Source: Antarctobacter sediminis
Lineage (GTDB): Bacteria; Pseudomonadota; Alphaproteobacteria; Rhodobacterales; Rhodobacteraceae
DNA length: 64,000 bases
Assembly: GCF_019218285.1 (NCBI RefSeq)
Contig: NZ_JAHUZG010000001.1
Coordinates: forward strand, 1,426,001 to 1,490,000
Reading direction: 5' to 3'
The notes below the pieces were generated by a model. It was given only the letters and a program-made list of their open reading frames with translations. It was not told the DNA's origin and ran no database searches. How positions within the stretch are numbered: position 1 is the stretch's first letter; each line of letters opens with the position of its first letter. A program made the translations under genes and the position numbers. Below are positions 1 to 64,000 of this stretch, piece by piece.

Positions 1-596
1 GGCACCCCCATGCACAGCTGCACCAGCGCGGGGCCGTCCAGCACCCCTTCCTTGACCAGTTGTTTGGCGAACCACAGATGGCCGGTGTCAAAGGCCTCGA
101 TCTCCGGCTTCACGCCCAGCGCCGTCATCCGCGCGCCCATGTCACGCAACATGCCGGGCGTATTGGTCATGACGTAATCGGCCTCGGCAAAGTTCATCGT
201 TCCACAATCCAGCGTACAGATTTCCGGCAGGCACTCGGCCACATGGGCCACCCGCGCCTCGGCCCCGATCATGTCGGTCCCTTCCGCCTTCACCGGCAAC
301 GGTGCCTCGGTCGAGCCAAAGACGATGTCCCCGCCCATGCCCGCCGTCAGGTTCAGCACCACGTCCACCTCGGCATCGCGAATGCGTTCTGTCACCTCGC
401 GGTACAGCGCCAGATCGCGCGAAGGCGCGCCGCTCTCCGGGTCACGCACGTGGCAATGCACCACCGCCGCACCGGCCTTGGCCGCATCGATGGCGCTGTC
501 GGCGATCTGCTTGGGCGAGCGCGGCACGTGCGGGCTGCGGTCCTGCGTCCCGCCCGAACCAGTCACCGCGCAGGTGATAAAGACGTCCCTGTTCAT
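1..596 (-). CDS. BKACE (DUF849) beta-keto acid cleavage enzyme, 3'-truncated by window
   Basis: The first 198 codons of a BKACE-family protein; the C-terminus lies beyond base 1. These TIM-barrel, metal-dependent enzymes condense a beta-keto acid with acetyl-CoA to give acetoacetate and a new CoA ester; the best known members act on 3-dehydrocarnitine (CdhC type) or 3-keto-5-aminohexanoate. The N-terminus ([19 protein letters not shown]) carries the family start, followed by [10 protein letters not shown] with the metal-binding histidines and a segment around [10 protein letters not shown]. The ATG is one base downstream of the stop of the acyl-CoA synthetase gene (TGAGATG), so the two are co-transcribed and probably coupled. 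A GlxA-type regulator and an acyl-CoA dehydrogenase in the same cluster fit carnitine or another quaternary-amine acid, but the substrate is inferred. Confidence 0.88.
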
Positions 597-597
597 C

Positions 598-2685
598 TCA
601 AGCGGCATTGATGCCTCCCTCTGCTTGTCTCATGGTCAAACGGATCAGCGCATCCGCCGCAACCGCCCGCGTCGCGGTAGAGATCAACGGGTTGATCTCC
701 ACCTCTTCGATGTCATCCGCATGCGCCGCGACAAAAGCCTGCACCGCCTGTACGGCCGCCACAATGGCCTCCATCTCCGCGCCCGCGGCCCCGCGATAGC
801 CCGCCAGCAAGGGCGCGATCTTCAACCGGCCCAACGCGTCGCGCACATCCTGCGCCGTGACCGGCAACAACAACACCTGCGTGTCGTCCAGAATCTCGGT
901 CCAGACCCCGCCCGCGCCCAGCGTCAGCACAAAACCATGCGCCGGGTCGCGCAATACCCCCAGCAACAATTCCACCACCGCGCCCCCGACCATCTCCTCA
1001 ACAAGATAGCCCGCCGCGTCCATGGCCTCCGCCGCCGCACGGACGGCCTCACCCGTCTCCAGGTTCAGCCGCACCGCGCCCGCCTCGCTCTTGTGAGCAA
1101 AGCCTTCGCCCTTCAGCACCACGGGAAATCCGACCCGCCCCGCAGCCGCACAGGCCTCCAGGGCCGACGACACCCGCTCGAACCCCGGCACCGCCAATCC
1201 CGCCCGCGACAGCGCCGCCTTGGCGACCGCCTCGGGCAGAACACCATCCTGTGCTTCTTCTTGGTCCAAATACTCAATTTCCGACGGCTCAGCTTCCACC
1301 AACACCGGGAGCGGGGCACAGCCGCGGCCCAGAAAGGCCGCCGCCGAAATCGCCTCCTGCGCCGCGGCCATGTCACACAGCGGCACGATCCCACGTGCCA
1401 CCAGCCGTTCGGCCACCACTTCGGGCAGGGTTTCGACGATGCTGGCAAGGATCGCCATCGGCGCCTCCGCCTGCACAGCGGCCACCGCCTCGATCACCAC
1501 GTCCCAATCCTCTGCCGAACAACGGTCAGCGCGGGGGAAATCCAGCACCACCACCCCAAGGCCCAGATCCTCACCCCACATCAACCCGTCGAAACAGGCC
1601 GTGGTCGCGGTCAGGTCACCCCAGATATAGGTGTGGTAATCCAACGGGTTGGCCAGCGCCACCTTGGGGCCCAGCGCCGCCCGCAGCGCCGCCTGCTGTG
1701 CGGGCACCAGCGCAGGGAATTCAATGTCGAACCCCAGCGCCGTATCCGCCATCAGGCTCGCCTCGCCGCCCGAGCACGAGGCCGACACCACCCGGTTCGA
1801 CGCCAATGGCCCTGCCACATGCAGGATCTTGAGGGTCTCCAACAGTGCCGACAGCGACGACACCTGCGCCACGCCGATCCGCCGCAGAAAGGCACGCGCC
1901 CCCGCATCCGACCCGGTCAGCGAGGCTGTGTGCGACACCCCCGCCGCATTTGCCTGTTCCGAGGCCCCCAGCTTCAGCGCCACCACCCGTTTGCCCAGAT
2001 CCCGCGCCCGCGCCGCCAGTACCTCGAAACCGCGTATGTCCTTGATGCCCTCGATGTACAGGCCCAGCGCCGTGATACGCTCATCCTCCAGCAAGGCCAT
2101 GCCCAGCGCGCCCAGATCCACCTGCGCCTGATTGCCGACGGTCCCAAGAAAGGCAATCGGCAGCCCGCGCTTCTGCATGGTCAGGTTCAGCGCCACGTTC
2201 GAGCTTTGCGACAAGATCGCAACGCCCCGCTCGACCGGCACCATACCATGCTGGTCCGGCCACAAGGGCGCCCGGTCCAGCGCATTGACAAAGCCATAGC
2301 AGTTCGGACCAAGAACCGGCATCGCGCCCGCAGCAGACAGCAGCTCCGCCTGCAAGGCGGCGCCATCGCCCAGTTCCGCCTGCGCCTCGGCAAAGCCCGA
2401 GGCGAAACAGATCGCCCCGCCCGCGCCCCGCGCCGACAGCAGGCGCACCGCCTCGACCGTGGCCTCGCGGTTGATGCCGATAAAGGTCGCGTCGGGCACC
2501 CCGGGCAGGTCCTCCAGATGCGCAAAGGCGGGCAGCCCGCCCACGTCGGCGCGTTTCGGATGCACCGGCCAGATCGGCCCGTCGAACCCCATCTTGCGAC
2601 ACTCGCGGATCACATTGGCGCACCATGCCCCGCCGCCGATCACGGCAATGGAACGCGGGCGCAACAGGCGCGACATATCCGTCAT
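598..2685 (-). CDS. NDP-forming acyl-CoA synthetase (acetate-CoA ligase family), 695 aa
   Basis: Activates a carboxylic acid to its CoA ester using ATP, with ADP rather than AMP as product. Domains in order: CoA-binding Rossmann fold (about 5-130), succinyl-CoA-ligase-like domains (about 150-440) with the phospho-histidine in [10 protein letters not shown] (H252), and a C-terminal ATP-grasp domain (about 480-690) with the [16 protein letters not shown] segment. About 700 residues is the normal length for the fused form. The start at 2685 has an AGAGGA ribosome site. The stop is one base from the downstream BKACE start, and the acyl-CoA dehydrogenase gene lies 48 bases upstream, so this looks like a three-gene acid-activation operon. 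The substrate cannot be read from sequence; a betaine such as gamma-butyrobetaine is plausible from the neighbours. Confidence 0.9.
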
Positions 2686-2733
2686 CTCACATCCTCTCCA
2701 ACTGCCGTAGGGCGGGATTTACCCCGCCTCGCC

Positions 2734-3894
2734 TCACGCTCCCAGCGGCCGAAAGATCTCGCGGCTGATGATATGGCGCTGGATCTCGCTGGTGCCGTCC
2801 CAGATCCGCTCGACCCGCGCATCACGCCAGAACCGCTCGATCGGGAAATCATCCATCAACCCCATACCGCCGAAGATCTGCAAGGTCGTATCCGTGACCC
2901 GCGCCAGCATCTCGGTTGCATAGACCTTGGCCGAGGCGATCTCGCGGTTGGCGGGCAACCCCTGGTCCAGCCGCCAGGCCCCCGACAGGGTCAGCCAGTC
3001 GGCGGCGTCGATCTCTGTCACCATGTCCGCGACCTGAAAACTGACGCCCTGGAACTTGGCGATTGCCTGCCCGAACTGCTTGCGCTGCGCCGCGTAATCC
3101 ACGGCATAATCGAAACAGCGCCGCGCCCGGCCCACGGAAAAGGCGGCGACGGTCAGCCGCGTGGCGTAAAGCCATTCGTTCATCACGTCAAAACCGCCGT
3201 CGACCTGCCCCAGAACCTGCGCATCCGGCAGGCGGCAATCGGTGAATTCGAGGATGCAGTTCTTGTAGCCACGATGCGAAACCGAGTTGTAACCGTCGCG
3301 CACCTCGAACCCCGGATGCCCGCGATCCACGAGGAAACAGGTGATCCGTTTCTTGGGGCCTTTCGGTGTTTCATCCACCCCGGTTGCGATGAAGACGATA
3401 AAGAAATCCGCATGTTCCGCGCCCGAGATAAAGTGCTTGGTGCCGTTCACGACCCAATCGCCGCCCTCCCGCACCGCCGAACATTTCATCCCCCGCACAT
3501 CCGAGCCCGCATCCGGTTCGGTCATGGCCAGCGCGTCCATGCGCTCGCCCCGCACGGCGGGCAGCAAATAGCGTTCGCGCTGTTCGCCTTCGCACGCCAT
3601 CAGGATGTTCTGCGGACGGCCAAAGAAATGCGTCAGCGCCATGCTGCCACGGCCCAGTTCCCGCTCGACCAGCGTGAAATCAAGGTGCGACAGGCCCGCG
3701 CCGCCCACCTCTTCGGGGAAATTGCAGGCGTAGAAGCCCAGATCCAGAACCTTGCGCTTGATCTCTTCGCCTAGTTCATGCGGCACCTGCCCGCTGCGCT
3801 CGACCTCGGCCTCATGCGGATAGATCTCGTTCTCGACAAAGCTCCGCACGGTCGAAACGATCATCTCCTGTTCGTCGCTCAATCCGAACTGCAT
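2734..3894 (-). CDS. Acyl-CoA dehydrogenase family protein, 386 aa
   Basis: FAD-dependent alpha,beta-dehydrogenation of an acyl-CoA. N-terminal helical domain from MQFGLSDEQEMI, then the FAD/substrate motif ALAMTEPDAGSD, the YAAQRKQFG helix and the C-terminal signature WDGTSEIQRHIISR. The position that is the catalytic glutamate in MCAD-like enzymes (YEGT) is aspartate here (WDGT, codon GAC near 2804), which is unusual. The frame stays open upstream to 4080, but ATG at 3894 is chosen because a GGAGGG site lies just upstream and the family start matches. First gene of the operon with the acyl-CoA synthetase and BKACE, and divergent from the GlxA regulator 49 bases away, which probably controls it. 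Confidence 0.92.
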   Translation of the reverse strand: MQFGLSDEQEMIVSTVRSFVENEIYPHEAEVERSGQVPHELGEEIKRKVLDLGFYACNFPEEVGGAGLSHLDFTLVERELGRGSMALTHFFGRPQNILMACEGEQRERYLLPAVRGERMDALAMTEPDAGSDVRGMKCSAVREGGDWVVNGTKHFISGAEHADFFIVFIATGVDETPKGPKKRITCFLVDRGHPGFEVRDGYNSVSHRGYKNCILEFTDCRLPDAQVLGQVDGGFDVMNEWLYATRLTVAAFSVGRARRCFDYAVDYAAQRKQFGQAIAKFQGVSFQVADMVTEIDAADWLTLSGAWRLDQGLPANREIASAKVYATEMLARVTDTTLQIFGGMGLMDDFPIERFWRDARVERIWDGTSEIQRHIISREIFRPLGA

Positions 3895-3943
3895 GGCACC
3901 CTCCGCTTGCGTGATGGCGCCACTAGACGGTAGATCGCAGGTC

Positions 3944-4903
3944 ATGGATATGCAGAACGCCCCAGAAAATCCGCAGAATGCGACACGCCACGTGGCGGTC
4001 CTGTTGTTTCCGCGCTTCTCGAACCTCTGCCTTGCCAATGCGGTCGAACCGCTGCGCGCGGCGAACGCGCTGTCACGCAAACCGCTTTATTCCTGGCAAT
4101 ACATCGGGCTGACGCGCGAGACGCTGACCTCTTCCTCGGGGCTGCCGGTCGCGCCCGAAGAAACGCTGGCCCGCCATCCCGGCGGCGATTACCTGATGCT
4201 GCTGCCCAGCTATGACACCGAACATCTGACCACCCCTGACACGCTGCGTGCCCTGCGCGCGGCGCGGCGACGGTTTGACACGCTGGTCGGGCTGGACATG
4301 GGCAGTTGGCTTCTGGCGGCGGCGGGGCTGCTGGACGGACGGCGCGCAACCCTGCACTGGGACGAACTGGACCGCTTTGCCGAAACCTTCCCCGAGGTCG
4401 AGGCCCTGCCCGACCGCGTGGTGCAGGACGGCGACATCCTCAGTTGCGGCGGCGGCACCACGGCGCTGGAACTGATGCTGAACCTTGTCGGCCAGCACCA
4501 CGGCCCGCTGCTGCGGTTGGAAACGGGCGCGCTGTTCATGCATGGCGAACGGCCCGAGCCAAAAGACCTGCCGCCCCGCCTGACCGACGATCAACTGGTC
4601 GAGGCGGCGGTCTCGATCATGCGCCGCCATGTCGAGGCTCCCCTGCCCGTCGCCGCCGTGGCGCGCCGTCTTCAGGTCACGCCCCGGGCGCTGGAACGGC
4701 GCTTTCGCGACGTTCTGGGCCGCGGCCCCGGCGCCACCTACCGCGCGCTGCGCCTGAACGCCGCGCGTCGCCTGGTGGAACAGACCCGCCTTTCGATCAG
4801 CGAAATCGCCACCCGTTGCGGATACGAGGATGCCTCTGCTCTGACCCGGGCCTTTCGCACGGCCTTTGGCGAAACGCCCCGCGACTTGCGCAAGTCGCCC
4901 TGA
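3944..4903 (+). CDS. GlxA-family AraC-type transcriptional regulator (CdhR-like), 319 aa
   Basis: Transcription factor with an N-terminal DJ-1/PfpI-like domain (about 15-190) and a C-terminal double helix-turn-helix of the AraC type (about 225-316, with VAAVARRLQVTPRALERRF and ISEIATRCGYEDASALTRAF). The nucleophile elbow reads GLDMGSW, so the PfpI cysteine is missing and the domain is probably a ligand sensor rather than an enzyme. Family members such as CdhR and GbdR activate carnitine and glycine-betaine catabolism. The gene is divergent from the acyl-CoA operon, which makes that operon the likely target. ATG 3944 is chosen over the in-frame ATG at 3893, which would overlap the divergent start. 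Confidence 0.9.
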   Translation: MDMQNAPENPQNATRHVAVLLFPRFSNLCLANAVEPLRAANALSRKPLYSWQYIGLTRETLTSSSGLPVAPEETLARHPGGDYLMLLPSYDTEHLTTPDTLRALRAARRRFDTLVGLDMGSWLLAAAGLLDGRRATLHWDELDRFAETFPEVEALPDRVVQDGDILSCGGGTTALELMLNLVGQHHGPLLRLETGALFMHGERPEPKDLPPRLTDDQLVEAAVSIMRRHVEAPLPVAAVARRLQVTPRALERRFRDVLGRGPGATYRALRLNAARRLVEQTRLSISEIATRCGYEDASALTRAFRTAFGETPRDLRKSP

Positions 4904-4995
4904 CGTCACCTTCGGACTTGCCCGATCTGAAATAACATGTATGACAAGGTGACAAGCGACATGCACTAATATATCACCTCGGGAGGAGGAGCATC

Positions 4996-5838
4996 ATGAC
5001 CGTTCACGCGGGCTCTAACGTGAGCCTTGCGCGCCGCGCCTGGTCAATCCGGCGGCTTGCGCTGCGCATGGCAGAGGTTCAGGGACAGGGCTATATCGGT
5101 CAGGCGCTTGGCGTGGCCGATGTATTGGCCACCAGCTATTTCCACGCGCTGACCTACCGCCCCGAGGACCCTGACTGGGAAGGCCGCGACCGCTTCTACC
5201 TCTCGATCGGCCACTACGCGATTGCGCTTTATTCCGCGATGATCGAGGCTGGCATCCTGCCCGAGGATGAGCTGGAAACCTACGGCATGGACGATTCACG
5301 CATGCCCATGTCCGGCATGGCCGCCTATACCCCGGGGATGGAAATCACCGGCGGTTCGCTGGGCCATGGCCTTGGCATCGCCGTCGGTGCCGCGCTGGGA
5401 CTGAAACGCAAACAGAACCCGGCTTTCGTCTACAACCTGATGTCGGACGGCGAACTGGGCGAAGGCTCCACCTGGGAGGCGGTCATGGCCGCCACATCAC
5501 ACCGGTTGGACAACCTGATCTGCGTCGTTGATTTCAACGACCAGCAGGCCGACGGCCCGACGACCCAGGCCCTGGCCAAAGGTGCCGAAGCCCCGAAATG
5601 GGAGGCCTTCGGCTGGCACGCCCAAGAGGTGGACGGCAATGACCTGAACGCGTTGGTCACAGCCTTCGACACAGCGCGCGCCCTCACCGATCCGCGCCCA
5701 CGCGTCATCATCTGCAAGACCCAGATGTGCAAGGGCGTGCCCTTCCTCGAAGACCGCGAGATCACCCATTTCGTCCGCGTCGAACCTTCGGAATGGGCCC
5801 GCGCCATCGCCATCCTCGACGAAACCATCCCGGCCTGA
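4996..5838 (+). CDS. Transketolase N-terminal subunit (split transketolase), 280 aa
   Basis: Pyrimidine-thiamine-diphosphate half of a two-gene transketolase. The ThDP/metal-binding motif is visible as MSDGELGEGSTWEA followed by VVDFNDQQ; the usual GDGE is SDGE. The SIGHY and GGSLGHGLGIAVGAALG segments are typical of the family. A GGGAGGAGGAGC ribosome site precedes the start. The partner subunit begins 15 bases downstream. Split transketolases occur in specialised sugar pathways, for example the apulose-phosphate enzymes AptA/AptB, as well as in sulfosugar and non-mevalonate contexts. The SDR and FAH genes beyond favour a sugar-acid role here, but the substrate is unknown. Confidence 0.9.
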   Translation: MTVHAGSNVSLARRAWSIRRLALRMAEVQGQGYIGQALGVADVLATSYFHALTYRPEDPDWEGRDRFYLSIGHYAIALYSAMIEAGILPEDELETYGMDDSRMPMSGMAAYTPGMEITGGSLGHGLGIAVGAALGLKRKQNPAFVYNLMSDGELGEGSTWEAVMAATSHRLDNLICVVDFNDQQADGPTTQALAKGAEAPKWEAFGWHAQEVDGNDLNALVTAFDTARALTDPRPRVIICKTQMCKGVPFLEDREITHFVRVEPSEWARAIAILDETIPA

Positions 5839-5853
5839 GACGGAGCAGAAAAG

Positions 5854-6909
5854 ATGCAAGAAGCCCCCATCGGCGCCCTCTCCCGCCGCAAGTCCAAATA
5901 CACCGCCCGCCAGGTCCCCGTCAGCGAAAGCGGCGAACGCCTGACAACCTCCGCCATGATCGCCTCGCTGGATGCCGAGGGCCGCGAAACCGTCGCCGCG
6001 CCTTTCGGACAGGCGCTCTGCGACCTGGCAAAGACACGCGATGACATCGTCGGCCTGACCGCCGACCTGTCGAAATACACCGATCTGCATGTCTTTGCGA
6101 AAGAGCATCCCGACCGCTTTTACCAGATGGGCATGGCGGAACAGGTGATGATCTCCACCGCCGCCGGTCTGGCCCGCGAAGGGTTCACCCCATTCGCCAC
6201 CACCTATGCCGTCTTTGCCTCGCGCCGCGCCTATGACTTCATCATCATGGCGATTGCCGAGGAAAACCTGCCGGTCAAAATCGTCTGTGCCCTGCCCGGG
6301 CTGACCACCGGCTACGGCCCCAGCCATCAGGCAACCGAAGACCTCGCGATTTTCCGCGGCATGCCCAACCTGACCATCGTCGATCCCTGCGACGCGACGG
6401 AAATCACCCAGGCCACACATGCCATCGCCGACCACCCCGGCCCGGTCTACATGCGCCTCCTGCGCGGCAAGGTGCCCGATGTGCTGGGCGAATACGGCTA
6501 CCGGTTCAAGCTGGGCAAAGCCCAGCTGATCCACGGCGGCAACGACGTGCTCTTCATCTCCACCGGTTTCATGACCATGCGCGCACTGGACGCCGCCAAG
6601 GCGCTCAAGGCCGATGGCACCGATTGCGCGGTCCTGCACGTGCCCACGCTGAAACCGCTGGACACGGAAACCATCCGCGCCGAGGCCGCCAGAACCGGCC
6701 GCCTCGTGGTCACGCTGGAAAACCACACCATCGTCGGTGGATTGGGAGAGGCCGTCGCCGCCGATCTCATGCGCGCGGGCATCCACCCGGCCTTCCACTC
6801 CATCGCCCTGCCGGATGAATTCCTCGATGCCGGCGCCTTGCCCACGCTGCACGATCAATACGGGCTCTCGGTCAAAGCCATCACCGCCAGCGTCAAATCA
6901 AGGCTCTGA
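5854..6909 (+). CDS. Transketolase C-terminal subunit (split transketolase), 351 aa
   Basis: Second half of the split transketolase, with the pyrimidine-binding and C-terminal domains. The catalytic glutamate lies in FYQMGMAEQVMISTAAGLA, followed by FATTYAVFASRRAYDFI and LPGLTTGYGPSHQATED. The C-terminal transketolase domain starts near residue 220 and includes VVTLENHTIVGGLGEAV. The first 60 residues are longer than in the shortest homologues and contain basic residues (SRRKSKYTARQ). It must form a heteromer with the product of the gene 15 bases upstream. The operon may continue into the SDR gene 93 bases downstream, although a repeat hairpin lies in that gap. Confidence 0.9.
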   Translation: MQEAPIGALSRRKSKYTARQVPVSESGERLTTSAMIASLDAEGRETVAAPFGQALCDLAKTRDDIVGLTADLSKYTDLHVFAKEHPDRFYQMGMAEQVMISTAAGLAREGFTPFATTYAVFASRRAYDFIIMAIAEENLPVKIVCALPGLTTGYGPSHQATEDLAIFRGMPNLTIVDPCDATEITQATHAIADHPGPVYMRLLRGKVPDVLGEYGYRFKLGKAQLIHGGNDVLFISTGFMTMRALDAAKALKADGTDCAVLHVPTLKPLDTETIRAEAARTGRLVVTLENHTIVGGLGEAVAADLMRAGIHPAFHSIALPDEFLDAGALPTLHDQYGLSVKAITASVKSRL

Positions 6910-6917
6910 CCCGCCGC

Positions 6918-6980
6918 TTCTTCTGTCCGAAAATATCCCGGGGAGTCGCGGCACCGCCGCGACGGGGCAGAGCCCCTCCC
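6918..6980 (+). repeat. Extragenic hairpin repeat, copy 1
   Basis: Starts with TTCTTCTGTCC, continues GAAAATATCCCGGGG, then a hairpin with arms GTCGCGG/CCGCGAC (6945-6951, 6957-6963) and a second hairpin GGGGC-AGA-GCCCC (6964-6976). The same architecture recurs at 14219, 19332, 29736 and 36581 in this orientation. It sits between the split transketolase and the SDR gene and may attenuate read-through or protect the upstream 3' end. Confidence 0.8.
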
Positions 6981-7002
6981 CGGCCAGCCACGGGAAACCA
7001 CC

Positions 7003-7755
7003 ATGCTTCTAGCGAACAAGACCGCCATCATCACCGGCGCTGCCAGCGCCCGCGGCCTCGGCAAGGCCACGGCACAGCTCTTTGCCGAACACGGCGCGCG
7101 CATCGCCGTGCTGGATCTCGACGGCGAGGCCGCCCGCGCCGCCGCAGCCGACCTGCCGGGCGAAGGCCACATCGGCCTCGCCTGCGACGTCACAAGCAAA
7201 CCCCAATGCGCCGCCGCCGCGCAAACCGCGATCGACGGTTTGGGTCAGGTCGACATCCTCGTGAACAACGCCGGCATCACCCAGCCGCTGAAGCTCATGC
7301 AGATCGAACCGCAGAACTACGAGGCCGTGACCGACGTCAACCTGCGCGGCACGCTCTACATGAGCCAGGCGGTGATCCCGCATATGCGCGAGCGCAAGAC
7401 CGGCAGCATCGTCAATATCTCCTCGGTCTCGGCGCAGCGCGGCGGCGGCATTTTTGGCGGACCGCATTATTCCGCCGCAAAGGCGGGTGTGCTGGGCCTG
7501 ACCAAGGCCATGGCCCGCGAACTGGCCCCCGACGGCATCCGGTCAAACGCGATCTGCCCGGGCTTTATCGCCACCGACATCACCGGCGGCGCGCTGACCG
7601 ACGAGATGATGGAACAGATCCTCTCGGGCATCCCCATGGGCCGCGCCGGGGCGGCCAGCGATGTGGCCGGTTGCTGCCTTTTCCTCGCCTCCGATCTCTC
7701 GGCCTATGTCACCGGCTCCGAGGTCGACGTGAACGGCGGGTCGCTGATCCACTAA
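7003..7755 (+). CDS. SDR family oxidoreductase, 250 aa
   Basis: Classical NAD(P)-dependent short-chain dehydrogenase. The cofactor motif is TGAASARGLGK (a two-residue longer version of TGxxxGIG), followed by DILVNNAG, the catalytic serine in NISSVSAQ, and YSAAK. The C-terminal SEVDVNGGSLIH matches the usual DGG end. It lies between the split transketolase operon and the convergent FAH-family hydrolase gene, both probably for sugar-acid breakdown. The substrate cannot be assigned; sugar alcohol, aldose or keto-deoxy acid are all possible. Confidence 0.88.
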   Translation: MLLANKTAIITGAASARGLGKATAQLFAEHGARIAVLDLDGEAARAAAADLPGEGHIGLACDVTSKPQCAAAAQTAIDGLGQVDILVNNAGITQPLKLMQIEPQNYEAVTDVNLRGTLYMSQAVIPHMRERKTGSIVNISSVSAQRGGGIFGGPHYSAAKAGVLGLTKAMARELAPDGIRSNAICPGFIATDITGGALTDEMMEQILSGIPMGRAGAASDVAGCCLFLASDLSAYVTGSEVDVNGGSLIH

Positions 7756-7761
7756 AAACGC

Positions 7762-7790
7762 AAAAGGCCCCGCGACGGGGGCCTTTTCCT
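7762..7790. terminator. Bidirectional intrinsic terminator
   Basis: Perfect stem AAAAGGCCCC (7762-7771) with GGGGCCTTTT (7778-7787) and a 6-base loop. The flanks supply a T-run on the plus strand and A-run (T-run on the minus strand) on the other side. It sits between the convergent SDR and FAH genes and can serve both. Confidence 0.85.
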
Positions 7791-7805
7791 TTTCCGGGCA
7801 GGCTT

Positions 7806-8651
7806 TTACTCTGCCGCGACCGTGGTCTGGCGCTGCTCGCCCAGCCCTTCGACCCGCACAACCATCTCGTCACCCGGCTTCAGGAAGCGCTGCGGTTTCA
7901 TGCCCATGCCCACGCCCGAGGGCGTGCCGGTGGCGATGATGTCCCCCGGTTGCAGCATCATGAATTGCGACATGTAGCTGATGATCTCGGCCACGGAAAA
8001 GATCATGTCCGACGTATCGCTGTCCTGCACCGTCTCGCCGTTCAGGTCGAGGCTCAGCTTCAGCGCCTGCGGATCCGGCACCTCGTCCGCCGTCACCAGC
8101 CAGGGGCCGGTCGGGCCGAAGGTCGGGGCCGACTTGCCCTTGACCCATTGGCCGCCGCGTTCGATCTGGAATTCGCGCTCGCTCATGTCGTTGATGACGC
8201 AATAGCCCGCCACGTGGGACAGCGCCTCCGCCTCGCTTACGTAAGAGGCCGCCTTGCCGATCACCACGCCCAGTTCGACCTCCCAGTCGGACTTGACCGA
8301 ATTGCGCGGGATCACCACCGGGTCATAGGGACCGGACAGTGCCGAGGTCGCCTTTGAAAACAGGATCGGTTCCTTCGGCGGCTCCGCGCCGGTTTCGGCA
8401 GCGTGTTTGGCATAGTTCAGCCCGATGCAGAAAAAGTTCGGCACCGAGGCAAGGCACGAGCCGATGCGCCCCGGTTCCGCCACCAGCGGCAGGCTGGCGG
8501 GATCAATGGCCCGCAGCGCCTCCAGCGCCTCCAGCGAAACGGACGCACCGGCGAAATCGCTCACATGGGCCGACAGGTCGCGCACCTGTCCGTCCGCATC
8601 CAGCATCCCCGGTTTTTCCTGACCCGCCGGGCCAAATCGCAGTAGTTTCAT
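7806..8651 (-). CDS. Fumarylacetoacetate hydrolase family protein, probable 2,4-diketo-3-deoxy-acid hydrolase, 281 aa
   Basis: FAH-fold, metal-dependent C-C hydrolase. Its length and motifs resemble 2,4-diketo-3-deoxy-L-fuconate hydrolase: N-terminal MKLLRFGPAGQEKPGMLD, the family segment FFCIGLNYAKHAAE, metal ligands in DWEVELGVVIG, NDMSEREFQIERGGQW, and the C-terminal GDIIATGTPSGVGMG loop. Such enzymes split a 2,4-diketo-3-deoxy acid to pyruvate plus lactate or glycolate. The start at 8651 fits the family N-terminus. It follows the GntR regulator gene by 43 bases and is probably co-transcribed with it. An SDR of the keto-deoxy-fuconate dehydrogenase type at 16858-17580 could make its substrate. 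An acylpyruvase or another FAH function cannot be excluded. Confidence 0.88.
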   Translation of the reverse strand: MKLLRFGPAGQEKPGMLDADGQVRDLSAHVSDFAGASVSLEALEALRAIDPASLPLVAEPGRIGSCLASVPNFFCIGLNYAKHAAETGAEPPKEPILFSKATSALSGPYDPVVIPRNSVKSDWEVELGVVIGKAASYVSEAEALSHVAGYCVINDMSEREFQIERGGQWVKGKSAPTFGPTGPWLVTADEVPDPQALKLSLDLNGETVQDSDTSDMIFSVAEIISYMSQFMMLQPGDIIATGTPSGVGMGMKPQRFLKPGDEMVVRVEGLGEQRQTTVAAE

Positions 8652-8694
8652 GTCGCTCTTTATCCTTGTGTCTGAGTCTTGTCTGTCTGGTCGC

Positions 8695-9378
8695 TCATTG
8701 CACGGGTTCAGGCGTATCACCGCCTTCGGCCGTGCCCGAGGACTCGAAAAAATCGGCCACGTTGATCAGCAGGTGATCCAGATGCGCCTGTAAATGCGCC
8801 TGCGCCGCCGTCGCATCGCGCGCGCGCAAAGCCGCCACGATCTGTGCGTGTTGGTGCAGGACGCGGTCCCGCGATCTTTTGCGGCTGGCCGAAAGATACC
8901 GCGCCCGCCACAGCCGGGCCAGAAGCGACTGGTGCATCTCGGCCAGCACCGGATTGCCCGCCGCCTGCGCGATGGCACGGTGAAAGCTCATGTCGATCTC
9001 AAAGACCTCCAGCATGTCGAGACTGTCGTAGTCGCGTTCCATCTGCTCGGCCACGCGGGCGATCTCGTCGATCTCTTCGGCGCTGGCGCGCTCACAGGCC
9101 AGCCGGGCCGACAGAACCTCCAGCGCGGACATGACCTCGATGTTCTGAGCCACCTCTTCAAAGCTGGGCTGGGCCACAATCGGAGAGCGCGCCGGACGCA
9201 GTTGCACCAGCCCTTCCTTGGCCAGCATTCGAATCGCTTCGCGCAGCGGCGTGCGGCTGACGCCCATCTCGGCTGCATGGTCGCGTTCCTTGACCGGGGT
9301 GCCGGGTTGCAGCACGCCCCGCAATATGTCCCGCCGCAACCGAGTCGCAATCTGCTCTGGCAGTGTCTCTTCCGACAT
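8695..9378 (-). CDS. GntR-family (FadR/FCD) transcriptional regulator, 227 aa
   Basis: N-terminal winged helix (about 5-70; MGVSRTPLREAIRMLAKEGLVQL is the recognition region) and C-terminal all-helical FCD ligand domain (about 80-215) with likely metal ligands D and H in FEIDMSFHRAIAQ and further histidines downstream. Regulators of this type usually repress sugar-acid or carboxylate genes and release DNA on binding a pathway intermediate. MSEETLPEQ at 9378 is chosen as the start, since an upstream in-frame ATG at 9459 would place codons over the operator. Two perfect palindromes (9447-9460, 9505-9518) lie between it and the TRAP operon. Three more copies occur elsewhere in the window, so it is a candidate regulon controller. 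Confidence 0.9.
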   Translation of the reverse strand: MSEETLPEQIATRLRRDILRGVLQPGTPVKERDHAAEMGVSRTPLREAIRMLAKEGLVQLRPARSPIVAQPSFEEVAQNIEVMSALEVLSARLACERASAEEIDEIARVAEQMERDYDSLDMLEVFEIDMSFHRAIAQAAGNPVLAEMHQSLLARLWRARYLSASRKRSRDRVLHQHAQIVAALRARDATAAQAHLQAHLDHLLINVADFFESSGTAEGGDTPEPVQ

Positions 9379-9446
9379 GGCGCAGTCCACCTCCCTGAAT
9401 CCGCACCCTTTTTTCCGCCCCTTGGGACGAACTCTCATGAGGGAAA

Positions 9447-9460
9447 TTTGGTATACCAAA
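9447..9460. promoter_or_regulatory. Predicted GntR operator O1 (TTTGGTATACCAAA)
   Basis: Perfect 14-base palindrome in the divergent intergenic region between the GntR gene and the TRAP dctP gene. The core TGGTATACCA matches the usual TGGT-N2-ACCA style of FadR/FCD-type GntR operators. It is repeated 58 bases further on and in three other intergenic regions. Confidence 0.72.
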
Positions 9461-9465
9461 AATCC

Positions 9466-9494
9466 TTGCCTGTCGACATGGCTTTGGTTAGCTT
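9466..9494 (+). promoter_or_regulatory. Possible sigma70-type promoter for the TRAP operon
   Basis: TTGCCT (9466-9471), a 17-base spacer and TAGCTT (9489-9494). The match is weak, but it lies neatly between the two operator palindromes, so binding at both sites would occlude it. Confidence 0.3.
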
Positions 9495-9504
9495 GCTTTC
9501 ACGC

Positions 9505-9518
9505 GATGGTATACCATC
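9505..9518. promoter_or_regulatory. Predicted GntR operator O2 (GATGGTATACCATC)
   Basis: Second perfect 14-base palindrome, with centre 58 bases from the first and 63 bases upstream of the dctP start. The 10-base core is identical and only the flanks differ. Confidence 0.7.
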
Positions 9519-9580
9519 CGGGGACGGGGCTTGCCCCGATAACCATACGGCGGGGGGGAGCCCGCCACAGGGAGGAACAA

Positions 9581-10591
9581 ATGAAGAAGTTTCTGACGAC
9601 GGCCGCGGCCGTTGCCATTGCTGCATCCGCGGCCAGCGCGCAGGACGTGACCCTGCGTATCCAGACCCACTATGCATCCGAGCACCCCTCGGGCGTTCTG
9701 GCAGCCCAGTTCGCCGATGACGTGCAGGTCATGTCGGGCGGCGAAATCAGCATCGAGATGTTCTACAGCTCGTCCGTCGTGGCCACGACCGAAACCTTCG
9801 ACGCCGCCATCAACGGCATCCTCGACTGCGACATGACCGGCGGCGCCTACCAGACCGGCAAGAACCCGGCGTTCCAGTTCGTCGGCGACATCATGGGCGG
9901 TTACGACACCCCGTGGCAGCAGATCTCGTGGCTGTACTACGGCGGCGGTTACGACGCGGCGCAGGAACTGTACAACGCACAGGGCATGCAGCTGATCGGC
10001 TGGTGGCTCTACGGTCAGGAATCGCTGTCCTCGTCCAAGCCGATCGCCGGCCCCGACGACCTGAAGGGCTGGAAGTTCCGCTCGCCCCCGGGTCTGGAAA
10101 CCGAGATTTTCACCGAAATGGGCGCCACGCCCATCGTGATGGATTTCACCGAGATCTTTACCGCGCTTGAAACCGGCATCATCGACGGCGCCGACGCATC
10201 GGGTCTCTACAACAACGTGGGTCTGGGCCTGTACGACATCGTCAAGCACGCCACCTACCCCGGCTTCCACTCGATGCCGTCGGACCACCTGGCTTGCAAC
10301 CAGGCCGTCTGGGAAGGTCTGAGCGAACAGCACCGCCGCATCATCGACACCGCGATGCAAAAGCTGACGCTGCACACCGCCCTGTCGAACGAGAAGAAGA
10401 ACGCCGAAGCCGCGGCTGAACTGACCGCCGCTGGCGTGACGCTTTACGACTGGTCGCCGAAGGACCGCGCGGACTTCCGCAAGGCGGCGCAGACCGCTTG
10501 GGATGGCTGGGCCGCAAAGACGCCCGAAGCAGCCGCTCTGGTGGCAAGCCACCGCGAGTACCTGACCGCACTTGGCCTCATCGCCGAGTGA
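9581..10591 (+). CDS. dctP: TRAP transporter substrate-binding protein DctP, 336 aa
   Basis: Periplasmic solute-binding subunit of a TRAP transporter. The Sec signal peptide is MKKFLTTAAAVAIAASAASA, with cleavage after ASA, and the mature protein starts QDVTLRIQTHY. The conserved arginine that binds the substrate carboxylate is in GWKFRSPPG, and the DGADASGLYNNVGLGLYD segment resembles TakP/TtuC-like binders of keto and hydroxy acids. GGAGG precedes the ATG by about 9 bases, so the longer open frame upstream is ignored. An intrinsic terminator follows, which should make this subunit more abundant than the membrane parts. The diketo-hydrolase gene across the operator region suggests a sugar-acid ligand. 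Confidence 0.93.
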   Translation: MKKFLTTAAAVAIAASAASAQDVTLRIQTHYASEHPSGVLAAQFADDVQVMSGGEISIEMFYSSSVVATTETFDAAINGILDCDMTGGAYQTGKNPAFQFVGDIMGGYDTPWQQISWLYYGGGYDAAQELYNAQGMQLIGWWLYGQESLSSSKPIAGPDDLKGWKFRSPPGLETEIFTEMGATPIVMDFTEIFTALETGIIDGADASGLYNNVGLGLYDIVKHATYPGFHSMPSDHLACNQAVWEGLSEQHRRIIDTAMQKLTLHTALSNEKKNAEAAAELTAAGVTLYDWSPKDRADFRKAAQTAWDGWAAKTPEAAALVASHREYLTALGLIAE

Positions 10592-10619
10592 TCGCCGGGC
10601 TGACCGCCTCGTGACACCG

Positions 10620-10650
10620 CGGCGAGCCTTTCCCAAGGCTCGCCGTTTTT
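10620..10650 (+). terminator. Intrinsic terminator/attenuator between dctP and dctQ
   Basis: 11-base perfect stem CGGCGAGCCTT (10620-10630) with AAGGCTCGCCG (10635-10645), loop TCCC, then TTTTT. It lies inside the transport operon just after the binding-protein gene, where partial termination would raise dctP mRNA over dctQM. Confidence 0.88.
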
Positions 10651-10727
10651 GTCTCTGCCCCCCGACGGGACCGCAGGGCACACGAGGGGGCAGCTGCTCC
10701 CTTTCCTCACAAATGGAGTGACCGCGC

Positions 10728-11543
10728 ATGCAACAGGACAGCGTCTGGCTGGGTTCTCTCAGGGCCCCCGTCCGCGCCGCGATGATCGGCTTCGCCGGCC
10801 TGACCATCGCCCTCTGGGCCATTCTCGTCGTCAATCAATTCATCTCGTCCGAGGCCATCGGCATGCACGAGATGATCCGCCCCAAGGGCAAACCCATGGT
10901 GATCCTCACCCTGGCCAGCTTTGCGCTCGCGCTGTTCTTTGCCTCGCTTTACCTGAGCGACGACAAGGGCGCGATCGAACAAGACCGCACCGGTCCCTTC
11001 GACATCCTCTCACTGGTCTGTTCGCGGCTGGCCATGATGTCCATCGCCTTCATCGTGATCGTGATGTTCTACGAGGTCGTCTCGCGCTATGTCTTCAACC
11101 AGCCGACCATGTGGGCGAACGAAATGTCGCTCTGGATCGCCAGCTTCCTGTTCCTGCTGGCCGGTCTCTATGCCATGCAACAGCGCAGCCACATCCGCAT
11201 CTATGTCATCTACGACATGATGCCCCGCTGGATGCAAAAGGCGGCCGACTGCGTGTCCGTCCTGCTGATCTGGGTCTTTACCTTCTGCCTTGTCTGGGGC
11301 GGCTACAATGACGCCATGCGCCGGATGCTGCGGATGGAAACCTTCGGCACCGCCTGGGATCCACCGCTGCCGGGCACCGTGAAACCGGCCATCCTCATCA
11401 TCATCGTACTCGTCGCCATTCAGGCCCTGTCGAACCTGATCGCCGACTGGAACCGCGCGCCGGAACACCACAACCCGGCCGACGAAATCGACGAAACCGA
11501 GATCGAAAACATCCGCCGCACCTTGGAAGGGGACAACAAGTAA
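10728..11543 (+). CDS. dctQ: TRAP transporter small permease DctQ, 271 aa (long form)
   Basis: Small membrane subunit. The core DctQ domain with four membrane helices lies at about 90-250, including FYEVVSRYVFNQPTMWANEMSLW, the family signature. The protein is longer than the usual 160-200 residues because of an N-terminal extension of about 85 residues with two extra hydrophobic stretches (AAMIGFAGLTIALWAILVV and MVILTLASFALALFFASLYL). The C-terminus is acidic and soluble. The stop TAA shares its last base with the ATG of dctM (TAATG), so translation is coupled. Confidence 0.9.
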   Translation: MQQDSVWLGSLRAPVRAAMIGFAGLTIALWAILVVNQFISSEAIGMHEMIRPKGKPMVILTLASFALALFFASLYLSDDKGAIEQDRTGPFDILSLVCSRLAMMSIAFIVIVMFYEVVSRYVFNQPTMWANEMSLWIASFLFLLAGLYAMQQRSHIRIYVIYDMMPRWMQKAADCVSVLLIWVFTFCLVWGGYNDAMRRMLRMETFGTAWDPPLPGTVKPAILIIIVLVAIQALSNLIADWNRAPEHHNPADEIDETEIENIRRTLEGDNK

Positions 11544-13138
11544 TGGTCGATATCGGCACTCTCTCCCTTATCCTGCTGCTGGCGATGTTCGCGTTGCTGG
11601 CCATCGGGATGCCGCTGGGCTTTGCCTCGGCCTTTCTCGCTGTGGTCACGCTGGTCCTGAAATTCGATGTCGACATCCTGTTCCGCACATGGGGCCAGGG
11701 GCCGTTCAACGTGCTGGGCCAGGCGGTCTATCGACAGATGACGAACTACGTGCTGATATCAGTACCACTCTTCATCTTCATGGCGGCCTTGCTGGAACGA
11801 TCCGGCATCGCGCGGGACATGTATTCCTCGCTCAATGTCTGGCTTAGCCGCGTGCGTGGCGGCATCGCCATCGTGACCTCGGTCATGGCTGTCATCATGG
11901 CCGCCATGTCGGGCATCATCGGCGGCGAAGTTGTCCTCCTGGGCCTGATCGCCCTGCCCCAGATGCTGCGGCTGGGGTACAACCAGAACCTCGCCATCGG
12001 CACCATCTGCGCCTCGGGCAGCCTCGGCACCATGATCCCGCCCTCGATCGTCCTGATCTTCTACGGGCTGGTGACGGAAACCTCGATCAAGGCGTTGTTC
12101 ACCGCCTCCTTCCTGCCCGGCTTCATGCTGGCCAGCTTCTTCATCGTCTACATCATCATCACCACCCAGCTTTCGCCGGAAAAGGCCCCGCTGCCGCCCG
12201 AGGAACCGGGCGCGCCGAAGGGCCGTGAAAAGGGGCTGATGTTCCTCGGCTTCCTGTCGCGCTTCGGCATCTGGGTGACCGTGGTGCTGATCGGCCGCGC
12301 GCTGTTCTTCACCGTCACCGGTGTGAACGAAGTGGTCGAAGGCGTCGATCCGATCTTCCTCGGCATGGTCTCCGACCTGCCCTGGCTGGCGGGTGCGCTG
12401 GTGCTCTTCATCGTGGTGGTTTTTGTCATCGTGGGACGCGAACGCACCGCGCAGGGATGGGAGATGGGCAAGGGCCTGGTGGCGCCCATCATCGTCATCG
12501 GCGTGGTGCTCGGCTCGATCTACGGCGGCATCACCGGCATCACCGAGGCGGCGGGCATGGGCGCCGTGGCGGTCTTTGTCATCGGCCTGATGCGGCGTGA
12601 AATGACATGGGAGATCGTCTGGGACAGCCTGATGCGCACGCTGAAATCCACCGGCACGATCATCTGGGTCACCATCGGTGCCGCGGCGCTGGCCGCCGCC
12701 TACACGCTGGCCGGTGGCCCGCAATACGTGGCCAACATGATCGTCGGGTCGGACATGCCGACCATGGGCGTGATCCTGGTGATGATGGTGATCTTCCTCA
12801 TCATGGGCATGTTCATGGACTGGGTCGGCATCGTGCTGCTCATCATGCCGGTCTTCCTGCCCATCGTGGTCCGCCTCCCGGCGGAAGAGATCGGCTGGCT
12901 CGGCCAAGTGGAGGCGCGCTATATCCCGATCTGGTTCGGCGTGGTCTTCTGCATGAACATGCAGGTCAGCTTCCTCTCGCCGCCCTTCGGACCCGCCGCC
13001 TTCTACCTGAAATCGGTGGCCCCGGCGCATATTTCGCTGACCGACATCTTCCGCGGCTTCCTGCCCTTCATCGCCCTGCAACTGCTGGCGCTGACGGTGC
13101 TTCTGGCATGGCCGCCCATCGTCACGATCTTCCTGTGA
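11543..13138 (+). CDS. dctM: TRAP transporter large permease DctM, 531 aa
   Basis: Large permease that moves the substrate with sodium. It has roughly a dozen or more hydrophobic helices, starting MVDIGTLSLILLLAMFALLAI, with family landmarks GVASAxxAA-like VMAVIMAAMSGIIGGEVVLLGLIALPQM and CASGSLGTMIPPSIVLIFYG. It is longer than the 430-residue minimal form because of an insert near residues 210-300. It overlaps dctQ by one base and ends the operon before a strong GC hairpin. Confidence 0.93.
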   Translation: MVDIGTLSLILLLAMFALLAIGMPLGFASAFLAVVTLVLKFDVDILFRTWGQGPFNVLGQAVYRQMTNYVLISVPLFIFMAALLERSGIARDMYSSLNVWLSRVRGGIAIVTSVMAVIMAAMSGIIGGEVVLLGLIALPQMLRLGYNQNLAIGTICASGSLGTMIPPSIVLIFYGLVTETSIKALFTASFLPGFMLASFFIVYIIITTQLSPEKAPLPPEEPGAPKGREKGLMFLGFLSRFGIWVTVVLIGRALFFTVTGVNEVVEGVDPIFLGMVSDLPWLAGALVLFIVVVFVIVGRERTAQGWEMGKGLVAPIIVIGVVLGSIYGGITGITEAAGMGAVAVFVIGLMRREMTWEIVWDSLMRTLKSTGTIIWVTIGAAALAAAYTLAGGPQYVANMIVGSDMPTMGVILVMMVIFLIMGMFMDWVGIVLLIMPVFLPIVVRLPAEEIGWLGQVEARYIPIWFGVVFCMNMQVSFLSPPFGPAAFYLKSVAPAHISLTDIFRGFLPFIALQLLALTVLLAWPPIVTIFL

Positions 13139-13143
13139 CGTCC

Positions 13144-13169
13144 GGGGGACCGGCCCAGCCCGGTCCCCC
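13144..13169 (+). terminator. GC-rich hairpin after dctM
   Basis: Perfect stem GGGGGACCGG (13144-13153) with CCGGTCCCCC (13160-13169) and a 6-base loop. There is no T-run, so it may be a weak terminator or a 3'-end stabiliser. Confidence 0.5.
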
Positions 13170-13184
13170 ATTCCCCCCTCAGGC

Positions 13185-13240
13185 GTCTCTTGTGTGAAAT
13201 TACTCCGGGGCGCCCCAACAGGCGACGGGGCCAGCCCCCG
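13185..13240 (+). repeat. Diverged extragenic hairpin repeat, copy 2
   Basis: TCTTGTGTGAAATTACTCCGG, then a GC-rich tail ending ACGGGGCCAGCCCCC. It follows the layout of the other copies (TTCTT-TG, A/T-rich core, CCGGGG, hairpin, GGGGC-GCCCC tail) but with more changes. Confidence 0.5.
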
Positions 13241-13253
13241 CAGGAGCCCCGCC

Positions 13254-14204
13254 ATGCCCCTCATGCTGACTTCCGAACAGGTCCACCAGTTCGACACCCA
13301 AGGCTACCTCGTGGTCGACAACGTGCTGGACAGCGCAACGCTTGACGCGGTCAAGGCCGAATACACAGTGCTGCTGGATCGGCTCTATGCCGGGTGGCAG
13401 GCAGAGGGGCGCGTGCCGCCGGGTGACCACCTGGATTTCTGGCAGAAACTTCTGGTCTCCTACCGCGCCGGCTGCGACTGGTTCCAGCCGATGGACATTT
13501 CGCTGCCGGGCGGAGAAATCGCCGCCGATACGCCTTTCCACTTCGGCCCCGCCGTCTTCGACATGCTGACCAACCCGCGCTTGCTGGATATGGTCGAGGA
13601 CCTGCTCGGCCCCGAACTGACCTCGAACCCGATCCAGCACGTCCGCCTGAAACCGCCCGCCGACACCCTGCACGGCGACGAACTGCGCGCCCATGTCACC
13701 TCCACCGACTGGCATCAGGACCGCGCCGTCGCGCACGAAGACGGCGACCGCACACAGATGGTCACCGTCTGGCTGGCAATCTCGGATGCCACGGTGGAAA
13801 ACGGCTGCCTTCAGGTGGTGCCCGGCAAACCCCGGATGTACCCGCACTGCCCCCAGAAACAGACCGCCATCGCCCCCGGCCATCTGGACATGGATCGGGC
13901 GGTCCCCCTCCCGGTCAAGGCCGGCGGCGCGGTGCTGTTCCACCCGCTCACCCCACATGCCTCGCTCGACAACCGTTCCGATGCCTTCCGGTGGAGCTTT
14001 GACATCCGCTTCAACGTCACCGGCCAGCCCACTGGCCGCGGGCATTTCCCGTCTTTCGTCGCCCGCTCGCGCAGCGCGCCGCAGACCGAAGAACGCGACT
14101 GGCGCGCATGGAAGGCAAGCTGGGAGGCCGCCCGCGCCCGCCTCGCCCCCGAACCGCATATCCCCATCCACCGCTGGTCCGCCGACAGCCCCGTCTGCGC
14201 CTGA
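13254..14204 (+). CDS. Phytanoyl-CoA dioxygenase (PhyH) family protein, 316 aa
   Basis: Fe(II)/2-oxoglutarate-dependent oxygenase. The iron ligands are H154 and D156 (TDWHQDRAV) and probably H235 (TPHASLDN), with R246 (DAFRWSFD) as the 2-oxoglutarate-binding arginine. The start at 13254 (MPLMLTSEQV) has an AGGAG site about 7 bases upstream and fits the family N-terminus. Members act on small organic acids, quaternary amines and many other substrates. It sits between the TRAP transporter and the UxaA-type dehydratase, so a transported acid may be its substrate, but this is inference. Confidence 0.88.
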   Translation: MPLMLTSEQVHQFDTQGYLVVDNVLDSATLDAVKAEYTVLLDRLYAGWQAEGRVPPGDHLDFWQKLLVSYRAGCDWFQPMDISLPGGEIAADTPFHFGPAVFDMLTNPRLLDMVEDLLGPELTSNPIQHVRLKPPADTLHGDELRAHVTSTDWHQDRAVAHEDGDRTQMVTVWLAISDATVENGCLQVVPGKPRMYPHCPQKQTAIAPGHLDMDRAVPLPVKAGGAVLFHPLTPHASLDNRSDAFRWSFDIRFNVTGQPTGRGHFPSFVARSRSAPQTEERDWRAWKASWEAARARLAPEPHIPIHRWSADSPVCA

Positions 14205-14218
14205 TCCCGCTTCCCTGC

Positions 14219-14275
14219 CTTCTTCTGTCCCCAAATATCCCGGGGGGAGCCGAAGGCGGGGGGCAGCGCCCCCCT
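14219..14275 (+). repeat. Extragenic hairpin repeat, copy 3
   Basis: CTTCTTCTGTCC, CCAAATATCCCGGGGGGAG, a short variable part and the tail hairpin GGGGGGC (14258-14264) with GCCCCCC (14268-14274). It lies between the PhyH-family and UxaA-family genes. Confidence 0.8.
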
Positions 14276-14294
14276 TCAACAGCCGAGCCAAGAC

Positions 14295-15791
14295 ATGCCC
14301 CAGACCGTCCGCCTCTCCGACGCCGACAACGTCGTCACCGCCGTCACCCCGCTGGAAACCGGGCAGGACGGCGCCACCCAACTGATCCCGCGCGGCCACA
14401 AGCTTGCCACGCAGGACATCGCCAAGGGCGCGCCCGTCATCAAATACGCGCAGGTCATCGGCTACGCCGCCGAGGACATTGCCGCCGGTGCCCATGTCCA
14501 CACCCACAACCTCGACTTCCGCAATGTCGATACCGAGTATGAGTTCGGCACCAACCTGCGCCCGGCCACCCCGGCCACCAAGCAGGATACCTTCATGGGC
14601 TACCGCCGCGCCTCGGGCCGCGTGGGGACGCGCAACTACATCGCGGTGCTCACCTCGGTGAATTGTTCCGCCACCGCCGCGCGCAAGATCGCCGCCCATT
14701 TCACTGACGACCGGCTGGCCGCCTATCCCAACGTCGACGGCGTCGTGGCCTTTGTGCATGGCACCGGCTGCGGCATGGCCGGTCAGGGCTCCGAAGGCTT
14801 CGAGGCGCTGCAACGGGTCATGTGGGGCTATGCCCGCAACCCCAATATCGGCGGCGTGCTGATGGCCGGTCTGGGCTGCGAGATGAACCAGATCGACTGG
14901 CTGGTCGAGGCCTATGGCCTGCAACCCGGCCCGCTGTTCCAGTCGATGAACATTCAGGACGTGGGCGGGCTGCGCAAAACCGTGGACCTGGGCATCGCCA
15001 AGATCGAAAAGATGCTGCCCGAGGTGAACAAGGCCACGCGCAGCGAATGCCCGGCATCAGAACTGATGGTGGCCCTGCAATGCGGCGGCTCGGATGCCTG
15101 GTCGGGCATCACCGCAAACCCGGCGGTGGGCTATGCCTGTGACCTGCTGGTCGCGCAGGGCGGCACCGGCGTGCTGGCCGAAACGCCCGAAATCTACGGT
15201 GCCGAACACCTGCTGACCGCCCGCGCCGTCGACCGTGCCACCGGCGAGAAACTGGTCGGCCTGATCCGCTGGTGGGAAGATTACACCGCCCGCAACAAGG
15301 GCTCGATGGACAACAACCCCTCGCCCGGCAACAAGAAAGGCGGGCTGACCACCATTCTTGAAAAAAGCCTCGGCGCGGCGGCCAAGGGCGGCACCACGCC
15401 GCTCACCGGTGTCTACAAATACGCCGAGCCGGTGACGGCAAAGGGGTTCACCTTCATGGACAGCCCCGGCTACGATCCGGCCAGCGTGACCGGCCAGATT
15501 GCCAGCGGCTGCACTCTGGTCTGTTTCACCACGGGGCGCGGCTCGGCCTTTGGCGCGAAACCCAGCCCCTCGATGAAGGTCGCCACCAACACCGAGATGT
15601 TCAACCGCATGACCGAGGACATGGACGTGAACGCCGGCACCATCCTGACCGAGGGCAAATCGGTCGAAGAAGTGGGCCGCGAGATCTATCAGATGTGGCT
15701 GCGCATGGCCTCCGGCGAACAGACCAAATCCGAGGCGCAGGGCCTGGGCGATTACGAATTTGTGCCTTGGCAGATCGGCGCGGTGATGTGA
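14295..15791 (+). CDS. uxaA: UxaA-family altronate/galactarate-type dehydratase, 498 aa
   Basis: Iron-dependent sugar-acid dehydratase, giving a 2-keto-3-deoxy acid. It is the fused form: an N-terminal SAF domain (about 5-85, with HVHTHNLDFRNVDTEYEFG) followed by the large dehydratase domain, which starts at GYRRASGRVGTRNYI and contains GTGCGMAGQGSEGFEAL and LQCGGSDAWSGITANPAVG. About 500 residues is normal. Known members act on altronate, galactarate or related acids including 6-deoxy acids. The stop shares one base with the next ATG (TGATG), so it starts a tight three-gene operon with a Gfo/Idh oxidoreductase and a keto-deoxy-acid-type SDR. The symbol names the family; the true substrate is not known. 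Confidence 0.9.
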   Translation: MPQTVRLSDADNVVTAVTPLETGQDGATQLIPRGHKLATQDIAKGAPVIKYAQVIGYAAEDIAAGAHVHTHNLDFRNVDTEYEFGTNLRPATPATKQDTFMGYRRASGRVGTRNYIAVLTSVNCSATAARKIAAHFTDDRLAAYPNVDGVVAFVHGTGCGMAGQGSEGFEALQRVMWGYARNPNIGGVLMAGLGCEMNQIDWLVEAYGLQPGPLFQSMNIQDVGGLRKTVDLGIAKIEKMLPEVNKATRSECPASELMVALQCGGSDAWSGITANPAVGYACDLLVAQGGTGVLAETPEIYGAEHLLTARAVDRATGEKLVGLIRWWEDYTARNKGSMDNNPSPGNKKGGLTTILEKSLGAAAKGGTTPLTGVYKYAEPVTAKGFTFMDSPGYDPASVTGQIASGCTLVCFTTGRGSAFGAKPSPSMKVATNTEMFNRMTEDMDVNAGTILTEGKSVEEVGREIYQMWLRMASGEQTKSEAQGLGDYEFVPWQIGAVM

Positions 15792-16861
15792 TGACCGCTC
15801 CCTTACCCCTCTGCGTGATCGGCGCGGGCAGCATCGGGCGACGTCACATCGAGGTCGCCAGTGCCTCGCCTGCCATCCGCCTGACGGCGGTGGTCGAACC
15901 GCAGGCCGAAACCCGCGCCGAACTTGGCCAAGGGGGCCTGCCCGTGGTCGCCACGCTGGACGAGGTGCCAAAAGACACCCGCGCCTGCGTCATCGCCACT
16001 CCGACACCGGATCACATGCCCTCGAGCCTTGCCGCGCTGTCGCGTGGCTGGGCGGTGCTGGTGGAAAAACCCTTTGCCGATACGCTCGACAATGCCCGCA
16101 GCATGATGGCGGCTGCCGAAACCGCCGGTTTGCCGCTGATCGTCGGGCACCACCGCCGCTGTCATCCCTATGTCATGGCCATGCGCGACGCCCTGCCCCA
16201 GATCGGCCCGCTTGTGGGACTTCAGGGCTTTTGGTCGGTGCGCAAGCACGACAGCTATTTCGATGCGCCATGGCGTCGCCTGCCCGGCGCCGGACCCCTG
16301 GCCAGCAACCTCAGCCACGAGATCGACCTGCTGGGATTCTTGACGGGCCTGCCGGTCGAGGTCACGGCCCTCACCTCTTCCGCCACGCGCGGCCTGGTGA
16401 TCGAGGATACCGCAGCCCTTGCCTTCCGCTTTGAAAACGGCGCGCTTGGCTCTTTCCTGATGTCGGATGCCGGGGCTTCGCCCTGGTCGTTCGAGGCGAG
16501 CTCGTCGGAAAACCCCGCCATTGCCGGATCGGATCAGGATTACCTGCGTTTCACCGGCCCCCTCGGGGCGCTAGCCTTCCCGTCGCTGACCCGCTGGGGC
16601 GCAAGCGGTCCGGGAGAGGTCGAATGGTCCAAACCGCTGAAATGTATCCCCGGACCGCAGTTTGACCGGATCGACCCGCTCCGCGCCCAGATCGACCGCT
16701 TTGCCGCTCTTTTGAATGGCGGAACGGATGATGTTCTTTGCCGTCCCGAAAACGGTTTTGCGGCGCTGGAAATGACATTGGCCACGGCTTTGTCCGGGCA
16801 GACCCACCGCCCCGTCCGACGCGGCGAGGTGCCGGGAGATTTCACTGGAGTTCTGACATGA
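15791..16861 (+). CDS. Gfo/Idh/MocA family oxidoreductase, 356 aa
   Basis: NAD(P)-dependent sugar or inositol-type dehydrogenase. The N-terminal Rossmann motif is VIGAGSIGRRH, followed by the family EKP motif in LVEKPFADT and the HHRRCHPY segment in place of the usual N-terminal-domain linker. The C-terminal domain is shorter than in GFOR but complete. It overlaps the upstream dehydratase gene by one base and the downstream SDR by four (ATGA), so all three are translated together. It may oxidise a sugar or lactol upstream of the dehydratase step. Confidence 0.9.
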   Translation: MTAPLPLCVIGAGSIGRRHIEVASASPAIRLTAVVEPQAETRAELGQGGLPVVATLDEVPKDTRACVIATPTPDHMPSSLAALSRGWAVLVEKPFADTLDNARSMMAAAETAGLPLIVGHHRRCHPYVMAMRDALPQIGPLVGLQGFWSVRKHDSYFDAPWRRLPGAGPLASNLSHEIDLLGFLTGLPVEVTALTSSATRGLVIEDTAALAFRFENGALGSFLMSDAGASPWSFEASSSENPAIAGSDQDYLRFTGPLGALAFPSLTRWGASGPGEVEWSKPLKCIPGPQFDRIDPLRAQIDRFAALLNGGTDDVLCRPENGFAALEMTLATALSGQTHRPVRRGEVPGDFTGVLT

Positions 16862-17580
16862 GACTTGCAGGCAAACGCGCCTTCATCACCGCTGCCGGAC
16901 AGGGCATCGGCCGCGCCATCGCCGCGGCCTACGCCCGCGAAGGCGCCGAGGTCACCGCCACCGACCTGAATGCCGACCTGCTGGAAGGGCTGACCGGAAC
17001 CGCCTTCGCGCTGGACGTGACCGACAAAGCCGCGCTGACCGAGGCGATCCAGCAGGCCGCGCCGGATGTGCTGGTGAACTGCGCCGGTTTCGTGCACGCA
17101 GGCACCCTGCTCGAGGCGACGGACGAGGATTTCGACTTTGCCATGATGCTGAACGTCCGCTCGCAGTTCCATGCCATGCAGGCGGCGCTGCCGGGCATGA
17201 TCGAACGCGGCGGCGGCGCCATCGTCAACATCGCCTCCATCGCGGGCAGCATCGTGGCCGCGCCCAACCGCTGCATCTATGGCACCTCCAAGGCGGCGGT
17301 GATCGGGCTGACCAAATCGGTGGCCCTTGACTACGTGACCAAGGGCATCCGGGTGAACTGCATCTGTCCCGGCACGGTCGACAGCCCCTCGCTGCACGAC
17401 CGTCTGCGCGCCATGGGCGACTACGAAGAGGCGCGCCGCGCCTTCGACGCCCGCCAGCCCATGGGCCGCATCGGCACGCCGCAGGAAATCGCCCATCTTG
17501 CGGTCTACCTTGGCTCCGACGAAAGCGCCTTTACCACCGGGCAGGCCCATGTCATCGATGGCGGATGGGCGACCGGCTGA
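16858..17580 (+). CDS. SDR, 2-keto-3-deoxy-L-fuconate dehydrogenase-like, 240 aa
   Basis: Short-chain dehydrogenase with TAAGQGIGRA, VLVNCAGFVHAGT, NIASIAGS and YGTSKAAVIGLTKSVA, followed by NCICPGTVDSPS. The combination NCAGFVHAG...KAAVIGLTKSVA...PGTVxSPS is characteristic of the keto-deoxy-fuconate dehydrogenase/DHRS6 group. The expected reaction is NAD-dependent oxidation of a 2-keto-3-deoxy acid to a 2,4-diketo-3-deoxy acid, which an FAH-family hydrolase such as the one at 7806-8651 would cleave. It is last in the operon with the UxaA-type dehydratase, which would supply the substrate. Other SDR activities, such as 3-hydroxybutyrate dehydrogenase, are possible. Confidence 0.9.
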   Translation: MRLAGKRAFITAAGQGIGRAIAAAYAREGAEVTATDLNADLLEGLTGTAFALDVTDKAALTEAIQQAAPDVLVNCAGFVHAGTLLEATDEDFDFAMMLNVRSQFHAMQAALPGMIERGGGAIVNIASIAGSIVAAPNRCIYGTSKAAVIGLTKSVALDYVTKGIRVNCICPGTVDSPSLHDRLRAMGDYEEARRAFDARQPMGRIGTPQEIAHLAVYLGSDESAFTTGQAHVIDGGWATG

Positions 17581-17660
17581 TCAGGCACGCTGGTCCCTTT
17601 TTCTTCCAGTCCCCCGATTTCAACTCCGTTTTCCCCTGACCTGTCGATTGCGCCCAAGAT

Positions 17661-18572
17661 ATGTCCGAAGCCAAACCCCGCGAAGACCGCACCGCCGCCG
17701 GTGTCCTGCTGATGGCCCTCGCGGTCGTCGGCTTCACCTGTATCGACAGTTCGGCCAAATGGCTGATCGTCGGCGGAATGCCCGCGCTCCAGGTGGTCTT
17801 TGCCCGCTACACCGGGCATTTCCTCGTCGCCACGGCGATCTATGCCGCGCAAGAGGGGCGCGGCGCCTTCGTCTCGAACGCGCCCTGGCGGCAACTCTTG
17901 CGCAGCCTCTTCCTGCTGGGCAGCACCGTCTGCAATTTCACCGCGCTGCAGTTCCTGCCGATCACCGTGACCACCACGATCATGTTCGCCGGCCCCATCG
18001 TCGTCACCCTGCTGGCGATCCCGATCCTCGGCGAAACCGTCGGCCTGCGCCGCATCATCGCCGTCTGCGTCGGCTTCATCGGCGTGATCGTGGTGATGCA
18101 GCCCTGGGGGGTCAGCTTTCACCCCGCCATGTTCCTCTCGCTTATCGCGCTCTGCATGGCGGCGCTCTATTTCATCATGACCCGCCTGCTGGCCGGGATC
18201 GAAGGAAATGCAACGCAGCAAATCTGGTCCAGCGGCTTTGCCGCGCTGGCCCTGCTGCCTTTTGTGCTGACCGGCTGGGTCTGGCCGCAGGGCAGCGGCT
18301 GGATCGCCTTTGTCCTGATCGGCATCTTTGGTGCCAGCGGCCATATCGCGGCCGTCACGGCACACCGCTGGGCCGATGCCTCGATCCTCGCGCCGGTGAT
18401 CTACATCCAGATCTTCCTCGCCGCGCTGGCTGGCGTGCTGCTCTTCGACACATGGCCCACGATCTGGACACTGGGCGGAGGGGCGATCATCATCGCCTCC
18501 GGCCTTTATATCTGGCAACGCGAACGGGCCGTCCGGGGCCGTGTCCGGCGCCCGGTGCCCAGCACGCGCTGA
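17661..18572 (+). CDS. EamA/DMT-family membrane transporter, 303 aa
   Basis: About ten membrane helices in two EamA repeats (about 12-145 and 155-290), with N-terminal VLLMALAVVGFTCIDSSAKWL and the second-repeat segment GIFGASGHIAAVTAHRWADAS. Family members export metabolites or amino acids. It lies 80 bases after the SDR operon and ends four bases from the convergent SDR gene. The substrate is unknown. The basic C-terminus (RERAVRGRVRRPVPSTR) is cytoplasmic. Confidence 0.88.
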   Translation: MSEAKPREDRTAAGVLLMALAVVGFTCIDSSAKWLIVGGMPALQVVFARYTGHFLVATAIYAAQEGRGAFVSNAPWRQLLRSLFLLGSTVCNFTALQFLPITVTTTIMFAGPIVVTLLAIPILGETVGLRRIIAVCVGFIGVIVVMQPWGVSFHPAMFLSLIALCMAALYFIMTRLLAGIEGNATQQIWSSGFAALALLPFVLTGWVWPQGSGWIAFVLIGIFGASGHIAAVTAHRWADASILAPVIYIQIFLAALAGVLLFDTWPTIWTLGGGAIIIASGLYIWQRERAVRGRVRRPVPSTR

Positions 18573-18576
18573 ACGG

Positions 18577-19314
18577 TCAGCCGCGCCCGATATAAGGCAT
18601 GGCCGAGGCCATCACCGTCATGAACTGCACGTTCGCCTCCAGAGGCAAAGACGCCATGTGCAGCACCGAAGACGCCACGTTCGACACATCCATCACCGGT
18701 TCGACAGCGATGGACCCATCCGCCTGCGGCACGCCCTTGGTCATCTTCTCGGCCATGTCGGTCAGCGTATTGCCGATGTCGATCTGCCCGCAGGCGATGT
18801 TGTAAGGCCGCCCGTCCAGCGACAAGGATCGCGTCAGCCCGGTGATCGCATGTTTCGACGCCGTATAAGGCGCCGATCCCCAACGCGGCACATAGGCCGA
18901 AACCGAGCCATTGTTGATGATCCGCCCGCCCATCGGCTCTTGCCGCCGCATCCGGCCAAAAGCCGCCCGCGCACAAATGAACGACCCGGTCACATTGATG
19001 TCGATGCAGCGCCGCCAATCCTCGACGCTGATCTCGTCCACCGGGCCGCCCATGACGGACACCCCGGCATTGTTGAACAACACGTCGATCCGGCCCCATT
19101 CGGCCATGGCCTTGTCAAAGGCCGCGTCGACCTGCGCCTCGTCCACCACGTCACAAGGCAAACCCAGCGCGTTGTCATGGCTGTCGGCCATCTCCGCCAC
19201 GGTTTCGGGCGTCCGGCCAACGATGCCAACCTTCCACCCCGCCGCCAGAAACGCCTCGGCGCAGGCCTTGCCGATGCCGCGCGCACCGCCCGTAATGATG
19301 ATCGTTTGCGCCAT
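18577..19314 (-). CDS. SDR family oxidoreductase, 245 aa
   Basis: Classical short-chain dehydrogenase: cofactor motif TGGARGIGKA, NNAGVSVMGG, catalytic serine in NNGSVSAY and YTASKHAITG. The ATG at 19314 has an upstream GGGAGGGG-type site; open frame further upstream is not family-like. It lies 98 bases downstream of the XylD-type dehydratase on the same strand, with one extragenic repeat in the gap, so the two are probably a unit. The product may oxidise the sugar or the 2-keto-3-deoxy pentonate of that pathway; this is inferred from position. Confidence 0.88.
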   Translation of the reverse strand: MAQTIIITGGARGIGKACAEAFLAAGWKVGIVGRTPETVAEMADSHDNALGLPCDVVDEAQVDAAFDKAMAEWGRIDVLFNNAGVSVMGGPVDEISVEDWRRCIDINVTGSFICARAAFGRMRRQEPMGGRIINNGSVSAYVPRWGSAPYTASKHAITGLTRSLSLDGRPYNIACGQIDIGNTLTDMAEKMTKGVPQADGSIAVEPVMDVSNVASSVLHMASLPLEANVQFMTVMASAMPYIGRG

Positions 19315-19331
19315 GGCGCACCCCTCCCGTT

Positions 19332-19388
19332 TTCTTCTGTCCAAAAATATCCCGGGGGAGCGCCGCAGGCGCGGGGGCAGCGCCCCCT
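19332..19388 (+). repeat. Extragenic hairpin repeat, copy 4
   Basis: TTCTTCTGTCC, AAAAATATCCCGGGGGAG, then a GCGCC-rich hairpin and the GGGGGC-AGC-GCCCCC tail. Here it points against the direction of the flanking genes, both of which are on the minus strand. Confidence 0.8.
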
Positions 19389-19412
19389 CTTCCCCCCTGC
19401 GTCGAAACCGCC

Positions 19413-21194
19413 TCAGTGATTGTCCCGCGGCAGATCCTTGGCAATCCGCTGGTAGGCCGTGGCCAGTTCCAGACAGCCGCCATCGCCCAACTGCCCCACA
19501 TGGGTGCGATAGATCTCCTGCCATGGGGTCTGGCTCTTGATCTCCGGCGCCTCCCATGCGTCGATCCGCGCCTGCCATTCCGCCGCATCCACCAGCGCAT
19601 CCATACGGCTGGCATTCAGGTCCAGCCGGACCCGGTCGCCGCTGCGCAGGTGCGCCAGCCCGCCGCCCACAACCGACTCGGGTGAGGCATTCAGGATCGA
19701 CGGACTTTCCGAAGTGCCGGACTGCCGCCCGTCCCCCACGGTCGGCAGATGGTTGATCCCCGCCTTGATCAAAGCATCTGGCGGCTGCATGTTTACCACC
19801 TCGGCCGAGCCGGGATAGCCCACGCACCCCACCCCACGGATAAACAGCACCGTTTCCTCGTCGATTCCCAGCGCGGCATCGTTGATCCGGTCGTGGTAAT
19901 CTTCGGGGCCTTCGAATACCACGGCCCTGGCTTCAAAGACCCCTTCACTGCCGGGTTTCGACAGGAACCGCTGCCGGAAATCCTCTGAGATCACGCTGGT
20001 CTTCATCAGCGCGCTGTCGAACAAGTTCCCCGACAGCACCTTGAACCCGGCATTGGTCCGCATCGGACTGTCGTACCGCTTGATCACATCGGTATCCAGA
20101 CTGTCGCAACCGGCCAGGTTCGCGCCCATGCTGTTGCCCGTGGCGGTCATCGCATCAACGTGCAACCGTCCCGCCGCCATCAATTCGCCCATGACCGCGG
20201 GCACGCCGCCCGCACGGAAAAAGCTCTCTCCCAGATATTCGCCCGCCGGCTGCATGTTCACCAGCAAGGGCACGTCAAAGCCGATGGTCTCCCAATCCTT
20301 GACGTTCAGGTCCACCCCGGCATGGCGCGCAATCGCCTGAAGATGCGGCGGCGCATTGGTCGATCCGCCAATGGCGGTATTCACCACGATGGCGTTTTCA
20401 AAGGCCTCGCGTGTCAGAATGTCCGAGGGTTTCAGATCTTCATAGACCATCTCGACGATGCGCTGCCCGGTCTCATAGGCCATGGCCATGCGCTCGCGGA
20501 AGGGCGCGGGGATCGCGCTCGACCCGGTCAGGGTCATGCCCAGCGCCTCGGACATGGCGTTCATCGTGCTGGCCGTGCCCATGGTGTTGCAATGGCCCAG
20601 AGAAGGGGCCGAGGAACAGACCCGCGCCATGAACTCCTCGTAATCGATCTTGCCCTCGGCCAGCAGGCGGCGGCTTTCCCAGACAATCGTGCCCGACCCG
20701 GCGCGCTTGCCCTTCCACCATCCGTCCAGCATCGGCCCGCCGTTCAGCCCGATGGCGGGGATGTCCACCGTCGCCGCGCCCATCAGCATGGCAGGCGTGG
20801 TCTTGTCACATCCGGTGGTCAGCACCACCCCGTCGATGGGATAGCCGTGCAACACCTCGACAAGGCTCAGATAGGCAAGGTTGCGGTCCAGCGCCGCGGT
20901 AGGCCGCTTGCCTGTCTCCTGAATCGGGTGAACGGGAAACTCCATCGGGATGCCGCCCGCCTCGCGGATGCCCGCCTTGATCCGGTCCATCAGGAACACG
21001 TGGATCTTGTTGCAGGGGGCCAGATCGCTGCCGGTATTGGCAATGCCGATGATCGGTTTTTCGCCCTGCAATTCCTCGCGGGTAAAGGCCTGGTTCTGAT
21101 ACCGCTCGACGTAGAGCGCGGTCATGCCCGGGTTGTTGGGATTGTCGAACCACTCCTGCGAGCGGAACCGCTTGTTGGCGCGCGTATCGGACAT
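19413..21194 (-). CDS. xylD: IlvD/EDD family pentonate dehydratase, XylD-like, 593 aa
   Basis: Fe-S dependent sugar-acid dehydratase converting a pentonate such as D-xylonate or L-arabinonate to the 2-keto-3-deoxy acid. All three cluster cysteines are present: C61 (SDLAPCNKIH), C129 (TTGCDKTTPA) and C202 (GHCNTMGTAST). It follows Caulobacter XylD closely, from the FRSQEWFDNP start, through PIIGIANTGSDLAPCN and GNLFDSALMKTSVI, to the LPRDNH end. The divergent region upstream carries a TGGTATACCA palindrome (21258-21273), which predicts control by the GntR regulator. The SDR gene downstream and the XylB-like SDR at 29820 would act in the same route. A different pentonate or hexonate is possible. 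Confidence 0.92.
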   Translation of the reverse strand: MSDTRANKRFRSQEWFDNPNNPGMTALYVERYQNQAFTREELQGEKPIIGIANTGSDLAPCNKIHVFLMDRIKAGIREAGGIPMEFPVHPIQETGKRPTAALDRNLAYLSLVEVLHGYPIDGVVLTTGCDKTTPAMLMGAATVDIPAIGLNGGPMLDGWWKGKRAGSGTIVWESRRLLAEGKIDYEEFMARVCSSAPSLGHCNTMGTASTMNAMSEALGMTLTGSSAIPAPFRERMAMAYETGQRIVEMVYEDLKPSDILTREAFENAIVVNTAIGGSTNAPPHLQAIARHAGVDLNVKDWETIGFDVPLLVNMQPAGEYLGESFFRAGGVPAVMGELMAAGRLHVDAMTATGNSMGANLAGCDSLDTDVIKRYDSPMRTNAGFKVLSGNLFDSALMKTSVISEDFRQRFLSKPGSEGVFEARAVVFEGPEDYHDRINDAALGIDEETVLFIRGVGCVGYPGSAEVVNMQPPDALIKAGINHLPTVGDGRQSGTSESPSILNASPESVVGGGLAHLRSGDRVRLDLNASRMDALVDAAEWQARIDAWEAPEIKSQTPWQEIYRTHVGQLGDGGCLELATAYQRIAKDLPRDNH

Positions 21195-21257
21195 TGACCT
21201 CTCCCTTTGGCATGCCCGCTGATTCCCGCGGGTCTGTCGGCTTGTGAAAGCATTTCA

Positions 21258-21273
21258 ATTTGGTATACCAAAT
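21258..21273. promoter_or_regulatory. Predicted GntR operator O3 (ATTTGGTATACCAAAT)
   Basis: Perfect 16-base palindrome with the same TGGTATACCA core as O1/O2. It is located 63 bases upstream of the xylD start and 68 bases upstream of the divergent secreted-protein/RraA pair, so it could control both. Confidence 0.72.
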
Positions 21274-21341
21274 GCAAGCCACCTCGCAGGAGGCAAGGCA
21301 ACCGAGGGCGCAAACCGCCCCATTCCGGGAGGAATTTTCAA

Positions 21342-21833
21342 ATGAGAGACCGCCTCGCCGCCTGTCTCGCGGCCCTCTGCCTGCTTGCCCCGGCCCTGCC
21401 CGCGCAAGCCGATCCGCGGCTGGATCTCGACAGCGTTCAGACCTGTCTCGATACCGCGCTGGAACTGGGCAAGAAACCCACAGGCTGCGTCGATGCCGCC
21501 CATGCACCTTGCCTGCAAATCTCGCCGGAAACACCCGCCGTCGCAGGTCTTTGCTTTTCGGATGCGCGGCAGGAATGGTCCGACGCCATCGGCACCCGCA
21601 TGTCCGAGTTGAGCGCAAATGCCCCCGAAAGGATCGCCGCGCTGGCGGGGATCGAGGTGAAATACGATCTGCTCTCCTCGCTGGTGCAATGTGACCGGAT
21701 GGAGGAACTGGCCCTGCTACGCGAACTCCCCGCCGCCGAGATCCAGTTGCAAAAGGCACGCTGTACCGCGACCGCCTCGGGGCTGGCTTATATCCGCCTG
21801 CTCTGGCGCCTGCCCGATCCCGAAGCCGAATAA
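21342..21833 (+). CDS. Secreted LprI-like (DUF1311-type) protein, 163 aa
   Basis: Probable periplasmic protein. The signal peptide is MRDRLAACLAALCLLAPALPAQA, with predicted cleavage after AQA. The mature part has a spaced-cysteine pattern (CLDTALELGKKPTGC, APCLQIS, GLCFSDARQEW), ending in an acidic/aromatic motif like that of DUF1311/LprI lysozyme-inhibitor-like proteins, then a helical region with two more cysteines. The match is by pattern only. A GGGAGGAATTTT ribosome site fixes the ATG at 21342. It is the first gene of a pair with the RraA-like gene 26 bases downstream and is divergent from xylD over a shared operator, so it may respond to the same sugar acid. Confidence 0.7.
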   Translation: MRDRLAACLAALCLLAPALPAQADPRLDLDSVQTCLDTALELGKKPTGCVDAAHAPCLQISPETPAVAGLCFSDARQEWSDAIGTRMSELSANAPERIAALAGIEVKYDLLSSLVQCDRMEELALLRELPAAEIQLQKARCTATASGLAYIRLLWRLPDPEAE

Positions 21834-21859
21834 CATACGCCCCCAAAGGAGACAGATCC

Positions 21860-22558
21860 ATGATCGGAGAACCGCCCCGCCTGACCATCGTCAAAGGCGC
21901 GCCCCGCCCGACCAAGGCGCAGATCGAAGCCCTGCAAGGCGTTGAAACCGCCTTCCTGTGTGACGCCATGGGCGGCATGGGCGCAATGGCCACCCCCGTC
22001 GCACCCATAGGGTTCGGTCGCGATCTTGACTGTCACGCCGTGGGTCCGGCCCTCGTAGCCGACAGCGGACCCTCCGACATCATCGCAACACTTGCAGCGG
22101 TGAACCTGCTGACGCCGGGCGATGTCGTCGTCCACGCCGCACACGGGTATCAAGGCTCTGCCACCATCGGGGATCAACTCTCGGGTATGCTGAAAAACGC
22201 CGGCGCTGCGGGCTTTGTCACCGATGGGCCGATGCGCGACTACGCCGGTATCGTCTCCGCCGGACTGCCTGCATGGTGCACCGGGCTCAACCCCAACTCA
22301 CCCTTCACCTCCGGCCCTGGGACATTGGGCGGACGCGCCGTCGTAGGTGGCTGCGCGGTCGCCACCGGCGACATGATCGTCGCCGACCGCAACGGCGTCG
22401 TGGTGATCCCCTACGCCGACATCGACAAGGTGATCGCCCGGGTTCAAGATGTCCAGAAACTCGAATCCGAACTGGAAACCAAGGTCAAGGATGGCTTCTG
22501 CGCACCGCTCGACATCGACGCCATGCTGGCAGACGGCTCGGCGGTAGAAACCGGGTAA
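21860..22558 (+). CDS. RraA family protein (HMG aldolase/oxaloacetate decarboxylase fold), 232 aa
   Basis: RraA-fold protein. Class II pyruvate aldolases of this type cleave 4-hydroxy-4-methyl-2-oxoglutarate or decarboxylate oxaloacetate. The family glycine loop and active-site Arg-Asp pair are present in AAGFVTDGPMRDYAGI (about 114-124), preceded by GDVVVHAAHGY. The C-terminus reads GDMIVADRNGVVVIP, also a family landmark. The protein has a longer C-terminal helix than RNase E regulators, so a catabolic enzyme is more likely. It pairs with the secreted LprI-like gene and lies convergent to the second dioxygenase gene. Confidence 0.88.
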   Translation: MIGEPPRLTIVKGAPRPTKAQIEALQGVETAFLCDAMGGMGAMATPVAPIGFGRDLDCHAVGPALVADSGPSDIIATLAAVNLLTPGDVVVHAAHGYQGSATIGDQLSGMLKNAGAAGFVTDGPMRDYAGIVSAGLPAWCTGLNPNSPFTSGPGTLGGRAVVGGCAVATGDMIVADRNGVVVIPYADIDKVIARVQDVQKLESELETKVKDGFCAPLDIDAMLADGSAVETG

Positions 22559-22559
22559 A

Positions 22560-22618
22560 GGGGGCTCTGCCCCCCGGCTCTTCGAGCCTCCCCCCGAGGT
22601 ATTTCAAAACCAAAGAAG
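22560..22618 (-). repeat. Extragenic hairpin repeat, copy 5 (inverted)
   Basis: Read on the minus strand: CTTCTTTGGTTTTGAAATACC, TCGGGGGGAG, hairpin, and GGGGGGC-AGA-GCCCCC tail. It faces copy 6, and together they fill the gap between the convergent RraA and dioxygenase genes. Confidence 0.8.
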
Positions 22619-22633
22619 CAAGCGCAGGCCCCA

Positions 22634-22699
22634 CCCTTCTTTGGTTCTTAAAATACCTCGGGGGAGTCGACCGAAGGGCGACGGGGGCAGAGCCCCCGC
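22634..22699 (+). repeat. Extragenic hairpin repeat, copy 6
   Basis: CTTCTTTGGTTCTTAAAATAC, CTCGGGGGAG, hairpin GTCG-ACCGAAGGG-CGAC, and tail GGGGGC-AGA-GCCCCC. It forms a long inverted repeat with copy 5 (arms of about 26 bases pairing across a roughly 20-base centre), so it could act as a bidirectional terminator. Confidence 0.8.
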
Positions 22700-22726
22700 A
22701 ACGTCTGGATGCAATAGAGTCCCCAG

Positions 22727-23617
22727 TCATGCAAAGGCGCTTTTTGCGCCGCCGCTTTGCTGCGTCTTGAAGATCGAACTATTGTCCACGGCCGGTGGCA
22801 AGGGCATACGCACTGGCACCTGCGCCAGTCGTGGCTCAAGAGCAAGTTGGCCGGTGATCAGGCGATCTTGCAGGTCATCCCAGAACCTACGTTGTCCCAG
22901 CGAGTGGATATAGCTCGAGGCCCCGAGCAGGGGCCAGGCGTCGGCAGCAGCGCATTCGTAGAACAGGATCTTGCGCGCACGCTCCGAAACGTTGGGTGCC
23001 GAACCATGCAGCATCCGCACGTGATGCACCGTCATGTCGCCGGCCTTGCCCGTCAGCGTCACGATCTTGTCCTTTTCAAACAAGGGATCCTCCGGGTTGA
23101 TCGCACCGCAGAAGGTTCCGTTTGCATGGTGGCTCAGCACCGGGCCCTTGTGCGTTCCCGGGATCACCAGCAGGGGGCCGTTTTCCTCCGTCACGTCCTC
23201 CAGCATCAGCCCCACGGCAAGCAGTGTGTCATTTGTGGCTGGGTAAAAAGCCCAGTCCTGATGCCATTCCACCGCCGCCCCGCCACCCGGCGCCTTGCAG
23301 TTCAGCTTGGCCGTGTTCAGCACAGTGTCCGGCCCGAGCAGATCGTTCAGTACCCGCGTCACCCCCGAGTGTTTGAGAATGCGGTCATAGACCGGGTGTT
23401 GCTTGTGCGGCAGTTTGATCCGGGTCAGGCGCGGTTGGTCTGGCGTATGCCCCTTGTCCAGATCGAACCGTTCGTCGCTTTGGCTGACCTCGCGCGATTG
23501 GTTGATCAGCGCCTCTGTCACCGATTGCAGTTCGGCCAGTTCCTCTGGCGTGACCACCTGTTCAACCTTGAGATAGCCGTTCTGGTCATAAAATTCCTTT
23601 TGAGTCTGGCTCAGCAT
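22727..23617 (-). CDS. Phytanoyl-CoA dioxygenase (PhyH) family protein, 296 aa
   Basis: Fe(II)/2-oxoglutarate oxygenase. The iron ligands are H119 and D121 (VEWHQDWAFYP), with the distal histidine in VRMLHGSAPN (about H204) and the 2-oxoglutarate arginine a few residues later (SERARKILF). VEWHQDWAFYPATND and LLVIPGTHKGPVLSHH are typical of PhyH proteins acting on small acids or ethers. GGAGGAG lies upstream of the ATG at 23617. The divergent region to the LacI gene holds two perfect palindromes, so this gene is the evident target of that regulator. Confidence 0.88.
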   Translation of the reverse strand: MLSQTQKEFYDQNGYLKVEQVVTPEELAELQSVTEALINQSREVSQSDERFDLDKGHTPDQPRLTRIKLPHKQHPVYDRILKHSGVTRVLNDLLGPDTVLNTAKLNCKAPGGGAAVEWHQDWAFYPATNDTLLAVGLMLEDVTEENGPLLVIPGTHKGPVLSHHANGTFCGAINPEDPLFEKDKIVTLTGKAGDMTVHHVRMLHGSAPNVSERARKILFYECAAADAWPLLGASSYIHSLGQRRFWDDLQDRLITGQLALEPRLAQVPVRMPLPPAVDNSSIFKTQQSGGAKSAFA

Positions 23618-23644
23618 TGCGCGTCTCCTCCCTGAATTGCATTG

Positions 23645-23660
23645 ATGGTATCGATACCAT
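23645..23660. promoter_or_regulatory. Predicted LacI-family operator A (ATGGTATCGATACCAT)
   Basis: Perfect 16-base palindrome with the central CG typical of LacI-family operators. It lies 28 bases upstream of the dioxygenase start on the minus strand. Confidence 0.78.
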
Positions 23661-23668
23661 TGCTTGCG

Positions 23669-23682
23669 TGGTATCGATACCA
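23669..23682. promoter_or_regulatory. Predicted LacI-family operator B (TGGTATCGATACCA)
   Basis: Second copy of the same 14-base palindrome, centres 23 bases apart, 30 bases upstream of the LacI-family start. The pair suggests joint repression of both divergent genes by a dimer of dimers or by two dimers on nearly the same DNA face. Confidence 0.78.
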
Positions 23683-23711
23683 TCCTATGATCGCCCCTGT
23701 CAAAGGGGACG

Positions 23712-24725
23712 ATGATGAGCGATCAGAGAAAATGGGTGACCATGGGCGATGTCGCCCGTCACGCCGGCGTCGGCAAGATCACGGTCAGCCGCGCCCTGCG
23801 CACCCCTTCCAAGGTCAGCCCCGCGACCCTTGAAAAGATTCAGCAAGCCGTGATGGCCCTGGGCTACGTGCGGGATGAAACCGCCGGTGCGCTGTCCTCA
23901 CAACGTTCGCGCATCGTGGGCGCATTGGTCTCGACGCTGGAACAGCCGGTCTTTGCCTCGACCATTCGCGGGCTTGAGGAAGGGTTGAGCGCGGGTGGGT
24001 TGCAGTTGCTGCTGGGCAGCACCCGGTACGAGCCGGAGAAAGAGGCGCTGATGGTCTCGACGCTCTTGGGGCGGCGGCCCGATGCGCTGATCCTGACCAG
24101 CACGCAGCACAGGAATGACACCCGCCGCCTGCTGGAAAATGCCGGTATCCCGGTGATCGAGCTATGGGAATTGCCGCAGAGGCCAATCTTTGCAGCGGTC
24201 GGGTTTTCCAACCGGGCCGCCATGGCGGACCTGACCGGGCATCTTTTGCGTCACGGCCGCCGACGCCCCGCCTTTCTGCGGACGGACCGCGCCAACGACC
24301 CCCGCGCAGATCAGCGCGAGGCAGGCTATCGCGCCGCCCTTGGCGAACTGCCCCCGCGCGTGCATTTCGTCCCGCCCGAAGACGACCGCACGGGGCCGGA
24401 TTTCGGGGCGCGCGGGCTGACCGAGGTGCTGGAGCGCTGGCCCGATACAGATGCGGTGATCTGCGTCAGCGATGCTTTGGCCGTGGGCGCGATCTGTGAA
24501 GCGCGGCGGCGCGGTCTGGACGTGCCGGGGGCTCTGGCCGTGACCGGCTTTGGCGACACCGACGTGGCAGGTGCTTCGGCGCTGGACCTGACAACCGTGC
24601 GCATCGACGGTGCCGCGATCGGACAAGCGGCGGCACGACTGACCCTTGCCGCCACCGCCGATCAGCCGCTGCCGGAAAAGATCATCGACATCGGCTATAC
24701 CCTGATGCGCCGCGCGACGGGTTAA
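23712..24725 (+). CDS. LacI-family transcriptional regulator, 337 aa
   Basis: N-terminal helix-turn-helix VTMGDVARHAGVGKITVSRAL (about 9-29) with the hinge segment EKIQQAVMALGYVRDETAGALSS, then a periplasmic-binding-protein-like effector domain (about 65-330) with the family segments LILTSTQHRN and VAVTGFGDTDVAG-like ALAVTGFGDTDVAGAS. It is divergent from the PhyH-family gene over two matching operators, so autoregulation and control of that gene are likely. Its stop overlaps the convergent dehydrogenase stop by two to three bases. The effector is unknown; GntR and LacI regulators of this region presumably sense different acids or sugars. Confidence 0.92.
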   Translation: MMSDQRKWVTMGDVARHAGVGKITVSRALRTPSKVSPATLEKIQQAVMALGYVRDETAGALSSQRSRIVGALVSTLEQPVFASTIRGLEEGLSAGGLQLLLGSTRYEPEKEALMVSTLLGRRPDALILTSTQHRNDTRRLLENAGIPVIELWELPQRPIFAAVGFSNRAAMADLTGHLLRHGRRRPAFLRTDRANDPRADQREAGYRAALGELPPRVHFVPPEDDRTGPDFGARGLTEVLERWPDTDAVICVSDALAVGAICEARRRGLDVPGALAVTGFGDTDVAGASALDLTTVRIDGAAIGQAAARLTLAATADQPLPEKIIDIGYTLMRRATG

Positions 24726-25642
24726 CGCCCTTTGCCGGTCTCCTCTTCCAGGTCCAGCCCGTTCATCCGCGCGATGTGATCAGAGATCCACGGCACATAG
24801 TCCTCGGCGAACCCCTGAGCCTCGACCTGGGTGAAATACTGCCGCGTTGCCGACAGCATCAGCGTCAGCGCCCCGGCCTCGGCAGCCATGGCATTGGCAT
24901 AGCGCACGTCTTTGGAGGCATTGGCGATCGAGAACTTATGCGCATCGCGGTTCCGGTTTACCGCGTAATCCATGAAGGTATCGAAGAAACCGTTGCCCAG
25001 CCGCGACGATCCGATCACCCGCTGCACCGTCGCGGGCGGAATTCCCACCTTTGCGCCCAGCGCCGTTACCTCGGCATATAGCGCGGCATAGCTCATGGCG
25101 ATGGAGTTCATGATGAGCTTCATCTTGTGGCCCGCGCCCACGGGGCCCACGTGGTTGATATTGCCCGCCCAACATTCCAGCACCGGCAAGATACGCGCAT
25201 AGACCTCTGGATCGGCGCCCACCATGGCGTCCAGCGTGCCCTCCTCGGCCTCCCTGGGGGTGCGGCCCAGCGGGGCGTCGACCATATGCCCGCCCTTTTC
25301 CGCCAGCTCACCCGCAAGGGTCAGCGTCACGTTTGGGTCCGAGGTCGAACAATCCACCACGATCAGCCCCGTTTTCGCCCCGGCAAGGAGTCCGTCCGGC
25401 CCGCGAAAGACGCTTTCCACCTGCGGTGCGTTGCCAAGGCAGATGTGTATCACCTCGCAGGCCTCGGCCATCTCGCGCGGGGTGGCGACCTCGACCGCGC
25501 CGCGCCCCACAAGGTCGTCGACCGGTGCGCGGTTGCGGTTGCCTTTGATGACCAGTGGGTGCCCCTTTTCCAGCAGGTTCTTTGCCATGCCATGTCCCAT
25601 CAGGCCGACCCCGATGAACCCGACCTTTGCCTTTGCCGTCAT
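24722..25642 (-). CDS. 3-hydroxyisobutyrate dehydrogenase-family (HIBADH) NAD(P)-dependent dehydrogenase, 306 aa
   Basis: Beta-hydroxyacid dehydrogenase. The Rossmann motif is GFIGVGLMGHGMAKNL, followed by DAPLGRTPREAEEGTLDAMVG (substrate loop) and the catalytic lysine in GAGHKMKLIMN (K175), which follows the GxxGxGxxxK pattern. Members reduce tartronate semialdehyde or oxidise threonate, glycerate or hydroxyisobutyrate. The gene starts 130 bases from the predicted operator O4 and is divergent from the lysE-led operon, so it probably belongs to the GntR regulon. A tartronate-semialdehyde reductase or threonate dehydrogenase role is plausible but unproved. Confidence 0.88.
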   Translation of the reverse strand: MTAKAKVGFIGVGLMGHGMAKNLLEKGHPLVIKGNRNRAPVDDLVGRGAVEVATPREMAEACEVIHICLGNAPQVESVFRGPDGLLAGAKTGLIVVDCSTSDPNVTLTLAGELAEKGGHMVDAPLGRTPREAEEGTLDAMVGADPEVYARILPVLECWAGNINHVGPVGAGHKMKLIMNSIAMSYAALYAEVTALGAKVGIPPATVQRVIGSSRLGNGFFDTFMDYAVNRNRDAHKFSIANASKDVRYANAMAAEAGALTLMLSATRQYFTQVEAQGFAEDYVPWISDHIARMNGLDLEEETGKGR

Positions 25643-25772
25643 GCGCTCCCTCCCCTGTGGCGCGACCGGGTGGGACGGCGGGCGGGGCGATGCGGGCCAA
25701 AGGACCGCGAGCGGCGTCGCGCCGCTCCCCGCCTGCCGTTGACATTCCCGCCCCGGCTGGTTTCATTGCAAA

Positions 25773-25782
25773 TGGTATACCA
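25773..25782. promoter_or_regulatory. Predicted GntR operator O4 (TGGTATACCA core)
   Basis: Perfect 10-base core, with imperfect flanks (AAATGGTATACCAAAC), in the divergent region between the HIBADH-type gene and the lysE-glcD-kdgK-denD operon. Same core as O1-O3 and O5. Confidence 0.66.
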
Positions 25783-25829
25783 AACGGGCCGCCATGCAAG
25801 CAGGCCCGAATCCACCCGGGAGGATCACC

Positions 25830-25862
25830 ATGACAGCGACACGGGCACCCGCCCCATGCTGA
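25830..25862 (+). CDS. Possible 10-codon leader ORF before lysE
   Basis: ATG with a GGGAGG site at the right distance encodes MTATRAPAPC and stops at TGA (25860-25862), overlapping the lysE start at 25856. The lysE ATG itself has no clear ribosome site, so translation of lysE may depend on re-initiation after this short ORF. It could instead mark a frameshift in an older, longer N-terminus. Confidence 0.35.
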   Translation: MTATRAPAPC

Positions 25863-26461
25863 GTTTTGCGCTGGCGGTCTTTTTCCTGATCATCACCCCC
25901 GGCCCCGGCGTCCTGTCGACCGCCGGGCTGGGTGCGGCCTATGGGTTCCGGCCCGGGCTGGCCTATGTGCTGGGCCTGTTCATCGGCACCAACCTCGTGG
26001 CGCTGGCGGTGATCTCGGGTCTGGCGGCGGTTGTGCTGTCGGTGCCGGTGATCCGCACGGTGCTGATGGTGGCCTCGATCGGATACCTCGTCTACCTCGC
26101 CGCGCGCATCGCCTTCGCCGGCAGCCGCCTCGCCTTTATCGAGGCCAAGGCCCCGCCCGCAGTCCTGTCGGGCATCCTGTTGCAGGCGATCAATCCCAAG
26201 GCCTATGCGGTCAACACCACGCTGTTTGCGGGCTTTCCCTTTGCGCCAGAAAACCTGCTGTTCGAAACCGCCGCCAAACTGGTCATCGTCAACGCGATCT
26301 GGATCCCGATCCACCTTGGCTGGCTCTATGCCGGGGCCACGCTGCATCGGCTGAACCTGCCTGAGTCCGCCCATCGCAAGATCAACTACGCCATGGCCGC
26401 CTCGATGCTGCTGGTCGTGGCCCTTGCCATTTTTGCCGCCGGAGGCACCCATGCCCAATGA
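25856..26461 (+). CDS. LysE/RhtB family exporter, 201 aa
   Basis: Small membrane exporter with about six helices. It opens with MLSFALAVFFLIITPGPGVLST, which contains the family TPGPG motif, and the second half has INPKAYAVNTTLF, another landmark. About 205 residues is normal. Members export amino acids or related small metabolites. The start is uncertain because the good ribosome site belongs to a short ORF just upstream. It overlaps the next gene by 11 bases and heads an operon of FAD-oxidase, kdgK and denD genes, so its substrate may be an intermediate of that route. Confidence 0.82.
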   Translation: MLSFALAVFFLIITPGPGVLSTAGLGAAYGFRPGLAYVLGLFIGTNLVALAVISGLAAVVLSVPVIRTVLMVASIGYLVYLAARIAFAGSRLAFIEAKAPPAVLSGILLQAINPKAYAVNTTLFAGFPFAPENLLFETAAKLVIVNAIWIPIHLGWLYAGATLHRLNLPESAHRKINYAMAASMLLVVALAIFAAGGTHAQ

Positions 26462-27845
26462 CGCCGCCATCGCAGAGCTTGCCGCCCTGCTGGGCGACCG
26501 CCTGACCACCAGCGCCGCAGACCGCAATCTGCACGGACAGAACGAAACCTATTATCCCGACACGCCGCCCGATGCCGTGGCCTATCCCGAAACCACGCAA
26601 GAGGTTTCGCAGATCCTGGCCATCTGCAACCGCCACGCCTGCCCTGTCACCGCCTATGGCGCGGCCAGTTCGCTGGAGGGGCAGCACCTTGCCCTGCACG
26701 GCGGGATCAGCCTCGACATGGCGCGCATGAACCGCCTCTTGTCAGTCCAGCCCGAAGATCTGACCTGCACCGTGCAACCAGGGATCACCCGCAAGCAACT
26801 GAACGAGGAACTGCGCGCCACCGGTCTTTTCTTCTCGGTCGATCCCGGCGCCGATGCCTCGGTCGGCGGCATGGCGGCCACCCGCGCCTCGGGCACCACC
26901 GCCGTGCGCTATGGAACGATCCGCGACAATGTCCTTGGGCTGGAGGCCGTCATGGCCGACGGCACGGTAATCCGCTCGGGCACCCGGGCGCGCAAATCCT
27001 CCACCGGCTATGACCTGACCCACCTGCTGATCGGCTCCGAAGGCACGCTGGGCATCATGACCGAACTGACGCTGAAACTGCATGGCACGCCGGAATGCAT
27101 CACCGCGGCCACCTGCCGCTTTGCGGATGTGCAACAGGCGGTGGCCTGCGTCATCACCACCATCCAATGCGGCATTCCAATGGCCCGGATCGAACTGTTG
27201 GACCACATGATGGTGCGGGGGTTCAACGCCTATGCCGACGCCGGCTTGCCGGAAATGCCGCATCTCTTCCTCGAATTCCACGGCGCTCCCGCCGCCGTCG
27301 CGGAACAGATGGCCAGCTTCGAAGACATCGCCGGTGAATTCGGTGCCGAGGGCTGGCAGACCGCCACCACGACCGAGGACCGCACCGCGCTCTGGGCGAT
27401 GCGCCACAATGCGCATTACGCCTCGGCCGCTCTGGGCAAAGGCAAACATATCTGGCCCACCGATGTCTGTGTCCCGATCTCGCATCTGGCCGAGGCGGTG
27501 GCGCAGTCGCAGGCCGATGCAGAGCGCCTTGGCCTGACCGCCACCATCGTCGGCCATGTGGGCGACGGCAATTTCCATGCGGGCCTGTCGGTCGATCCGC
27601 AAGACCCCGACGAAATGGCCCGCGCGCATGAATTCACCCACGCGCTGGGTGAAACCGCCCTGCGCCTTGGCGGAACGGTTTCGGGCGAACATGGCATTGG
27701 CATAGGCAAACAAAGCTTTATGAAAGCCGAGCACGGCGCGGCATTGTCCTACATGTCCGCCATCAAACAGGCCTTCGATCCCAAAGGCATTCTCAACCCG
27801 GGCAAGCTTTTGCCCGCAGACCTCCAAGCAAAGGCAGCTGAATGA
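26451..27845 (+). CDS. FAD-binding oxidase (GlcD/D-lactate dehydrogenase family), 464 aa
   Basis: Flavoprotein of the FAD-linked oxidase family. PCMH-type FAD domain at about 35-215 (with CPVTAYGAASSLEGQHLAL and DPGADASVGGMAATRASGT), C-terminal oxidase domain to about 460 with GHVGDGNFHAGL and GTVSGEHGIGIGKQ, ending NPGKLLP. Such enzymes oxidise D-2-hydroxy acids such as glycolate or D-lactate. The start at 26451 has GGAGG 8 bases upstream and overlaps lysE. The 4-base overlap with kdgK (ATGA) shows co-translation. Glycolate or lactate made by the FAH-type hydrolase is a sensible substrate. Confidence 0.9.
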   Translation: MPNDAAIAELAALLGDRLTTSAADRNLHGQNETYYPDTPPDAVAYPETTQEVSQILAICNRHACPVTAYGAASSLEGQHLALHGGISLDMARMNRLLSVQPEDLTCTVQPGITRKQLNEELRATGLFFSVDPGADASVGGMAATRASGTTAVRYGTIRDNVLGLEAVMADGTVIRSGTRARKSSTGYDLTHLLIGSEGTLGIMTELTLKLHGTPECITAATCRFADVQQAVACVITTIQCGIPMARIELLDHMMVRGFNAYADAGLPEMPHLFLEFHGAPAAVAEQMASFEDIAGEFGAEGWQTATTTEDRTALWAMRHNAHYASAALGKGKHIWPTDVCVPISHLAEAVAQSQADAERLGLTATIVGHVGDGNFHAGLSVDPQDPDEMARAHEFTHALGETALRLGGTVSGEHGIGIGKQSFMKAEHGAALSYMSAIKQAFDPKGILNPGKLLPADLQAKAAE

Positions 27846-28768
27846 CCCGCTTTCTGTCCCTCGGCGAAATCATGGTGGAAATGGCCCCCGCCCCCGAAAA
27901 CCCCGGCCTCTATCGGCTGGGCTACGCGGGCGATACCTTCAACACCGCGTGGTATGCGCGCCGCCTGCTGCCCGCGACCTGGACGGTCAGCTATGGCACC
28001 GTCCTCGGCGAAGACGCCATGTCCGACGATCTGGCCCGGTTCATCGGCGCACAGGGCCTGTCAAACGACGCCCTGCGCCGCACCCCGGACCGCACCGCCG
28101 GCCTTTACATGATCCAGACACGGGACGGCGAACGCAGCTTTTCCTACTGGCGCGGCCAATCCGCCGCCAAGCTGCTGGCCGACGATCCCGACTGGCTGGA
28201 CCAGATCCTTGCGGATCGTGCGATGATCCAGTTCTCGGGCATCTCGCTGGCCATCCTCGCACCCGAGGCGCGCAAGACGCTCTGCGCCGCGCTGGGTCGG
28301 GCCCGGGCCGCCGGAGCCCATGTGGCCTTTGACACCAACCTGCGTCCCCGCCTGTGGGAAAGCGCCGAAGCCATGCGCTCGGGCCTGTTGATGGGGGCCA
28401 GTGTCTCGGACACGGTCCTGCCCAGCTTCGACGAGGAACAACTGGCCTTCGGCGACGCCAGCCCCGAAGACACGGTCCAGCGCTACCGCGCCTCCGGTGC
28501 CACCTGCGTGGTAATCAAGAACGGCGGCGCGCCCTGTCACGGCTGGTCCGAAACCGACGGCACCGTCACCACCACACCGCCAACCGTCGCCCGTATCGTC
28601 GACAGCACCGCCGCCGGCGACAGCTTTGGCGCGGGCTTCCTCGCTGCGCGCGCCACGGGCGCTTCGCTGGCCACCGCCATGACCCGCGCCGCGGCCCTGG
28701 CAGCACAGGTCATCCAGCACCCCGGCGCGCTGGCGCCGCAGATCTTCGAAACAGGAGAACCCGCATGA
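27842..28768 (+). CDS. kdgK: 2-keto-3-deoxygluconate kinase (PfkB family), 308 aa
   Basis: Ribokinase-like sugar kinase. The N-terminal substrate motif GEIMVEMAP and the ATP-site motif DSTAAGDSFGAGFLAAR (the KdgK form, with AAGD in place of GAGD) identify the KDG kinase subgroup; D in AAGD is the catalytic base. The expected product is 2-keto-3-deoxy-6-phosphogluconate. It overlaps the upstream oxidase and downstream denD genes by four bases. The KDG substrate could come from the UxaA-type dehydratase at 14295. Its presence alongside a non-phosphorylative set suggests parallel routes for six-carbon acids. Confidence 0.9.
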   Translation: MTRFLSLGEIMVEMAPAPENPGLYRLGYAGDTFNTAWYARRLLPATWTVSYGTVLGEDAMSDDLARFIGAQGLSNDALRRTPDRTAGLYMIQTRDGERSFSYWRGQSAAKLLADDPDWLDQILADRAMIQFSGISLAILAPEARKTLCAALGRARAAGAHVAFDTNLRPRLWESAEAMRSGLLMGASVSDTVLPSFDEEQLAFGDASPEDTVQRYRASGATCVVIKNGGAPCHGWSETDGTVTTTPPTVARIVDSTAAGDSFGAGFLAARATGASLATAMTRAAALAAQVIQHPGALAPQIFETGEPA

Positions 28769-29727
28769 ATATCCTCATCATCGGCGGCGCAGGGCTGATC
28801 GGCCAGAAACTCGCCCGCGCCCTCGCCGAACGCGGCACCCTGCGCGGCAAGACGATCTCACGCATGGTGCTGGCCGACGTGATCAACCCCGCCGAGATCG
28901 TCGCCCCCTTCGAGGTCCGATACCAATCCTGCGACATCACCGATGCCGCCTCGGTACAGCAAATGATCCCGCAGGACACCGATGTGATCTACCTGCTGGC
29001 CGCCGTGGTCTCCGCCCATGCGGAACAGGATTTCGACTTTGGCTACAAGGTCAATATGCAAGGCACGCTGAACGTGCTGGAACGCGCCCGCGCCCTTGGC
29101 ACGCAACCGGTGCTGGTCTTCACCTCCTCTATCGCCGTCTACGGAGGCGAGGTTCCCCAACCCTTCACCGATGACAGCCTTCTCAATCCGCAGATCAGCT
29201 ACGGCACGCAAAAAGCCATCGGCGAACTGTTGGTAAATGACTACTCACGCCGGGGCTTCATCGACGGACGCGGCTTCCGCCTGCCGACCATCTCGGTCAG
29301 ACCCGGCAAGCCGAACCGCGCAGCGTCGGGCTTCATGTCCTCGATCTTCCGCGAACCGCTTCAGGGCCAGACCGCCAACTGCCCGGTCGACCCGGATTTC
29401 CACCACTTCTACCTCAGCCCGCGAAAATGCGTGGAAAACCTCGTCAAAGGGGCCGAGATCCCGCGCGAAGACCTTGGCCTGAACCACTGCATGACCATGC
29501 CCGGCCGCATGTGGACCATCGCCCAGATGATCGACGCCATGACCGCGGTGGCAGGCCCCGAACCCGCCAAACTCATCACCTGGAACCCGCAACCGGAAAT
29601 CGCCGGGATCCTGAAAGGCTGGCGCAATGACATCCGCCCCGAAAAGGCGCTGCACCTCGGCCTAGAACCCGACGACAGCTTCGAGGACAATATCCGCCAT
29701 TTCCTTCAGGACGACCTGCCCGCCTGA
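28765..29727 (+). CDS. denD: D-erythronate dehydrogenase (DenD)-like NAD-dependent epimerase/dehydratase family, 320 aa
   Basis: Extended SDR: Rossmann motif GGAGLIGQ (7-14), the acidic ADVI cofactor segment, catalytic serine in VFTSSIAVYG and YGTQK (Y146-K150). The C-terminal part fits the DenD group, which oxidises D-erythronate (C2) to 2-oxo-tetronate. The erythronate partners OtnK/OtnC/OtnI are not in this window. The gene closes a tightly overlapping operon with kdgK and the FAD-oxidase. A related sugar-acid oxidation is the safe reading. The name is from family resemblance only. Confidence 0.8.
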   Translation: MNILIIGGAGLIGQKLARALAERGTLRGKTISRMVLADVINPAEIVAPFEVRYQSCDITDAASVQQMIPQDTDVIYLLAAVVSAHAEQDFDFGYKVNMQGTLNVLERARALGTQPVLVFTSSIAVYGGEVPQPFTDDSLLNPQISYGTQKAIGELLVNDYSRRGFIDGRGFRLPTISVRPGKPNRAASGFMSSIFREPLQGQTANCPVDPDFHHFYLSPRKCVENLVKGAEIPREDLGLNHCMTMPGRMWTIAQMIDAMTAVAGPEPAKLITWNPQPEIAGILKGWRNDIRPEKALHLGLEPDDSFEDNIRHFLQDDLPA

Positions 29728-29735
29728 TCCCCGCC

Positions 29736-29795
29736 CTTCTTCTGTCTTCAAATATCCCGGGGGGAGGCTCGCAGAGCCGGGGGGCAGCGCCCCCT
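29736..29795 (+). repeat. Extragenic hairpin repeat, copy 7
   Basis: CTTCTTCTGTC, TTCAAATATCCCGGGGGGAG, hairpin GGCTC-GCA-GAGCC, and tail GGGGGGC-AGC-GCCCCC-like. It sits between denD and the XylB-like gene. Confidence 0.8.
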
Positions 29796-29819
29796 CCCCA
29801 TCAACCACGGAGCGCCACA

Positions 29820-30575
29820 ATGCCAGAATTCGCCATCTATCCCAGCCTCAAGGGCAAGACCGTCTTCATCACCGGCGGCGCCTCGGGCATCGGCCTTGAA
29901 ATGGTCAAGGCCTTTGCCGCACAGGGCGCGCGCACCGGGTTCGTCGATTTCAACCGAGAGGCGGGCGAAGCGCTGGCCGCGGAAACCCTGGGCGAGATTG
30001 CCTTTGAATACTGCGACCTGCGCGACATCGACCAGTTGAAAACCGCCTTTGCCGCGCTGGCCGCCAAGCTCGGTCCGGCCACGGTGCTGGTCAACAATGC
30101 CGCCCGCGACGACCGCCACAGCTGGGAAGAGGTCACGCCCGAGTATTGGGACGAGAGGATGCAGACCAACCTGCGCCACATGTTCTTTGCCATTCAGGCT
30201 GTGGCGCCGGGCATGATCGCCGCCGGTGGCGGGTCGATCATCAACATGGGATCGAACAGCTGGTGGGAAGCTGGCGGCGGCATGCCTGCCTATACAACCG
30301 GCAAATCCGCCGTACATGGCCTGACCCGGACCATGGCCCGCGATCTGGGCGACCACCGCATCCGCGTCAATGCCATCGTACCCGGCTGGATCATGACCGA
30401 ACGGCAAAAGGAGCTTTGGGTGACGCCCGACGCGATCGAGAAACACCGCCAGCGTCAGTGCCTGCCCGACCTGATCGAACCGGTCTATCTGGCGCGGATG
30501 GCGCTGTTCCTTGCCTCGGACGACAGCGCCATGTGCACCGCCAATAACTACATGGTCGAGGCAGGCTCTATCTGA
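29820..30575 (+). CDS. xylB: SDR, XylB-like D-xylose (aldose) 1-dehydrogenase, 251 aa
   Basis: Short-chain dehydrogenase close to Caulobacter XylB. The start AIYPSLKGKTVFITGGASGIG, VLVNNAARDDRHSWEEVTPEYW with DERMQTNLRHMFF, AVAPGM, and the C-terminal TERQKELWVTPDAI segment all have clear XylB counterparts, as does LFLASDDSAMCT. The catalytic motif is Y-TTGK. It would oxidise D-xylose or a similar aldose to the lactone, feeding the XylD-type dehydratase at 19413-21194. No lactonase gene was recognised in the window, although lactones can open spontaneously. It follows denD by 92 bases with a repeat in between. Confidence 0.88.
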   Translation: MPEFAIYPSLKGKTVFITGGASGIGLEMVKAFAAQGARTGFVDFNREAGEALAAETLGEIAFEYCDLRDIDQLKTAFAALAAKLGPATVLVNNAARDDRHSWEEVTPEYWDERMQTNLRHMFFAIQAVAPGMIAAGGGSIINMGSNSWWEAGGGMPAYTTGKSAVHGLTRTMARDLGDHRIRVNAIVPGWIMTERQKELWVTPDAIEKHRQRQCLPDLIEPVYLARMALFLASDDSAMCTANNYMVEAGSI

Positions 30576-30608
30576 GGCGGCGCCACCGCTTTGCCGCAGG
30601 CGAAGCGA

Positions 30609-30675
30609 GGGAGCTTTGCCCCCTCTGCGCGTTCCGCGCATTCACCCCCAGAGTATTTCTCCCAAGAAGAAGCAC
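30609..30675 (-). repeat. Extragenic hairpin repeat, copy 8 (inverted)
   Basis: On the minus strand: CTTCTTCTTGGGAGAAATACT, CTGGGGG, hairpin TGCGCGG-AA-CGCGCA-like, and a GGGGGCAAAGCTCCC tail (one mismatch). It lies between the convergent XylB-like and cysK genes. Confidence 0.72.
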
Positions 30676-30756
30676 AGGGACGAACGGGCGACGGGGTTTT
30701 GTCCTGTCGTCCCTGCGTGGGGGCGGACACCGTGGAAGGCTCCGCGCCCGGTGGCG

Positions 30757-31833
30757 TTATTCTGCTGCCATCTGCGCCGTGGGGGTCGAGAGCGAGATTG
30801 CCATTTCCTCTTCGGTCATGCCTTCCTCGACCCCTTCGAAGAGCGGGGTCGACAGGTAGCGTTCGCCGGTATCGGGCAGCATGATCAGGATGGTCGACCC
30901 GGCGGGTGCCTGTTCCGCCACCTGCATGCCGACCGCAAAGCTGGCCCCGCCCGAGATGCCGGTGAAGATTCCTTCTTCGGCGGCAAGGCGGCGCGACCAT
31001 GCGATTCCGTCCGGACCCGCCACCGGCAGAAGTTCGTCGAAATATCCTTTGTCGATGCTTTCCTGCAGCACCCACGGGATGAAATCCGGGGTCCAGCCCT
31101 GGATCGGGTGCGGTTCGAAATTCGGGTGGCCTTCGGTTGGCTGATGGGCCGCGTTGCGGGTGTTCACATAGCCCGACCCGACAATGGCGGCATTGGCGGG
31201 TTCGCTGAGGATGATCCTTGTCCCGGGGCTTTCCTTGCGCAGCACGCGGGCCACACCGGTGACGGTGCCGCCGGTGCCATAGCCGGTCACGAAGTAATCG
31301 AGCTTGTCATCCGCGAAATCGGCAAGGATTTCGCGCGCCGTGGTGCTTTCGTGGATGTCGGCATTGGCCTCTGTTTCGAACTGGCTGGCAAGGAACCAGC
31401 CATTGGTTTCCGCCAGTTCCTTGGCCTTGGAATACATGCCGAAGCCCTTCAGCCCCTTGGGTGTCAGCACCACCTTGGCGCCGAGAAAGCGCATCAGCCG
31501 CCGCCGTTCCACGGAAAAGCTTTCGGCCATGGTCACCACCAGCGGATAGCCCTTGGCCGCGCAGACCATGGCCAGCCCGATGCCGGTGTTGCCGCTTGTG
31601 GCCTCGACCACGGTCTGGCCCGGTTTCAGCGCGCCGGATCGTTCCGCCGCCTCGATGATATTGACGGCCAGCCGGTCCTTGACCGAACCGGCGGGGTTGA
31701 AGGCTTCGAACTTGACGTAGACGTTCACGCCCTCGGGCGCGATACGGTTGATGCGGATCGCCGGCGTGTTGCCGATCGTGTCCAGCACGCTGTCATAGCG
31801 GCGTCCCCGGCCTTCGGTGCTGCGTTGTGTCAT
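30757..31833 (-). CDS. cysK: Cysteine synthase A (O-acetylserine sulfhydrylase), 358 aa
   Basis: PLP-dependent beta-replacement enzyme making cysteine from O-acetylserine and sulfide. The PLP lysine is K52 in NPAGSVKDRLAV, and the phosphate-binding loop is in VEATSGNTGIGLA and GYGTGGTVTGVARVL. The protein is longer than the standard 310-325 residues: it has an insert around NAAHQPTEGHPNFEPH near residue 230 and a C-terminal extension of about 30 residues after LPDTGERYLSTPLF. Both occur in some alphaproteobacterial CysK forms. It is alone on the minus strand and housekeeping in nature, marking the end of the sugar-acid region. Confidence 0.93.
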   Translation of the reverse strand: MTQRSTEGRGRRYDSVLDTIGNTPAIRINRIAPEGVNVYVKFEAFNPAGSVKDRLAVNIIEAAERSGALKPGQTVVEATSGNTGIGLAMVCAAKGYPLVVTMAESFSVERRRLMRFLGAKVVLTPKGLKGFGMYSKAKELAETNGWFLASQFETEANADIHESTTAREILADFADDKLDYFVTGYGTGGTVTGVARVLRKESPGTRIILSEPANAAIVGSGYVNTRNAAHQPTEGHPNFEPHPIQGWTPDFIPWVLQESIDKGYFDELLPVAGPDGIAWSRRLAAEEGIFTGISGGASFAVGMQVAEQAPAGSTILIMLPDTGERYLSTPLFEGVEEGMTEEEMAISLSTPTAQMAAE

Positions 31834-31909
31834 GGCGGTCTCCCTGGGTTCGGCCCTGTCTGGCCCCTGTCCGTAGCCAGACTATCAGATTCGCCGCAAC
31901 AGGCAGAGC

Positions 31910-32443
31910 TTAGGCCGCCGGGGTCATCCAGTTGTCCAGCGCCTGCCCCAGAGCGGTCCAATCGGTGTATTCGTGATCGGCGTCCAGATCCGCCTGCGGG
32001 TCCTTGGCGGCCACGATCCGGCGCATGACGAACCGGCGAAAGATGTCATATTGCGACGGCTTATAAGCACCGGCCACTTGCAGAACCTTGCCGGGGGTCC
32101 AACTGGTCACCAGCGCGAAATCCTGCATGATCCGATCCAGATCTGCCCAATCCTCGGCATCGTGACCGGCCGCCGCCAGCGAGACCGACAGGAACAGGGT
32201 CTGCGGCCGCGACAGGAAACCGGCCTGTTCCGCCACGAAGTCCCCCATGTCGTGCTGGTAGTGGCCCACATGGACCGAGGCTGCGAGGATGATCCGGTCG
32301 TACCTCGACAGGTCGAGGCCATCGGCCTCGGCCACCGGCAGCAATTCAACCGCGTGCCCCTGATCGGCAAGGCGATCCATCACGAAACGGGCGATCTTGC
32401 GGGTCTGTCCCTCACCCGTGGCGTAGGCAATCAGAATTTTCAT
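31910..32443 (-). CDS. Flavodoxin-domain protein (HemG-like), 177 aa
   Basis: Flavodoxin fold with the FMN phosphate loop in MKILIAYATGEGQTRKIARF. It follows the HemG (menaquinone-dependent protoporphyrinogen oxidase) subgroup, with the insert-type segment LSRYDRIILAASVHVGHYQ and the C-terminal basic RRFVMRRIVAAKD. The start at 32443 has GGAGGAATATCT upstream; an ATG six codons earlier is less likely. In most alphaproteobacteria protoporphyrinogen oxidation is done by HemJ, so this may be a general flavodoxin. No coupling to neighbours is evident. Confidence 0.82.
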   Translation of the reverse strand: MKILIAYATGEGQTRKIARFVMDRLADQGHAVELLPVAEADGLDLSRYDRIILAASVHVGHYQHDMGDFVAEQAGFLSRPQTLFLSVSLAAAGHDAEDWADLDRIMQDFALVTSWTPGKVLQVAGAYKPSQYDIFRRFVMRRIVAAKDPQADLDADHEYTDWTALGQALDNWMTPAA

Positions 32444-32539
32444 AGATATTCCTCCGAACAATGTCCGGAGGATGACGCGGCGTCGCCCGCCGCGCCTTGA
32501 CCGAGGTCATGTTTCACCGCCCGCCGGGCGCGCAGGGCC

Positions 32540-33487
32540 TTAGTTGACCGGCGTCACCAGCGGTTTGCCTTCGAGAAAGGCCGCGACATTGGCCAGTTGC
32601 AGTTCTGCCATGGCGGTGCGTGTCTCCACGCTGCCAGAACCTTGATGCGGTTGCAGAACAACGTTGTCCAGTTTCAGGAAACGCGGGTCGATATTGGGTT
32701 CGTTTTCGAACACATCCAGCCCCGCACCCGCAATGGCACCGGATTCCAGCGCATCCAGCAATGCGCCTTCGTCGATGGTGGTCCCGCGCGAGATATTGAC
32801 GACGACGCCACGCGGCCCCAGCGCCTCGATCGCCTCGCGTGTCACATGGCCCTTGGTGTCCGGTCCGCCGACCAGCGCGATCACCAGGAAATCCACCGCC
32901 TTGGCGAGCGAAACCACGTCCTGATGCCAAGTCCAGCCCGGCGTCTCTTTTTCAGAGCGCGAAGTATAGTGGATCTCGCATTTGAAGGCGGCCAGACGGT
33001 CGGCGATCTCGCGCCCGATGCGGCCCAGCCCGACGATGCCCACGGTCGACCCGGACACCTTTCGGTTCAGCGGGATCTCTCCTTCGGCGGCCCAGCGGCC
33101 CGAGGCCACATGCGCGTGGCCGCGGATCATGGTGCGCGCCTGTGCCAAAAGCATCGCCACGGCAAGATCGGCCACGTCGTCCGACAGGACGTCAGGCGTG
33201 TTGGTCACGGCAATGTTGCGCGCGCTGGCCGCGCCCACGTCGATGGCATCATAGCCCACGCCGTAGTTGGCGATCACGCCAAGCTGCGGGAACAGGTCCA
33301 TCTGATCGGGGCCAAAGGGCGCGTGGCCCTTGTAGGCCACCGCGCGGATGCTGGCACGCAGGCTTTCGTCCAGCCCGGCCATTTCGTCCGGCCCTTCGAC
33401 AAAGGCCGCCGGATAGGCCCCGCTCAGCCGGTCCCGTTCATCGGGCTTGAAGCTCTTGCCACAGATCAGCAGTTGCGTATCGCTCAT
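32540..33487 (-). CDS. D-isomer 2-hydroxyacid dehydrogenase (GhrB-like), 315 aa
   Basis: NAD(P)-dependent 2-hydroxyacid dehydrogenase. The cofactor motif is VGIVGLGRIGREIADR, the catalytic arginine is in VVVNISRGTTIDE and the catalytic histidine in LQPHQGSGSVETR, giving the R-E-H triad with DVFENEPN. Likely substrates are glyoxylate, hydroxypyruvate or another 2-keto acid. It lies 15 bases after the aminotransferase gene in the same operon, a pairing that suits interconversion of a 2-amino, 2-keto and 2-hydroxy acid. The operator O5 in front of the aminotransferase suggests control together with the sugar-acid genes. Confidence 0.9.
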   Translation of the reverse strand: MSDTQLLICGKSFKPDERDRLSGAYPAAFVEGPDEMAGLDESLRASIRAVAYKGHAPFGPDQMDLFPQLGVIANYGVGYDAIDVGAASARNIAVTNTPDVLSDDVADLAVAMLLAQARTMIRGHAHVASGRWAAEGEIPLNRKVSGSTVGIVGLGRIGREIADRLAAFKCEIHYTSRSEKETPGWTWHQDVVSLAKAVDFLVIALVGGPDTKGHVTREAIEALGPRGVVVNISRGTTIDEGALLDALESGAIAGAGLDVFENEPNIDPRFLKLDNVVLQPHQGSGSVETRTAMAELQLANVAAFLEGKPLVTPVN

Positions 33488-33502
33488 GTCCCTGCCCTTT
33501 CG

Positions 33503-34672
33503 TCACAGAAGTTTGCGGATGCGCGACAGCGCCTCCAGGATGTTCTCGGTTGAGTTGGCGTAGGAAAACCGCAGGTATCCTTCGCCCCATGCCCCGAACG
33601 ACGTCCCCGCCACCGTGGCCACGCCGGCCTCTTCGAGGAACCGGGTTTCCGCCTGTTTCGAGGTCATCCCCGTGCCCTCGACATTCGGGAAGGCATAAAA
33701 GGCGCCCGCCGCATCGGCGCAGCGGACACCGGGCAGCGCGTTCAGTTCGCGCACGATGACCTCGCGGCGCGCGTCAAAGGCGGCGACCATGTCGCGCACC
33801 GCGTCCTGCGGCCCTTCCAGCGCGGCAATGGCGGCATATTGCGTCGCCGCGTTCACGCAGGAATGGTCATTGATGCAAAGCCGCGTGGCATGATCGACCA
33901 GCGCGTCGGGCCAGACCGCGTAGCCGATCCGCCAGCCGGTCATGGCGTAGGTCTTGGACCAGCCGTCCAACAGGATCAGCCGGTCGCGGATTTCCGGGTA
34001 GTTCAGCAACGAGACATGCTCGCGCCCGCCATAAAGCATGTTGGAATAGATCTCGTCCGACATCAGCGCCACCTGCGGGTGGTCCTGAAGACCGGCCACC
34101 AGCTTGTCGATCTCTTCCTTGGGGGTCACGCCGCCGGTGGGGTTGGCGGGAGAGTTGATGATGATCAGCCGCGTCTTGTCAGTGATCTGGCCCAGCACCT
34201 CGTCGGCGGAAAAGGCGAAATCGTTTTCCTCTTTCAGCGCGATCGGCACAGGGGTGGCACCGGAATACTTGATGACCGACTCGTAGATCGGGAAACCGGG
34301 GTTGGGATACATGATCTCTGCCCCCGGTTCGCCGAACATCAGCACGGCAAAGAACATGGTGGGCTTGCCGCCGGGCACGACCACCACGTTGTCGGGGTTC
34401 ACCTCTGCCCCGTGGCGGCGGTGCAGATCGGCCGCCACCGCCTGCCGCAGCGCCGGAATGCCATTGGCAGGGGTATAGCCGTGGTGCCCATCGCGCAGCG
34501 CCTTGATCCCGGCCTCGACGATATGATCCGGCGTGGCGAAATCCGGCTGGCCGATGCCAAGGTTGATGATGTCCCGCCCCTCGGCGGCCAGCTTGCCCGC
34601 CCGCGCCAGCACCACAAAGGCCGATTCCGTGCCAAGCCGCGACATGCCCGCCGCCAGTTTCAACTCGCTCAT
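33503..34672 (-). CDS. PLP-dependent class I/II aminotransferase, 389 aa
   Basis: Fold-type I aminotransferase. The PLP lysine is in LDGWSKTYAMTGWRIGYA (near residue 230), with SPANPTGGV, the conserved aspartate/tyrosine region LMSDEIYSNMLYGG, and the C-terminal carboxylate-binding arginine in EGYLRFSYAN. The group includes alanine, aspartate and aromatic aminotransferases; the substrate is not clear. Start at 34672 (MSELKLAAGM) fits the family; further upstream open frame runs across the operator. It precedes the 2-hydroxyacid dehydrogenase by 15 bases and has a TGGTATACCA palindrome 41 bases upstream, divergent from the crotonase operon. Confidence 0.9.
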   Translation of the reverse strand: MSELKLAAGMSRLGTESAFVVLARAGKLAAEGRDIINLGIGQPDFATPDHIVEAGIKALRDGHHGYTPANGIPALRQAVAADLHRRHGAEVNPDNVVVVPGGKPTMFFAVLMFGEPGAEIMYPNPGFPIYESVIKYSGATPVPIALKEENDFAFSADEVLGQITDKTRLIIINSPANPTGGVTPKEEIDKLVAGLQDHPQVALMSDEIYSNMLYGGREHVSLLNYPEIRDRLILLDGWSKTYAMTGWRIGYAVWPDALVDHATRLCINDHSCVNAATQYAAIAALEGPQDAVRDMVAAFDARREVIVRELNALPGVRCADAAGAFYAFPNVEGTGMTSKQAETRFLEEAGVATVAGTSFGAWGEGYLRFSYANSTENILEALSRIRKLL

Positions 34673-34712
34673 TGGTCCCTCCCCCGGCGCCGCGGGCGCC
34701 CTGCATTGGCGT

Positions 34713-34726
34713 TTTGGTATACCAAA
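34713..34726. promoter_or_regulatory. Predicted GntR operator O5 (TTTGGTATACCAAA)
   Basis: Perfect 14-base palindrome identical to O1. It lies between the aminotransferase gene (minus) and the crotonase-amidohydrolase operon (plus), so it extends the predicted regulon to this divergent pair. Confidence 0.7.
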
Positions 34727-34854
34727 CCGGGGGCAAGGAAAAGCCGATAACCCGGCCACGGTCCGCCGCTCACGCGATTGACTCGCCGCCCCCAGATTGT
34801 TTACAAGGAAACCAATTTGCCGCGCCAGCGGCGACCTGGGGAGGAGTAACCGCC

Positions 34855-35655
34855 ATGACGGCGCAACCGGACATCATGGGCGATGGCCTGATCACCTACG
34901 AACTGGACGGCGACGTGGCCGTAATCGGCCTGAACCGCCCGGAAAAGCGCAACGCCCTGTCGGACCGTTTCGTCATCGCCCTCGGCGAAGCCGCCGCCCG
35001 CGCCACGGGCGAGGCCCGCGCCGCCGTGATCCACGGCCATGGCAAGAACTTCTGCGCCGGTCTGGACCTTGCCGAACATTCGGAAAAACCGCTGTTCGAG
35101 GCGGTCAAGGGCTCGCGCCTCTGGCACCGCACCTTCGAAACCATCGAACTGGGCGAGATCCCCTTTGTTTCGGCCATCACCGGCGCGGCGGTGGGCGGCG
35201 GCTTTGAACTCGCGGCCTCGACCCATATCCGCGTGGCCGAGGACAGCGCCTTTTTCGCCCTGCCCGAAGGCACACGCGGCATTTTCGTTGGCGGCGGCGG
35301 ATCGGTCCGCATCGCCCGCATGATCGGCTCGGCCCGCATGGGGGACATGATGCTGACCGGGCGTTCCGTCACGGCCACCGACATGGAACGCTGGGGCGGT
35401 GTGTCCTACGTCGTGCCCGACGGCACGGCGCTGACCCGCGCCCGCGAGATCGCGCACCGCATGGCCCAGAACGCCGAATTCACCAATTACGCCATCCTGA
35501 ATGCCCTGCCCCGGATCGCCGACATGTCCTCCGACAACGGGCTGTTCACCGAGGCCATGGTCGCCTCGCTGGCCACCATGACCCCCGAGGCCAAGCAGCG
35601 CCTGCGCGACTTCCTCGAAAAGCGCGCCGCCAAGGTGCAGGCCCCCACCAGCTGA
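34855..35655 (+). CDS. Enoyl-CoA hydratase/isomerase (crotonase) family protein, 266 aa
   Basis: Crotonase fold. The oxyanion-hole segments are HGKNFCAGLDLAEH and SAITGAAVGGGFELAAS, and the region LPEGTRGIFVGGGGSVRI carries the position of a catalytic glutamate. It lacks a clear signature for a specific subfamily, so hydratase, isomerase or hydrolase are all possible. The ATG at 34855 has GGGGAGGAG 8-10 bases upstream. The amidohydrolase gene follows after 26 bases, suggesting a shared route for an aromatic or branched acid. Confidence 0.86.
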   Translation: MTAQPDIMGDGLITYELDGDVAVIGLNRPEKRNALSDRFVIALGEAAARATGEARAAVIHGHGKNFCAGLDLAEHSEKPLFEAVKGSRLWHRTFETIELGEIPFVSAITGAAVGGGFELAASTHIRVAEDSAFFALPEGTRGIFVGGGGSVRIARMIGSARMGDMMLTGRSVTATDMERWGGVSYVVPDGTALTRAREIAHRMAQNAEFTNYAILNALPRIADMSSDNGLFTEAMVASLATMTPEAKQRLRDFLEKRAAKVQAPTS

Positions 35656-35681
35656 CCCCGGGACAAGGAGGAGACAGACAG

Positions 35682-36560
35682 ATGATGAACGCAGACGACC
35701 TGATCGCCATCGACTTCCACACCCACGCCGAAGAACCCTGCTGCGGCCCGCGCGACGACGGCTACGACGATTTTCAAGCCGGCATGGCAAAGTACTTCAA
35801 GAACCCCGCCGGGGCCTCCGGCATGTTGCCGTCGGTCCAGCAAACCGCCGCCTATTTCCGCGAACGCAGGATCGGCGCGGTCATCTTCCCGGTCGATGCC
35901 GAACGCGAAACCGGCTTCCGCCGCTACTCCAACGAAGAAGTGGCCGGCATCGCCGCCGAGAACGACGACATCCTCATCCCCTTCGCATCCATCGATCCCG
36001 CCAAGGGCAAGGCCGGCGCCCGCGAGGCACGCCGCCTCGTCAGGGACTTCGGCGTCAGGGGCTTCAAGTTCCACCCCACCATGCAAGGCTTCTATCCCAA
36101 CGAACGCTGGGCCTATCCGCTTTACGAGGCCATCGCCGAGGAAGGCGCGATCATGCTCTTCCACACCGGCCAGACCGGCGTCGGCTCGGGGATGCGCGGC
36201 GGCATGGGGATGCGGTTGAAATATTCCAACCCCGTCCACGTGGATGACGTGGCGGTGGATTTCCCCGACACGCCCATCGTGCTGGCTCATCCGTCTTTCC
36301 CCTGGACCGAAGAGGGCCTGATGGTCGCCCAGCACAAACCCAACGTCTATATCGACATGTCCGGCTGGTCGCCGAAATACTTCCCCAGGATTTTCGTGCA
36401 ATACGCCAACACGATCCTGAAGAAAAAGATGCTCTTCGGTTCCGACTGGCCCGCCATCACCCCCGACCGATGGCTGGCCGACTTCGATGAACTGGACATC
36501 CGGGAAGAGGTCAGACCGCTGATCCTAAAGGAAAACGCCCGCCGCCTACTCAAGATCTGA
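35682..36560 (+). CDS. Amidohydrolase family (COG2159-type) metal-dependent hydrolase, 292 aa
   Basis: TIM-barrel metal-dependent enzyme of the ACMSD/gamma-resorcylate decarboxylase-like group. Metal ligands: the HxH pair in IDFHTHAEE (H13, H15), a central histidine in MLFHTGQTG, another in VLAHPSFPW, and the aspartate in LFGSDWPAITPDRW. Most such proteins decarboxylate or hydrolyse aromatic or cyclic acids, and lactonase activity is also known in the wider family. It is 26 bases downstream of the crotonase gene and followed by a flavin monooxygenase gene. The reaction is not assignable from sequence alone. Confidence 0.87.
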   Translation: MMNADDLIAIDFHTHAEEPCCGPRDDGYDDFQAGMAKYFKNPAGASGMLPSVQQTAAYFRERRIGAVIFPVDAERETGFRRYSNEEVAGIAAENDDILIPFASIDPAKGKAGAREARRLVRDFGVRGFKFHPTMQGFYPNERWAYPLYEAIAEEGAIMLFHTGQTGVGSGMRGGMGMRLKYSNPVHVDDVAVDFPDTPIVLAHPSFPWTEEGLMVAQHKPNVYIDMSGWSPKYFPRIFVQYANTILKKKMLFGSDWPAITPDRWLADFDELDIREEVRPLILKENARRLLKI

Positions 36561-36580
36561 GCGCCCCTCCCAAGGCCGCC

Positions 36581-36651
36581 CCTTCTTCTGTCCCGAAAAT
36601 ATCCCGGGGGTGAATTGGCCGTCAGGCCAAGAGGGGGCAGCGCCCCCCCCC
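36581..36651 (+). repeat. Extragenic hairpin repeat, copy 9
   Basis: CTTCTTCTGTCC, GAAAATATCCCGGGGG, a hairpin TTGGCC-GTCA-GGCCAA, and tail GGGGGC-AGC-GCCCCCC. It lies between the amidohydrolase and the flavin monooxygenase genes. Confidence 0.8.
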
Positions 36652-36705
36652 CTCAGACCGGCCACCGGGCGCGCCGCCCGGCGACCCCCAAAGACGGAGC
36701 TTCCC

Positions 36706-37998
36706 ATGACCCACCCCCGCGTCATCATCGCCGGTGCCGGCATCGGCGGCCTCGCCACCGCGCTGACGCTGCACCAGATCGGCCTGCCCTGTACCGTCTA
36801 TGAATCCGTGCGCGCGCTGAAACCGCTGGGGGTGGGCATCAACCTGCAACCCAACGCGGTGCGCGAACTGATGGATCTTGGCATCGGTCCCGAGGTTCTG
36901 GACCAGTGCGGCCTGCCGGTGCGGGAATGGGCACTGGTCGGGCTCAGCGGCGCCGACATCCATGCCGAACCCCGCGGCCTGACCGCCGGATACCACTGGC
37001 CGCAATATGCCGTTCACCGGGGCCGCTTTCACATGGCACTTTACCAGGCGGTGATTGACCGGCTTGGCCCCGGGGCCGTGCAATGCGGGCGGCGCGTCAC
37101 CGCCTATTCGCAGACAGCCCAGGGCGTGACCGTCCACCTCGAAAGCCCTGACGGGCCGCAAAGCGACACCGCCGACCTGCTGATCGGGGCCGAGGGCATC
37201 CATTCGCCGATCCGCGCCCAGATGCACCCGGACCAGCCGCCGATTCACTGGGGGGGCGCACTGATGTGGCGCGGCACCACCCGGGCAAAGCCGATCCGCA
37301 CCGGATCCAGCTTTGTCGGCCTTGGCACCCACCGGCACCGCATGGTGATCTACCCGATCTCCGCCCCCGATGCCGACGGTCTGGCCGAAATCAACTGGAT
37401 TGCCGAACGCACGCTGGACGAGGGCGAGGACTGGACCGAAACCGGCTGGTTCCGCGAAGTGCCCATCGACAGTTTCGTGCATCATTTCGACCCGTTCCGC
37501 TATGACTGGCTGGACGTGCCTGCGCTGATCCGCGGCGCGACCCGCGCCTTCGAGAACCCGATGATCGACCGTGACCCCGTGTCCACATGGGTAGACGGGC
37601 GCGTCGCGCTGCTGGGGGATGCGGCCCACGCCATGTATCCGACCGGTTCGAACGGCGCGAGCCAGGCGGTGATCGACGCCCGAACGCTGGGCGCCTGCCT
37701 GCTGGATCACGGCGCGACCCCGGCCGCTCTGACCGCTTATGATGACCTGTTGTGCGGCCCGGTATCAAAGCTTGTGCTGCGCAATCGCGGCGCTGGCCCG
37801 TTTGGCCTGCTCAATATCGTCGACGACCGCTGTGGCGGCGTCTTTGACAATATCGACGACGTGATCCCAGCCGCCGAGCGCGAGGCTTTCCTTGCCGATT
37901 ACAAGGCCGCCGCCGGCTTTGCCATCGAGACCCTGAACGCCGCGCCACCGATCATTCCCAAGAACGCAAGACTTTCATCGCATTTGACGCGAGAATGA
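36706..37998 (+). CDS. FAD-dependent monooxygenase (PhzS/salicylate-hydroxylase-like), 430 aa
   Basis: Group A flavoprotein monooxygenase. The N-terminal FAD motif is VIIAGAGIGGLATAL, the DG-type motif is in LLIGAEGIHSPIR, and the second FAD motif is VALLGDAAHAMYPTGSNGASQ. Members hydroxylate aromatic rings such as salicylate or phenazine carboxylates with NAD(P)H and oxygen. The start at 36706 has a GACGGAGC site. It is 145 bases after the amidohydrolase, with a repeat in between, so co-regulation with it is not certain. The C-terminus is basic and ends shortly before the ABC transporter promoter region. Confidence 0.88.
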   Translation: MTHPRVIIAGAGIGGLATALTLHQIGLPCTVYESVRALKPLGVGINLQPNAVRELMDLGIGPEVLDQCGLPVREWALVGLSGADIHAEPRGLTAGYHWPQYAVHRGRFHMALYQAVIDRLGPGAVQCGRRVTAYSQTAQGVTVHLESPDGPQSDTADLLIGAEGIHSPIRAQMHPDQPPIHWGGALMWRGTTRAKPIRTGSSFVGLGTHRHRMVIYPISAPDADGLAEINWIAERTLDEGEDWTETGWFREVPIDSFVHHFDPFRYDWLDVPALIRGATRAFENPMIDRDPVSTWVDGRVALLGDAAHAMYPTGSNGASQAVIDARTLGACLLDHGATPAALTAYDDLLCGPVSKLVLRNRGAGPFGLLNIVDDRCGGVFDNIDDVIPAAEREAFLADYKAAAGFAIETLNAAPPIIPKNARLSSHLTRE

Positions 37999-38259
37999 CG
38001 AAATCCTCTCATTTTTTCATGCCAAGCCCCTCACGGATGCGATGAACTCTTGGCTTCCCGGGCCGGAAAGCTCGACTGGAAGCCTTCGGTCGGTTAGCGG
38101 TAACGGGCGCGCCGAAGGGGTGGGGAGGACGCAGATAGCTTTCTGCTGACAAGGCCCCGAGGCATTGCTAGGGTTCTGTTCTGGGTGAGGTCCGGGACAA
38201 GGGCCCACCCGTACAAGATGCCCGCCTGTCGGGCATTTCGTCCAATGGAGGAGAAAAGA

Positions 38260-39171
38260 ATGAAAAAGATTTTGCTGGCCACAGCGGCCTTTGCTGCCAT
38301 GGCATCCGCCGCTTCGGCAGAGCGTTACGTCATGATCACCCACACTCAGGGCACTGACCCGTTCTGGCCGGTCGTGGAAAAAGGCGCCAAAGACGCCGCC
38401 ACCGCCGTGGGCGCGACGCTGGAATACAACTTCGACCCCTCGGGCGACATGTCCGCCATGGCCAAGCTGATCGAAGCCGCCGCCGCCACCGATCCCGATG
38501 GCATCATCGTGTCGCTGCCGGATGCCGATGCTCTGGGTGGGGCCATCCGTGACGCGGTGGATGCGGGCATCCCCGTCATCACCATCAACTCGGGCCTCGA
38601 ATCCTCCAAGGACGTGGGCGCGCTGATGCACGTGGGTCAGCCCGAATATGACGCGGGCAAGGCCGCTGGCGAACGCGCCAAGGCCGAAGGCGTGACCAAC
38701 GGGCTCTGCCTCAACCAAGAAGCCTACAACACCGCGCTGGTCGACCGCTGCACCGGTTATTTCGATGCCTTCGGCGCCGAACTGAACCAGATCGACGTGT
38801 CGAACGACGTCACCCAGATCAAGACCCGCACCGCCGCCGCGCTGCAAGCGGATGAAACCATCGACGGTCTACTGGCCGTTGGCCCGCATGTCTGCGAAGC
38901 CGCATGGGAAGCCGTCGAAGAAGTGGGCGCCGACGTGCACCTGTCCTGCTTTGACCTTTCGCCCGGCGTGATGGACCTGATCGAAGCGGGCAATGTCGCC
39001 TTCACCATCGACCAGCAGCAGCGTCTGCAAGGCTATATGCCGGTCATCGTCCTGCACCTGTACAACACCAACGCAGGCATGTTGCCGGGCGCAAACGTGA
39101 CCTCGGGCCCCGGTTTTGTCGATGCTTCGAACGCGGGCGCCGTCAAATCTCAGGCTGGCGTGAACCGCTGA
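38260..39171 (+). CDS. CUT2-type sugar ABC transporter substrate-binding protein, 303 aa
   Basis: Periplasmic sugar-binding protein of the ribose/fructose type (PBP type 1). Signal peptide MKKILLATAAFAAMASAASA, mature protein starting ERYVMITHTQGTDPFWPVV. The family segments DPDGIIVSLPDADAL, GIPVITINSGL and the late hinge region near VAFTIDQQQRLQGYM are visible. GGAGGAGAAAAGA precedes the ATG. A strong intrinsic terminator follows, then the permease and ATPase genes. This gene order and the single-domain ATPase resemble the FrcBCA fructose system, but the sugar is unknown. Confidence 0.92.
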   Translation: MKKILLATAAFAAMASAASAERYVMITHTQGTDPFWPVVEKGAKDAATAVGATLEYNFDPSGDMSAMAKLIEAAAATDPDGIIVSLPDADALGGAIRDAVDAGIPVITINSGLESSKDVGALMHVGQPEYDAGKAAGERAKAEGVTNGLCLNQEAYNTALVDRCTGYFDAFGAELNQIDVSNDVTQIKTRTAAALQADETIDGLLAVGPHVCEAAWEAVEEVGADVHLSCFDLSPGVMDLIEAGNVAFTIDQQQRLQGYMPVIVLHLYNTNAGMLPGANVTSGPGFVDASNAGAVKSQAGVNR

Positions 39172-39195
39172 TCGCGGATCTCACCGGACCACATC

Positions 39196-39227
39196 GGGGA
39201 CAGGCGGAAACACCTGTCCCCTTTTTT
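39196..39227 (+). terminator. Intrinsic terminator/attenuator after the sugar-binding-protein gene
   Basis: Perfect stem GGGGACAGG (39196-39204) with CCTGTCCCC (39213-39221), 8-base loop, then TTTTTT. It lies within the ABC operon just after the binding-protein gene and should reduce read-through to the permease. Confidence 0.9.
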
Positions 39228-39255
39228 GATACATCCACACATATTGGGGGGTCTC

Positions 39256-40368
39256 ATGTCTGACCGCAGCGAAGCGGACCGACTGGTAAAGGAATCCGCC
39301 TTCATGCGCCTTGTGCGCCGCCCCGAGGCCGGGGCCTTCATCGTCATGATCGTTGTCGTGACGCTGATCACCTTTGCTTCGGATTTCAAGGCGTTCAACG
39401 CGCTTGGTCTCAAGAACAACATCGCCATCATCGCCCAGTTCGGCATCATCGCCACCGGCGCCGCCGTGCTGATGATCGCGGGAGAATTCGACCTGTCCAT
39501 CGGGTCGATGATCGGTTTTGCCGGCATGTCCATGGCCATGATGCTGAAATGGGGCCTGCCCTTCGGGATGGGCGAGGCAACACCTTTCACCGCCTTTGCC
39601 CTGACCATGGTCATGACCCTTGGGCTGGGCTGGCTGATCGGCACTATCGTGGTGCGCTCGGGCCTGTCCAGCTTTATCGTGACACTGGCCTTCCTGTTTT
39701 TCCTGCGTGGCATGACAGAGGTCTGTTTCCGCCTCATCAACCAGTCGACGCAGATCTCGGGTTTGCCGGATTTCAAGGAAGAAAGCTGGTTCGCCAATAT
39801 CCTCGGCGGCGAGGTCTTTGGCTGGTTCTATGATCTGTGGTTTCAGCTGGGCGGCAATATCAACCGCCGCGGCGAACAATGGGTCGACGGTTTCGACGCC
39901 CGTTTCCTGTGGTGGCTGCTGATTGCCGGGTTTGCCTATTTCGTGTTGTCGCGCACCCAGCTTGGCAACTGGATCTACGCCACCGGCGACAACAAGGACA
40001 GCGCCCGCGCCAACGGCGTTCCGGTCAACCGGGTCAAGATCGGCCTGTTCATGTTCACCGCCTTTTGCGCCACCATGTTCGCCGCCTGTCAGGTCTTTGA
40101 CACCAACACCGCCGACGCGGCCAAGGGCAACCTGATGGAACTGAACGCCATCGCCATCGCCGTCGTGGGCGGCACGCTGATGACCGGCGGCTTCGGCTCG
40201 GTGATCGGGGTGGCCTTTGGCGCCGTGACCTTTGGCCTTGTGGCCAACGCGGTCTTTTACATCCCATGGCTTGACGGGTCGTTCTACCGGGTCTTCGTCG
40301 GGGTCGTCCTGCTGGCCGCGGTCTTTGCCAACGAACGCATTCGCAAGCGCATCACGGGGGGGATCTAA
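39256..40368 (+). CDS. Sugar ABC transporter permease (RbsC/FrcC family), 370 aa
   Basis: Membrane subunit with about ten helices; the family segments are NNIAIIAQFGIIATGAAVLM, AGEFDLSIGSMIGFAGM (the canonical GGxDLSVG-type motif), and AIAVVGGTLMTGGFGSVIG near the C-terminus. A loop around residues 170-225 is longer than in RbsC. The start is MSDRSEADRL at 39256 with GGGGGG upstream. It is separated from the ATPase gene by 94 bases that contain a small hairpin. Confidence 0.9.
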   Translation: MSDRSEADRLVKESAFMRLVRRPEAGAFIVMIVVVTLITFASDFKAFNALGLKNNIAIIAQFGIIATGAAVLMIAGEFDLSIGSMIGFAGMSMAMMLKWGLPFGMGEATPFTAFALTMVMTLGLGWLIGTIVVRSGLSSFIVTLAFLFFLRGMTEVCFRLINQSTQISGLPDFKEESWFANILGGEVFGWFYDLWFQLGGNINRRGEQWVDGFDARFLWWLLIAGFAYFVLSRTQLGNWIYATGDNKDSARANGVPVNRVKIGLFMFTAFCATMFAACQVFDTNTADAAKGNLMELNAIAIAVVGGTLMTGGFGSVIGVAFGAVTFGLVANAVFYIPWLDGSFYRVFVGVVLLAAVFANERIRKRITGGI

Positions 40369-40399
40369 TGACCTCCCATGTCAGTCGAAAGAATGCATC

Positions 40400-40424
40400 G
40401 GGTTTCGCGTTCGAGGCGAAGCCC
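40400..40424 (+). other. Small hairpin between permease and ATPase genes
   Basis: GGGTTTCGC (40400-40408) pairs with GCGAAGCCC (40416-40424) with one G-U pair and a 7-base loop. There is no T-run; it may affect mRNA processing or be incidental. Confidence 0.3.
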
Positions 40425-40462
40425 GGAGGCAGCGAAAACCGATCCGGAATTTATGGGAGGGC

Positions 40463-41236
40463 ATGATGGCTGAACCGTATCTTCGCGTTGAAAACGTGGT
40501 CAAGAAATTCGGCCCCTTCACGGCGCTGAACGGCGTCAACCTGGAGGTCCACCCGGGCGAAGTGCATGCCCTGCTGGGCGACAACGGTGCCGGGAAATCG
40601 ACCCTGATCAAAACGCTGGCAGGGGTGCATCAACCCACCTCCGGCCAACTCTACATCGAAGGCAAACCGGTCAATTTCCGCTCGCCCCGCGATGCTTCGG
40701 ACGCCGGGATCGGCACGGTCTATCAGGACCTTGCCGTGAACCAGCTGATGAGCGTCACGCGCAATTTCTTCATGGGGCGCGAACTGAAAGGCCCCCTTGG
40801 CACGCTCCGCATGAAGGAAATGGACCAGATCGCCCATGACGAGATGCTCAAGATCGGCATCGACTTCCGCGATCCGACGCAGGCGGTGGGCACCATGTCC
40901 GGCGGCCAGCGCCAGACCCTTGCCATCGCCCGCGCCATCTATTTCGGTGCCAAGGTGCTGATCCTTGACGAACCAACCTCGGCTCTGGGTCAGAAACAGC
41001 AGATGGAAGTGCTCAAGACCATCAAGCGGGTCAAGAAACGCGGCGACATCGCGATCATCTTTATCACCCATAACGAGATCCACTCGCGCCTCGTGGGCGA
41101 TCGCTTTACCTTCCTCGCGCTTGGGCAGGTCATCGGCGCGGGCCGGTCCGAAGAGATCAGCGACTCGGAAATGCGCCGCCTGATGTCGGGCGGCACCGAA
41201 ATGGGCGACCTCGAAGGCGAACTGGCCGCCATCTGA
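40463..41236 (+). CDS. Sugar ABC transporter ATP-binding protein (single-domain, FrcA-like), 257 aa
   Basis: ATPase subunit. Walker A GDNGAGKST, signature MSGGQRQTLAIARA, Walker B VLILDEPTSALG, and a switch histidine in IIFITHNEIHSR. Most CUT2 sugar importers use a duplicated 500-residue ATPase; this is a single domain, as in FrcA of rhizobia, so two copies form the motor. GGGAGGG lies upstream of the ATG at 40463, with a second ATG at 40466 also possible. A terminator hairpin follows at 41259. Confidence 0.92.
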   Translation: MMAEPYLRVENVVKKFGPFTALNGVNLEVHPGEVHALLGDNGAGKSTLIKTLAGVHQPTSGQLYIEGKPVNFRSPRDASDAGIGTVYQDLAVNQLMSVTRNFFMGRELKGPLGTLRMKEMDQIAHDEMLKIGIDFRDPTQAVGTMSGGQRQTLAIARAIYFGAKVLILDEPTSALGQKQQMEVLKTIKRVKKRGDIAIIFITHNEIHSRLVGDRFTFLALGQVIGAGRSEEISDSEMRRLMSGGTEMGDLEGELAAI

Positions 41237-41258
41237 TCCGCTCCGCACCACGGAACAG

Positions 41259-41284
41259 GGGCCGCCGACAATGGCGGCCCTTTG
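41259..41284 (+). terminator. Terminator after the sugar ABC operon
   Basis: Stem GGGCCGCC (41259-41266) with GGCGGCCC (41273-41280), 6-base loop, followed by TTTGCATTTG. A plausible intrinsic terminator with a short T-run. Confidence 0.65.
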
Positions 41285-41372
41285 CATTTGCGGACAAGCC
41301 GTTGGAATGCCCCGTTGAACTGCCGGCACCGGCGGCCTAGGCTTGGCACAGCCCCGGTCTGCACAGGTTGCC

Positions 41373-42068
41373 ATGCCCCGCCTCATTCCGCTTGGACAGG
41401 ATCTCTGGACCGTCGAAGGCCCCCCGGTGCAGGGTGCTGCCGGTTTTGCCTTTCCCACACGCATGTGCGTCGCGCGGTTGTCGGACGGCGGGCTGTGGCT
41501 GCATTCCCCGATCGAACGAGAGGCCGAGCTGGCCCGCGAACTGGACGCGCTTGGTCCCGTCCGGCACATCGTCGCGCCCAACGACCTGCATCATCTTTAT
41601 CTCTCTGACTGGTCCTCTGCCCATCCGACCGCACAGGTCCATGCCGCGCCCGGCGTGGCGATGAAATGCCCCGGCGTCGTGGTGGATTTCGAGCTGGAGC
41701 CGGCCCCCGCCCCCGATTGGCAGGACTGCATCGAACAACAGGTCTTTTCCGGCAACCGCCTCACGACGGAAACCGTGTTCTTTCACCGCCCCAGCGGCAC
41801 GGTGATCTTCACCGACATCGTGCAGCAACTGCCCAGCACGATGAATCGCGGCTGGCGCGCGGCGGTGGCCCGGGCCGACCGGATGACAGGGGCCACCCCA
41901 TCCGTGCCGCGCAAGTTCCGCATCGCCTTTCGGGACCGTCGCGCCCTGCGCGCCGCCATCGCTCGGGTGCGCGGCTGGCCGGTTCGGCAACTTGTCATGG
42001 CCCATGGTCCCGTGATCCGCGAAAACGCGGACCGGGTGCTGACACAGGCCTTTTATTGGGCGCGTTGA
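41373..42068 (+). CDS. DUF4336 domain protein, 231 aa
   Basis: Protein of the DUF4336 family, a metallo-beta-lactamase-like fold of unknown function. Family segments are LWLHSPIEREAELARELDALG, HIVAPNDLHHLYLSDW and VFFHRPSGTVIFTDIV; LAHGP-like MAHGPVIRENAD closes the protein. The histidine-rich NDLHHLYL segment resembles a degenerate metal site. Start at 41373 is MPRLIPLGQDLWTVEGP; no strong ribosome site is visible. It is a single gene after the sugar transporter, convergent with tamB. No role can be assigned. Confidence 0.8.
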   Translation: MPRLIPLGQDLWTVEGPPVQGAAGFAFPTRMCVARLSDGGLWLHSPIEREAELARELDALGPVRHIVAPNDLHHLYLSDWSSAHPTAQVHAAPGVAMKCPGVVVDFELEPAPAPDWQDCIEQQVFSGNRLTTETVFFHRPSGTVIFTDIVQQLPSTMNRGWRAAVARADRMTGATPSVPRKFRIAFRDRRALRAAIARVRGWPVRQLVMAHGPVIRENADRVLTQAFYWAR

Positions 42069-42420
42069 TCCCGGCCCCGCCTTATTCTCCCCCACCGCAC
42101 GCTGCGCTTATCTTTCGTCAACCCACGGGCGGCATCTTTCCCCGCGCTAGCACTGAAAACCGGATCATCACCCCGTTCGGGGGCCCTTTGATCTGCGCAG
42201 ACCATGGGGGCGACGCCCCTTGCGGGCCGGGAATGGCACCCCGGCACAGCGATCCGTCCGGCGGCCGCCGTTTTCAGCCTTTACACCAGAAAAGACAGCG
42301 CAGACCCGCCCGGCCCAAGGCCATTGGCGGGCGCAGCTGCTGGCGCGCGGTCCCCGCGGGTTGGCGGGCGGGCGCATGTTGCGGCGCAGCCGCAACCAGT
42401 CCCGTCCCGACAGCCGCGGT
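42069..42420. other. Intergenic stretch without recognised gene
   Basis: 352 bases between the convergent DUF4336 and tamB genes. Short open frames exist on both strands but none has a credible ribosome site or family motif. One GGGGC-GAC-GCCCC hairpin (42207-42219) could be a transcription end signal. Nothing else is apparent. Confidence 0.6.
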
Positions 42421-45400
42421 TCAGTAATCGCGTTCAAAAAAGACGCCGATGCCGCTGGACCCGTCCGATCCCAGCCGTCCCCGCACCGTCACGTCCGAGG
42501 TCACGTTGAGGTTCAGGTTGATCTCGGTCTTACCCTTCGCATCCACGCTGACATCGCTGTAGATGTTCTTGCCGATATAGGCCCCGACGCGCGCCTGCGC
42601 CGTGCCGTCATCTGCCGTGCCGATGTCCAGTTCCGACACGCCCAGCCCGCTGCGCAGGCTTTCGGTCAGGCCCAGACCGCCCTTGCCCGACAACGTCCGG
42701 ATCGCCGAGGCCAGTTGCACCGCCTGCAAGGCCGACAGGTTCGTCACCGACTTGCCGAACAGGAAAAAGGACAGCGCCTCGTCCTGCGGCAGGTCCGGCA
42801 CCGATCCCACGGTCAGTTCCGGGGACGAAGCCGGCCCCTCGATGGTGATGGTGATGTCGGTATCCTCCACCCGTGTCGTCGCGACAAAGCGCACCACCGG
42901 GTCAAAGCTGCCGCGCAGAAACACGGCGCCCTCGGTCAGGTCCAGCCGCCGGCCCAGCAGGTCCAGCCGCCCCCGGATCAGGTCGAACTGCCCCACCGGT
43001 ACGATGTCCGAGGTCGACCCGCGCAGCCGCAGGCTGCCGCCCAGTTCCGCGTCCAGCCCCCGACCACGCACAAAGATCCGGTTCGTCGCCCGCACCGTCA
43101 GGTCCAGCGGATAGGGCGAGGCCGTCCCGCCGCCCGCATCCGCCGCCTTGTCCATACCCGCATAGGCCAGCGTCAGGGCCACGTCCTGCGGCATCCCCTG
43201 ATGGCGCAGCCCGTCCAGCGCCGAATAACTGGCACCGATGTTGGGGATGCGCGCCTCGACCGTGCCCAGATCGACGGTGCCGCCGATCCGCGCCCCACCC
43301 GCCAGCGGACCGTCGATTCTGATTTCGCCGTTGGCGGTGGTCTCGAACAGGTCAGGTTGGCGCACCACCGTGTTGCGCAGGCGCAGCACCAGATTGCCAT
43401 TGTAAGGTGCCGACAGCGTCACCGGACCATCCAGCGCGACCGAACCGCCACTGTCCAGCTGGCCGGACATAGACACATCGGCGCGCCCGCCCGACAGGCG
43501 AATCTGTCCGCCCAGCCCGCCCAGCACGATGTTTTGCGCCGGTGCGGCAAAGCGGGCACCATTGGTCGACACCACCCCCGACAGCGAGGACAGCGCCGGC
43601 GGGCCGCTCAGCCCAAGGTCAAAGGTCACAACCCCGTTGATCACCTGCGGCGCAAGCCGTCGGTTCGCCAACGACAGCGGGGCCGATCCGTTCAGCGCAA
43701 GATCGAACCGGCTGAAATCCGCAGCGGCCGAGCCGCGCACCCGCGCCCCGATGCCCGCCGGGCCACTGCCGTCCAGAGACAGTTGCCACGGTCCGCCATC
43801 CCGCCGCGCGGTGCCGGTCACCTGCGCCGGTCCGGCCACCTCGGGGACAAGGCTGCCAATATTCGCCAAGGCGACCACCAGGTTCAGATCGGCGGCCTCC
43901 GCCGGGCCGTAACTGCCGGTGATCCTTGCGTCGATGCCGCTGGAATCCAGCTTGGCCTCCCCGATCCGGTAGGCCCCGTCGTCCAGCCGCGTCACGTTCA
44001 GGTCCAGCCGCGTGCTGCCCGCGATCAGCGGGTCGACACTGGCCTGCCCGATGCCCAGCCCCTGCCCGCGCAGCACCGCTGTCAGGCTCAACGGCCCTTG
44101 CAGCACACCGCCGCGCGCCTCGGCCTCGATCTGTGCAGCGCCGCGCAGCGCCTGCCCGCTCAGCCGCGACAGCGGCGTAAGCGAGGCCATGTCCGCCGTC
44201 AGCCGTCCGTCCACCTGCGGCCCGTTCACACCGCCCGGGTCCACCGTGCCGGTGAACCGCGCGTCCAGCACCCCGTCCAGCAACAGCGGATCAAAGCGGA
44301 TCGGCCCGTTGCCGCTGCGCGAGGCGGTGACGCTCAACGCCGTGCGCCCGACCAGAAGCGGGTCGATCTCGGCCATGTCCAGCCGCAGATCGGTGACGCG
44401 CCCCTCGGCGCTCAGGCTGAAATCCGCCCCGTCGATCCCCGCCTCGCCGTTCAGGACCAGTTCCGCCGAACCGCCCAGCCGCCGCCCGGCCACGCCGGAA
44501 AAGGCCGAAAGCCGGCCCAAGGTCGCCTCCAGCCGCCCGGCCGCAACCGGCACATCGGGGCCAAGATCGACCGTGCCCGCGTAGATCAGCCGCCCGGCTT
44601 CGGCCAGCGTGCCATCTGCGTTCAATGTCCAAAGGTCGCCCGCCTGATCCGCGCGCAAGGTCAATGCGGTCGGCCCCGACAGATCCGGCAGCACAAGGGC
44701 GGTTTCGCGAATGCGCGCCTCGGCCCGCAGGCTGCTGGCGCCGGTCGCCAGCGTACCGCCGCCTTCGATCCGCGCCTCGGGTGTGACCAGCAAGAGCTTT
44801 TCCGCCCGCAGGCCGTTTTCGTCGCGCACCGCCTCGAGTTGCAGGCTGCCCGCGCCCGCAATCAGCGGGTCAAGCTGGGCAATCCCGGTGGCCAGACCGC
44901 GCGTCGTGCCATCAAGGACAAGATCGAATCCGCCTGTCACAGGCAGAACCGCGCCGCTGACCGACAGGTCGGCGGCGCCCCGTAGCGCCACGCCCGACAG
45001 GGCTGCAAAACGCGACAGATCCTCTGCCGCAAGGCGGATGTCAGGGGTGATGCGCGGGTTCAGATCTTCGGCCCCGGTCACGGTCACCGCACCGGTCAGC
45101 CCATAGTCGCTGCCCGACAGGTCCAAACCGCTCAGCGACAGCGGCGCGCCCGGTTGCCAATCCACCGACAGGGCGCCGCGCAACGCGGTGCCTACCGCCT
45201 CGGCCAGCGCCGGATCAGCCAGCGCCAGCCCGCCTGCCGCCAGCATCAGGTCGCCTGTCACGCGGGTGCGGTCGCGGTCGATCTCGCCCACGCCGCTCAG
45301 GATCAGCCGGTCGGCGCGGCCCGCCTCTGTTGCGATCCCCTGCCCTTGCAGGCTCAACGCCCAGCCATTGCCCTCGGCTGCGTCGAACTTACCCTCCAGC

Positions 45401-46482
45401 GTCGCGCCTGAAACATAGATTTTTTGCCCCGGCAGCGGCAGCAGCACCTCATTGCCTTCGGGCGGGGTGATCTGCCCTTCCAGCGCCAGCCGCTGCGGCC
45501 AGCCATCGCCGCCGATCGCCGCCGACCCGGTCAGCAGCAGCGCCTCGGCGCTGAGCCGCAGGTCCTGCAAGGTCAGCGCCCCGTCCGCTGCGCGCGTCGC
45601 TTCGGCCTTAAGCGCGATGTCATCGCCAAGGAACTCGCGGTAGGCGGGGGCCAGCAGCGGCGCAAGATCGCCGCCGATGTCCAGCGAAACGCGCTGTGTC
45701 TCGGTATCGCCATCGGCGCGCAGCACCACCTGACCCGCCAACCGCTCGCGCCCGTCGGACGACAGCCGCAGGTCGGCTGCGAAATCATCGACCGGCGCAT
45801 TGCCTGTCAGGGTCAGCGCCACCGACGGTTCCCCCGGCAGGCCCAGCTTGCGCACGATCAGCCCGCCCGCCGGTTCCTCGAAACTGCTGTCCAGCACCAG
45901 CACGCGCGAGGTGTTGCTGTAAGAGCCCGCAAGTTTCAGATCACCGCCCGCATCCAGCCGCTGCACCCGCAGTTCGGCGTTGCCCTCCCCCCCTGACAGT
46001 TGCGCATTGCCCGTAACCCGCAGGACCAGGTCCTCGGTCGCAACCGGCGCGCCCAGCGCCACTTCGCGCAGGTCCAGATCCGCCAGCCGCAGCGACACCG
46101 GCAATTCCGGCAGCTTGAACGGGCTGCGCGCCTCGGGTGCGGGCGGCGTATCCGAGGCCAGCGGCACCGGCAGGCGCGGCATCTCGATCCGCCCGACCGA
46201 GATCTCGTCGATTTCGACCGCGCCGCGCACCAGCGCCGTGCGGGTCCATGTCATCGCGATATCCGATGCGGTCAGCCAGACGCCGTCCTCATCGGCGATG
46301 GTGATGCGCTGGATCGTGGCGCGAGAGCTGAGCGCCCCGGCAAAGCCTTCGATCCGCACCTCGCGCCCCGCGTCTGACAGCGCATCCTCCAGCAGACCCT
46401 GGATATACCCCCGGTCGTCATCCTGTGCCAAAGCCGCCAGCGGCCAAAGCACCAGCACCACGAAGAACCTGAAAAACCGCAT
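42421..46482 (-). CDS. tamB: Translocation and assembly module subunit TamB, 1353 aa
   Basis: Large AsmA-like inner-membrane-anchored protein that spans the periplasm and works with TamA in outer-membrane protein insertion and lipid movement. The N-terminus MRFFRFFVVLVLWPLAALAQ is a signal anchor. The middle is made of many beta-rich repeats (LDLRGDLxL-like), and the C-terminal DUF490/TamB domain ends with ASAIRTLSGKGGLGLTES and GVFFERDY. Length is within the usual 1100-1400 range. It starts inside the tamA stop (ATGA overlap), so the two genes are translated together. Confidence 0.93.
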   Translation of the reverse strand: MRFFRFFVVLVLWPLAALAQDDDRGYIQGLLEDALSDAGREVRIEGFAGALSSRATIQRITIADEDGVWLTASDIAMTWTRTALVRGAVEIDEISVGRIEMPRLPVPLASDTPPAPEARSPFKLPELPVSLRLADLDLREVALGAPVATEDLVLRVTGNAQLSGGEGNAELRVQRLDAGGDLKLAGSYSNTSRVLVLDSSFEEPAGGLIVRKLGLPGEPSVALTLTGNAPVDDFAADLRLSSDGRERLAGQVVLRADGDTETQRVSLDIGGDLAPLLAPAYREFLGDDIALKAEATRAADGALTLQDLRLSAEALLLTGSAAIGGDGWPQRLALEGQITPPEGNEVLLPLPGQKIYVSGATLEGKFDAAEGNGWALSLQGQGIATEAGRADRLILSGVGEIDRDRTRVTGDLMLAAGGLALADPALAEAVGTALRGALSVDWQPGAPLSLSGLDLSGSDYGLTGAVTVTGAEDLNPRITPDIRLAAEDLSRFAALSGVALRGAADLSVSGAVLPVTGGFDLVLDGTTRGLATGIAQLDPLIAGAGSLQLEAVRDENGLRAEKLLLVTPEARIEGGGTLATGASSLRAEARIRETALVLPDLSGPTALTLRADQAGDLWTLNADGTLAEAGRLIYAGTVDLGPDVPVAAGRLEATLGRLSAFSGVAGRRLGGSAELVLNGEAGIDGADFSLSAEGRVTDLRLDMAEIDPLLVGRTALSVTASRSGNGPIRFDPLLLDGVLDARFTGTVDPGGVNGPQVDGRLTADMASLTPLSRLSGQALRGAAQIEAEARGGVLQGPLSLTAVLRGQGLGIGQASVDPLIAGSTRLDLNVTRLDDGAYRIGEAKLDSSGIDARITGSYGPAEAADLNLVVALANIGSLVPEVAGPAQVTGTARRDGGPWQLSLDGSGPAGIGARVRGSAAADFSRFDLALNGSAPLSLANRRLAPQVINGVVTFDLGLSGPPALSSLSGVVSTNGARFAAPAQNIVLGGLGGQIRLSGGRADVSMSGQLDSGGSVALDGPVTLSAPYNGNLVLRLRNTVVRQPDLFETTANGEIRIDGPLAGGARIGGTVDLGTVEARIPNIGASYSALDGLRHQGMPQDVALTLAYAGMDKAADAGGGTASPYPLDLTVRATNRIFVRGRGLDAELGGSLRLRGSTSDIVPVGQFDLIRGRLDLLGRRLDLTEGAVFLRGSFDPVVRFVATTRVEDTDITITIEGPASSPELTVGSVPDLPQDEALSFFLFGKSVTNLSALQAVQLASAIRTLSGKGGLGLTESLRSGLGVSELDIGTADDGTAQARVGAYIGKNIYSDVSVDAKGKTEINLNLNVTSDVTVRGRLGSDGSSGIGVFFERDY

Positions 46483-48377
46483 CAGAATGCCTGCCCGATC
46501 CCGATATAGATCTGTATGCCGTCGCCGGTGTCACCTGCCACCGGTCCGGCCACGTCAAAGCGGATCGGCCCGACCGGCGTGTCATAGCGCAGGCCGATCC
46601 CCGCGCCCGCGTGCCAGTCCCCGGATCCGTCCACGAAGCTTTCCGCGCCGACATAACCCGCGTCGGCAAACCCCACGACACCGATGGTGTCGGTCACATT
46701 ATAGCGCAGCTCTGTCGAAAGCCCCATGAAGCTGCGCCCGCCAAGGCGGGTGCCGGAATAATCCACGTCCAGCGATTGATAAGGCTGGCCGCGCACGGTG
46801 CCGCCGCCGCCGGAATACAGCAGGAAATCAGGCGGCGCATCCGCCGCCCCCGGGCCGAACAGCCCGGCCAGTTGCAACCGCCCCGCCAGAACCAGCGACT
46901 CATCCGCGCCAAAGGCCCGATAGCCGCGCAGGTCAAAGGCATACCGCGCCCCGCCATCGCCGCCGCTGATCAGCGTAAAGGGTTCCAGTTCGGCGCGCAG
47001 GTACAGCCCTTCGGTCGCGTTCAGCGGATCGTCGCGCCGGTCGATGGTGACCGCCGTCGGCAGCGACAACAGTGTCAGCGTCCGGGTCGGATCGCCCGGC
47101 AGATACAGATCGGTGATCTTGGACCGGCTGAAAGCGATGCCGAGTTCGCCGGAGACCTGCTTGGAAAACTCACGGTTGATGCCGATCCCGAACGAGAATT
47201 TCTGGTCGATGTAATCGGGTTCGTCGTCGTAGCTCAGCCCGGTGGTGGCATAAAACATCGTGTCCGCGCCATAGACCGCCGATTTCTCGAACCGCGCGTT
47301 GATGCCGTAATCGGGTTTCATCCCCGCGCCGCCCAGTTGCGTGGCCTCGCCTTCGATCCGCAGCCGTTCGGCCCCGCCAAACAGGTTGCGATGCAGCCAG
47401 AAGCCCGACAGCGTCACCCCATCCGAGGAGGACAGTTCGGCACCAAAGCCAAAACGGCGTGGCTTGCGGTCGGTGACTTCGATCAGAACGTCCAGCGTAT
47501 CGTCCGGCCCGCCCTCTTCGGCCTCGGTCACGGTCACCGAGCGAAAGGTGCCAGTGGCGCGCAACCGCTGCGCCGCGTCCTCGACCTCGACCGGGTCAAA
47601 GACCGCGCCCCGAGGGATACCGGCAATCTGGCGGATGCGCGCGTCGCGCACCGCGCTGTCGGTGGTCACCCGCACGTCGCCAAAACGGAACTGGCGGCCC
47701 TTGGCCACGGCCAGCGCCACGTCCAGTTCCGCCGCCGTGTGGCGGGCGGTGATGGATTGGTCGGCAATCGTCGCCTTGGCATAGCCTGCCTCGCGCCAGC
47801 CCTGTATCGCCGCCTGTGCCGTGTCACGCACCACGGTGGCGCGCGCCGGTTGACCGGGGGCAAAGCCTTCGGGCACCGCGGTGCGTTTGTTCAGCGGCGC
47901 GACATCGGTCCTGCCAAAGCGAAAGACCCGCCCGGGTTCGACACGGACCATGACCTTGTCGATGCGGTCAGGGGCGGAAAACGGCGGAATGGTCGCCGCC
48001 TCGCGCCCGTCGATGGTGATGCGCACCACCGCCGAATAATAGCCCTGCGCATAAAGCGCCTCGACGATGCGGGCATAATCGCCCTGCGCGGCGGCAAGGA
48101 TGTCCTGCGGGAGCTGATCCTGTTCGCCTTCCAGCTGGGCAAGGATCGACACCGAACGCAGCGTTTTCTTCAGCTCGTCCTCCTTGGGACCGGCAATGCT
48201 GAAATTGACGCTGTCAAAGCTCTTGGCCGGGAACGGCATGGCCAGAAAGATGCCGGTCAGCGCGGTGAAAGCCACTCCGCGCAGCAGGCCACGGCCCCGT
48301 GCCGTGCCCCTGCAAGCGCCCGGTTCGGATCGGCGGTGCCAATTGGCCCGCATTGGAAGATCTAGCCTTTGCCCCAT
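46482..48377 (-). CDS. tamA: Translocation and assembly module subunit TamA (BamA-family outer-membrane protein), 631 aa
   Basis: Omp85-family outer-membrane protein. The N-terminal signal region runs to about residue 50 (GVAFTALTGIFLAMPFPAKS), then POTRA domains at about 55-280 with GYYSAVVRITIDGR and GYAKATIADQS, then a 16-strand barrel (about 300-631) ending in IQIYIGIGQAF, whose terminal F is the usual beta-signal. The LRRIRIEGE-like lid motif region and the RGYRAFGADES segment are in place. The exact start is uncertain (48377 or the in-frame ATG at 48353). It is overlapped by tamB and preceded by a 96-base gap to soxG. Confidence 0.92.
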   Translation of the reverse strand: MGQRLDLPMRANWHRRSEPGACRGTARGRGLLRGVAFTALTGIFLAMPFPAKSFDSVNFSIAGPKEDELKKTLRSVSILAQLEGEQDQLPQDILAAAQGDYARIVEALYAQGYYSAVVRITIDGREAATIPPFSAPDRIDKVMVRVEPGRVFRFGRTDVAPLNKRTAVPEGFAPGQPARATVVRDTAQAAIQGWREAGYAKATIADQSITARHTAAELDVALAVAKGRQFRFGDVRVTTDSAVRDARIRQIAGIPRGAVFDPVEVEDAAQRLRATGTFRSVTVTEAEEGGPDDTLDVLIEVTDRKPRRFGFGAELSSSDGVTLSGFWLHRNLFGGAERLRIEGEATQLGGAGMKPDYGINARFEKSAVYGADTMFYATTGLSYDDEPDYIDQKFSFGIGINREFSKQVSGELGIAFSRSKITDLYLPGDPTRTLTLLSLPTAVTIDRRDDPLNATEGLYLRAELEPFTLISGGDGGARYAFDLRGYRAFGADESLVLAGRLQLAGLFGPGAADAPPDFLLYSGGGGTVRGQPYQSLDVDYSGTRLGGRSFMGLSTELRYNVTDTIGVVGFADAGYVGAESFVDGSGDWHAGAGIGLRYDTPVGPIRFDVAGPVAGDTGDGIQIYIGIGQAF

Positions 48378-48473
48378 GCCTCTACCCTATAACATGTGAC
48401 TCTGGCGCAAAGAGGCAAATTGCGCCCCCGAGTCACTTTCACGCGGGGTCGGCAGGGAATTGCGCGTCGGGGG

Positions 48474-49004
48474 TCAGGACCCGGCGGCGATCAACCGTGA
48501 CAGGCACAACCAAAGCGCCGCCGCCTCGGGGCGCGGCACCCAGACATCGGCCCCGGTTTCGCGGGCCAGCACCAGACAGGCGTGCCCTCCAAACGGGACC
48601 GCCGCCGAAGGGCTGCCGCCAGAGGCAGACAGACAGGCCGACAAAAGCTGCGCGCTGCGCGCCCCTTCGATGGCAAGACAGAGATAGAGATCATCCGCCG
48701 GGCTGAGCGCATAGCGCTCATGCCATCCCGGCGCGGCATCCAGCACATCAGGCGTGATCAGCAGCGCCCGGTCACGGGCGATGCGCAGGGCAAAAGGCGC
48801 CACCGGGCGCGGTGCCAGCAGACCCAGCAGCGGCGCGCCGGGGGCCAGCGCCGTGATCGCCGCGTCAAGATCCCCCGAAATCAGCGTCGCCCCGGTTGGC
48901 GGCAGGCAGGTGATCAACAGACCCTCACCCTCGATCGTGCGCCCCGGCAAAGGCGTGGGTGTCGTCCAGAGATCGCTGTCATCGGGCGGCAGATCAGTCG
49001 GCAA
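48474..49004 (-). CDS. soxG: Sarcosine oxidase subunit gamma, 176 aa (TTG start)
   Basis: Small subunit of heterotetrameric sarcosine oxidase, a GcvT-like partner that shapes the tetramer. The segment LISGDLDAAITALAPGAPLLGLL and the closing WVPRPEAAALWLCLSRLI fit the gamma family. The TTG at 49004 is preferred because a GGAGGG site lies 8 bases upstream and the gene then overlaps soxA by 11 bases; an ATG at 49067 would force a 74-base overlap. Last gene of the operon soxB-soxD-soxA-soxG. Confidence 0.85.
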   Translation of the reverse strand: MPTDLPPDDSDLWTTPTPLPGRTIEGEGLLITCLPPTGATLISGDLDAAITALAPGAPLLGLLAPRPVAPFALRIARDRALLITPDVLDAAPGWHERYALSPADDLYLCLAIEGARSAQLLSACLSASGGSPSAAVPFGGHACLVLARETGADVWVPRPEAAALWLCLSRLIAAGS

Positions 49005-51807
49005 GGCGGGTTCCCTCCGGGTCGAAGGCACAAGGCCCGGCGATCCGCGCGCTGCGGGTTTCGCCAAGATGGAAGACGCCCAGCGCCTCGCCCATGAGCG
49101 CCTGCCCGCCCTCGACGAGCGCCAACGCCACGGGCCGGTTCAGCACCGGGCTGTGATAGGACGAGGTGACAAAGCCCAGCGACCGGCGCGGCCCTTCCAG
49201 CGGCACCAGATGCGCGCCTGTGGGCAGCGGCGGGCCCTCGACCTCCAGCCCGACAAGCTGGCGACGGTCCGGGCGGCTTGCCTCGGGGGTGAACAGCGAC
49301 CGGCGACCATAATATTCGTCCTGTCGCTTGTTGCGCGGCCCGGCCCAGCCCAGATCCTGCGGCAGGGTGATGCCGTCGGTATCCTTTCCCACGAGGATAT
49401 AGCCTTTCTCGGCGCGCAGGATCATGACCGCCTCCAGCCCGATCCAATGCCCGCCTGCCCCGGCGCGCGCAGCATCGACCGCCGCCATCAAGGCCGCGCC
49501 ATGGCGCGCGGGCACCGATAGCTCCCAGCTGGCATCGCCGGTAAAGCTGACCCGCGCGGCGCGCAGAGGCACGCCCTGCCAGCGGGTTTCGACCACCCGC
49601 ATATGCCCAAGGCCGGTGACCTCTTGGGGAAAATCCGCGGCGGCCAGCGCCTTGCGCGCGGCGGGGCCGGTCACCGACAAGGTCACCCAATGCGCGGTCG
49701 TGTCATGCAGATAAACCTGCGAGGGGTCGAAAATATCCTGCCGCGCCTCTTCGAGGATCATCCGCGCGTGGTCCACATGACCGGACGAGGCCGAGAGGAT
49801 ATAGCGGGTTTCGTCCAGCCGCAGCACCACGCCGTCATCGGCCACCACGCCGGTTTCCCCCAGCATGAACCCATAGCGCGCGCGCCCCGGTTGCAGCGTC
49901 GACATGCGCATGTAGCCACAGAAATCCAGCAGCGCCGCCGCCCCCGGTCCGGTGACCTCGATCTTGCCCAGCGGCGAGGCATCGTAGATGCCCAGCGTCT
50001 CGCGCGCGCCTTTGGCCTCGGCCTGCACGTCGCTGTAAACCGCCGGACGCCGCCAGCCGCCGTAATCTCCGAACCGCGCGCCCAGTGCCGCGTGTTCCGG
50101 TTCCAGCGCCAGACGCTTTACCGGGTTGAACAACGCGCCGCGCCGCAGTCCGCCCAGCGCCGTCAGCGGCACCGGGGTAAAGGGCGGGCGATAGGTGGTT
50201 GTGCCGGTTTCGGGTATGCTGCGCCCGGTCAGTTCCGACATGGCCGCCAGACCGGCAAAGTTCGACGACCGCCCCTGATCGGTGGCCATGCCCAGCGTGG
50301 TATAGCGTTTGAGGTGTTCGACGCTGCGATAGCCCTCTTGCGCGGCGATGCGCACATCCTTGAGCGTGACATCGTTTTGCGGGTCGATCCAGACGCGGCC
50401 CTTGCCCTTGGGATCGGGGCGCATGGGCGCCAGCGACCAGACCGCCCCCGCCGCATTGGGTGCCGCCCCCGTGCCGCCGCCCGCCGCATGGCCCTGCGCC
50501 AGCGCCTGGGCCAGACCAAAGGCACCGTTGGCCGCCCCTGCCGGAACCAGCGCCGAGCTGCCCGGGCGCGGCAGCAAGGCATCGCGCCGCGCGTCCCAGT
50601 CCAGCTTGCCGCCCGCCTGACAATGCAGGTGAACGCTGGGCGTGTAACCGCCCGAGACCAGCGCCGTATCGGCATCGATATGCTGGCCACCGGCCACCAC
50701 CGCCCCCAGCGATCCAGCCCCCCGGGCCGCTTCGATGGCCACGCCGCGGCGCAGTTCGACCCCTTCGGGCGCGTCCGGGCCTTCGTTCCGGGCGTCCAGA
50801 AGGATCACCCGGCAGCCCGCCTGCGCCAATGCCCCGGCCACCGGGTAACTGCCGTCATTGGCGGTGCCCAGAACGATCCGCCGCCCCGCCACCGCGCCAT
50901 AAAGCATAAGGTGATGCAGCGCCGCCTCGGCTGAGAGGATGCCGGGCAAATCGTTGTTGGCAAACCACAAGGGCCGTTCCAGCGCGCCCGCCGCCAGCAC
51001 GACCGACTTGGCCCGGATGCGCCAGTGGGTGTCATGAGAGCCGCGTTGCCAAGCGGCGAACATTCCGTGATCGAAGGCGCCCCAAAGCGTCGTGTCGGTC
51101 AGTACGCGGCCCCCGGCGGCCTCGATCCGCCGAAGGGTGTCGGCCTGAAACTCCTGCCATGGTCCGCCGTCGATCTGCCCCCCGCGCCAGCGCAGGCTGC
51201 CGCCCGGTCGGGCCGCTTCGTCCACCAGCCAGACGGCGCGCCCCTGTGACGCCGCCGCGCGCGCCGCCGCCAGCCCGGCTGGCCCCGCGCCGATCACCAG
51301 CAGGTCACAGTCCGCCGTGCGCTGGACCGTCGCTGCGGCGGGCCGGTTGCCCGGATCCAGACGCCCAAGCCCGGCCATGCGCCGGATCATCGGTTCGTAG
51401 CGCATCCAGCCGCCGGCGATGAAGGTCTTGTAATAAAACCCCGCAGGCAGGAACCGCTGGGCAAGGTCCAGCAGGCGCAGCGGATCGCGCGCCGCCCCGC
51501 CCGGCGCATTGACCGACGCCAGCGCCATGCCGTCGCGCAGGGGCGTCAGCGTCGCGCGGGCATTGGGCGTGGTGACGCCGTCCAGCGTGACATCGAACAG
51601 CGCATTGGGTTCTTCGCCCCCCATCCCCCACAGACCGCGCGGGCGGTGGTACTTGAAACTGCGCCCGATCACCCGCCGCCCCGAGGCCAGCAGCGCCGAG
51701 GCCAGTGTATCGCCCGCGTAGCCCCCGACCGTCGCGCCATCAAAGCGGAACGAGAGCGGCTGTGCCCGGTCGATCTGTCCCAGTTCAGGATGCCGCCAAC
51801 CGCTCAT
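48994..51807 (-). CDS. soxA: Sarcosine oxidase subunit alpha, 937 aa
   Basis: Large subunit. An N-terminal 2Fe-2S-ferredoxin-like domain without cysteines (about 1-100, with the segment FDGATVGGYAGDTLASALLASG), a FAD/NAD-binding domain (about 165-430, LVIGAGPAGLAAARAAASQG and VVLAAGALERPLWFANNDLPG), and a C-terminal aminomethyltransferase domain (about 560-930) that passes the methyl group to tetrahydrofolate. The reaction is sarcosine to glycine with 5,10-methylene-THF and H2O2 formed. The start at 51807 overlaps the soxD stop (ATGA-type, 51804-51807). Length is within 1-2% of known alpha subunits. Confidence 0.93.
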   Translation of the reverse strand: MSGWRHPELGQIDRAQPLSFRFDGATVGGYAGDTLASALLASGRRVIGRSFKYHRPRGLWGMGGEEPNALFDVTLDGVTTPNARATLTPLRDGMALASVNAPGGAARDPLRLLDLAQRFLPAGFYYKTFIAGGWMRYEPMIRRMAGLGRLDPGNRPAAATVQRTADCDLLVIGAGPAGLAAARAAASQGRAVWLVDEAARPGGSLRWRGGQIDGGPWQEFQADTLRRIEAAGGRVLTDTTLWGAFDHGMFAAWQRGSHDTHWRIRAKSVVLAAGALERPLWFANNDLPGILSAEAALHHLMLYGAVAGRRIVLGTANDGSYPVAGALAQAGCRVILLDARNEGPDAPEGVELRRGVAIEAARGAGSLGAVVAGGQHIDADTALVSGGYTPSVHLHCQAGGKLDWDARRDALLPRPGSSALVPAGAANGAFGLAQALAQGHAAGGGTGAAPNAAGAVWSLAPMRPDPKGKGRVWIDPQNDVTLKDVRIAAQEGYRSVEHLKRYTTLGMATDQGRSSNFAGLAAMSELTGRSIPETGTTTYRPPFTPVPLTALGGLRRGALFNPVKRLALEPEHAALGARFGDYGGWRRPAVYSDVQAEAKGARETLGIYDASPLGKIEVTGPGAAALLDFCGYMRMSTLQPGRARYGFMLGETGVVADDGVVLRLDETRYILSASSGHVDHARMILEEARQDIFDPSQVYLHDTTAHWVTLSVTGPAARKALAAADFPQEVTGLGHMRVVETRWQGVPLRAARVSFTGDASWELSVPARHGAALMAAVDAARAGAGGHWIGLEAVMILRAEKGYILVGKDTDGITLPQDLGWAGPRNKRQDEYYGRRSLFTPEASRPDRRQLVGLEVEGPPLPTGAHLVPLEGPRRSLGFVTSSYHSPVLNRPVALALVEGGQALMGEALGVFHLGETRSARIAGPCAFDPEGTRLAD

Positions 51808-52079
51808 GCCACGCCCTCCCCGCGTCCCGGCAGGGCCGCGCTGTCCAGCACTTCGCGCGTGACCGTGTCGCGCGTCATCACGAAAAATTCGCCACAGGTC
51901 AGGTGGACCCAGACCTCCCGCGAGGGGCCCTTGGGTGCATCGGCGGCATAGAGGTAATCCGCCCAGCTTGCGTCATCGACCCCGGGCGCCGGTTCGGGGC
52001 GGTGCTTGCCCGCCTCGGCGGCAAAGTGAAACTCGGTCTCGTCGCGAAGACCGCAGAAGGGACAGGGGAAGCGTTGCAT
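51804..52079 (-). CDS. soxD: Sarcosine oxidase subunit delta, 91 aa
   Basis: Small zinc-binding subunit. Ligands are in FPCPFCGLRDETEF (C6, C9) and in the VHLTCGEFF segment (H and C). The normal length is 90-110. The stop overlaps soxA by four bases. The gene lies 138 bases downstream of soxB, a longer gap than usual in this operon, because a repeat element (52120-52172) sits between them. Confidence 0.92.
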   Translation of the reverse strand: MQRFPCPFCGLRDETEFHFAAEAGKHRPEPAPGVDDASWADYLYAADAPKGPSREVWVHLTCGEFFVMTRDTVTREVLDSAALPGRGEGVA

Positions 52080-52119
52080 CGGTTCACTCCTTTGGACGGC
52101 GACGGTCCGAGGCGGACCG

Positions 52120-52172
52120 CCGGGGGCTCTGCCCCCGGACCCCCGGAGGTATTTGCGCCAAGAAGAAACAGG
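52120..52172 (-). repeat. Extragenic hairpin repeat, copy 10, inside the sox operon
   Basis: On the minus strand: CCTGTTTCTTCTTGGCGCAAA, TACCTCCGGGGG, then GGGGGC-AGA-GCCCCC. It is in the same direction as the operon and lies between soxB and soxD, the only copy found between genes of an apparently single functional unit. Confidence 0.75.
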
Positions 52173-52217
52173 GGCGTTTTACCGGACTTCCGTCGGCGGG
52201 TATCGGCGCGGGTCCGG

Positions 52218-53468
52218 TCAATGTGCGATCCCCGAGCCGGCGGCCTCGTCGATCAGGCGCCCGGTTTCGAACCGGTCCAGATCGAAGGGGCGCGAGATTT
52301 CATGGTGGTCGCCGGTGGCCAGCATATGTGCCATCAGCCAGCCGCCGGCCGGGATCGCCTTGAAACCGCCGGTGCCCCAGCCACAGTTGACGAACAGCCC
52401 CTCGGGGCCGACCGGGCCGAGGATCGGCGAACTGTCGGGCACCACGTCCACCACGCCGCCCCATTGCCGCAAGAGTTTGAGCTGCCCGAAGGCCGGGAAC
52501 ATTTCGAGCAGGCCCGAAACGATGCTTTCCTGCACCGGCAGGTTGCCTTTCTGGCCATGGGTCGGAACCCGGTCCAGCCCGCCGCCAAAGACCAGTTCGC
52601 CCTTGTCGGACTGGCTGACATAGGTTCCGGTGCCCAGATACAGCAGCACCGTGTCCAGAACCGGTTTTACCGGTTCGGACACAAAGGCCTGCAAGGCATA
52701 GTCATGGATCGGCAGGCGCACGCCCAGCGGTGCGACAAGCCCCGGCGTGGCCCCCGCCGCCGCGACGCCCAACCGGTCGCAGGCGATGGCGCCGCGGTCG
52801 GTTTCGACGCCGGTGACGCGCCCGCCCTGCGTGGTGATCCCGGTGACGGTGATGCCTTCGATGATGTCGACGCCCAGCGCGCTGGCGGCGCGGGCATAGC
52901 CCCATGCCACCGCATCGTGGCGCGCGATCCCGGCGCGCCCCTGCCAGACGCCGCCAAGGCAGTGATACCGCGCATCCGGCGCGTGGTTGAGCAAGGGCAG
53001 CCGGGCGCGGGCCTCTTCGGGCCCCATCAGGTCACCGTCCACGCCGTTCAGTTTCATGGCATTTGCTATCCGGGCGCAGATTTCCATCTGCATCGGCGTA
53101 TGCGCTGCGATCAGCATGCCGCGCTGTGACAGCATGACGTTGTAATTCAGCTCTTTGGACAGCCCCTCGTAGAGCCGCAGAGCAAGATCATAAAGCGCCA
53201 CGCTTTCGGGGTAGAAATAGTTGGACCGGATCACGGTGGTGTTGCGGCCGGTGTTGCCGCCGCCGATCCAGCCCTTTTCCAGCACGGCAACCCGTTTCAC
53301 GCCATGCATCCGGGCAAGGTAATAGGCGGTGGCCAGCCCGTGACCGCCGCCGCCGATCACCACCGCGTCATAGGCCGCCTGCGGCTGGGCTTTGGGCCAG
53401 GCCGGACGCCAGCCGCGGTGGCCGCGCAGCCCTTCGCGGGCCAGTCCAAGGGCGGTGTATCGGGTCAT
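52218..53468 (-). CDS. soxB: Sarcosine oxidase subunit beta, 416 aa
   Basis: FAD- and FMN-carrying subunit that oxidises sarcosine. The dinucleotide motif is AVVIGGGGHGLATAYYLARMHG, followed by GNTGRNTTVIRSNYFYPES, where substrate-binding residues of the beta subunit lie, and the C-terminal WGTGGFKAIPAGGWLMAHM. The covalent-FMN histidine lies in the middle third. The gene overlaps the upstream TetR-family regulator gene by four bases, which links expression of the regulator and the operon. Length is normal. Confidence 0.93.
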   Translation of the reverse strand: MTRYTALGLAREGLRGHRGWRPAWPKAQPQAAYDAVVIGGGGHGLATAYYLARMHGVKRVAVLEKGWIGGGNTGRNTTVIRSNYFYPESVALYDLALRLYEGLSKELNYNVMLSQRGMLIAAHTPMQMEICARIANAMKLNGVDGDLMGPEEARARLPLLNHAPDARYHCLGGVWQGRAGIARHDAVAWGYARAASALGVDIIEGITVTGITTQGGRVTGVETDRGAIACDRLGVAAAGATPGLVAPLGVRLPIHDYALQAFVSEPVKPVLDTVLLYLGTGTYVSQSDKGELVFGGGLDRVPTHGQKGNLPVQESIVSGLLEMFPAFGQLKLLRQWGGVVDVVPDSSPILGPVGPEGLFVNCGWGTGGFKAIPAGGWLMAHMLATGDHHEISRPFDLDRFETGRLIDEAAGSGIAH

Positions 53469-54106
53469 CTGGCAAGGCTCCGTGCGATGCGGGCAAAGGC
53501 CTCGACCTCATCCGGGGACGGGTGAACGCCGGTAAAGCAGTAAAGATAGCCCTCGACCCGCGACAGCCGGTCCTCCAGCGTTTCGGCCAGTTCGAGCGCG
53601 TAATAGCCGATCTGCTGGTAATAGAGGACACGGGCGCGGATGTCGGCTTCGGCCGGGGCATAGCCGTGGCGCTGGAACATGCGGGCGATGGCCTCTTGCC
53701 GGGCGCGGTCCGACCGGTCGACCGCCTGCCGGACGGTGTCATCGCGGCGCGCCCATTCGCGCACCGCGAAATCCAGCCGGTGATTGAAGCCCGCCGGGTC
53801 GATCACGCAGCGAAAGAAGTTGTTGAGCGCCGCGGTGATCGTCGGCGCCGCCATTTCGGAATGGCGGATCATCACCCCGGTGTTGGTCTTTTCCCATTCC
53901 GTCAGCAGTTGATCCAGCAGGTCCTGACGGCTTTGGAAATACCAGTAGAACGAGGACCGCGACACGCCCAGCCGCGCTCCGACGGTCAGCACCTTGACCG
54001 ATTGCACGCCATCGCTGATGAGCAGATCCATCGCGGTGTTCAGCCAATCCTCGCGCGTGACCTTGGTGTTTCCGGGCAGGTCGGAAGAGGCCGCATCCGT
54101 GGTCAT
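53465..54106 (-). CDS. TetR/AcrR-family transcriptional regulator, 213 aa
   Basis: N-terminal helix-turn-helix (about 17-65) with VLTVGARLGVSRSSFYWYFQSRQDLLDQLL, then an all-helical ligand domain. The C-terminal part resembles regulators of amine and betaine genes only loosely. The start at 54106 has GGGGGAGAGGC upstream. It overlaps soxB by four bases, so it lies in the sox operon and may repress it; an imperfect palindrome upstream of the DMGDH-like gene (58187-58206) could be a target. MttB- and DMGDH-like genes are upstream. Confidence 0.88.
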   Translation of the reverse strand: MTTDAASSDLPGNTKVTREDWLNTAMDLLISDGVQSVKVLTVGARLGVSRSSFYWYFQSRQDLLDQLLTEWEKTNTGVMIRHSEMAAPTITAALNNFFRCVIDPAGFNHRLDFAVREWARRDDTVRQAVDRSDRARQEAIARMFQRHGYAPAEADIRARVLYYQQIGYYALELAETLEDRLSRVEGYLYCFTGVHPSPDEVEAFARIARSLAR

Positions 54107-54167
54107 GCTGCCTCTCCCCCTGCGGCGCGCCCCGCTGCCGGGGCCAAGTGGTTGCCCGAACGCCGCA

Positions 54168-55718
54168 TCAGTCGGCCGGCGCGGCGCCACCTTGGGCGGT
54201 GCGCTTGTCGATGAAGGCATCCAGCGCGGCCAGCCTGTCGCCGGTGACATTGGCGGGCGCCTTGTGGTCTGCAAGGATCTGCTGCCACAGTTTCTGCGCC
54301 CGGTCGTTGGCATCCAGCCCGCCGCGTTCCGTCCATGTGCCAAAGTTCGACCAGTCCGCCACGATCGGTTCGTAAAAGGCGGTAGAATAGCGGTCCATCG
54401 TGTGGGCACAGCCGAAGAAATGCCCGCCCGGCTGCACCTCGGCCAAGGCGTCAAAGGCGATTTCCGTGTCTTCCGAAGGGGTTTCGGCGCACAGTTCGGC
54501 CATGACCTGAACCATTTCCATGTCGGTGATGAACTTTTCATAGTTCACCGTCAGACCACCTTCGATCCAGCCCGCGGCATGGATAATAATGGTCGCCCCC
54601 GACATCAGCGCGCCCCATGTGCTGATCTCGGTCTCATGTGCGGCCTGCGCATCATTGGTATTGGCGGCACAGCCGGCGGCGTTGCGCCACGGCAGACCGA
54701 CCAGCCGCGCCAACTGGCCCGAGGCAAGGCTGGCCTTGACCTGTTCCGGCGTGCCAAAGGCCGGTGCGCCGCTTTTCATGTCCACGTTCGAGGCAAAGGC
54801 CCCGTAACAGACCGGCGCGCCGGGTTTGGTCAACTGGGTCAGCGTGATGCCCGCCATCGCCTCGGCATGAGAGAGCGTCACCGCCCCCGCCACCGTCACC
54901 GGCGCCATGGCCCCCATCAGGCAGAAGGGCGTGACCACCGACGGCTGTCCGTTGCGGGCAAAGTCGATCAGCCCCTGCGCCATGGGAATGTCGATCTGGC
55001 GCGGCGAGTTGGTGTTGATGATCGTGTAGCAATGCGGGTTCTGGAGGAACTGCTCGTCCGAGAGGCCGCGAAAGCCCGCGATCATCTCGAAGGCGTCCAT
55101 GACCTGCGGCGTGCCGCGGGAAAAGACAAAGGGCACCTTGTCCGATACCGCCAGTTGCATGCGGGTAAAGGCGTAGTGGCGCAGGTGGACGGGAATGTCC
55201 TGCGGTTCGACCCCGGGCGAGAGCATCTGGATGGCGTCGAAATTCTGCACCAGCTTGGTCAGCTCCTCGACGTCGCGCAGGCTGCCGGGGCGGCGTCCGC
55301 GCAGCATGTCGGAACAGTTGGGCGCACCCGCGCCCGACTGGAACGCAAGCGTGCCCAGTTGCATGTCCAGCGCCCGTTCCGGCGCACCGCCGTTCAGCGT
55401 GAACCGGCGCGGCGCCGTGGTCAGCGCCGCCGCGACGATGTCGCGCCCGATGCGAACCATCTGGCTGTCTTCGTCGACGATACAGCCCGCCTGTTCATAG
55501 ATGCGCCGCGCCTCGGGCAGCAGCACCTTGATGCCCAGTTCCTCCAGCACGCGCAGGGCGGTTTCATGGATCGCGGCGATGCGGTCCTCGGAGAAAACCA
55601 CCTGCGGGGTGAAAGGGTTGGTCAACTGGCGATAGTTGACCTGCCGCCTGGAGGTCGGCGCCTCGCCGCCGCGCTTGCCGCGACGGCGGCGGCCGGTGTT
55701 CTCGGTCAGGGTGGCCAT
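54168..55718 (-). CDS. Trimethylamine methyltransferase (MttB) family protein without pyrrolysine, 516 aa
   Basis: MttB-superfamily protein. The reading frame is continuous with no in-frame TAG, so it is a non-Pyl member; such proteins demethylate glycine betaine or related quaternary amines in anaerobes (MtgB type) using a corrinoid protein. The family barrel is marked by GAGAPNCSD, FVFSRGTPQVMDAFEM, PFCLMGAMAPVTVAGAVTLSHAE and AAHETEISTWGALMSGA. The first 30 residues are basic (TENTGRRRRGKRGG) and unlike typical members. The ATG at 55718 overlaps the stop of the DMGDH-like gene (TGATG), so the two are coupled. No corrinoid-protein or methyltransferase-II gene is in the window. Confidence 0.9.
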   Translation of the reverse strand: MATLTENTGRRRRGKRGGEAPTSRRQVNYRQLTNPFTPQVVFSEDRIAAIHETALRVLEELGIKVLLPEARRIYEQAGCIVDEDSQMVRIGRDIVAAALTTAPRRFTLNGGAPERALDMQLGTLAFQSGAGAPNCSDMLRGRRPGSLRDVEELTKLVQNFDAIQMLSPGVEPQDIPVHLRHYAFTRMQLAVSDKVPFVFSRGTPQVMDAFEMIAGFRGLSDEQFLQNPHCYTIINTNSPRQIDIPMAQGLIDFARNGQPSVVTPFCLMGAMAPVTVAGAVTLSHAEAMAGITLTQLTKPGAPVCYGAFASNVDMKSGAPAFGTPEQVKASLASGQLARLVGLPWRNAAGCAANTNDAQAAHETEISTWGALMSGATIIIHAAGWIEGGLTVNYEKFITDMEMVQVMAELCAETPSEDTEIAFDALAEVQPGGHFFGCAHTMDRYSTAFYEPIVADWSNFGTWTERGGLDANDRAQKLWQQILADHKAPANVTGDRLAALDAFIDKRTAQGGAAPAD

Positions 55719-58132
55719 CACGCGGTCACCTGCTTGCCGCGCATGGCATTGCCCTGCGGATCATAGGGCGAGGCTGCGATCACACGGGCCGGGCGTTCGA
55801 CGCCGACCACATGCACCGACAGGTCGGTGCCTTCGGCGCAGGCATCGGCGTTGAGCATGGCCAGCGCATAGCTTTTGCCCATGGTGTGCCCATAGCCCCC
55901 CGAGGTGATAAAGCCGACCTTTTCGCCGTCCTTCCAGACCGGTTCATAGCCGCTGGCATCCGCATCGGCGGCCTCGACTTCCAGCGTCACGATGCGGCGC
56001 TTGGCCCCCGCTTCCTTTTCGGCCAGCGCGGCCTCTTTGCCGATGAAATCCCCCTTGTCCCATGCAATCCAGCGATCCATGCCGGTTTCGCCGGGCGTGT
56101 AGCCCTGGGTAAATTCCGCCGACCAGATGCCAAAGCTCTTTTCCAGCCGCAGCGACAGCATGGCGTTGAAACCGTATTCGCGGATCTCCTGATCGGCGCC
56201 CGCCTCCAGCAGCAGGTCACGCAGCTTGATGTGGTCGCCGTAGCGCACGTTGATCTCGTACCCCAGCTCACCGGCCACCGACATACGCGCGACCCGTGCC
56301 CGGAACAGGCCCACGTCCAGTTGCGCGCAGCCCATGAACGGCAGATCCGCAGCGGCTGGGCAGAGCTTTTCGATCACCGCCTTCGAACGCGGACCGGTCA
56401 GGGCAAAGCCGCAGATCTCTTCGCCCATGTCGCGGATCGTCACGCCGTCGTCCATGTGATCCTCGAACCAGCGCATGTGCCATTCGCGCAGGTAGTAGCT
56501 GCCCATGATCCACCATGTGCCGTCGCCCCAGTTGAACACGGTCAGGTCGCCCTTGAGCCGCCCGCCCGGTTCCAGCATGGGGGCCAGTCTGGCGCGGCCC
56601 GGTGCCGGCAGTTTCGAAGCCATGATACGGTCAAGCCAAGCTTCGGCGTTGGGGCCGGACACTTCGAACCGCGAAAAGCCCGAGATATCGACCATGCCGA
56701 CCTTGGAACGCACGTGGCGGCATTCTTCGCCCACGATGTCAAAGGCGTTGGAACGTTTGAGCGTCGGCGTTTCCTCGAACCCCTTCGGCGCGAAATACAG
56801 CGGCACTTCGAGATCCCAGCTGACCCCCCATTTGCAGCCTGCCTCACTCATGGCGGTATAGGCGGGCGGGGTTTTCAGCTCGCGGCCCGCGGGCAGTTGT
56901 TCGTTCGGGTAGGTCATCACGAAACGGCGCGAATAGAACTGGCCGGTGGTTTCCTGAATGTAGCGCTTGTTCTGGGCGTAGTCGCCATAGCGCGCCACAT
57001 CCATCGACCATGCGTCGGCTTCGGGTTCGCCGTGGATCATCCATTCCGCCAGCGTCTTGCCGACGCCGCCGCCCTGAAGGAAGCCCGCCATGACCGCGCA
57101 GGCCGACCAGTAGCCGCGCTTGCCGCGCACCGGCCCCACCAGCGGGTTGCCATCGGGCGAGAAGGTGAAAGCCCCGTTGACCCATGTCTTGATGCCCGCA
57201 TCCTGCAAGACAGGGTAGCGTTCAAAGCCGCAGATCAGCTCTTTTTCGATCCGGTCGGTCTGTTCCTGGAACAGTTCCATCCCGTAATCCCATGGCGCGC
57301 CATCCATGGCCCAATGTTCGTGCTCGATCTCGTAGATGCCCAGCAGAACGCCCTTCTGGTCCTGCCGCAGATAGGTAAAGCCCTCGAGGTCGACGGTCAT
57401 CGGCACTTCGAAATCCAGTTGTTCGATGGCCGGGATGTTCTCGGTGATCAGATAGTGGTGTTTCAGCGGCGAAACCGGCAGTTCGATGCCCGCCATGCGA
57501 CCCACCTGCTTTGCCCAGAGACCGGCGGCATTGACCACATGTTCGCAGGTGATGGTGCCCTTGTCGGTGATGACTTTCCAGCCATCCGCGGTCTGTTCCA
57601 GACTTTCGACCTTGGTGTGTTCGAAATAGCTGGCACCGCGTTTCTTGGCGGCCTTGGCATAGGCGTGCACGGTGCCGGTGGTGTCAAGATAGCCCTCGCG
57701 GTCGGCCCACATGCCGCCAAGGATGCCCTCGGTCGACATGATCGGGCAGCGGCGCTGTGCCTCTTCGGGGGTGACCAGTTCGCAATCCTCGATGCCGATG
57801 GACTGGAAGGTGCGATAGGCCGATTGCAGCCATTCCCAGCGGTCGGGCGTGCCTGCCAGCGTCAGACCGCCGGTCATGTGCAACCCGATGTCCTGACCGC
57901 TTTCTTCCTGGATCTCGGTCAGGAGGTCGATGGTATAGGCCTGAAGCGCGGCCATGTTCGGATCGGCGTTCAGCGCGTGGAAACCGCCTGCCGCGTGCCA
58001 TGACGATCCCGCCGTCAGCACCGACCGTTCCAGCAGGCAGACATCTGTCCAGCCGAACTTGGCAAGGTGGTAGAGCACGGAGGTGCCGACCACGCCCCCA
58101 CCAATGACGACAACGCGATAATGAGTGTTCAT
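55718..58132 (-). CDS. Dimethylglycine/sarcosine dehydrogenase-like FAD-dependent aminomethyltransferase fusion, 804 aa
   Basis: Flavoprotein that demethylates a methylated glycine. The FAD motif is VVVIGGGVVGTSVLYHLAKFG; the conserved histidine for covalent FAD is H46 in SSWHAAGGF. The order is DAO domain (about 1-370), FAO_M linker (to about 425), GcvT domain (about 425-700) and GcvT C-terminal domain (to about 800), as in DMGDH. The start at 58132 has AGGGGAG upstream. It is followed by the MttB-like gene and then, further down, by the TetR and sox genes, giving an ordered demethylation set. Sarcosine or another N-methylated substrate is also possible. Confidence 0.9.
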   Translation of the reverse strand: MNTHYRVVVIGGGVVGTSVLYHLAKFGWTDVCLLERSVLTAGSSWHAAGGFHALNADPNMAALQAYTIDLLTEIQEESGQDIGLHMTGGLTLAGTPDRWEWLQSAYRTFQSIGIEDCELVTPEEAQRRCPIMSTEGILGGMWADREGYLDTTGTVHAYAKAAKKRGASYFEHTKVESLEQTADGWKVITDKGTITCEHVVNAAGLWAKQVGRMAGIELPVSPLKHHYLITENIPAIEQLDFEVPMTVDLEGFTYLRQDQKGVLLGIYEIEHEHWAMDGAPWDYGMELFQEQTDRIEKELICGFERYPVLQDAGIKTWVNGAFTFSPDGNPLVGPVRGKRGYWSACAVMAGFLQGGGVGKTLAEWMIHGEPEADAWSMDVARYGDYAQNKRYIQETTGQFYSRRFVMTYPNEQLPAGRELKTPPAYTAMSEAGCKWGVSWDLEVPLYFAPKGFEETPTLKRSNAFDIVGEECRHVRSKVGMVDISGFSRFEVSGPNAEAWLDRIMASKLPAPGRARLAPMLEPGGRLKGDLTVFNWGDGTWWIMGSYYLREWHMRWFEDHMDDGVTIRDMGEEICGFALTGPRSKAVIEKLCPAAADLPFMGCAQLDVGLFRARVARMSVAGELGYEINVRYGDHIKLRDLLLEAGADQEIREYGFNAMLSLRLEKSFGIWSAEFTQGYTPGETGMDRWIAWDKGDFIGKEAALAEKEAGAKRRIVTLEVEAADADASGYEPVWKDGEKVGFITSGGYGHTMGKSYALAMLNADACAEGTDLSVHVVGVERPARVIAASPYDPQGNAMRGKQVTA

Positions 58133-58186
58133 GACGGGCTCCCCTGGATTCGTTTTCACCAAGCCTAGGCAGAGCGGGCGCGCGTT

Positions 58187-58206
58187 TCTAGACAGTATTG
58201 TCCAGA
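58187..58206. promoter_or_regulatory. Imperfect palindrome upstream of the DMGDH-like gene
   Basis: TCTAGACAGTATTGTCCAGA: eight of ten pairs match, one of the others is G-T. It lies 55 bases upstream of the 58132 start and has the length of a TetR-type operator, so it is a candidate site for the regulator at 53465-54106. Confidence 0.4.
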
Positions 58207-58318
58207 GTTTGTCCCGAAAGCGACATCCACGGCCCTGTTGACGGGGCGCAGGTCGGACTTTTTGCGCCATTCGGGCGCGGTCAGCGGCGGGATTTTCGGC
58301 GCGGCGCGCGGGGCGCGA

Positions 58319-59944
58319 TCAGATCAGCGCGCTGTCGGAAACGTCATCTTCTTCGGCCTCGTCCAGCGGCTCTGTGCTGTCCCACTTGGTCTGGTTCGAC
58401 AACATGAACTGTTCATAAAAGCCGCCACCCGCAAAGGGATCGCCGGAAGGCACGGGCGTGGGTGTGGGGGTTGGCTCCGGGGCCGGTGTTGGTGTCGGCG
58501 TTGGGGTCGGGCTGGGTGCGGCCGGCTGCCAAGCGCCGGTCAGCCCACCCAGAAGCTGATCATAAAGCCCGCCCGAGCCGAAAGCATCGGCCGCCGTCGC
58601 CGGGGGCGGCGCGGGGTCCTCGGGCGGGTCCTCGGGCGGGTCCTCGGGCGGGTCGACCGGTTCGGGATCGACCGGCCCCGGATCAAGCGGTCCGCCGGTG
58701 TCCGGCGGTGGCCCATCCACCCGCCCCCCCCCGACGATGCTGTATTGCTCGGTCACATATTCCCGCAGGACCCAATCGGTATAGGGTTCGCGCAAGGCCC
58801 CGCTGTCATCGGTCACCAGCGGATCGAAGGCGGCATAGGTTTCAAAGACACTGGTCACCAATGCCGTTTCCGCCGCGGTCAGGTTCTCTTCGCTGCCCCA
58901 GCTGTCGTAGCCCGCGAAATGCGTGACATGAACGTCCTGCCCGTAGAGATCCAGCGCCGTCTCGGCAAATTCGGTGGTATGCACGTGGTCGCTGTGTTCG
59001 ATGGCGCTGCTGTCGTCCTGTAGCATCACCTCGTCCGGGGCGTGGCGATCCATGACCGCCGCCAGCACCTGCGTCAGGTCTTGGGCTGTATAGGTCAGCG
59101 CGCCGTCAACGGTGGTCACCTGCGCCACCTCGCCTTCGGCCAGTTGTTCGAGACTGCCAAAACCATAGGGTTCCGTCCCCGCGCCGTCGATCCCGTCGGG
59201 GGTACGCAGGAAATACAGCCGCACCTGCGGCGCATCGGCCAGATAACTGCTTTGCACCTCCCAAGCGCTGCCGTCGATGTTCAGCGTCACGGTCTCGTCG
59301 ATCCAGTTCGCCGGATCGGATCCGGCCATCTGGGCATAGGCCGCCTTGGCCCCGGCTTCGCGCGCTTCCCAATAGGCGGCATCGCGGCCCGCATCCCCTG
59401 CCGTCAGATAGACCGTGGTCATCGGGTCGCCCGCTGCGATGGTTTCGGCAATCGACGGGTTCATGAACAGCAGGTCGTCGTCCGTATGGGCGACGATCGC
59501 CATGTCGCCGCCCTGCGGTGCCGGGCTGAGCGGTTCGATGGTCAGGTCCAGCACCGCCGCATCATAGGGCGTGGCCGCGCCGGTCAAATCGGTCAGCGGC
59601 AGCGCCACCGGCACCTCGGCCTGCATCTGCGCCAGCGGCTGATCCTCTTTCGACAGGGTCATGACCCCGTTGGCATCGATCTCGGCGGTGAAGCTGGCTG
59701 TTTCTCCGGGCACCAGCGAATCTTCGGCCACCAGCCGGTAGCTCTGTCCGCCCTGCACCAGTGCAAAGAGCAAATCGTCGCCGGCCCCCAACTGGCCAAA
59801 GATCAGCCGCGCGCCGCCCGCCGCATCCCCAAGCGCCACGAAAGGCTGTGCGTTTCCGCCGCCCAGCGCGTCAAAACGCAAGGCGATGTCGATGCGAAGC
59901 GGGCCGGTAAAGACGCCGTCGATGGCAGGCAGGGGCATGACCAT
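58319..59944 (-). CDS. PIG-L/LmbE-type deacetylase with N-terminal extra domain and proline-rich repeats, 541 aa
   Basis: A probable PIG-L-family zinc deacetylase core (about 145-370), with MAIVAHTDDDLLFMNP (canonical AHPDDE has Pro at the third position, here Thr) and the second metal segment HSDHVHTTEFAE. The first ~115 residues form a separate beta-rich domain (DGVFTGPLRIDIALRFD...). After the core come a PPED repeat of three units (12 bp each, 58614-58649) and a PTPTP linker, joining two copies of a 20-residue motif (residues 453-472 and 502-521, sharing D-x-F-x-x-G-G-x-Y-x-Q and ending in W), then an acidic C-terminus. No signal peptide is visible; the C-terminal layout suggests non-classical secretion. 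Start ATG 59944 is chosen with GAAAGG upstream. Confidence 0.75.
   Translation of the reverse strand: MVMPLPAIDGVFTGPLRIDIALRFDALGGGNAQPFVALGDAAGGARLIFGQLGAGDDLLFALVQGGQSYRLVAEDSLVPGETASFTAEIDANGVMTLSKEDQPLAQMQAEVPVALPLTDLTGAATPYDAAVLDLTIEPLSPAPQGGDMAIVAHTDDDLLFMNPSIAETIAAGDPMTTVYLTAGDAGRDAAYWEAREAGAKAAYAQMAGSDPANWIDETVTLNIDGSAWEVQSSYLADAPQVRLYFLRTPDGIDGAGTEPYGFGSLEQLAEGEVAQVTTVDGALTYTAQDLTQVLAAVMDRHAPDEVMLQDDSSAIEHSDHVHTTEFAETALDLYGQDVHVTHFAGYDSWGSEENLTAAETALVTSVFETYAAFDPLVTDDSGALREPYTDWVLREYVTEQYSIVGGGRVDGPPPDTGGPLDPGPVDPEPVDPPEDPPEDPPEDPAPPPATAADAFGSGGLYDQLLGGLTGAWQPAAPSPTPTPTPTPAPEPTPTPTPVPSGDPFAGGGFYEQFMLSNQTKWDSTEPLDEAEEDDVSDSALI
58382..58441 (-). repeat. Second 20-residue motif repeat of the PIG-L protein
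   Basis: Encodes residues 502-521, beginning DPFAGGGFYEQF and ending with W. It pairs with the motif at 58529-58588, separated by a 29-residue proline/threonine linker. Confidence 0.6.
58529..58588 (-). repeat. First 20-residue motif repeat of the PIG-L protein
   Basis: Encodes residues 453-472, beginning DAFGSGGLYDQL and ending with W. Seven or more positions match the second copy. Confidence 0.6.
58614..58654 (-). repeat. 12-bp tandem repeat encoding PPED units
   Basis: GGGTCCTCGGGC repeated three times in full, followed by a partial copy (GGGTC). In frame it encodes a Pro-Pro-Glu-Asp linker in the PIG-L protein. Such tracts can vary in copy number. Confidence 0.8.
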
Positions 59945-60159
59945 GGCCTTTCGCTTGCGTGCAGGCCAAACGCACCGGGGGCCTGCATACCCGGCCCGGA
60001 CAGGTTTCTGCCCGGAGATCGCCACAAAAACGCCACACTCTGAAACGCGGCCAGACTACACGGACTGACGCCAAGTCGCGACAGTTATGTGGAAACAGAC
60101 TGTTCTCACGCTGGCGATGACTTCGGGCAACGCCAGCGGTGGCAGGAATGACGCGGCGC

Positions 60160-60187
60160 TTGATGGGGCACCGGTTGAACCTATGCT
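60160..60187 (+). promoter_or_regulatory. Possible sigma70-type promoter of the MscS-family gene
   Basis: TTGATG (60160-60165), 16-base spacer, TATGCT (60182-60187), 31 bases upstream of the ATG at 60218. The divergent intergenic region also serves the PIG-L gene. Confidence 0.4.
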
Positions 60188-60217
60188 GTTCCAGACCCTT
60201 CCGAAAGGAACAGCCCG

Positions 60218-62539
60218 ATGCCCCTGCCCCGCATCATACTGGCCCTGCTGACCCTCTGCATGCTGAGCCTGCTGCCCCGTATGCTGGCCGCCCAGCCCGA
60301 CGGGCGCGGTTGGCCCGGCGACTGGCAGACCTATTGGTCCACGGGCGAGGCCTTTGTCCTGCTGCAACAGCGCGGCGGCACGGTCAGCGGCACCTATCAG
60401 CCCGGCGACGGGCGGCTGACCGGCACCACGGACAACGGCGTGCTGCGCGGCACATGGACCGAGGGCAACAAAAGCGGCGGATTCATCTTTGTCCTGTCGC
60501 AGGACGGACAGAGCTTTGCCGGGCGGTTCGGGACCGGCGACTGGTGGAACGGGCACCGCGCCGAAATCGCACAGTTGCAACGCCCCGACTGGTTCAGCGG
60601 CGAAACCCCTCAGGCCACGCTGCGCAGCATCCTGACCGCCGCAAATGACGCCCAGTACCACGGGCGCGAGGGGCAGGTTCGCTGGATTGCGCCCCTGCTG
60701 ACCTATGAGGCCCCCGAGGGCGACAGTTCCGACCGGGACCGGCGGCGGCGGGCGCTGTGGCATATCCTCGACATCTCGACCTTTCGCCTGTGGGATGCGC
60801 CGATCCCGGACCCGGATGCGCAGCCCGGTGCCGAACTGGCGTTCGACATCGGCCCCGAAGGCACCGGCGCCAGCTATCGGTTGCTCTTTCAACTGGCCGA
60901 GGATGGCACATGGCAGTTGCTGGTGCCGCCCGCGGCGGTGCTTCAGGCCGATCTGGCGCGGCTGGTGGCGGCGCGCGGGCATGAAACGCTGGAAGAACTG
61001 GAAAAGGCCCGCGCTGGCAGTCCGCGCATGGTCATGATGGATTTCCTGCTGGGCACCCGGGACTGGGACGGCGCGGGCGGCGCGCGGGCGATGCGGGCGC
61101 TGGATCTGGACCATGTGCCAAGGCAATTGCGCCGCGCCGAAGGTGCGCTGATGGCGGATTACCTGCGCCAGAGCCTTGACCGCATCGGCTTTGTCACGTG
61201 GCAGGAACTCCCCGACGATCCGGAACGCCCCCTGCCCTACACCTATTACAGGCACCCGCTGGGCAGCATCACCATCGCCCCGACCGACATCCTTGACGAG
61301 GACGGGCGGCTGATCGAACGGCGCTGGCGCTTTTCGCGTGAGACGATGGAGATGCTGCCAGCGCTGTACACCGCGCTGGAGAGGATGCCGCTGGCGCCGG
61401 GCCTGCGCGCGCCGGAACCGCTGTCGCAGTTCTTTGCCACCCGCAAGGCGGTGCTGGCCAAAGGCGCATGGCTGCAACAGCGACTGTTCGGTCTGGAACT
61501 GTGGCAATGGGCGGGGCTGGCGGGATACCTCGTGCTGATGGGCGGGGCCCTGACGCTGGGCTGGCGGCTGTCGCGGCGTCTGGACGGGGCCACAGGGGCA
61601 CTGGGCCACGTGGCTGGCCAATTGGCCGGGCCGCTGGGCCTGATGGCCGCGGCCCTTCTGTTTCTTGACGCCAGCGAACGGCTGGGCCTGACACTCAGCG
61701 CCTTCGGTCCGGTGTCGGCGCTGTCGGCGGTGCTGCTGATCTTTGCGCTGGCGGCGCTGGCCTATCGCGTGATCTCGGTGGTTTTTGCGGCGTTGATGGC
61801 GCGGGCGACGCAGACGCAGGCCTATACGGATGAAATCGTGCTGTCGCTGGCGCAGGGGCTGCTCAAGCTGCTGATTGTCGTGGGGGCGGTGATCGCCTGC
61901 GCCGATGTGGCGGGCCTGCCTTACGAAGGCGTGCTGACCGGGCTGGGGATCGGCGGCGTCGCGCTGGCCTTTGCGGCACGGGAAACCGTGTCGAACATCA
62001 TCGGCGGCGCGATCCTTCTGTCTGACCGCCCGTTCCGCAAGGGCGACCTTGTCGAGGCGGCGGGCACGCTGGCGGTGATCGAAACGGTGGGCCTGCGGTC
62101 GACGCGGCTGCGGACGCTGGATGACACCTTGATGATTGTGCCCAATGCGCAACTGTCGGATCAGGTGATTTCCAACTGGGGCAGCCGCCGGAAACGGCGG
62201 GTGCTGATGCAGATCGGACTGACCTACCAGACCCCGCGCGACCGGTTGCAGGGGTTTGTCGAACGCCTGCGCGAAGTCTATGCCGCCCAGCCCGAGGCTG
62301 ACACCGACAGCGTGACCATCGGCGTCAAGACCCTTGGACCCCATAGCATCGACATCGAGCTATGGGGCCATTTCCGCGTCTTCAGTTACGAGGCGCAGAT
62401 CGCCGCGCAACAGGCGCTGATCCTCGACATCCTCGCCCTTGCCGAAGAGCTTGGCGTCGCGTTCGCCTATCCCACCCAGACCGTCCACCTTGGCAACAAC
62501 GGGTCGGACGTTCCGGCCGCGCCGGTCGACGGGGTGTAG
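60218..62539 (+). CDS. Mechanosensitive channel of the MscS family with long N-terminal domain, 773 aa
   Basis: Membrane channel that opens on membrane tension. A signal sequence (MPLPRIILALLTLCMLSLL) is followed by a soluble domain of about 400 residues, then membrane helices near residues 430-590 (LELWQWAGLAGYLVLMGGAL, AGQLAGPLGLMAAALLFL, VSALSAVLLIFALAALAY, LKLLIVVGAVIACADVAG), the pore helix GIGGVALAFAARETVSNIIGG, and the MscS beta domain with LSDRPFRKGDLVEA and a C-terminal alpha/beta part. Only the last third is family-like; the N-terminal domain is unusually long. AAGGAA precedes the ATG. It is divergent from the PIG-L gene and convergent with the B12-linked gene. Confidence 0.9.
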   Translation: MPLPRIILALLTLCMLSLLPRMLAAQPDGRGWPGDWQTYWSTGEAFVLLQQRGGTVSGTYQPGDGRLTGTTDNGVLRGTWTEGNKSGGFIFVLSQDGQSFAGRFGTGDWWNGHRAEIAQLQRPDWFSGETPQATLRSILTAANDAQYHGREGQVRWIAPLLTYEAPEGDSSDRDRRRRALWHILDISTFRLWDAPIPDPDAQPGAELAFDIGPEGTGASYRLLFQLAEDGTWQLLVPPAAVLQADLARLVAARGHETLEELEKARAGSPRMVMMDFLLGTRDWDGAGGARAMRALDLDHVPRQLRRAEGALMADYLRQSLDRIGFVTWQELPDDPERPLPYTYYRHPLGSITIAPTDILDEDGRLIERRWRFSRETMEMLPALYTALERMPLAPGLRAPEPLSQFFATRKAVLAKGAWLQQRLFGLELWQWAGLAGYLVLMGGALTLGWRLSRRLDGATGALGHVAGQLAGPLGLMAAALLFLDASERLGLTLSAFGPVSALSAVLLIFALAALAYRVISVVFAALMARATQTQAYTDEIVLSLAQGLLKLLIVVGAVIACADVAGLPYEGVLTGLGIGGVALAFAARETVSNIIGGAILLSDRPFRKGDLVEAAGTLAVIETVGLRSTRLRTLDDTLMIVPNAQLSDQVISNWGSRRKRRVLMQIGLTYQTPRDRLQGFVERLREVYAAQPEADTDSVTIGVKTLGPHSIDIELWGHFRVFSYEAQIAAQQALILDILALAEELGVAFAYPTQTVHLGNNGSDVPAAPVDGV

Positions 62540-62565
62540 GCTGCGCATTCACTGCGCAACGTCCT

Positions 62566-62868
62566 TCAGATCGACAGCCGCCGCTGCCGCGCGCCGCCGC
62601 GCCGCTGCGGGCGCGGCAAAGGCAGGTCCAGCGGCTGGCCGGGGCGTTGCAGCGATTGCCGCAACAGCGCGCAAAAGGCCGCCACCGCCGGATCGGTTTG
62701 GACGAAAGGCTGCGCCCGCAGCCATGCCCGCACGGCCTGCGACTCGTAACTGCTGTGGCCCGGCAGGCTGCCCAGCCATTGCATATAGGCCATGCTGGCC
62801 AGTTCCCGCGCCCGTTCCGGGGTTTCGGTCTGTGCCTGCAATTGAGTCAGCACTTTTTCGATCGTCAT
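62566..62868 (-). CDS. Hypothetical protein under a cobalamin riboswitch, 100 aa
   Basis: Not recognised. The start MTIEKVLTQLQAQTETPE at 62868 has a GCGGAGGGCG site just upstream. The first 75 residues look helical (ERARELASMAYMQWLGSL, QAVRAWLRAQPFV, AFCALLRQSLQRP), and the last ~25 are basic and proline-rich (RPQRRGGARQRRLSI). No signal peptide, cysteines are few (one). It is the only gene between the riboswitch (63001-63178) and the convergent MscS gene, so the riboswitch presumably controls it. An upstream ATG at 62913 has no ribosome site. Confidence 0.72.
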   Translation of the reverse strand: MTIEKVLTQLQAQTETPERARELASMAYMQWLGSLPGHSSYESQAVRAWLRAQPFVQTDPAVAAFCALLRQSLQRPGQPLDLPLPRPQRRGGARQRRLSI

Positions 62869-63300
62869 CGCGCCCTCCGCGCAAGATGGGGGACGGACAC
62901 CGGGATCAGCCATCGGGAAGGTGCAGCGCACCCGAAAGATCGACGCCGACACCGGGGCACCCCGCCCGGGTTGAGTGACTTCGGCGCCAAGTGGCACCGG
63001 CGATGGCAGGTCTCCTGACTCGCGGGTCAAGGCACGCTCCCGAACCTTCCCGGGCCGATCGGCCCAGTGGTCTTTTCGGGATGGCTCGCCGCTTACAGTT
63101 GCGGGGGCAGTCGCGGGATTGGGGCCTTGCCCCGCACCGCGTTCCCTATTCGACCGCGGGCATCCGCGGTCACCATCGACGGGCAGAGTGGCGCAGCACC
63201 GCGATCCGGTCAAGCGGTCCCTGCGGTTCCCCGGCGGCATCGGCTTGCGCCGGGATGCCGCAGCAGGGACACTGGCGCATCTATCACCGGAGCCCGCCCC
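62869..63300. other. Intergenic region holding a cobalamin riboswitch and a LysR promoter
   Basis: 432 bases between the small gene (minus) and the LysR gene (plus). It holds the riboswitch at 63001-63178 and about 120 bases on each side. Between the aptamer and the gene there are GC-rich hairpins that could act in the expression platform. Near the LysR start, GGAGCCCG lies upstream of the GTG. No other gene is seen. Confidence 0.8.
63001..63178 (-). ncRNA. Cobalamin (B12) riboswitch
   Basis: Read on the minus strand, the B12 box AGTCAGGAGACCTGCC (63005-63020) is a perfect match to the consensus. Upstream in the transcript are GCAACTGTAAGCGG and the conserved CCACTG core, with G-rich GGGAACGCGGTGC near the 5' side. 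The closing stem P1 pairs CGATGG (63173-63178) with CCATCG (63001-63006), and a further stem GACCGCGG-ATGC-CCGCGGTC lies just inside. It is followed in the transcript by the small hypothetical gene at 62566-62868, which should be repressed by cobalamin. Confidence 0.95.
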
Positions 63301-64000
63301 GTGACCCAGATCACGCTCAAGCAACTCGAAGCCTTTGTTCAGGTGGCCGACCTGTCCAGCTTTCGCCGTGCGGCAGAGCGGCTGAACACCACGCAACCCA
63401 ATATCTCGACCCGGATTTCAGCGCTGGAGTCGCTGCTGCGCCAGCGCCTGTTCGACCGCGATGCCGGGTCGGTGCGGCTGACACCGGCGGGGCGGACGCT
63501 GTTGCCGCGCGCCCGCGCAGTGCTGGGGGCGCTGGACGGTTTCCTGGCCGCCGCCGGCGAAGAACAGCTGTACGAAGGCGTGCTGCGGCTGGGCGTGACC
63601 GAAATGATCGTGCACAGCTGGCTTGGGCCGTTCCTGCGCGCGCTCAAGGCGCGGCTGCCCGCCATCGAGGTCGAACTGACCGTGGATCTGTCGGCCAACC
63701 TGTCCCCGGCGCTGTTCAGCCGCGGGTTGGACCTGACGTTGCAAAGCGGCCCTTTCGGGCGGCAGATTTCCGGCGGCGCGGACCTTGGGGCCTTTCCGTT
63801 GATCTGGGTCGCCGCCCCAGGTCTGAAAATGCATGGCCGCCCGCTGACGCTGGACCAGATTGCCCGGCACCCGGTTCTGGCTCATGCCAAGGGCACCCTG
63901 CCGCACGAACAACTGCGCGACCATTTCGCCTCGCACCCCGATGTGGACGTGCGGCTGGTGCCTTCGACCAACCTTGCCGCCTGTTTGCAGATGACGCTTG
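63301..64000 (+). CDS. LysR-family transcriptional regulator, C-terminal part cut by window
   Basis: First 233 codons of a LysR regulator. The GTG start at 63301 (MTQITLKQLEAFVQVADLSS) has GGAGCC upstream. The winged helix is FRRAAERLNTTQPNISTRISALE, with LTPAGRTLLPRA next, and the effector domain begins near residue 95 (LRLGVTEMIVHSWLGPFL). It is divergent from the riboswitch-controlled gene, 122 bases from its leader. The target genes lie outside the window or may include the divergent gene. Confidence 0.9.
   Translation, partial: MTQITLKQLEAFVQVADLSSFRRAAERLNTTQPNISTRISALESLLRQRLFDRDAGSVRLTPAGRTLLPRARAVLGALDGFLAAAGEEQLYEGVLRLGVTEMIVHSWLGPFLRALKARLPAIEVELTVDLSANLSPALFSRGLDLTLQSGPFGRQISGGADLGAFPLIWVAAPGLKMHGRPLTLDQIARHPVLAHAKGTLPHEQLRDHFASHPDVDVRLVPSTNLAACLQMTL

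Follow-up and report, generated by a model that had tools for sequence, protein, structure and literature searches.

Many marine microbes have little vitamin B12 at their disposal, and descriptions of the B12 regulon deal mostly with uptake, synthesis and isozymes; the genes known to stand under cobalamin riboswitches include btu, cob, bluB, cbi, nrd and metE. The closest described counterpart of the element analysed here is the translational RF00174 switch of the Escherichia coli btuB type, with which it shares a full aptamer, a B12 box, complementary L5 and L13, a P13 stem and a downstream Shine-Dalgarno (SD) sequence. It differs from that type in two ways: it precedes a protein family without a name in the libraries searched, not a known uptake, synthesis or isozyme gene, and the SD itself lies inside a nearly invariant hairpin. 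Five cobalamin riboswitches, this one included, were found in the 5.1 Mb genome of Antarctobacter sediminis. By position, the other four precede cobW-cobN, bluB, a run with cbiM and cbiQ, and a run with BtuF/BtuC-type genes, the last scoring below the NCBIfam cut-offs and following one unscanned ORF. Known riboswitch-controlled B12 genes thus carry the same element in this genome, and they also lie near the small gene in some relatives, whereas the 100-residue protein has no sequence relation to any Pfam or NCBIfam family. We give a probability of about 0.6 to the reading that the small gene, whose conserved product of about 100 residues has not been described before, is part of the Rhodobacteraceae B12 regulon and is controlled by the riboswitch, which probably acts as a translational off-switch.

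A covariance-model search of the window (the whole 64,000-nucleotide stretch of A. sediminis DNA analysed here) returned a single match at the Rfam gathering thresholds, a cobalamin riboswitch aptamer (RF00174) at 62988..63192 on the minus strand, which covers the full model (1-189) and scores 133.4 bits with cmscan (gathering score 31.5, E 2.3e-33). The riboswitch proposed from the sequence alone is therefore present, with a corrected extent: it had been drawn to end at 63178, and the aptamer reaches 14 nt farther. The ATG of the 100-aa ORF (P0001; 62566..62868, minus strand), which is helical by prediction and has the basic tail RRGGARQRR, lies 119 nt from the aptamer end. A GGAGG sits 5 nt before this ATG, so that the ORF start has a ribosome site of its own, as claimed. 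Beyond the ORF, the gene at 60218-62539 (+) carries the MscS beta domain (PF00924), in agreement with the earlier call of a convergent MscS gene; across the riboswitch, the divergent gene at 63301 (+) encodes a LysR-type regulator. The proposal that the ORF is alone on its transcript holds in the window but not always in relatives, where the gene can stand first or later in B12-related runs.

The ORF is present in all five other genomes of the genus at 71-77% identity, and nucleotide changes relative to the four relatives of the same length fall mostly at the third codon position (for example 15/17/38 at positions 1/2/3). By these sequence criteria it is a real gene. Across a 30-member alignment, ten columns are invariant (W31, L35, A45, A48, F65, R89, R90, G91, G92 and R97). 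The alternative that the ORF is incidental, its leader being a non-coding riboswitch RNA or reading into another gene, can draw on the window, where no other same-strand gene lies close behind the ORF, but we regard it as very improbable: the protein is kept across genera with these invariant columns, third-position changes are in excess, and both SD and start are conserved. A longer frame of 276 aa, starting at TTG, spans the riboswitch in the window. Since the frame upstream of the ATG is open for only 10-52 codons in five genus relatives and the SD-ATG context is conserved in relatives, the ATG is likely the start of the 100-aa gene, rather than this TTG.

A profile of the 30-member alignment matched 28 of 295 genomes sampled from the family Rhodobacteraceae, 27 of them credibly; the match in G194 (E 8.5e-4, 47 columns) was dropped. 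In a class-wide draw of 240 genomes, the window's own genome alone was matched. An alignment query of GTDB species genomes gave 74 named loci, all selected through one conserved peptide pattern and having some genomes in common with the family sample. They come mostly from Rhodobacteraceae; a few carry other labels (Oricola, Hoeflea, Tepidamorphaceae, Kiloniellaceae, Rhizobiaceae, Rhodospirillales), several of these being metagenome bins. A single-sequence scan of the same named genome contigs returned no match, against 74 loci for the alignment query. We discarded four single-sequence matches (L031-L034, E 5e-5 to 8e-4) as chance hits: three contain an in-frame stop, the fourth falls within an unrelated frame of 487 aa, and the profile returned none of these genomes. 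Phage records gave no match. Since fewer than one in ten of the sampled family genomes carry the gene, it is not required for B12 use as such.

The family sample had been drawn without regard to riboswitches, and 16 kb were examined at each carrier locus. In 24 of the 27 carriers, the window's genome among them, RF00174 stands immediately upstream of the small gene and in the same orientation; in one more (G272) it precedes a gbcA-gbcB-like pair, which the small gene follows, and in two (G258 and G283) no RF00174 was found in the 16 kb. At the 74 named loci we searched the 500 nt preceding the match, on its own strand, for a B12 box with at most 2 mismatches and the core GCCACTG with at most 1 mismatch within 110 nt before the box. 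Box and core stand directly upstream of the small gene at 66 loci, with a distance from box end to match start of 107-148 nt in 64 of them and of 193 and 199 nt in the other two. At four loci (L142, L145, L160 and L164) a perfect B12 box with core heads a metal ABC transporter operon that contains the small gene and either ends in it or continues past it. Contig ends cut L147 and L149 within the upstream genes, and no riboswitch was found upstream of the small gene in L156 and L176. The 74 loci, 0.8 Mb in all, contain only 11 other B12 boxes (core not required). The surroundings of the small gene vary widely among loci, and the riboswitch is kept.

Homologues thus follow a cobalamin riboswitch at 70 of the 74 named loci (66 directly, 4 through the operon) and in 25 of the 27 family carriers; they are neither absent nor scattered without riboswitches, the outcome named in advance as speaking against the sequence-only reading. 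The pairing of riboswitch and gene recurs in dozens of related, mostly marine bacteria, and we are confident that the riboswitch controls the small gene. A conserved family tied to a riboswitch and bearing no Pfam or NCBIfam name is a concrete missing piece of the B12 regulon, and it is open to clean genetic tests in laboratory bacteria that are not pathogens.

The 66 loci with a direct riboswitch and the window give 67 leaders for comparison. The L5 stretch CTGCCCCCGCAACTG (63096..63110, minus strand), one side of the kissing loop, is the same 15-mer in 66 of them. It is followed in the window by the B12 box AGTCAGGAGACCTGCC (63005..63020, minus strand) and by the P13 hairpin CCGGG-CGGGGTGC-CCCGG (62952..62969, minus strand), whose loop GCGGGG is complementary to CCCCGC of L5. 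The platform contains GCGGGG or GCGGGT in all 67 leaders. The P13 arms form 5 of 5 pairs in 50 leaders, a count flattered by taking the best of ten registers per sequence, and two-sided changes are seen (CCAGG/CCTGG, TTCAG/CTGAA). L5 and L13 are complementary in sequence, which is consistent with the L5-L13 kissing loop that corrinoid riboswitches depend on according to passages of a published study (PMC10653944).

We folded in silico, with and without L13 blocked, the 62 leaders that hold the exact GCGGGG and GCGGAGGGC. Blocking L13 lowered mean SD accessibility from 0.45 to 0.24; it fell by more than 0.1 in 27 leaders, rose by more than 0.1 in 3 and hardly changed in 32. The mean drop of 0.21 compares with 0.06 for other 6-nt blocks, and none of 5000 random draws reached 0.21. 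Within a leader, a drop in SD accessibility equal to or larger than that from the L13 block is seen for 31% of control blocks on average, and for 20% in the 27 leaders that start with an open SD. The window's own leader went just from 0.86 to 0.76, and its stability is no better than that of shuffles (z 0.18). No terminator-like sites were found on the minus strand of 62300-63500. Because the folding averages shift and the window's leader does so little, the models make a translational off-switch repressed by corrinoid likely across the family and point only weakly to translational repression for the window's copy. In such a switch, bound corrinoid would let L5 kiss L13, which would free a C-rich strand before the SD; this strand would pair with the SD, and translation would stop. 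When corrinoid is scarce, L13 would take the C-rich strand and the SD would open. We take the small gene to belong to the B12 regulon and to be expressed at low corrinoid; its product is probably a component, not described before, of the B12-shortage response. Since an activating corrinoid riboswitch is described in passages of the same study (PMC10653944), we leave the direction of control to measurement.

AlphaFold2 predicts helices at residues 3-10, 17-34, 41-56, 60-74 and 93-99 with a mean pLDDT of 83.4, lower at the tail (69 for residues 81-90 and 61 for residues 91-100); the model suggests a small bundle of helices followed by a basic tail. The first description of the ORF as unrecognised was borne out. 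Pfam and NCBIfam hold no family for P0001 (best E 0.075 across 30 members), nor do PHROGs and PADLOC at E up to 1; a sequence search of the PDB gave a best E of 0.49, and Foldseek against the PDB gave no match below E 1. We took no function from VIA-align rows at Z 7.0 (a designed bundle) and 6.5 (OrgC), since they may reflect a mere common arrangement of helical proteins. In the open-access literature searched, no title or abstract start describes the family; older comparative work on B12 elements may include the small gene without naming it.

The tail follows the pattern RRGGx(1-5)[RK][RK] in 67 of the 74 proteins, one of the 7 exceptions being cut by a contig end, and the final 22 residues of the window protein carry a net charge of about +5. 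The SD of the gene lies in a hairpin, GCGC-GGAGG-GCGC (62870..62882, minus strand), whose arms and SD are identical in 60 of the 67 leaders, the window's among them, and which also stands before a divergent homologue in L093. Tail and hairpin together would fit a nucleic-acid-binding regulator of the B12-shortage response, whose RRGGAxxRR tail binds RNA, possibly the protein's own SD hairpin (autoregulation) or other transcripts. We consider this unlikely, if not strongly so: the hairpin motif followed by ATG is unique to the small gene in 4 of 6 genus genomes, and the other two have one unshared extra site each; a basic tail may bind proteins or membranes instead; and the fold searches indicate nothing. 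The SD hairpin was also rejected as a wider regulatory site; since the motif with ATG is shared within the genus at the small gene alone, no motif regulon is visible.

The preferred reading, a role in supply, draws on the neighbouring genes. One or more genes of B12, metal-uptake or one-carbon type lie within 4 kb, on either strand, at 26 of the 74 loci (a raw count), and none of the named neighbours was seen at the other 48. Neighbour names come from sequence clusters with one representative each scanned (two for the BtuF-like cluster); nrd, cobyric acid synthase and some BtuC labels were assigned by eye. A BtuF-like protein is the commonest (12 loci), followed by the homocysteine module of a split MetH and a gbcA-like protein (7 each), an Azt-like substrate-binding protein (6) and a DUF1289-DUF6925 protein (4). 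Regulation (70 of 74 loci) and neighbourhood (26 of 74) both point to the new cobalamin-related function that had been suggested at the outset.

In the family sample, the BtuF-like protein (PF01497, Peripla_BP_2) was found in 11 of 27 carriers and 1 of 27 non-carriers (one-sided Fisher 0.001, phylogeny ignored); when only the 7 carriers with a non-adjacent copy are counted as positive, the figures are 7 of 23 against 1 of 27 (one-sided Fisher 0.013, phylogeny ignored). Two of the 11 carrier matches (G067 and G085) run through one in-frame TGA. The BtuF-like gene starts within a few bases of the end of the small gene in several loci, with an overlap in L150 as called. Examples encoded directly after the small gene are L149:1967-2761 and L142:6307-7101. 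Read by eye, the N-terminus has no evident signal peptide, and the protein may bind corrinoid in the cytosol.

Among the named partners, a corrinoid-type binding protein is the most frequent, and genes for uptake and synthesis recur nearby or share the riboswitch class in the same genome. For these reasons we tentatively propose, at somewhat less than even odds, that the protein acts as an accessory in supplying corrinoid or cobalt when B12 is short. It would work with corrinoid-binding and uptake proteins, for example the BtuF-like protein. A more general role, as a regulator or a protector of B12 enzymes, keeps some probability since the partners vary by species, a search of the window's genome did not find this BtuF-like protein, and such neighbours are absent from most loci.

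Such protection has a specific form, in which the protein would aid or restrain a B12-dependent methyltransferase (MetH, glycine-betaine demethylation) at low cofactor, for example by protecting the apo-enzyme. Parts of a split MetH lie within 4 kb, always downstream on the same strand (the homocysteine module at 7 of 74 loci, the remaining MetH part at 5 of 74), gbcA-like genes lie within the same distance on either strand at the 7 loci counted above, and L097 has the order riboswitch, gbcA-like, gbcB-like, small gene. The MetE N-terminal domain PF08267 was found in none of 54 genomes (27 carriers and 27 non-carriers), so that methionine synthesis there probably depends on B12. We nevertheless find this explanation distinctly unlikely: a methyltransferase neighbour is lacking at most loci, that of the window among them, and hhalign against the corrinoid-protein cap domain (B12-binding_2, MetH) gave a probability of 0.1 of 100 with a shallow template (Neff 1.0, 7 sequences). 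Mimicry of the cap domain of corrinoid methyltransferases was accordingly not supported by hhalign, though the MetH alignment is shallow. One weak structural row was seen against the cap domain (7xcn_M, Z 3.6, rmsd 4.1, 67 aligned). CobN does not separate the two groups of genomes (24 of 27 carriers, 22 of 27 non-carriers).

The gbcAB genes stand for an oxygen-dependent demethylation of betaine that does without B12. Riboswitches precede gbcA-gbcB-like genes (glycine betaine monooxygenase) in L097 (G272; 10588-10790, minus strand) and in L021 (G196; 1053-1248, minus strand). In the one representative scanned, GbcA and GbcB are the best NCBIfam matches, below the cut-off, and the GbcA representative is cut by its contig. 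Going by this arrangement, a B12-independent betaine demethylation of the gbcA-gbcB type may be switched on by B12 shortage. According to passages of PMC12478193, Ruegeria pomeroyi has cobalamin-dependent proteins for methionine synthesis and betaine demethylation, GbcAB is a betaine-demethylation dioxygenase, and some aerobes lack GbcAB; these statements make riboswitch-headed gbcAB-like genes plausible as a B12-free alternative.

The operon order is clear at two of the four loci with a riboswitch-headed transporter, L145 and L164: ATPase, permease, binding protein and, fourth, the small gene. L142 and L160 resemble them, but the permease frame is not cleanly called. The operons are of the AztABC/ZnuABC type; that of L145, the sole one scanned, scores below the NCBIfam AztABC cut-offs. 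AztD is a chaperone. The perfect B12 box lies about 2.9-3.0 kb upstream of the small gene at all four loci. As box and core head an Azt/ZnuABC-like operon, the arrangement suggests uptake of cobalt rather than zinc. The loci of the small gene thus suggest that B12 controls gbcAB-like genes and an Azt-like metal transporter in some species.

The DUF1289-DUF6925 protein is encoded after the small gene at L164:6340-7218 and at L100:5508-6392 (minus strand), and close to cobW-cobN the window's genome has an ORF whose N-terminus looks similar by eye. Cereibacter plasmids carry the small gene flanked by an annotated cobyric acid synthase gene on one side and an annotated ABC transporter on the other; the permease is annotated as iron-type, and we read the transporter as BtuFCD-like. 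In NZ_CP089968 the small gene is annotated as 'hypothetical protein' (WP_238823759.1) and shares one base with a DUF1289 protein gene; the annotation of CP031753 shows no gene at the corresponding position. The two Cereibacter stretches of 12 kb contain 4 and 5 B12 boxes. A second cobalamin riboswitch or B12 box is present in L090, about 1.8 kb downstream of the start of the small gene, and also in L170 and L130, in each case near nrd (ribonucleotide reductase) genes named by eye.
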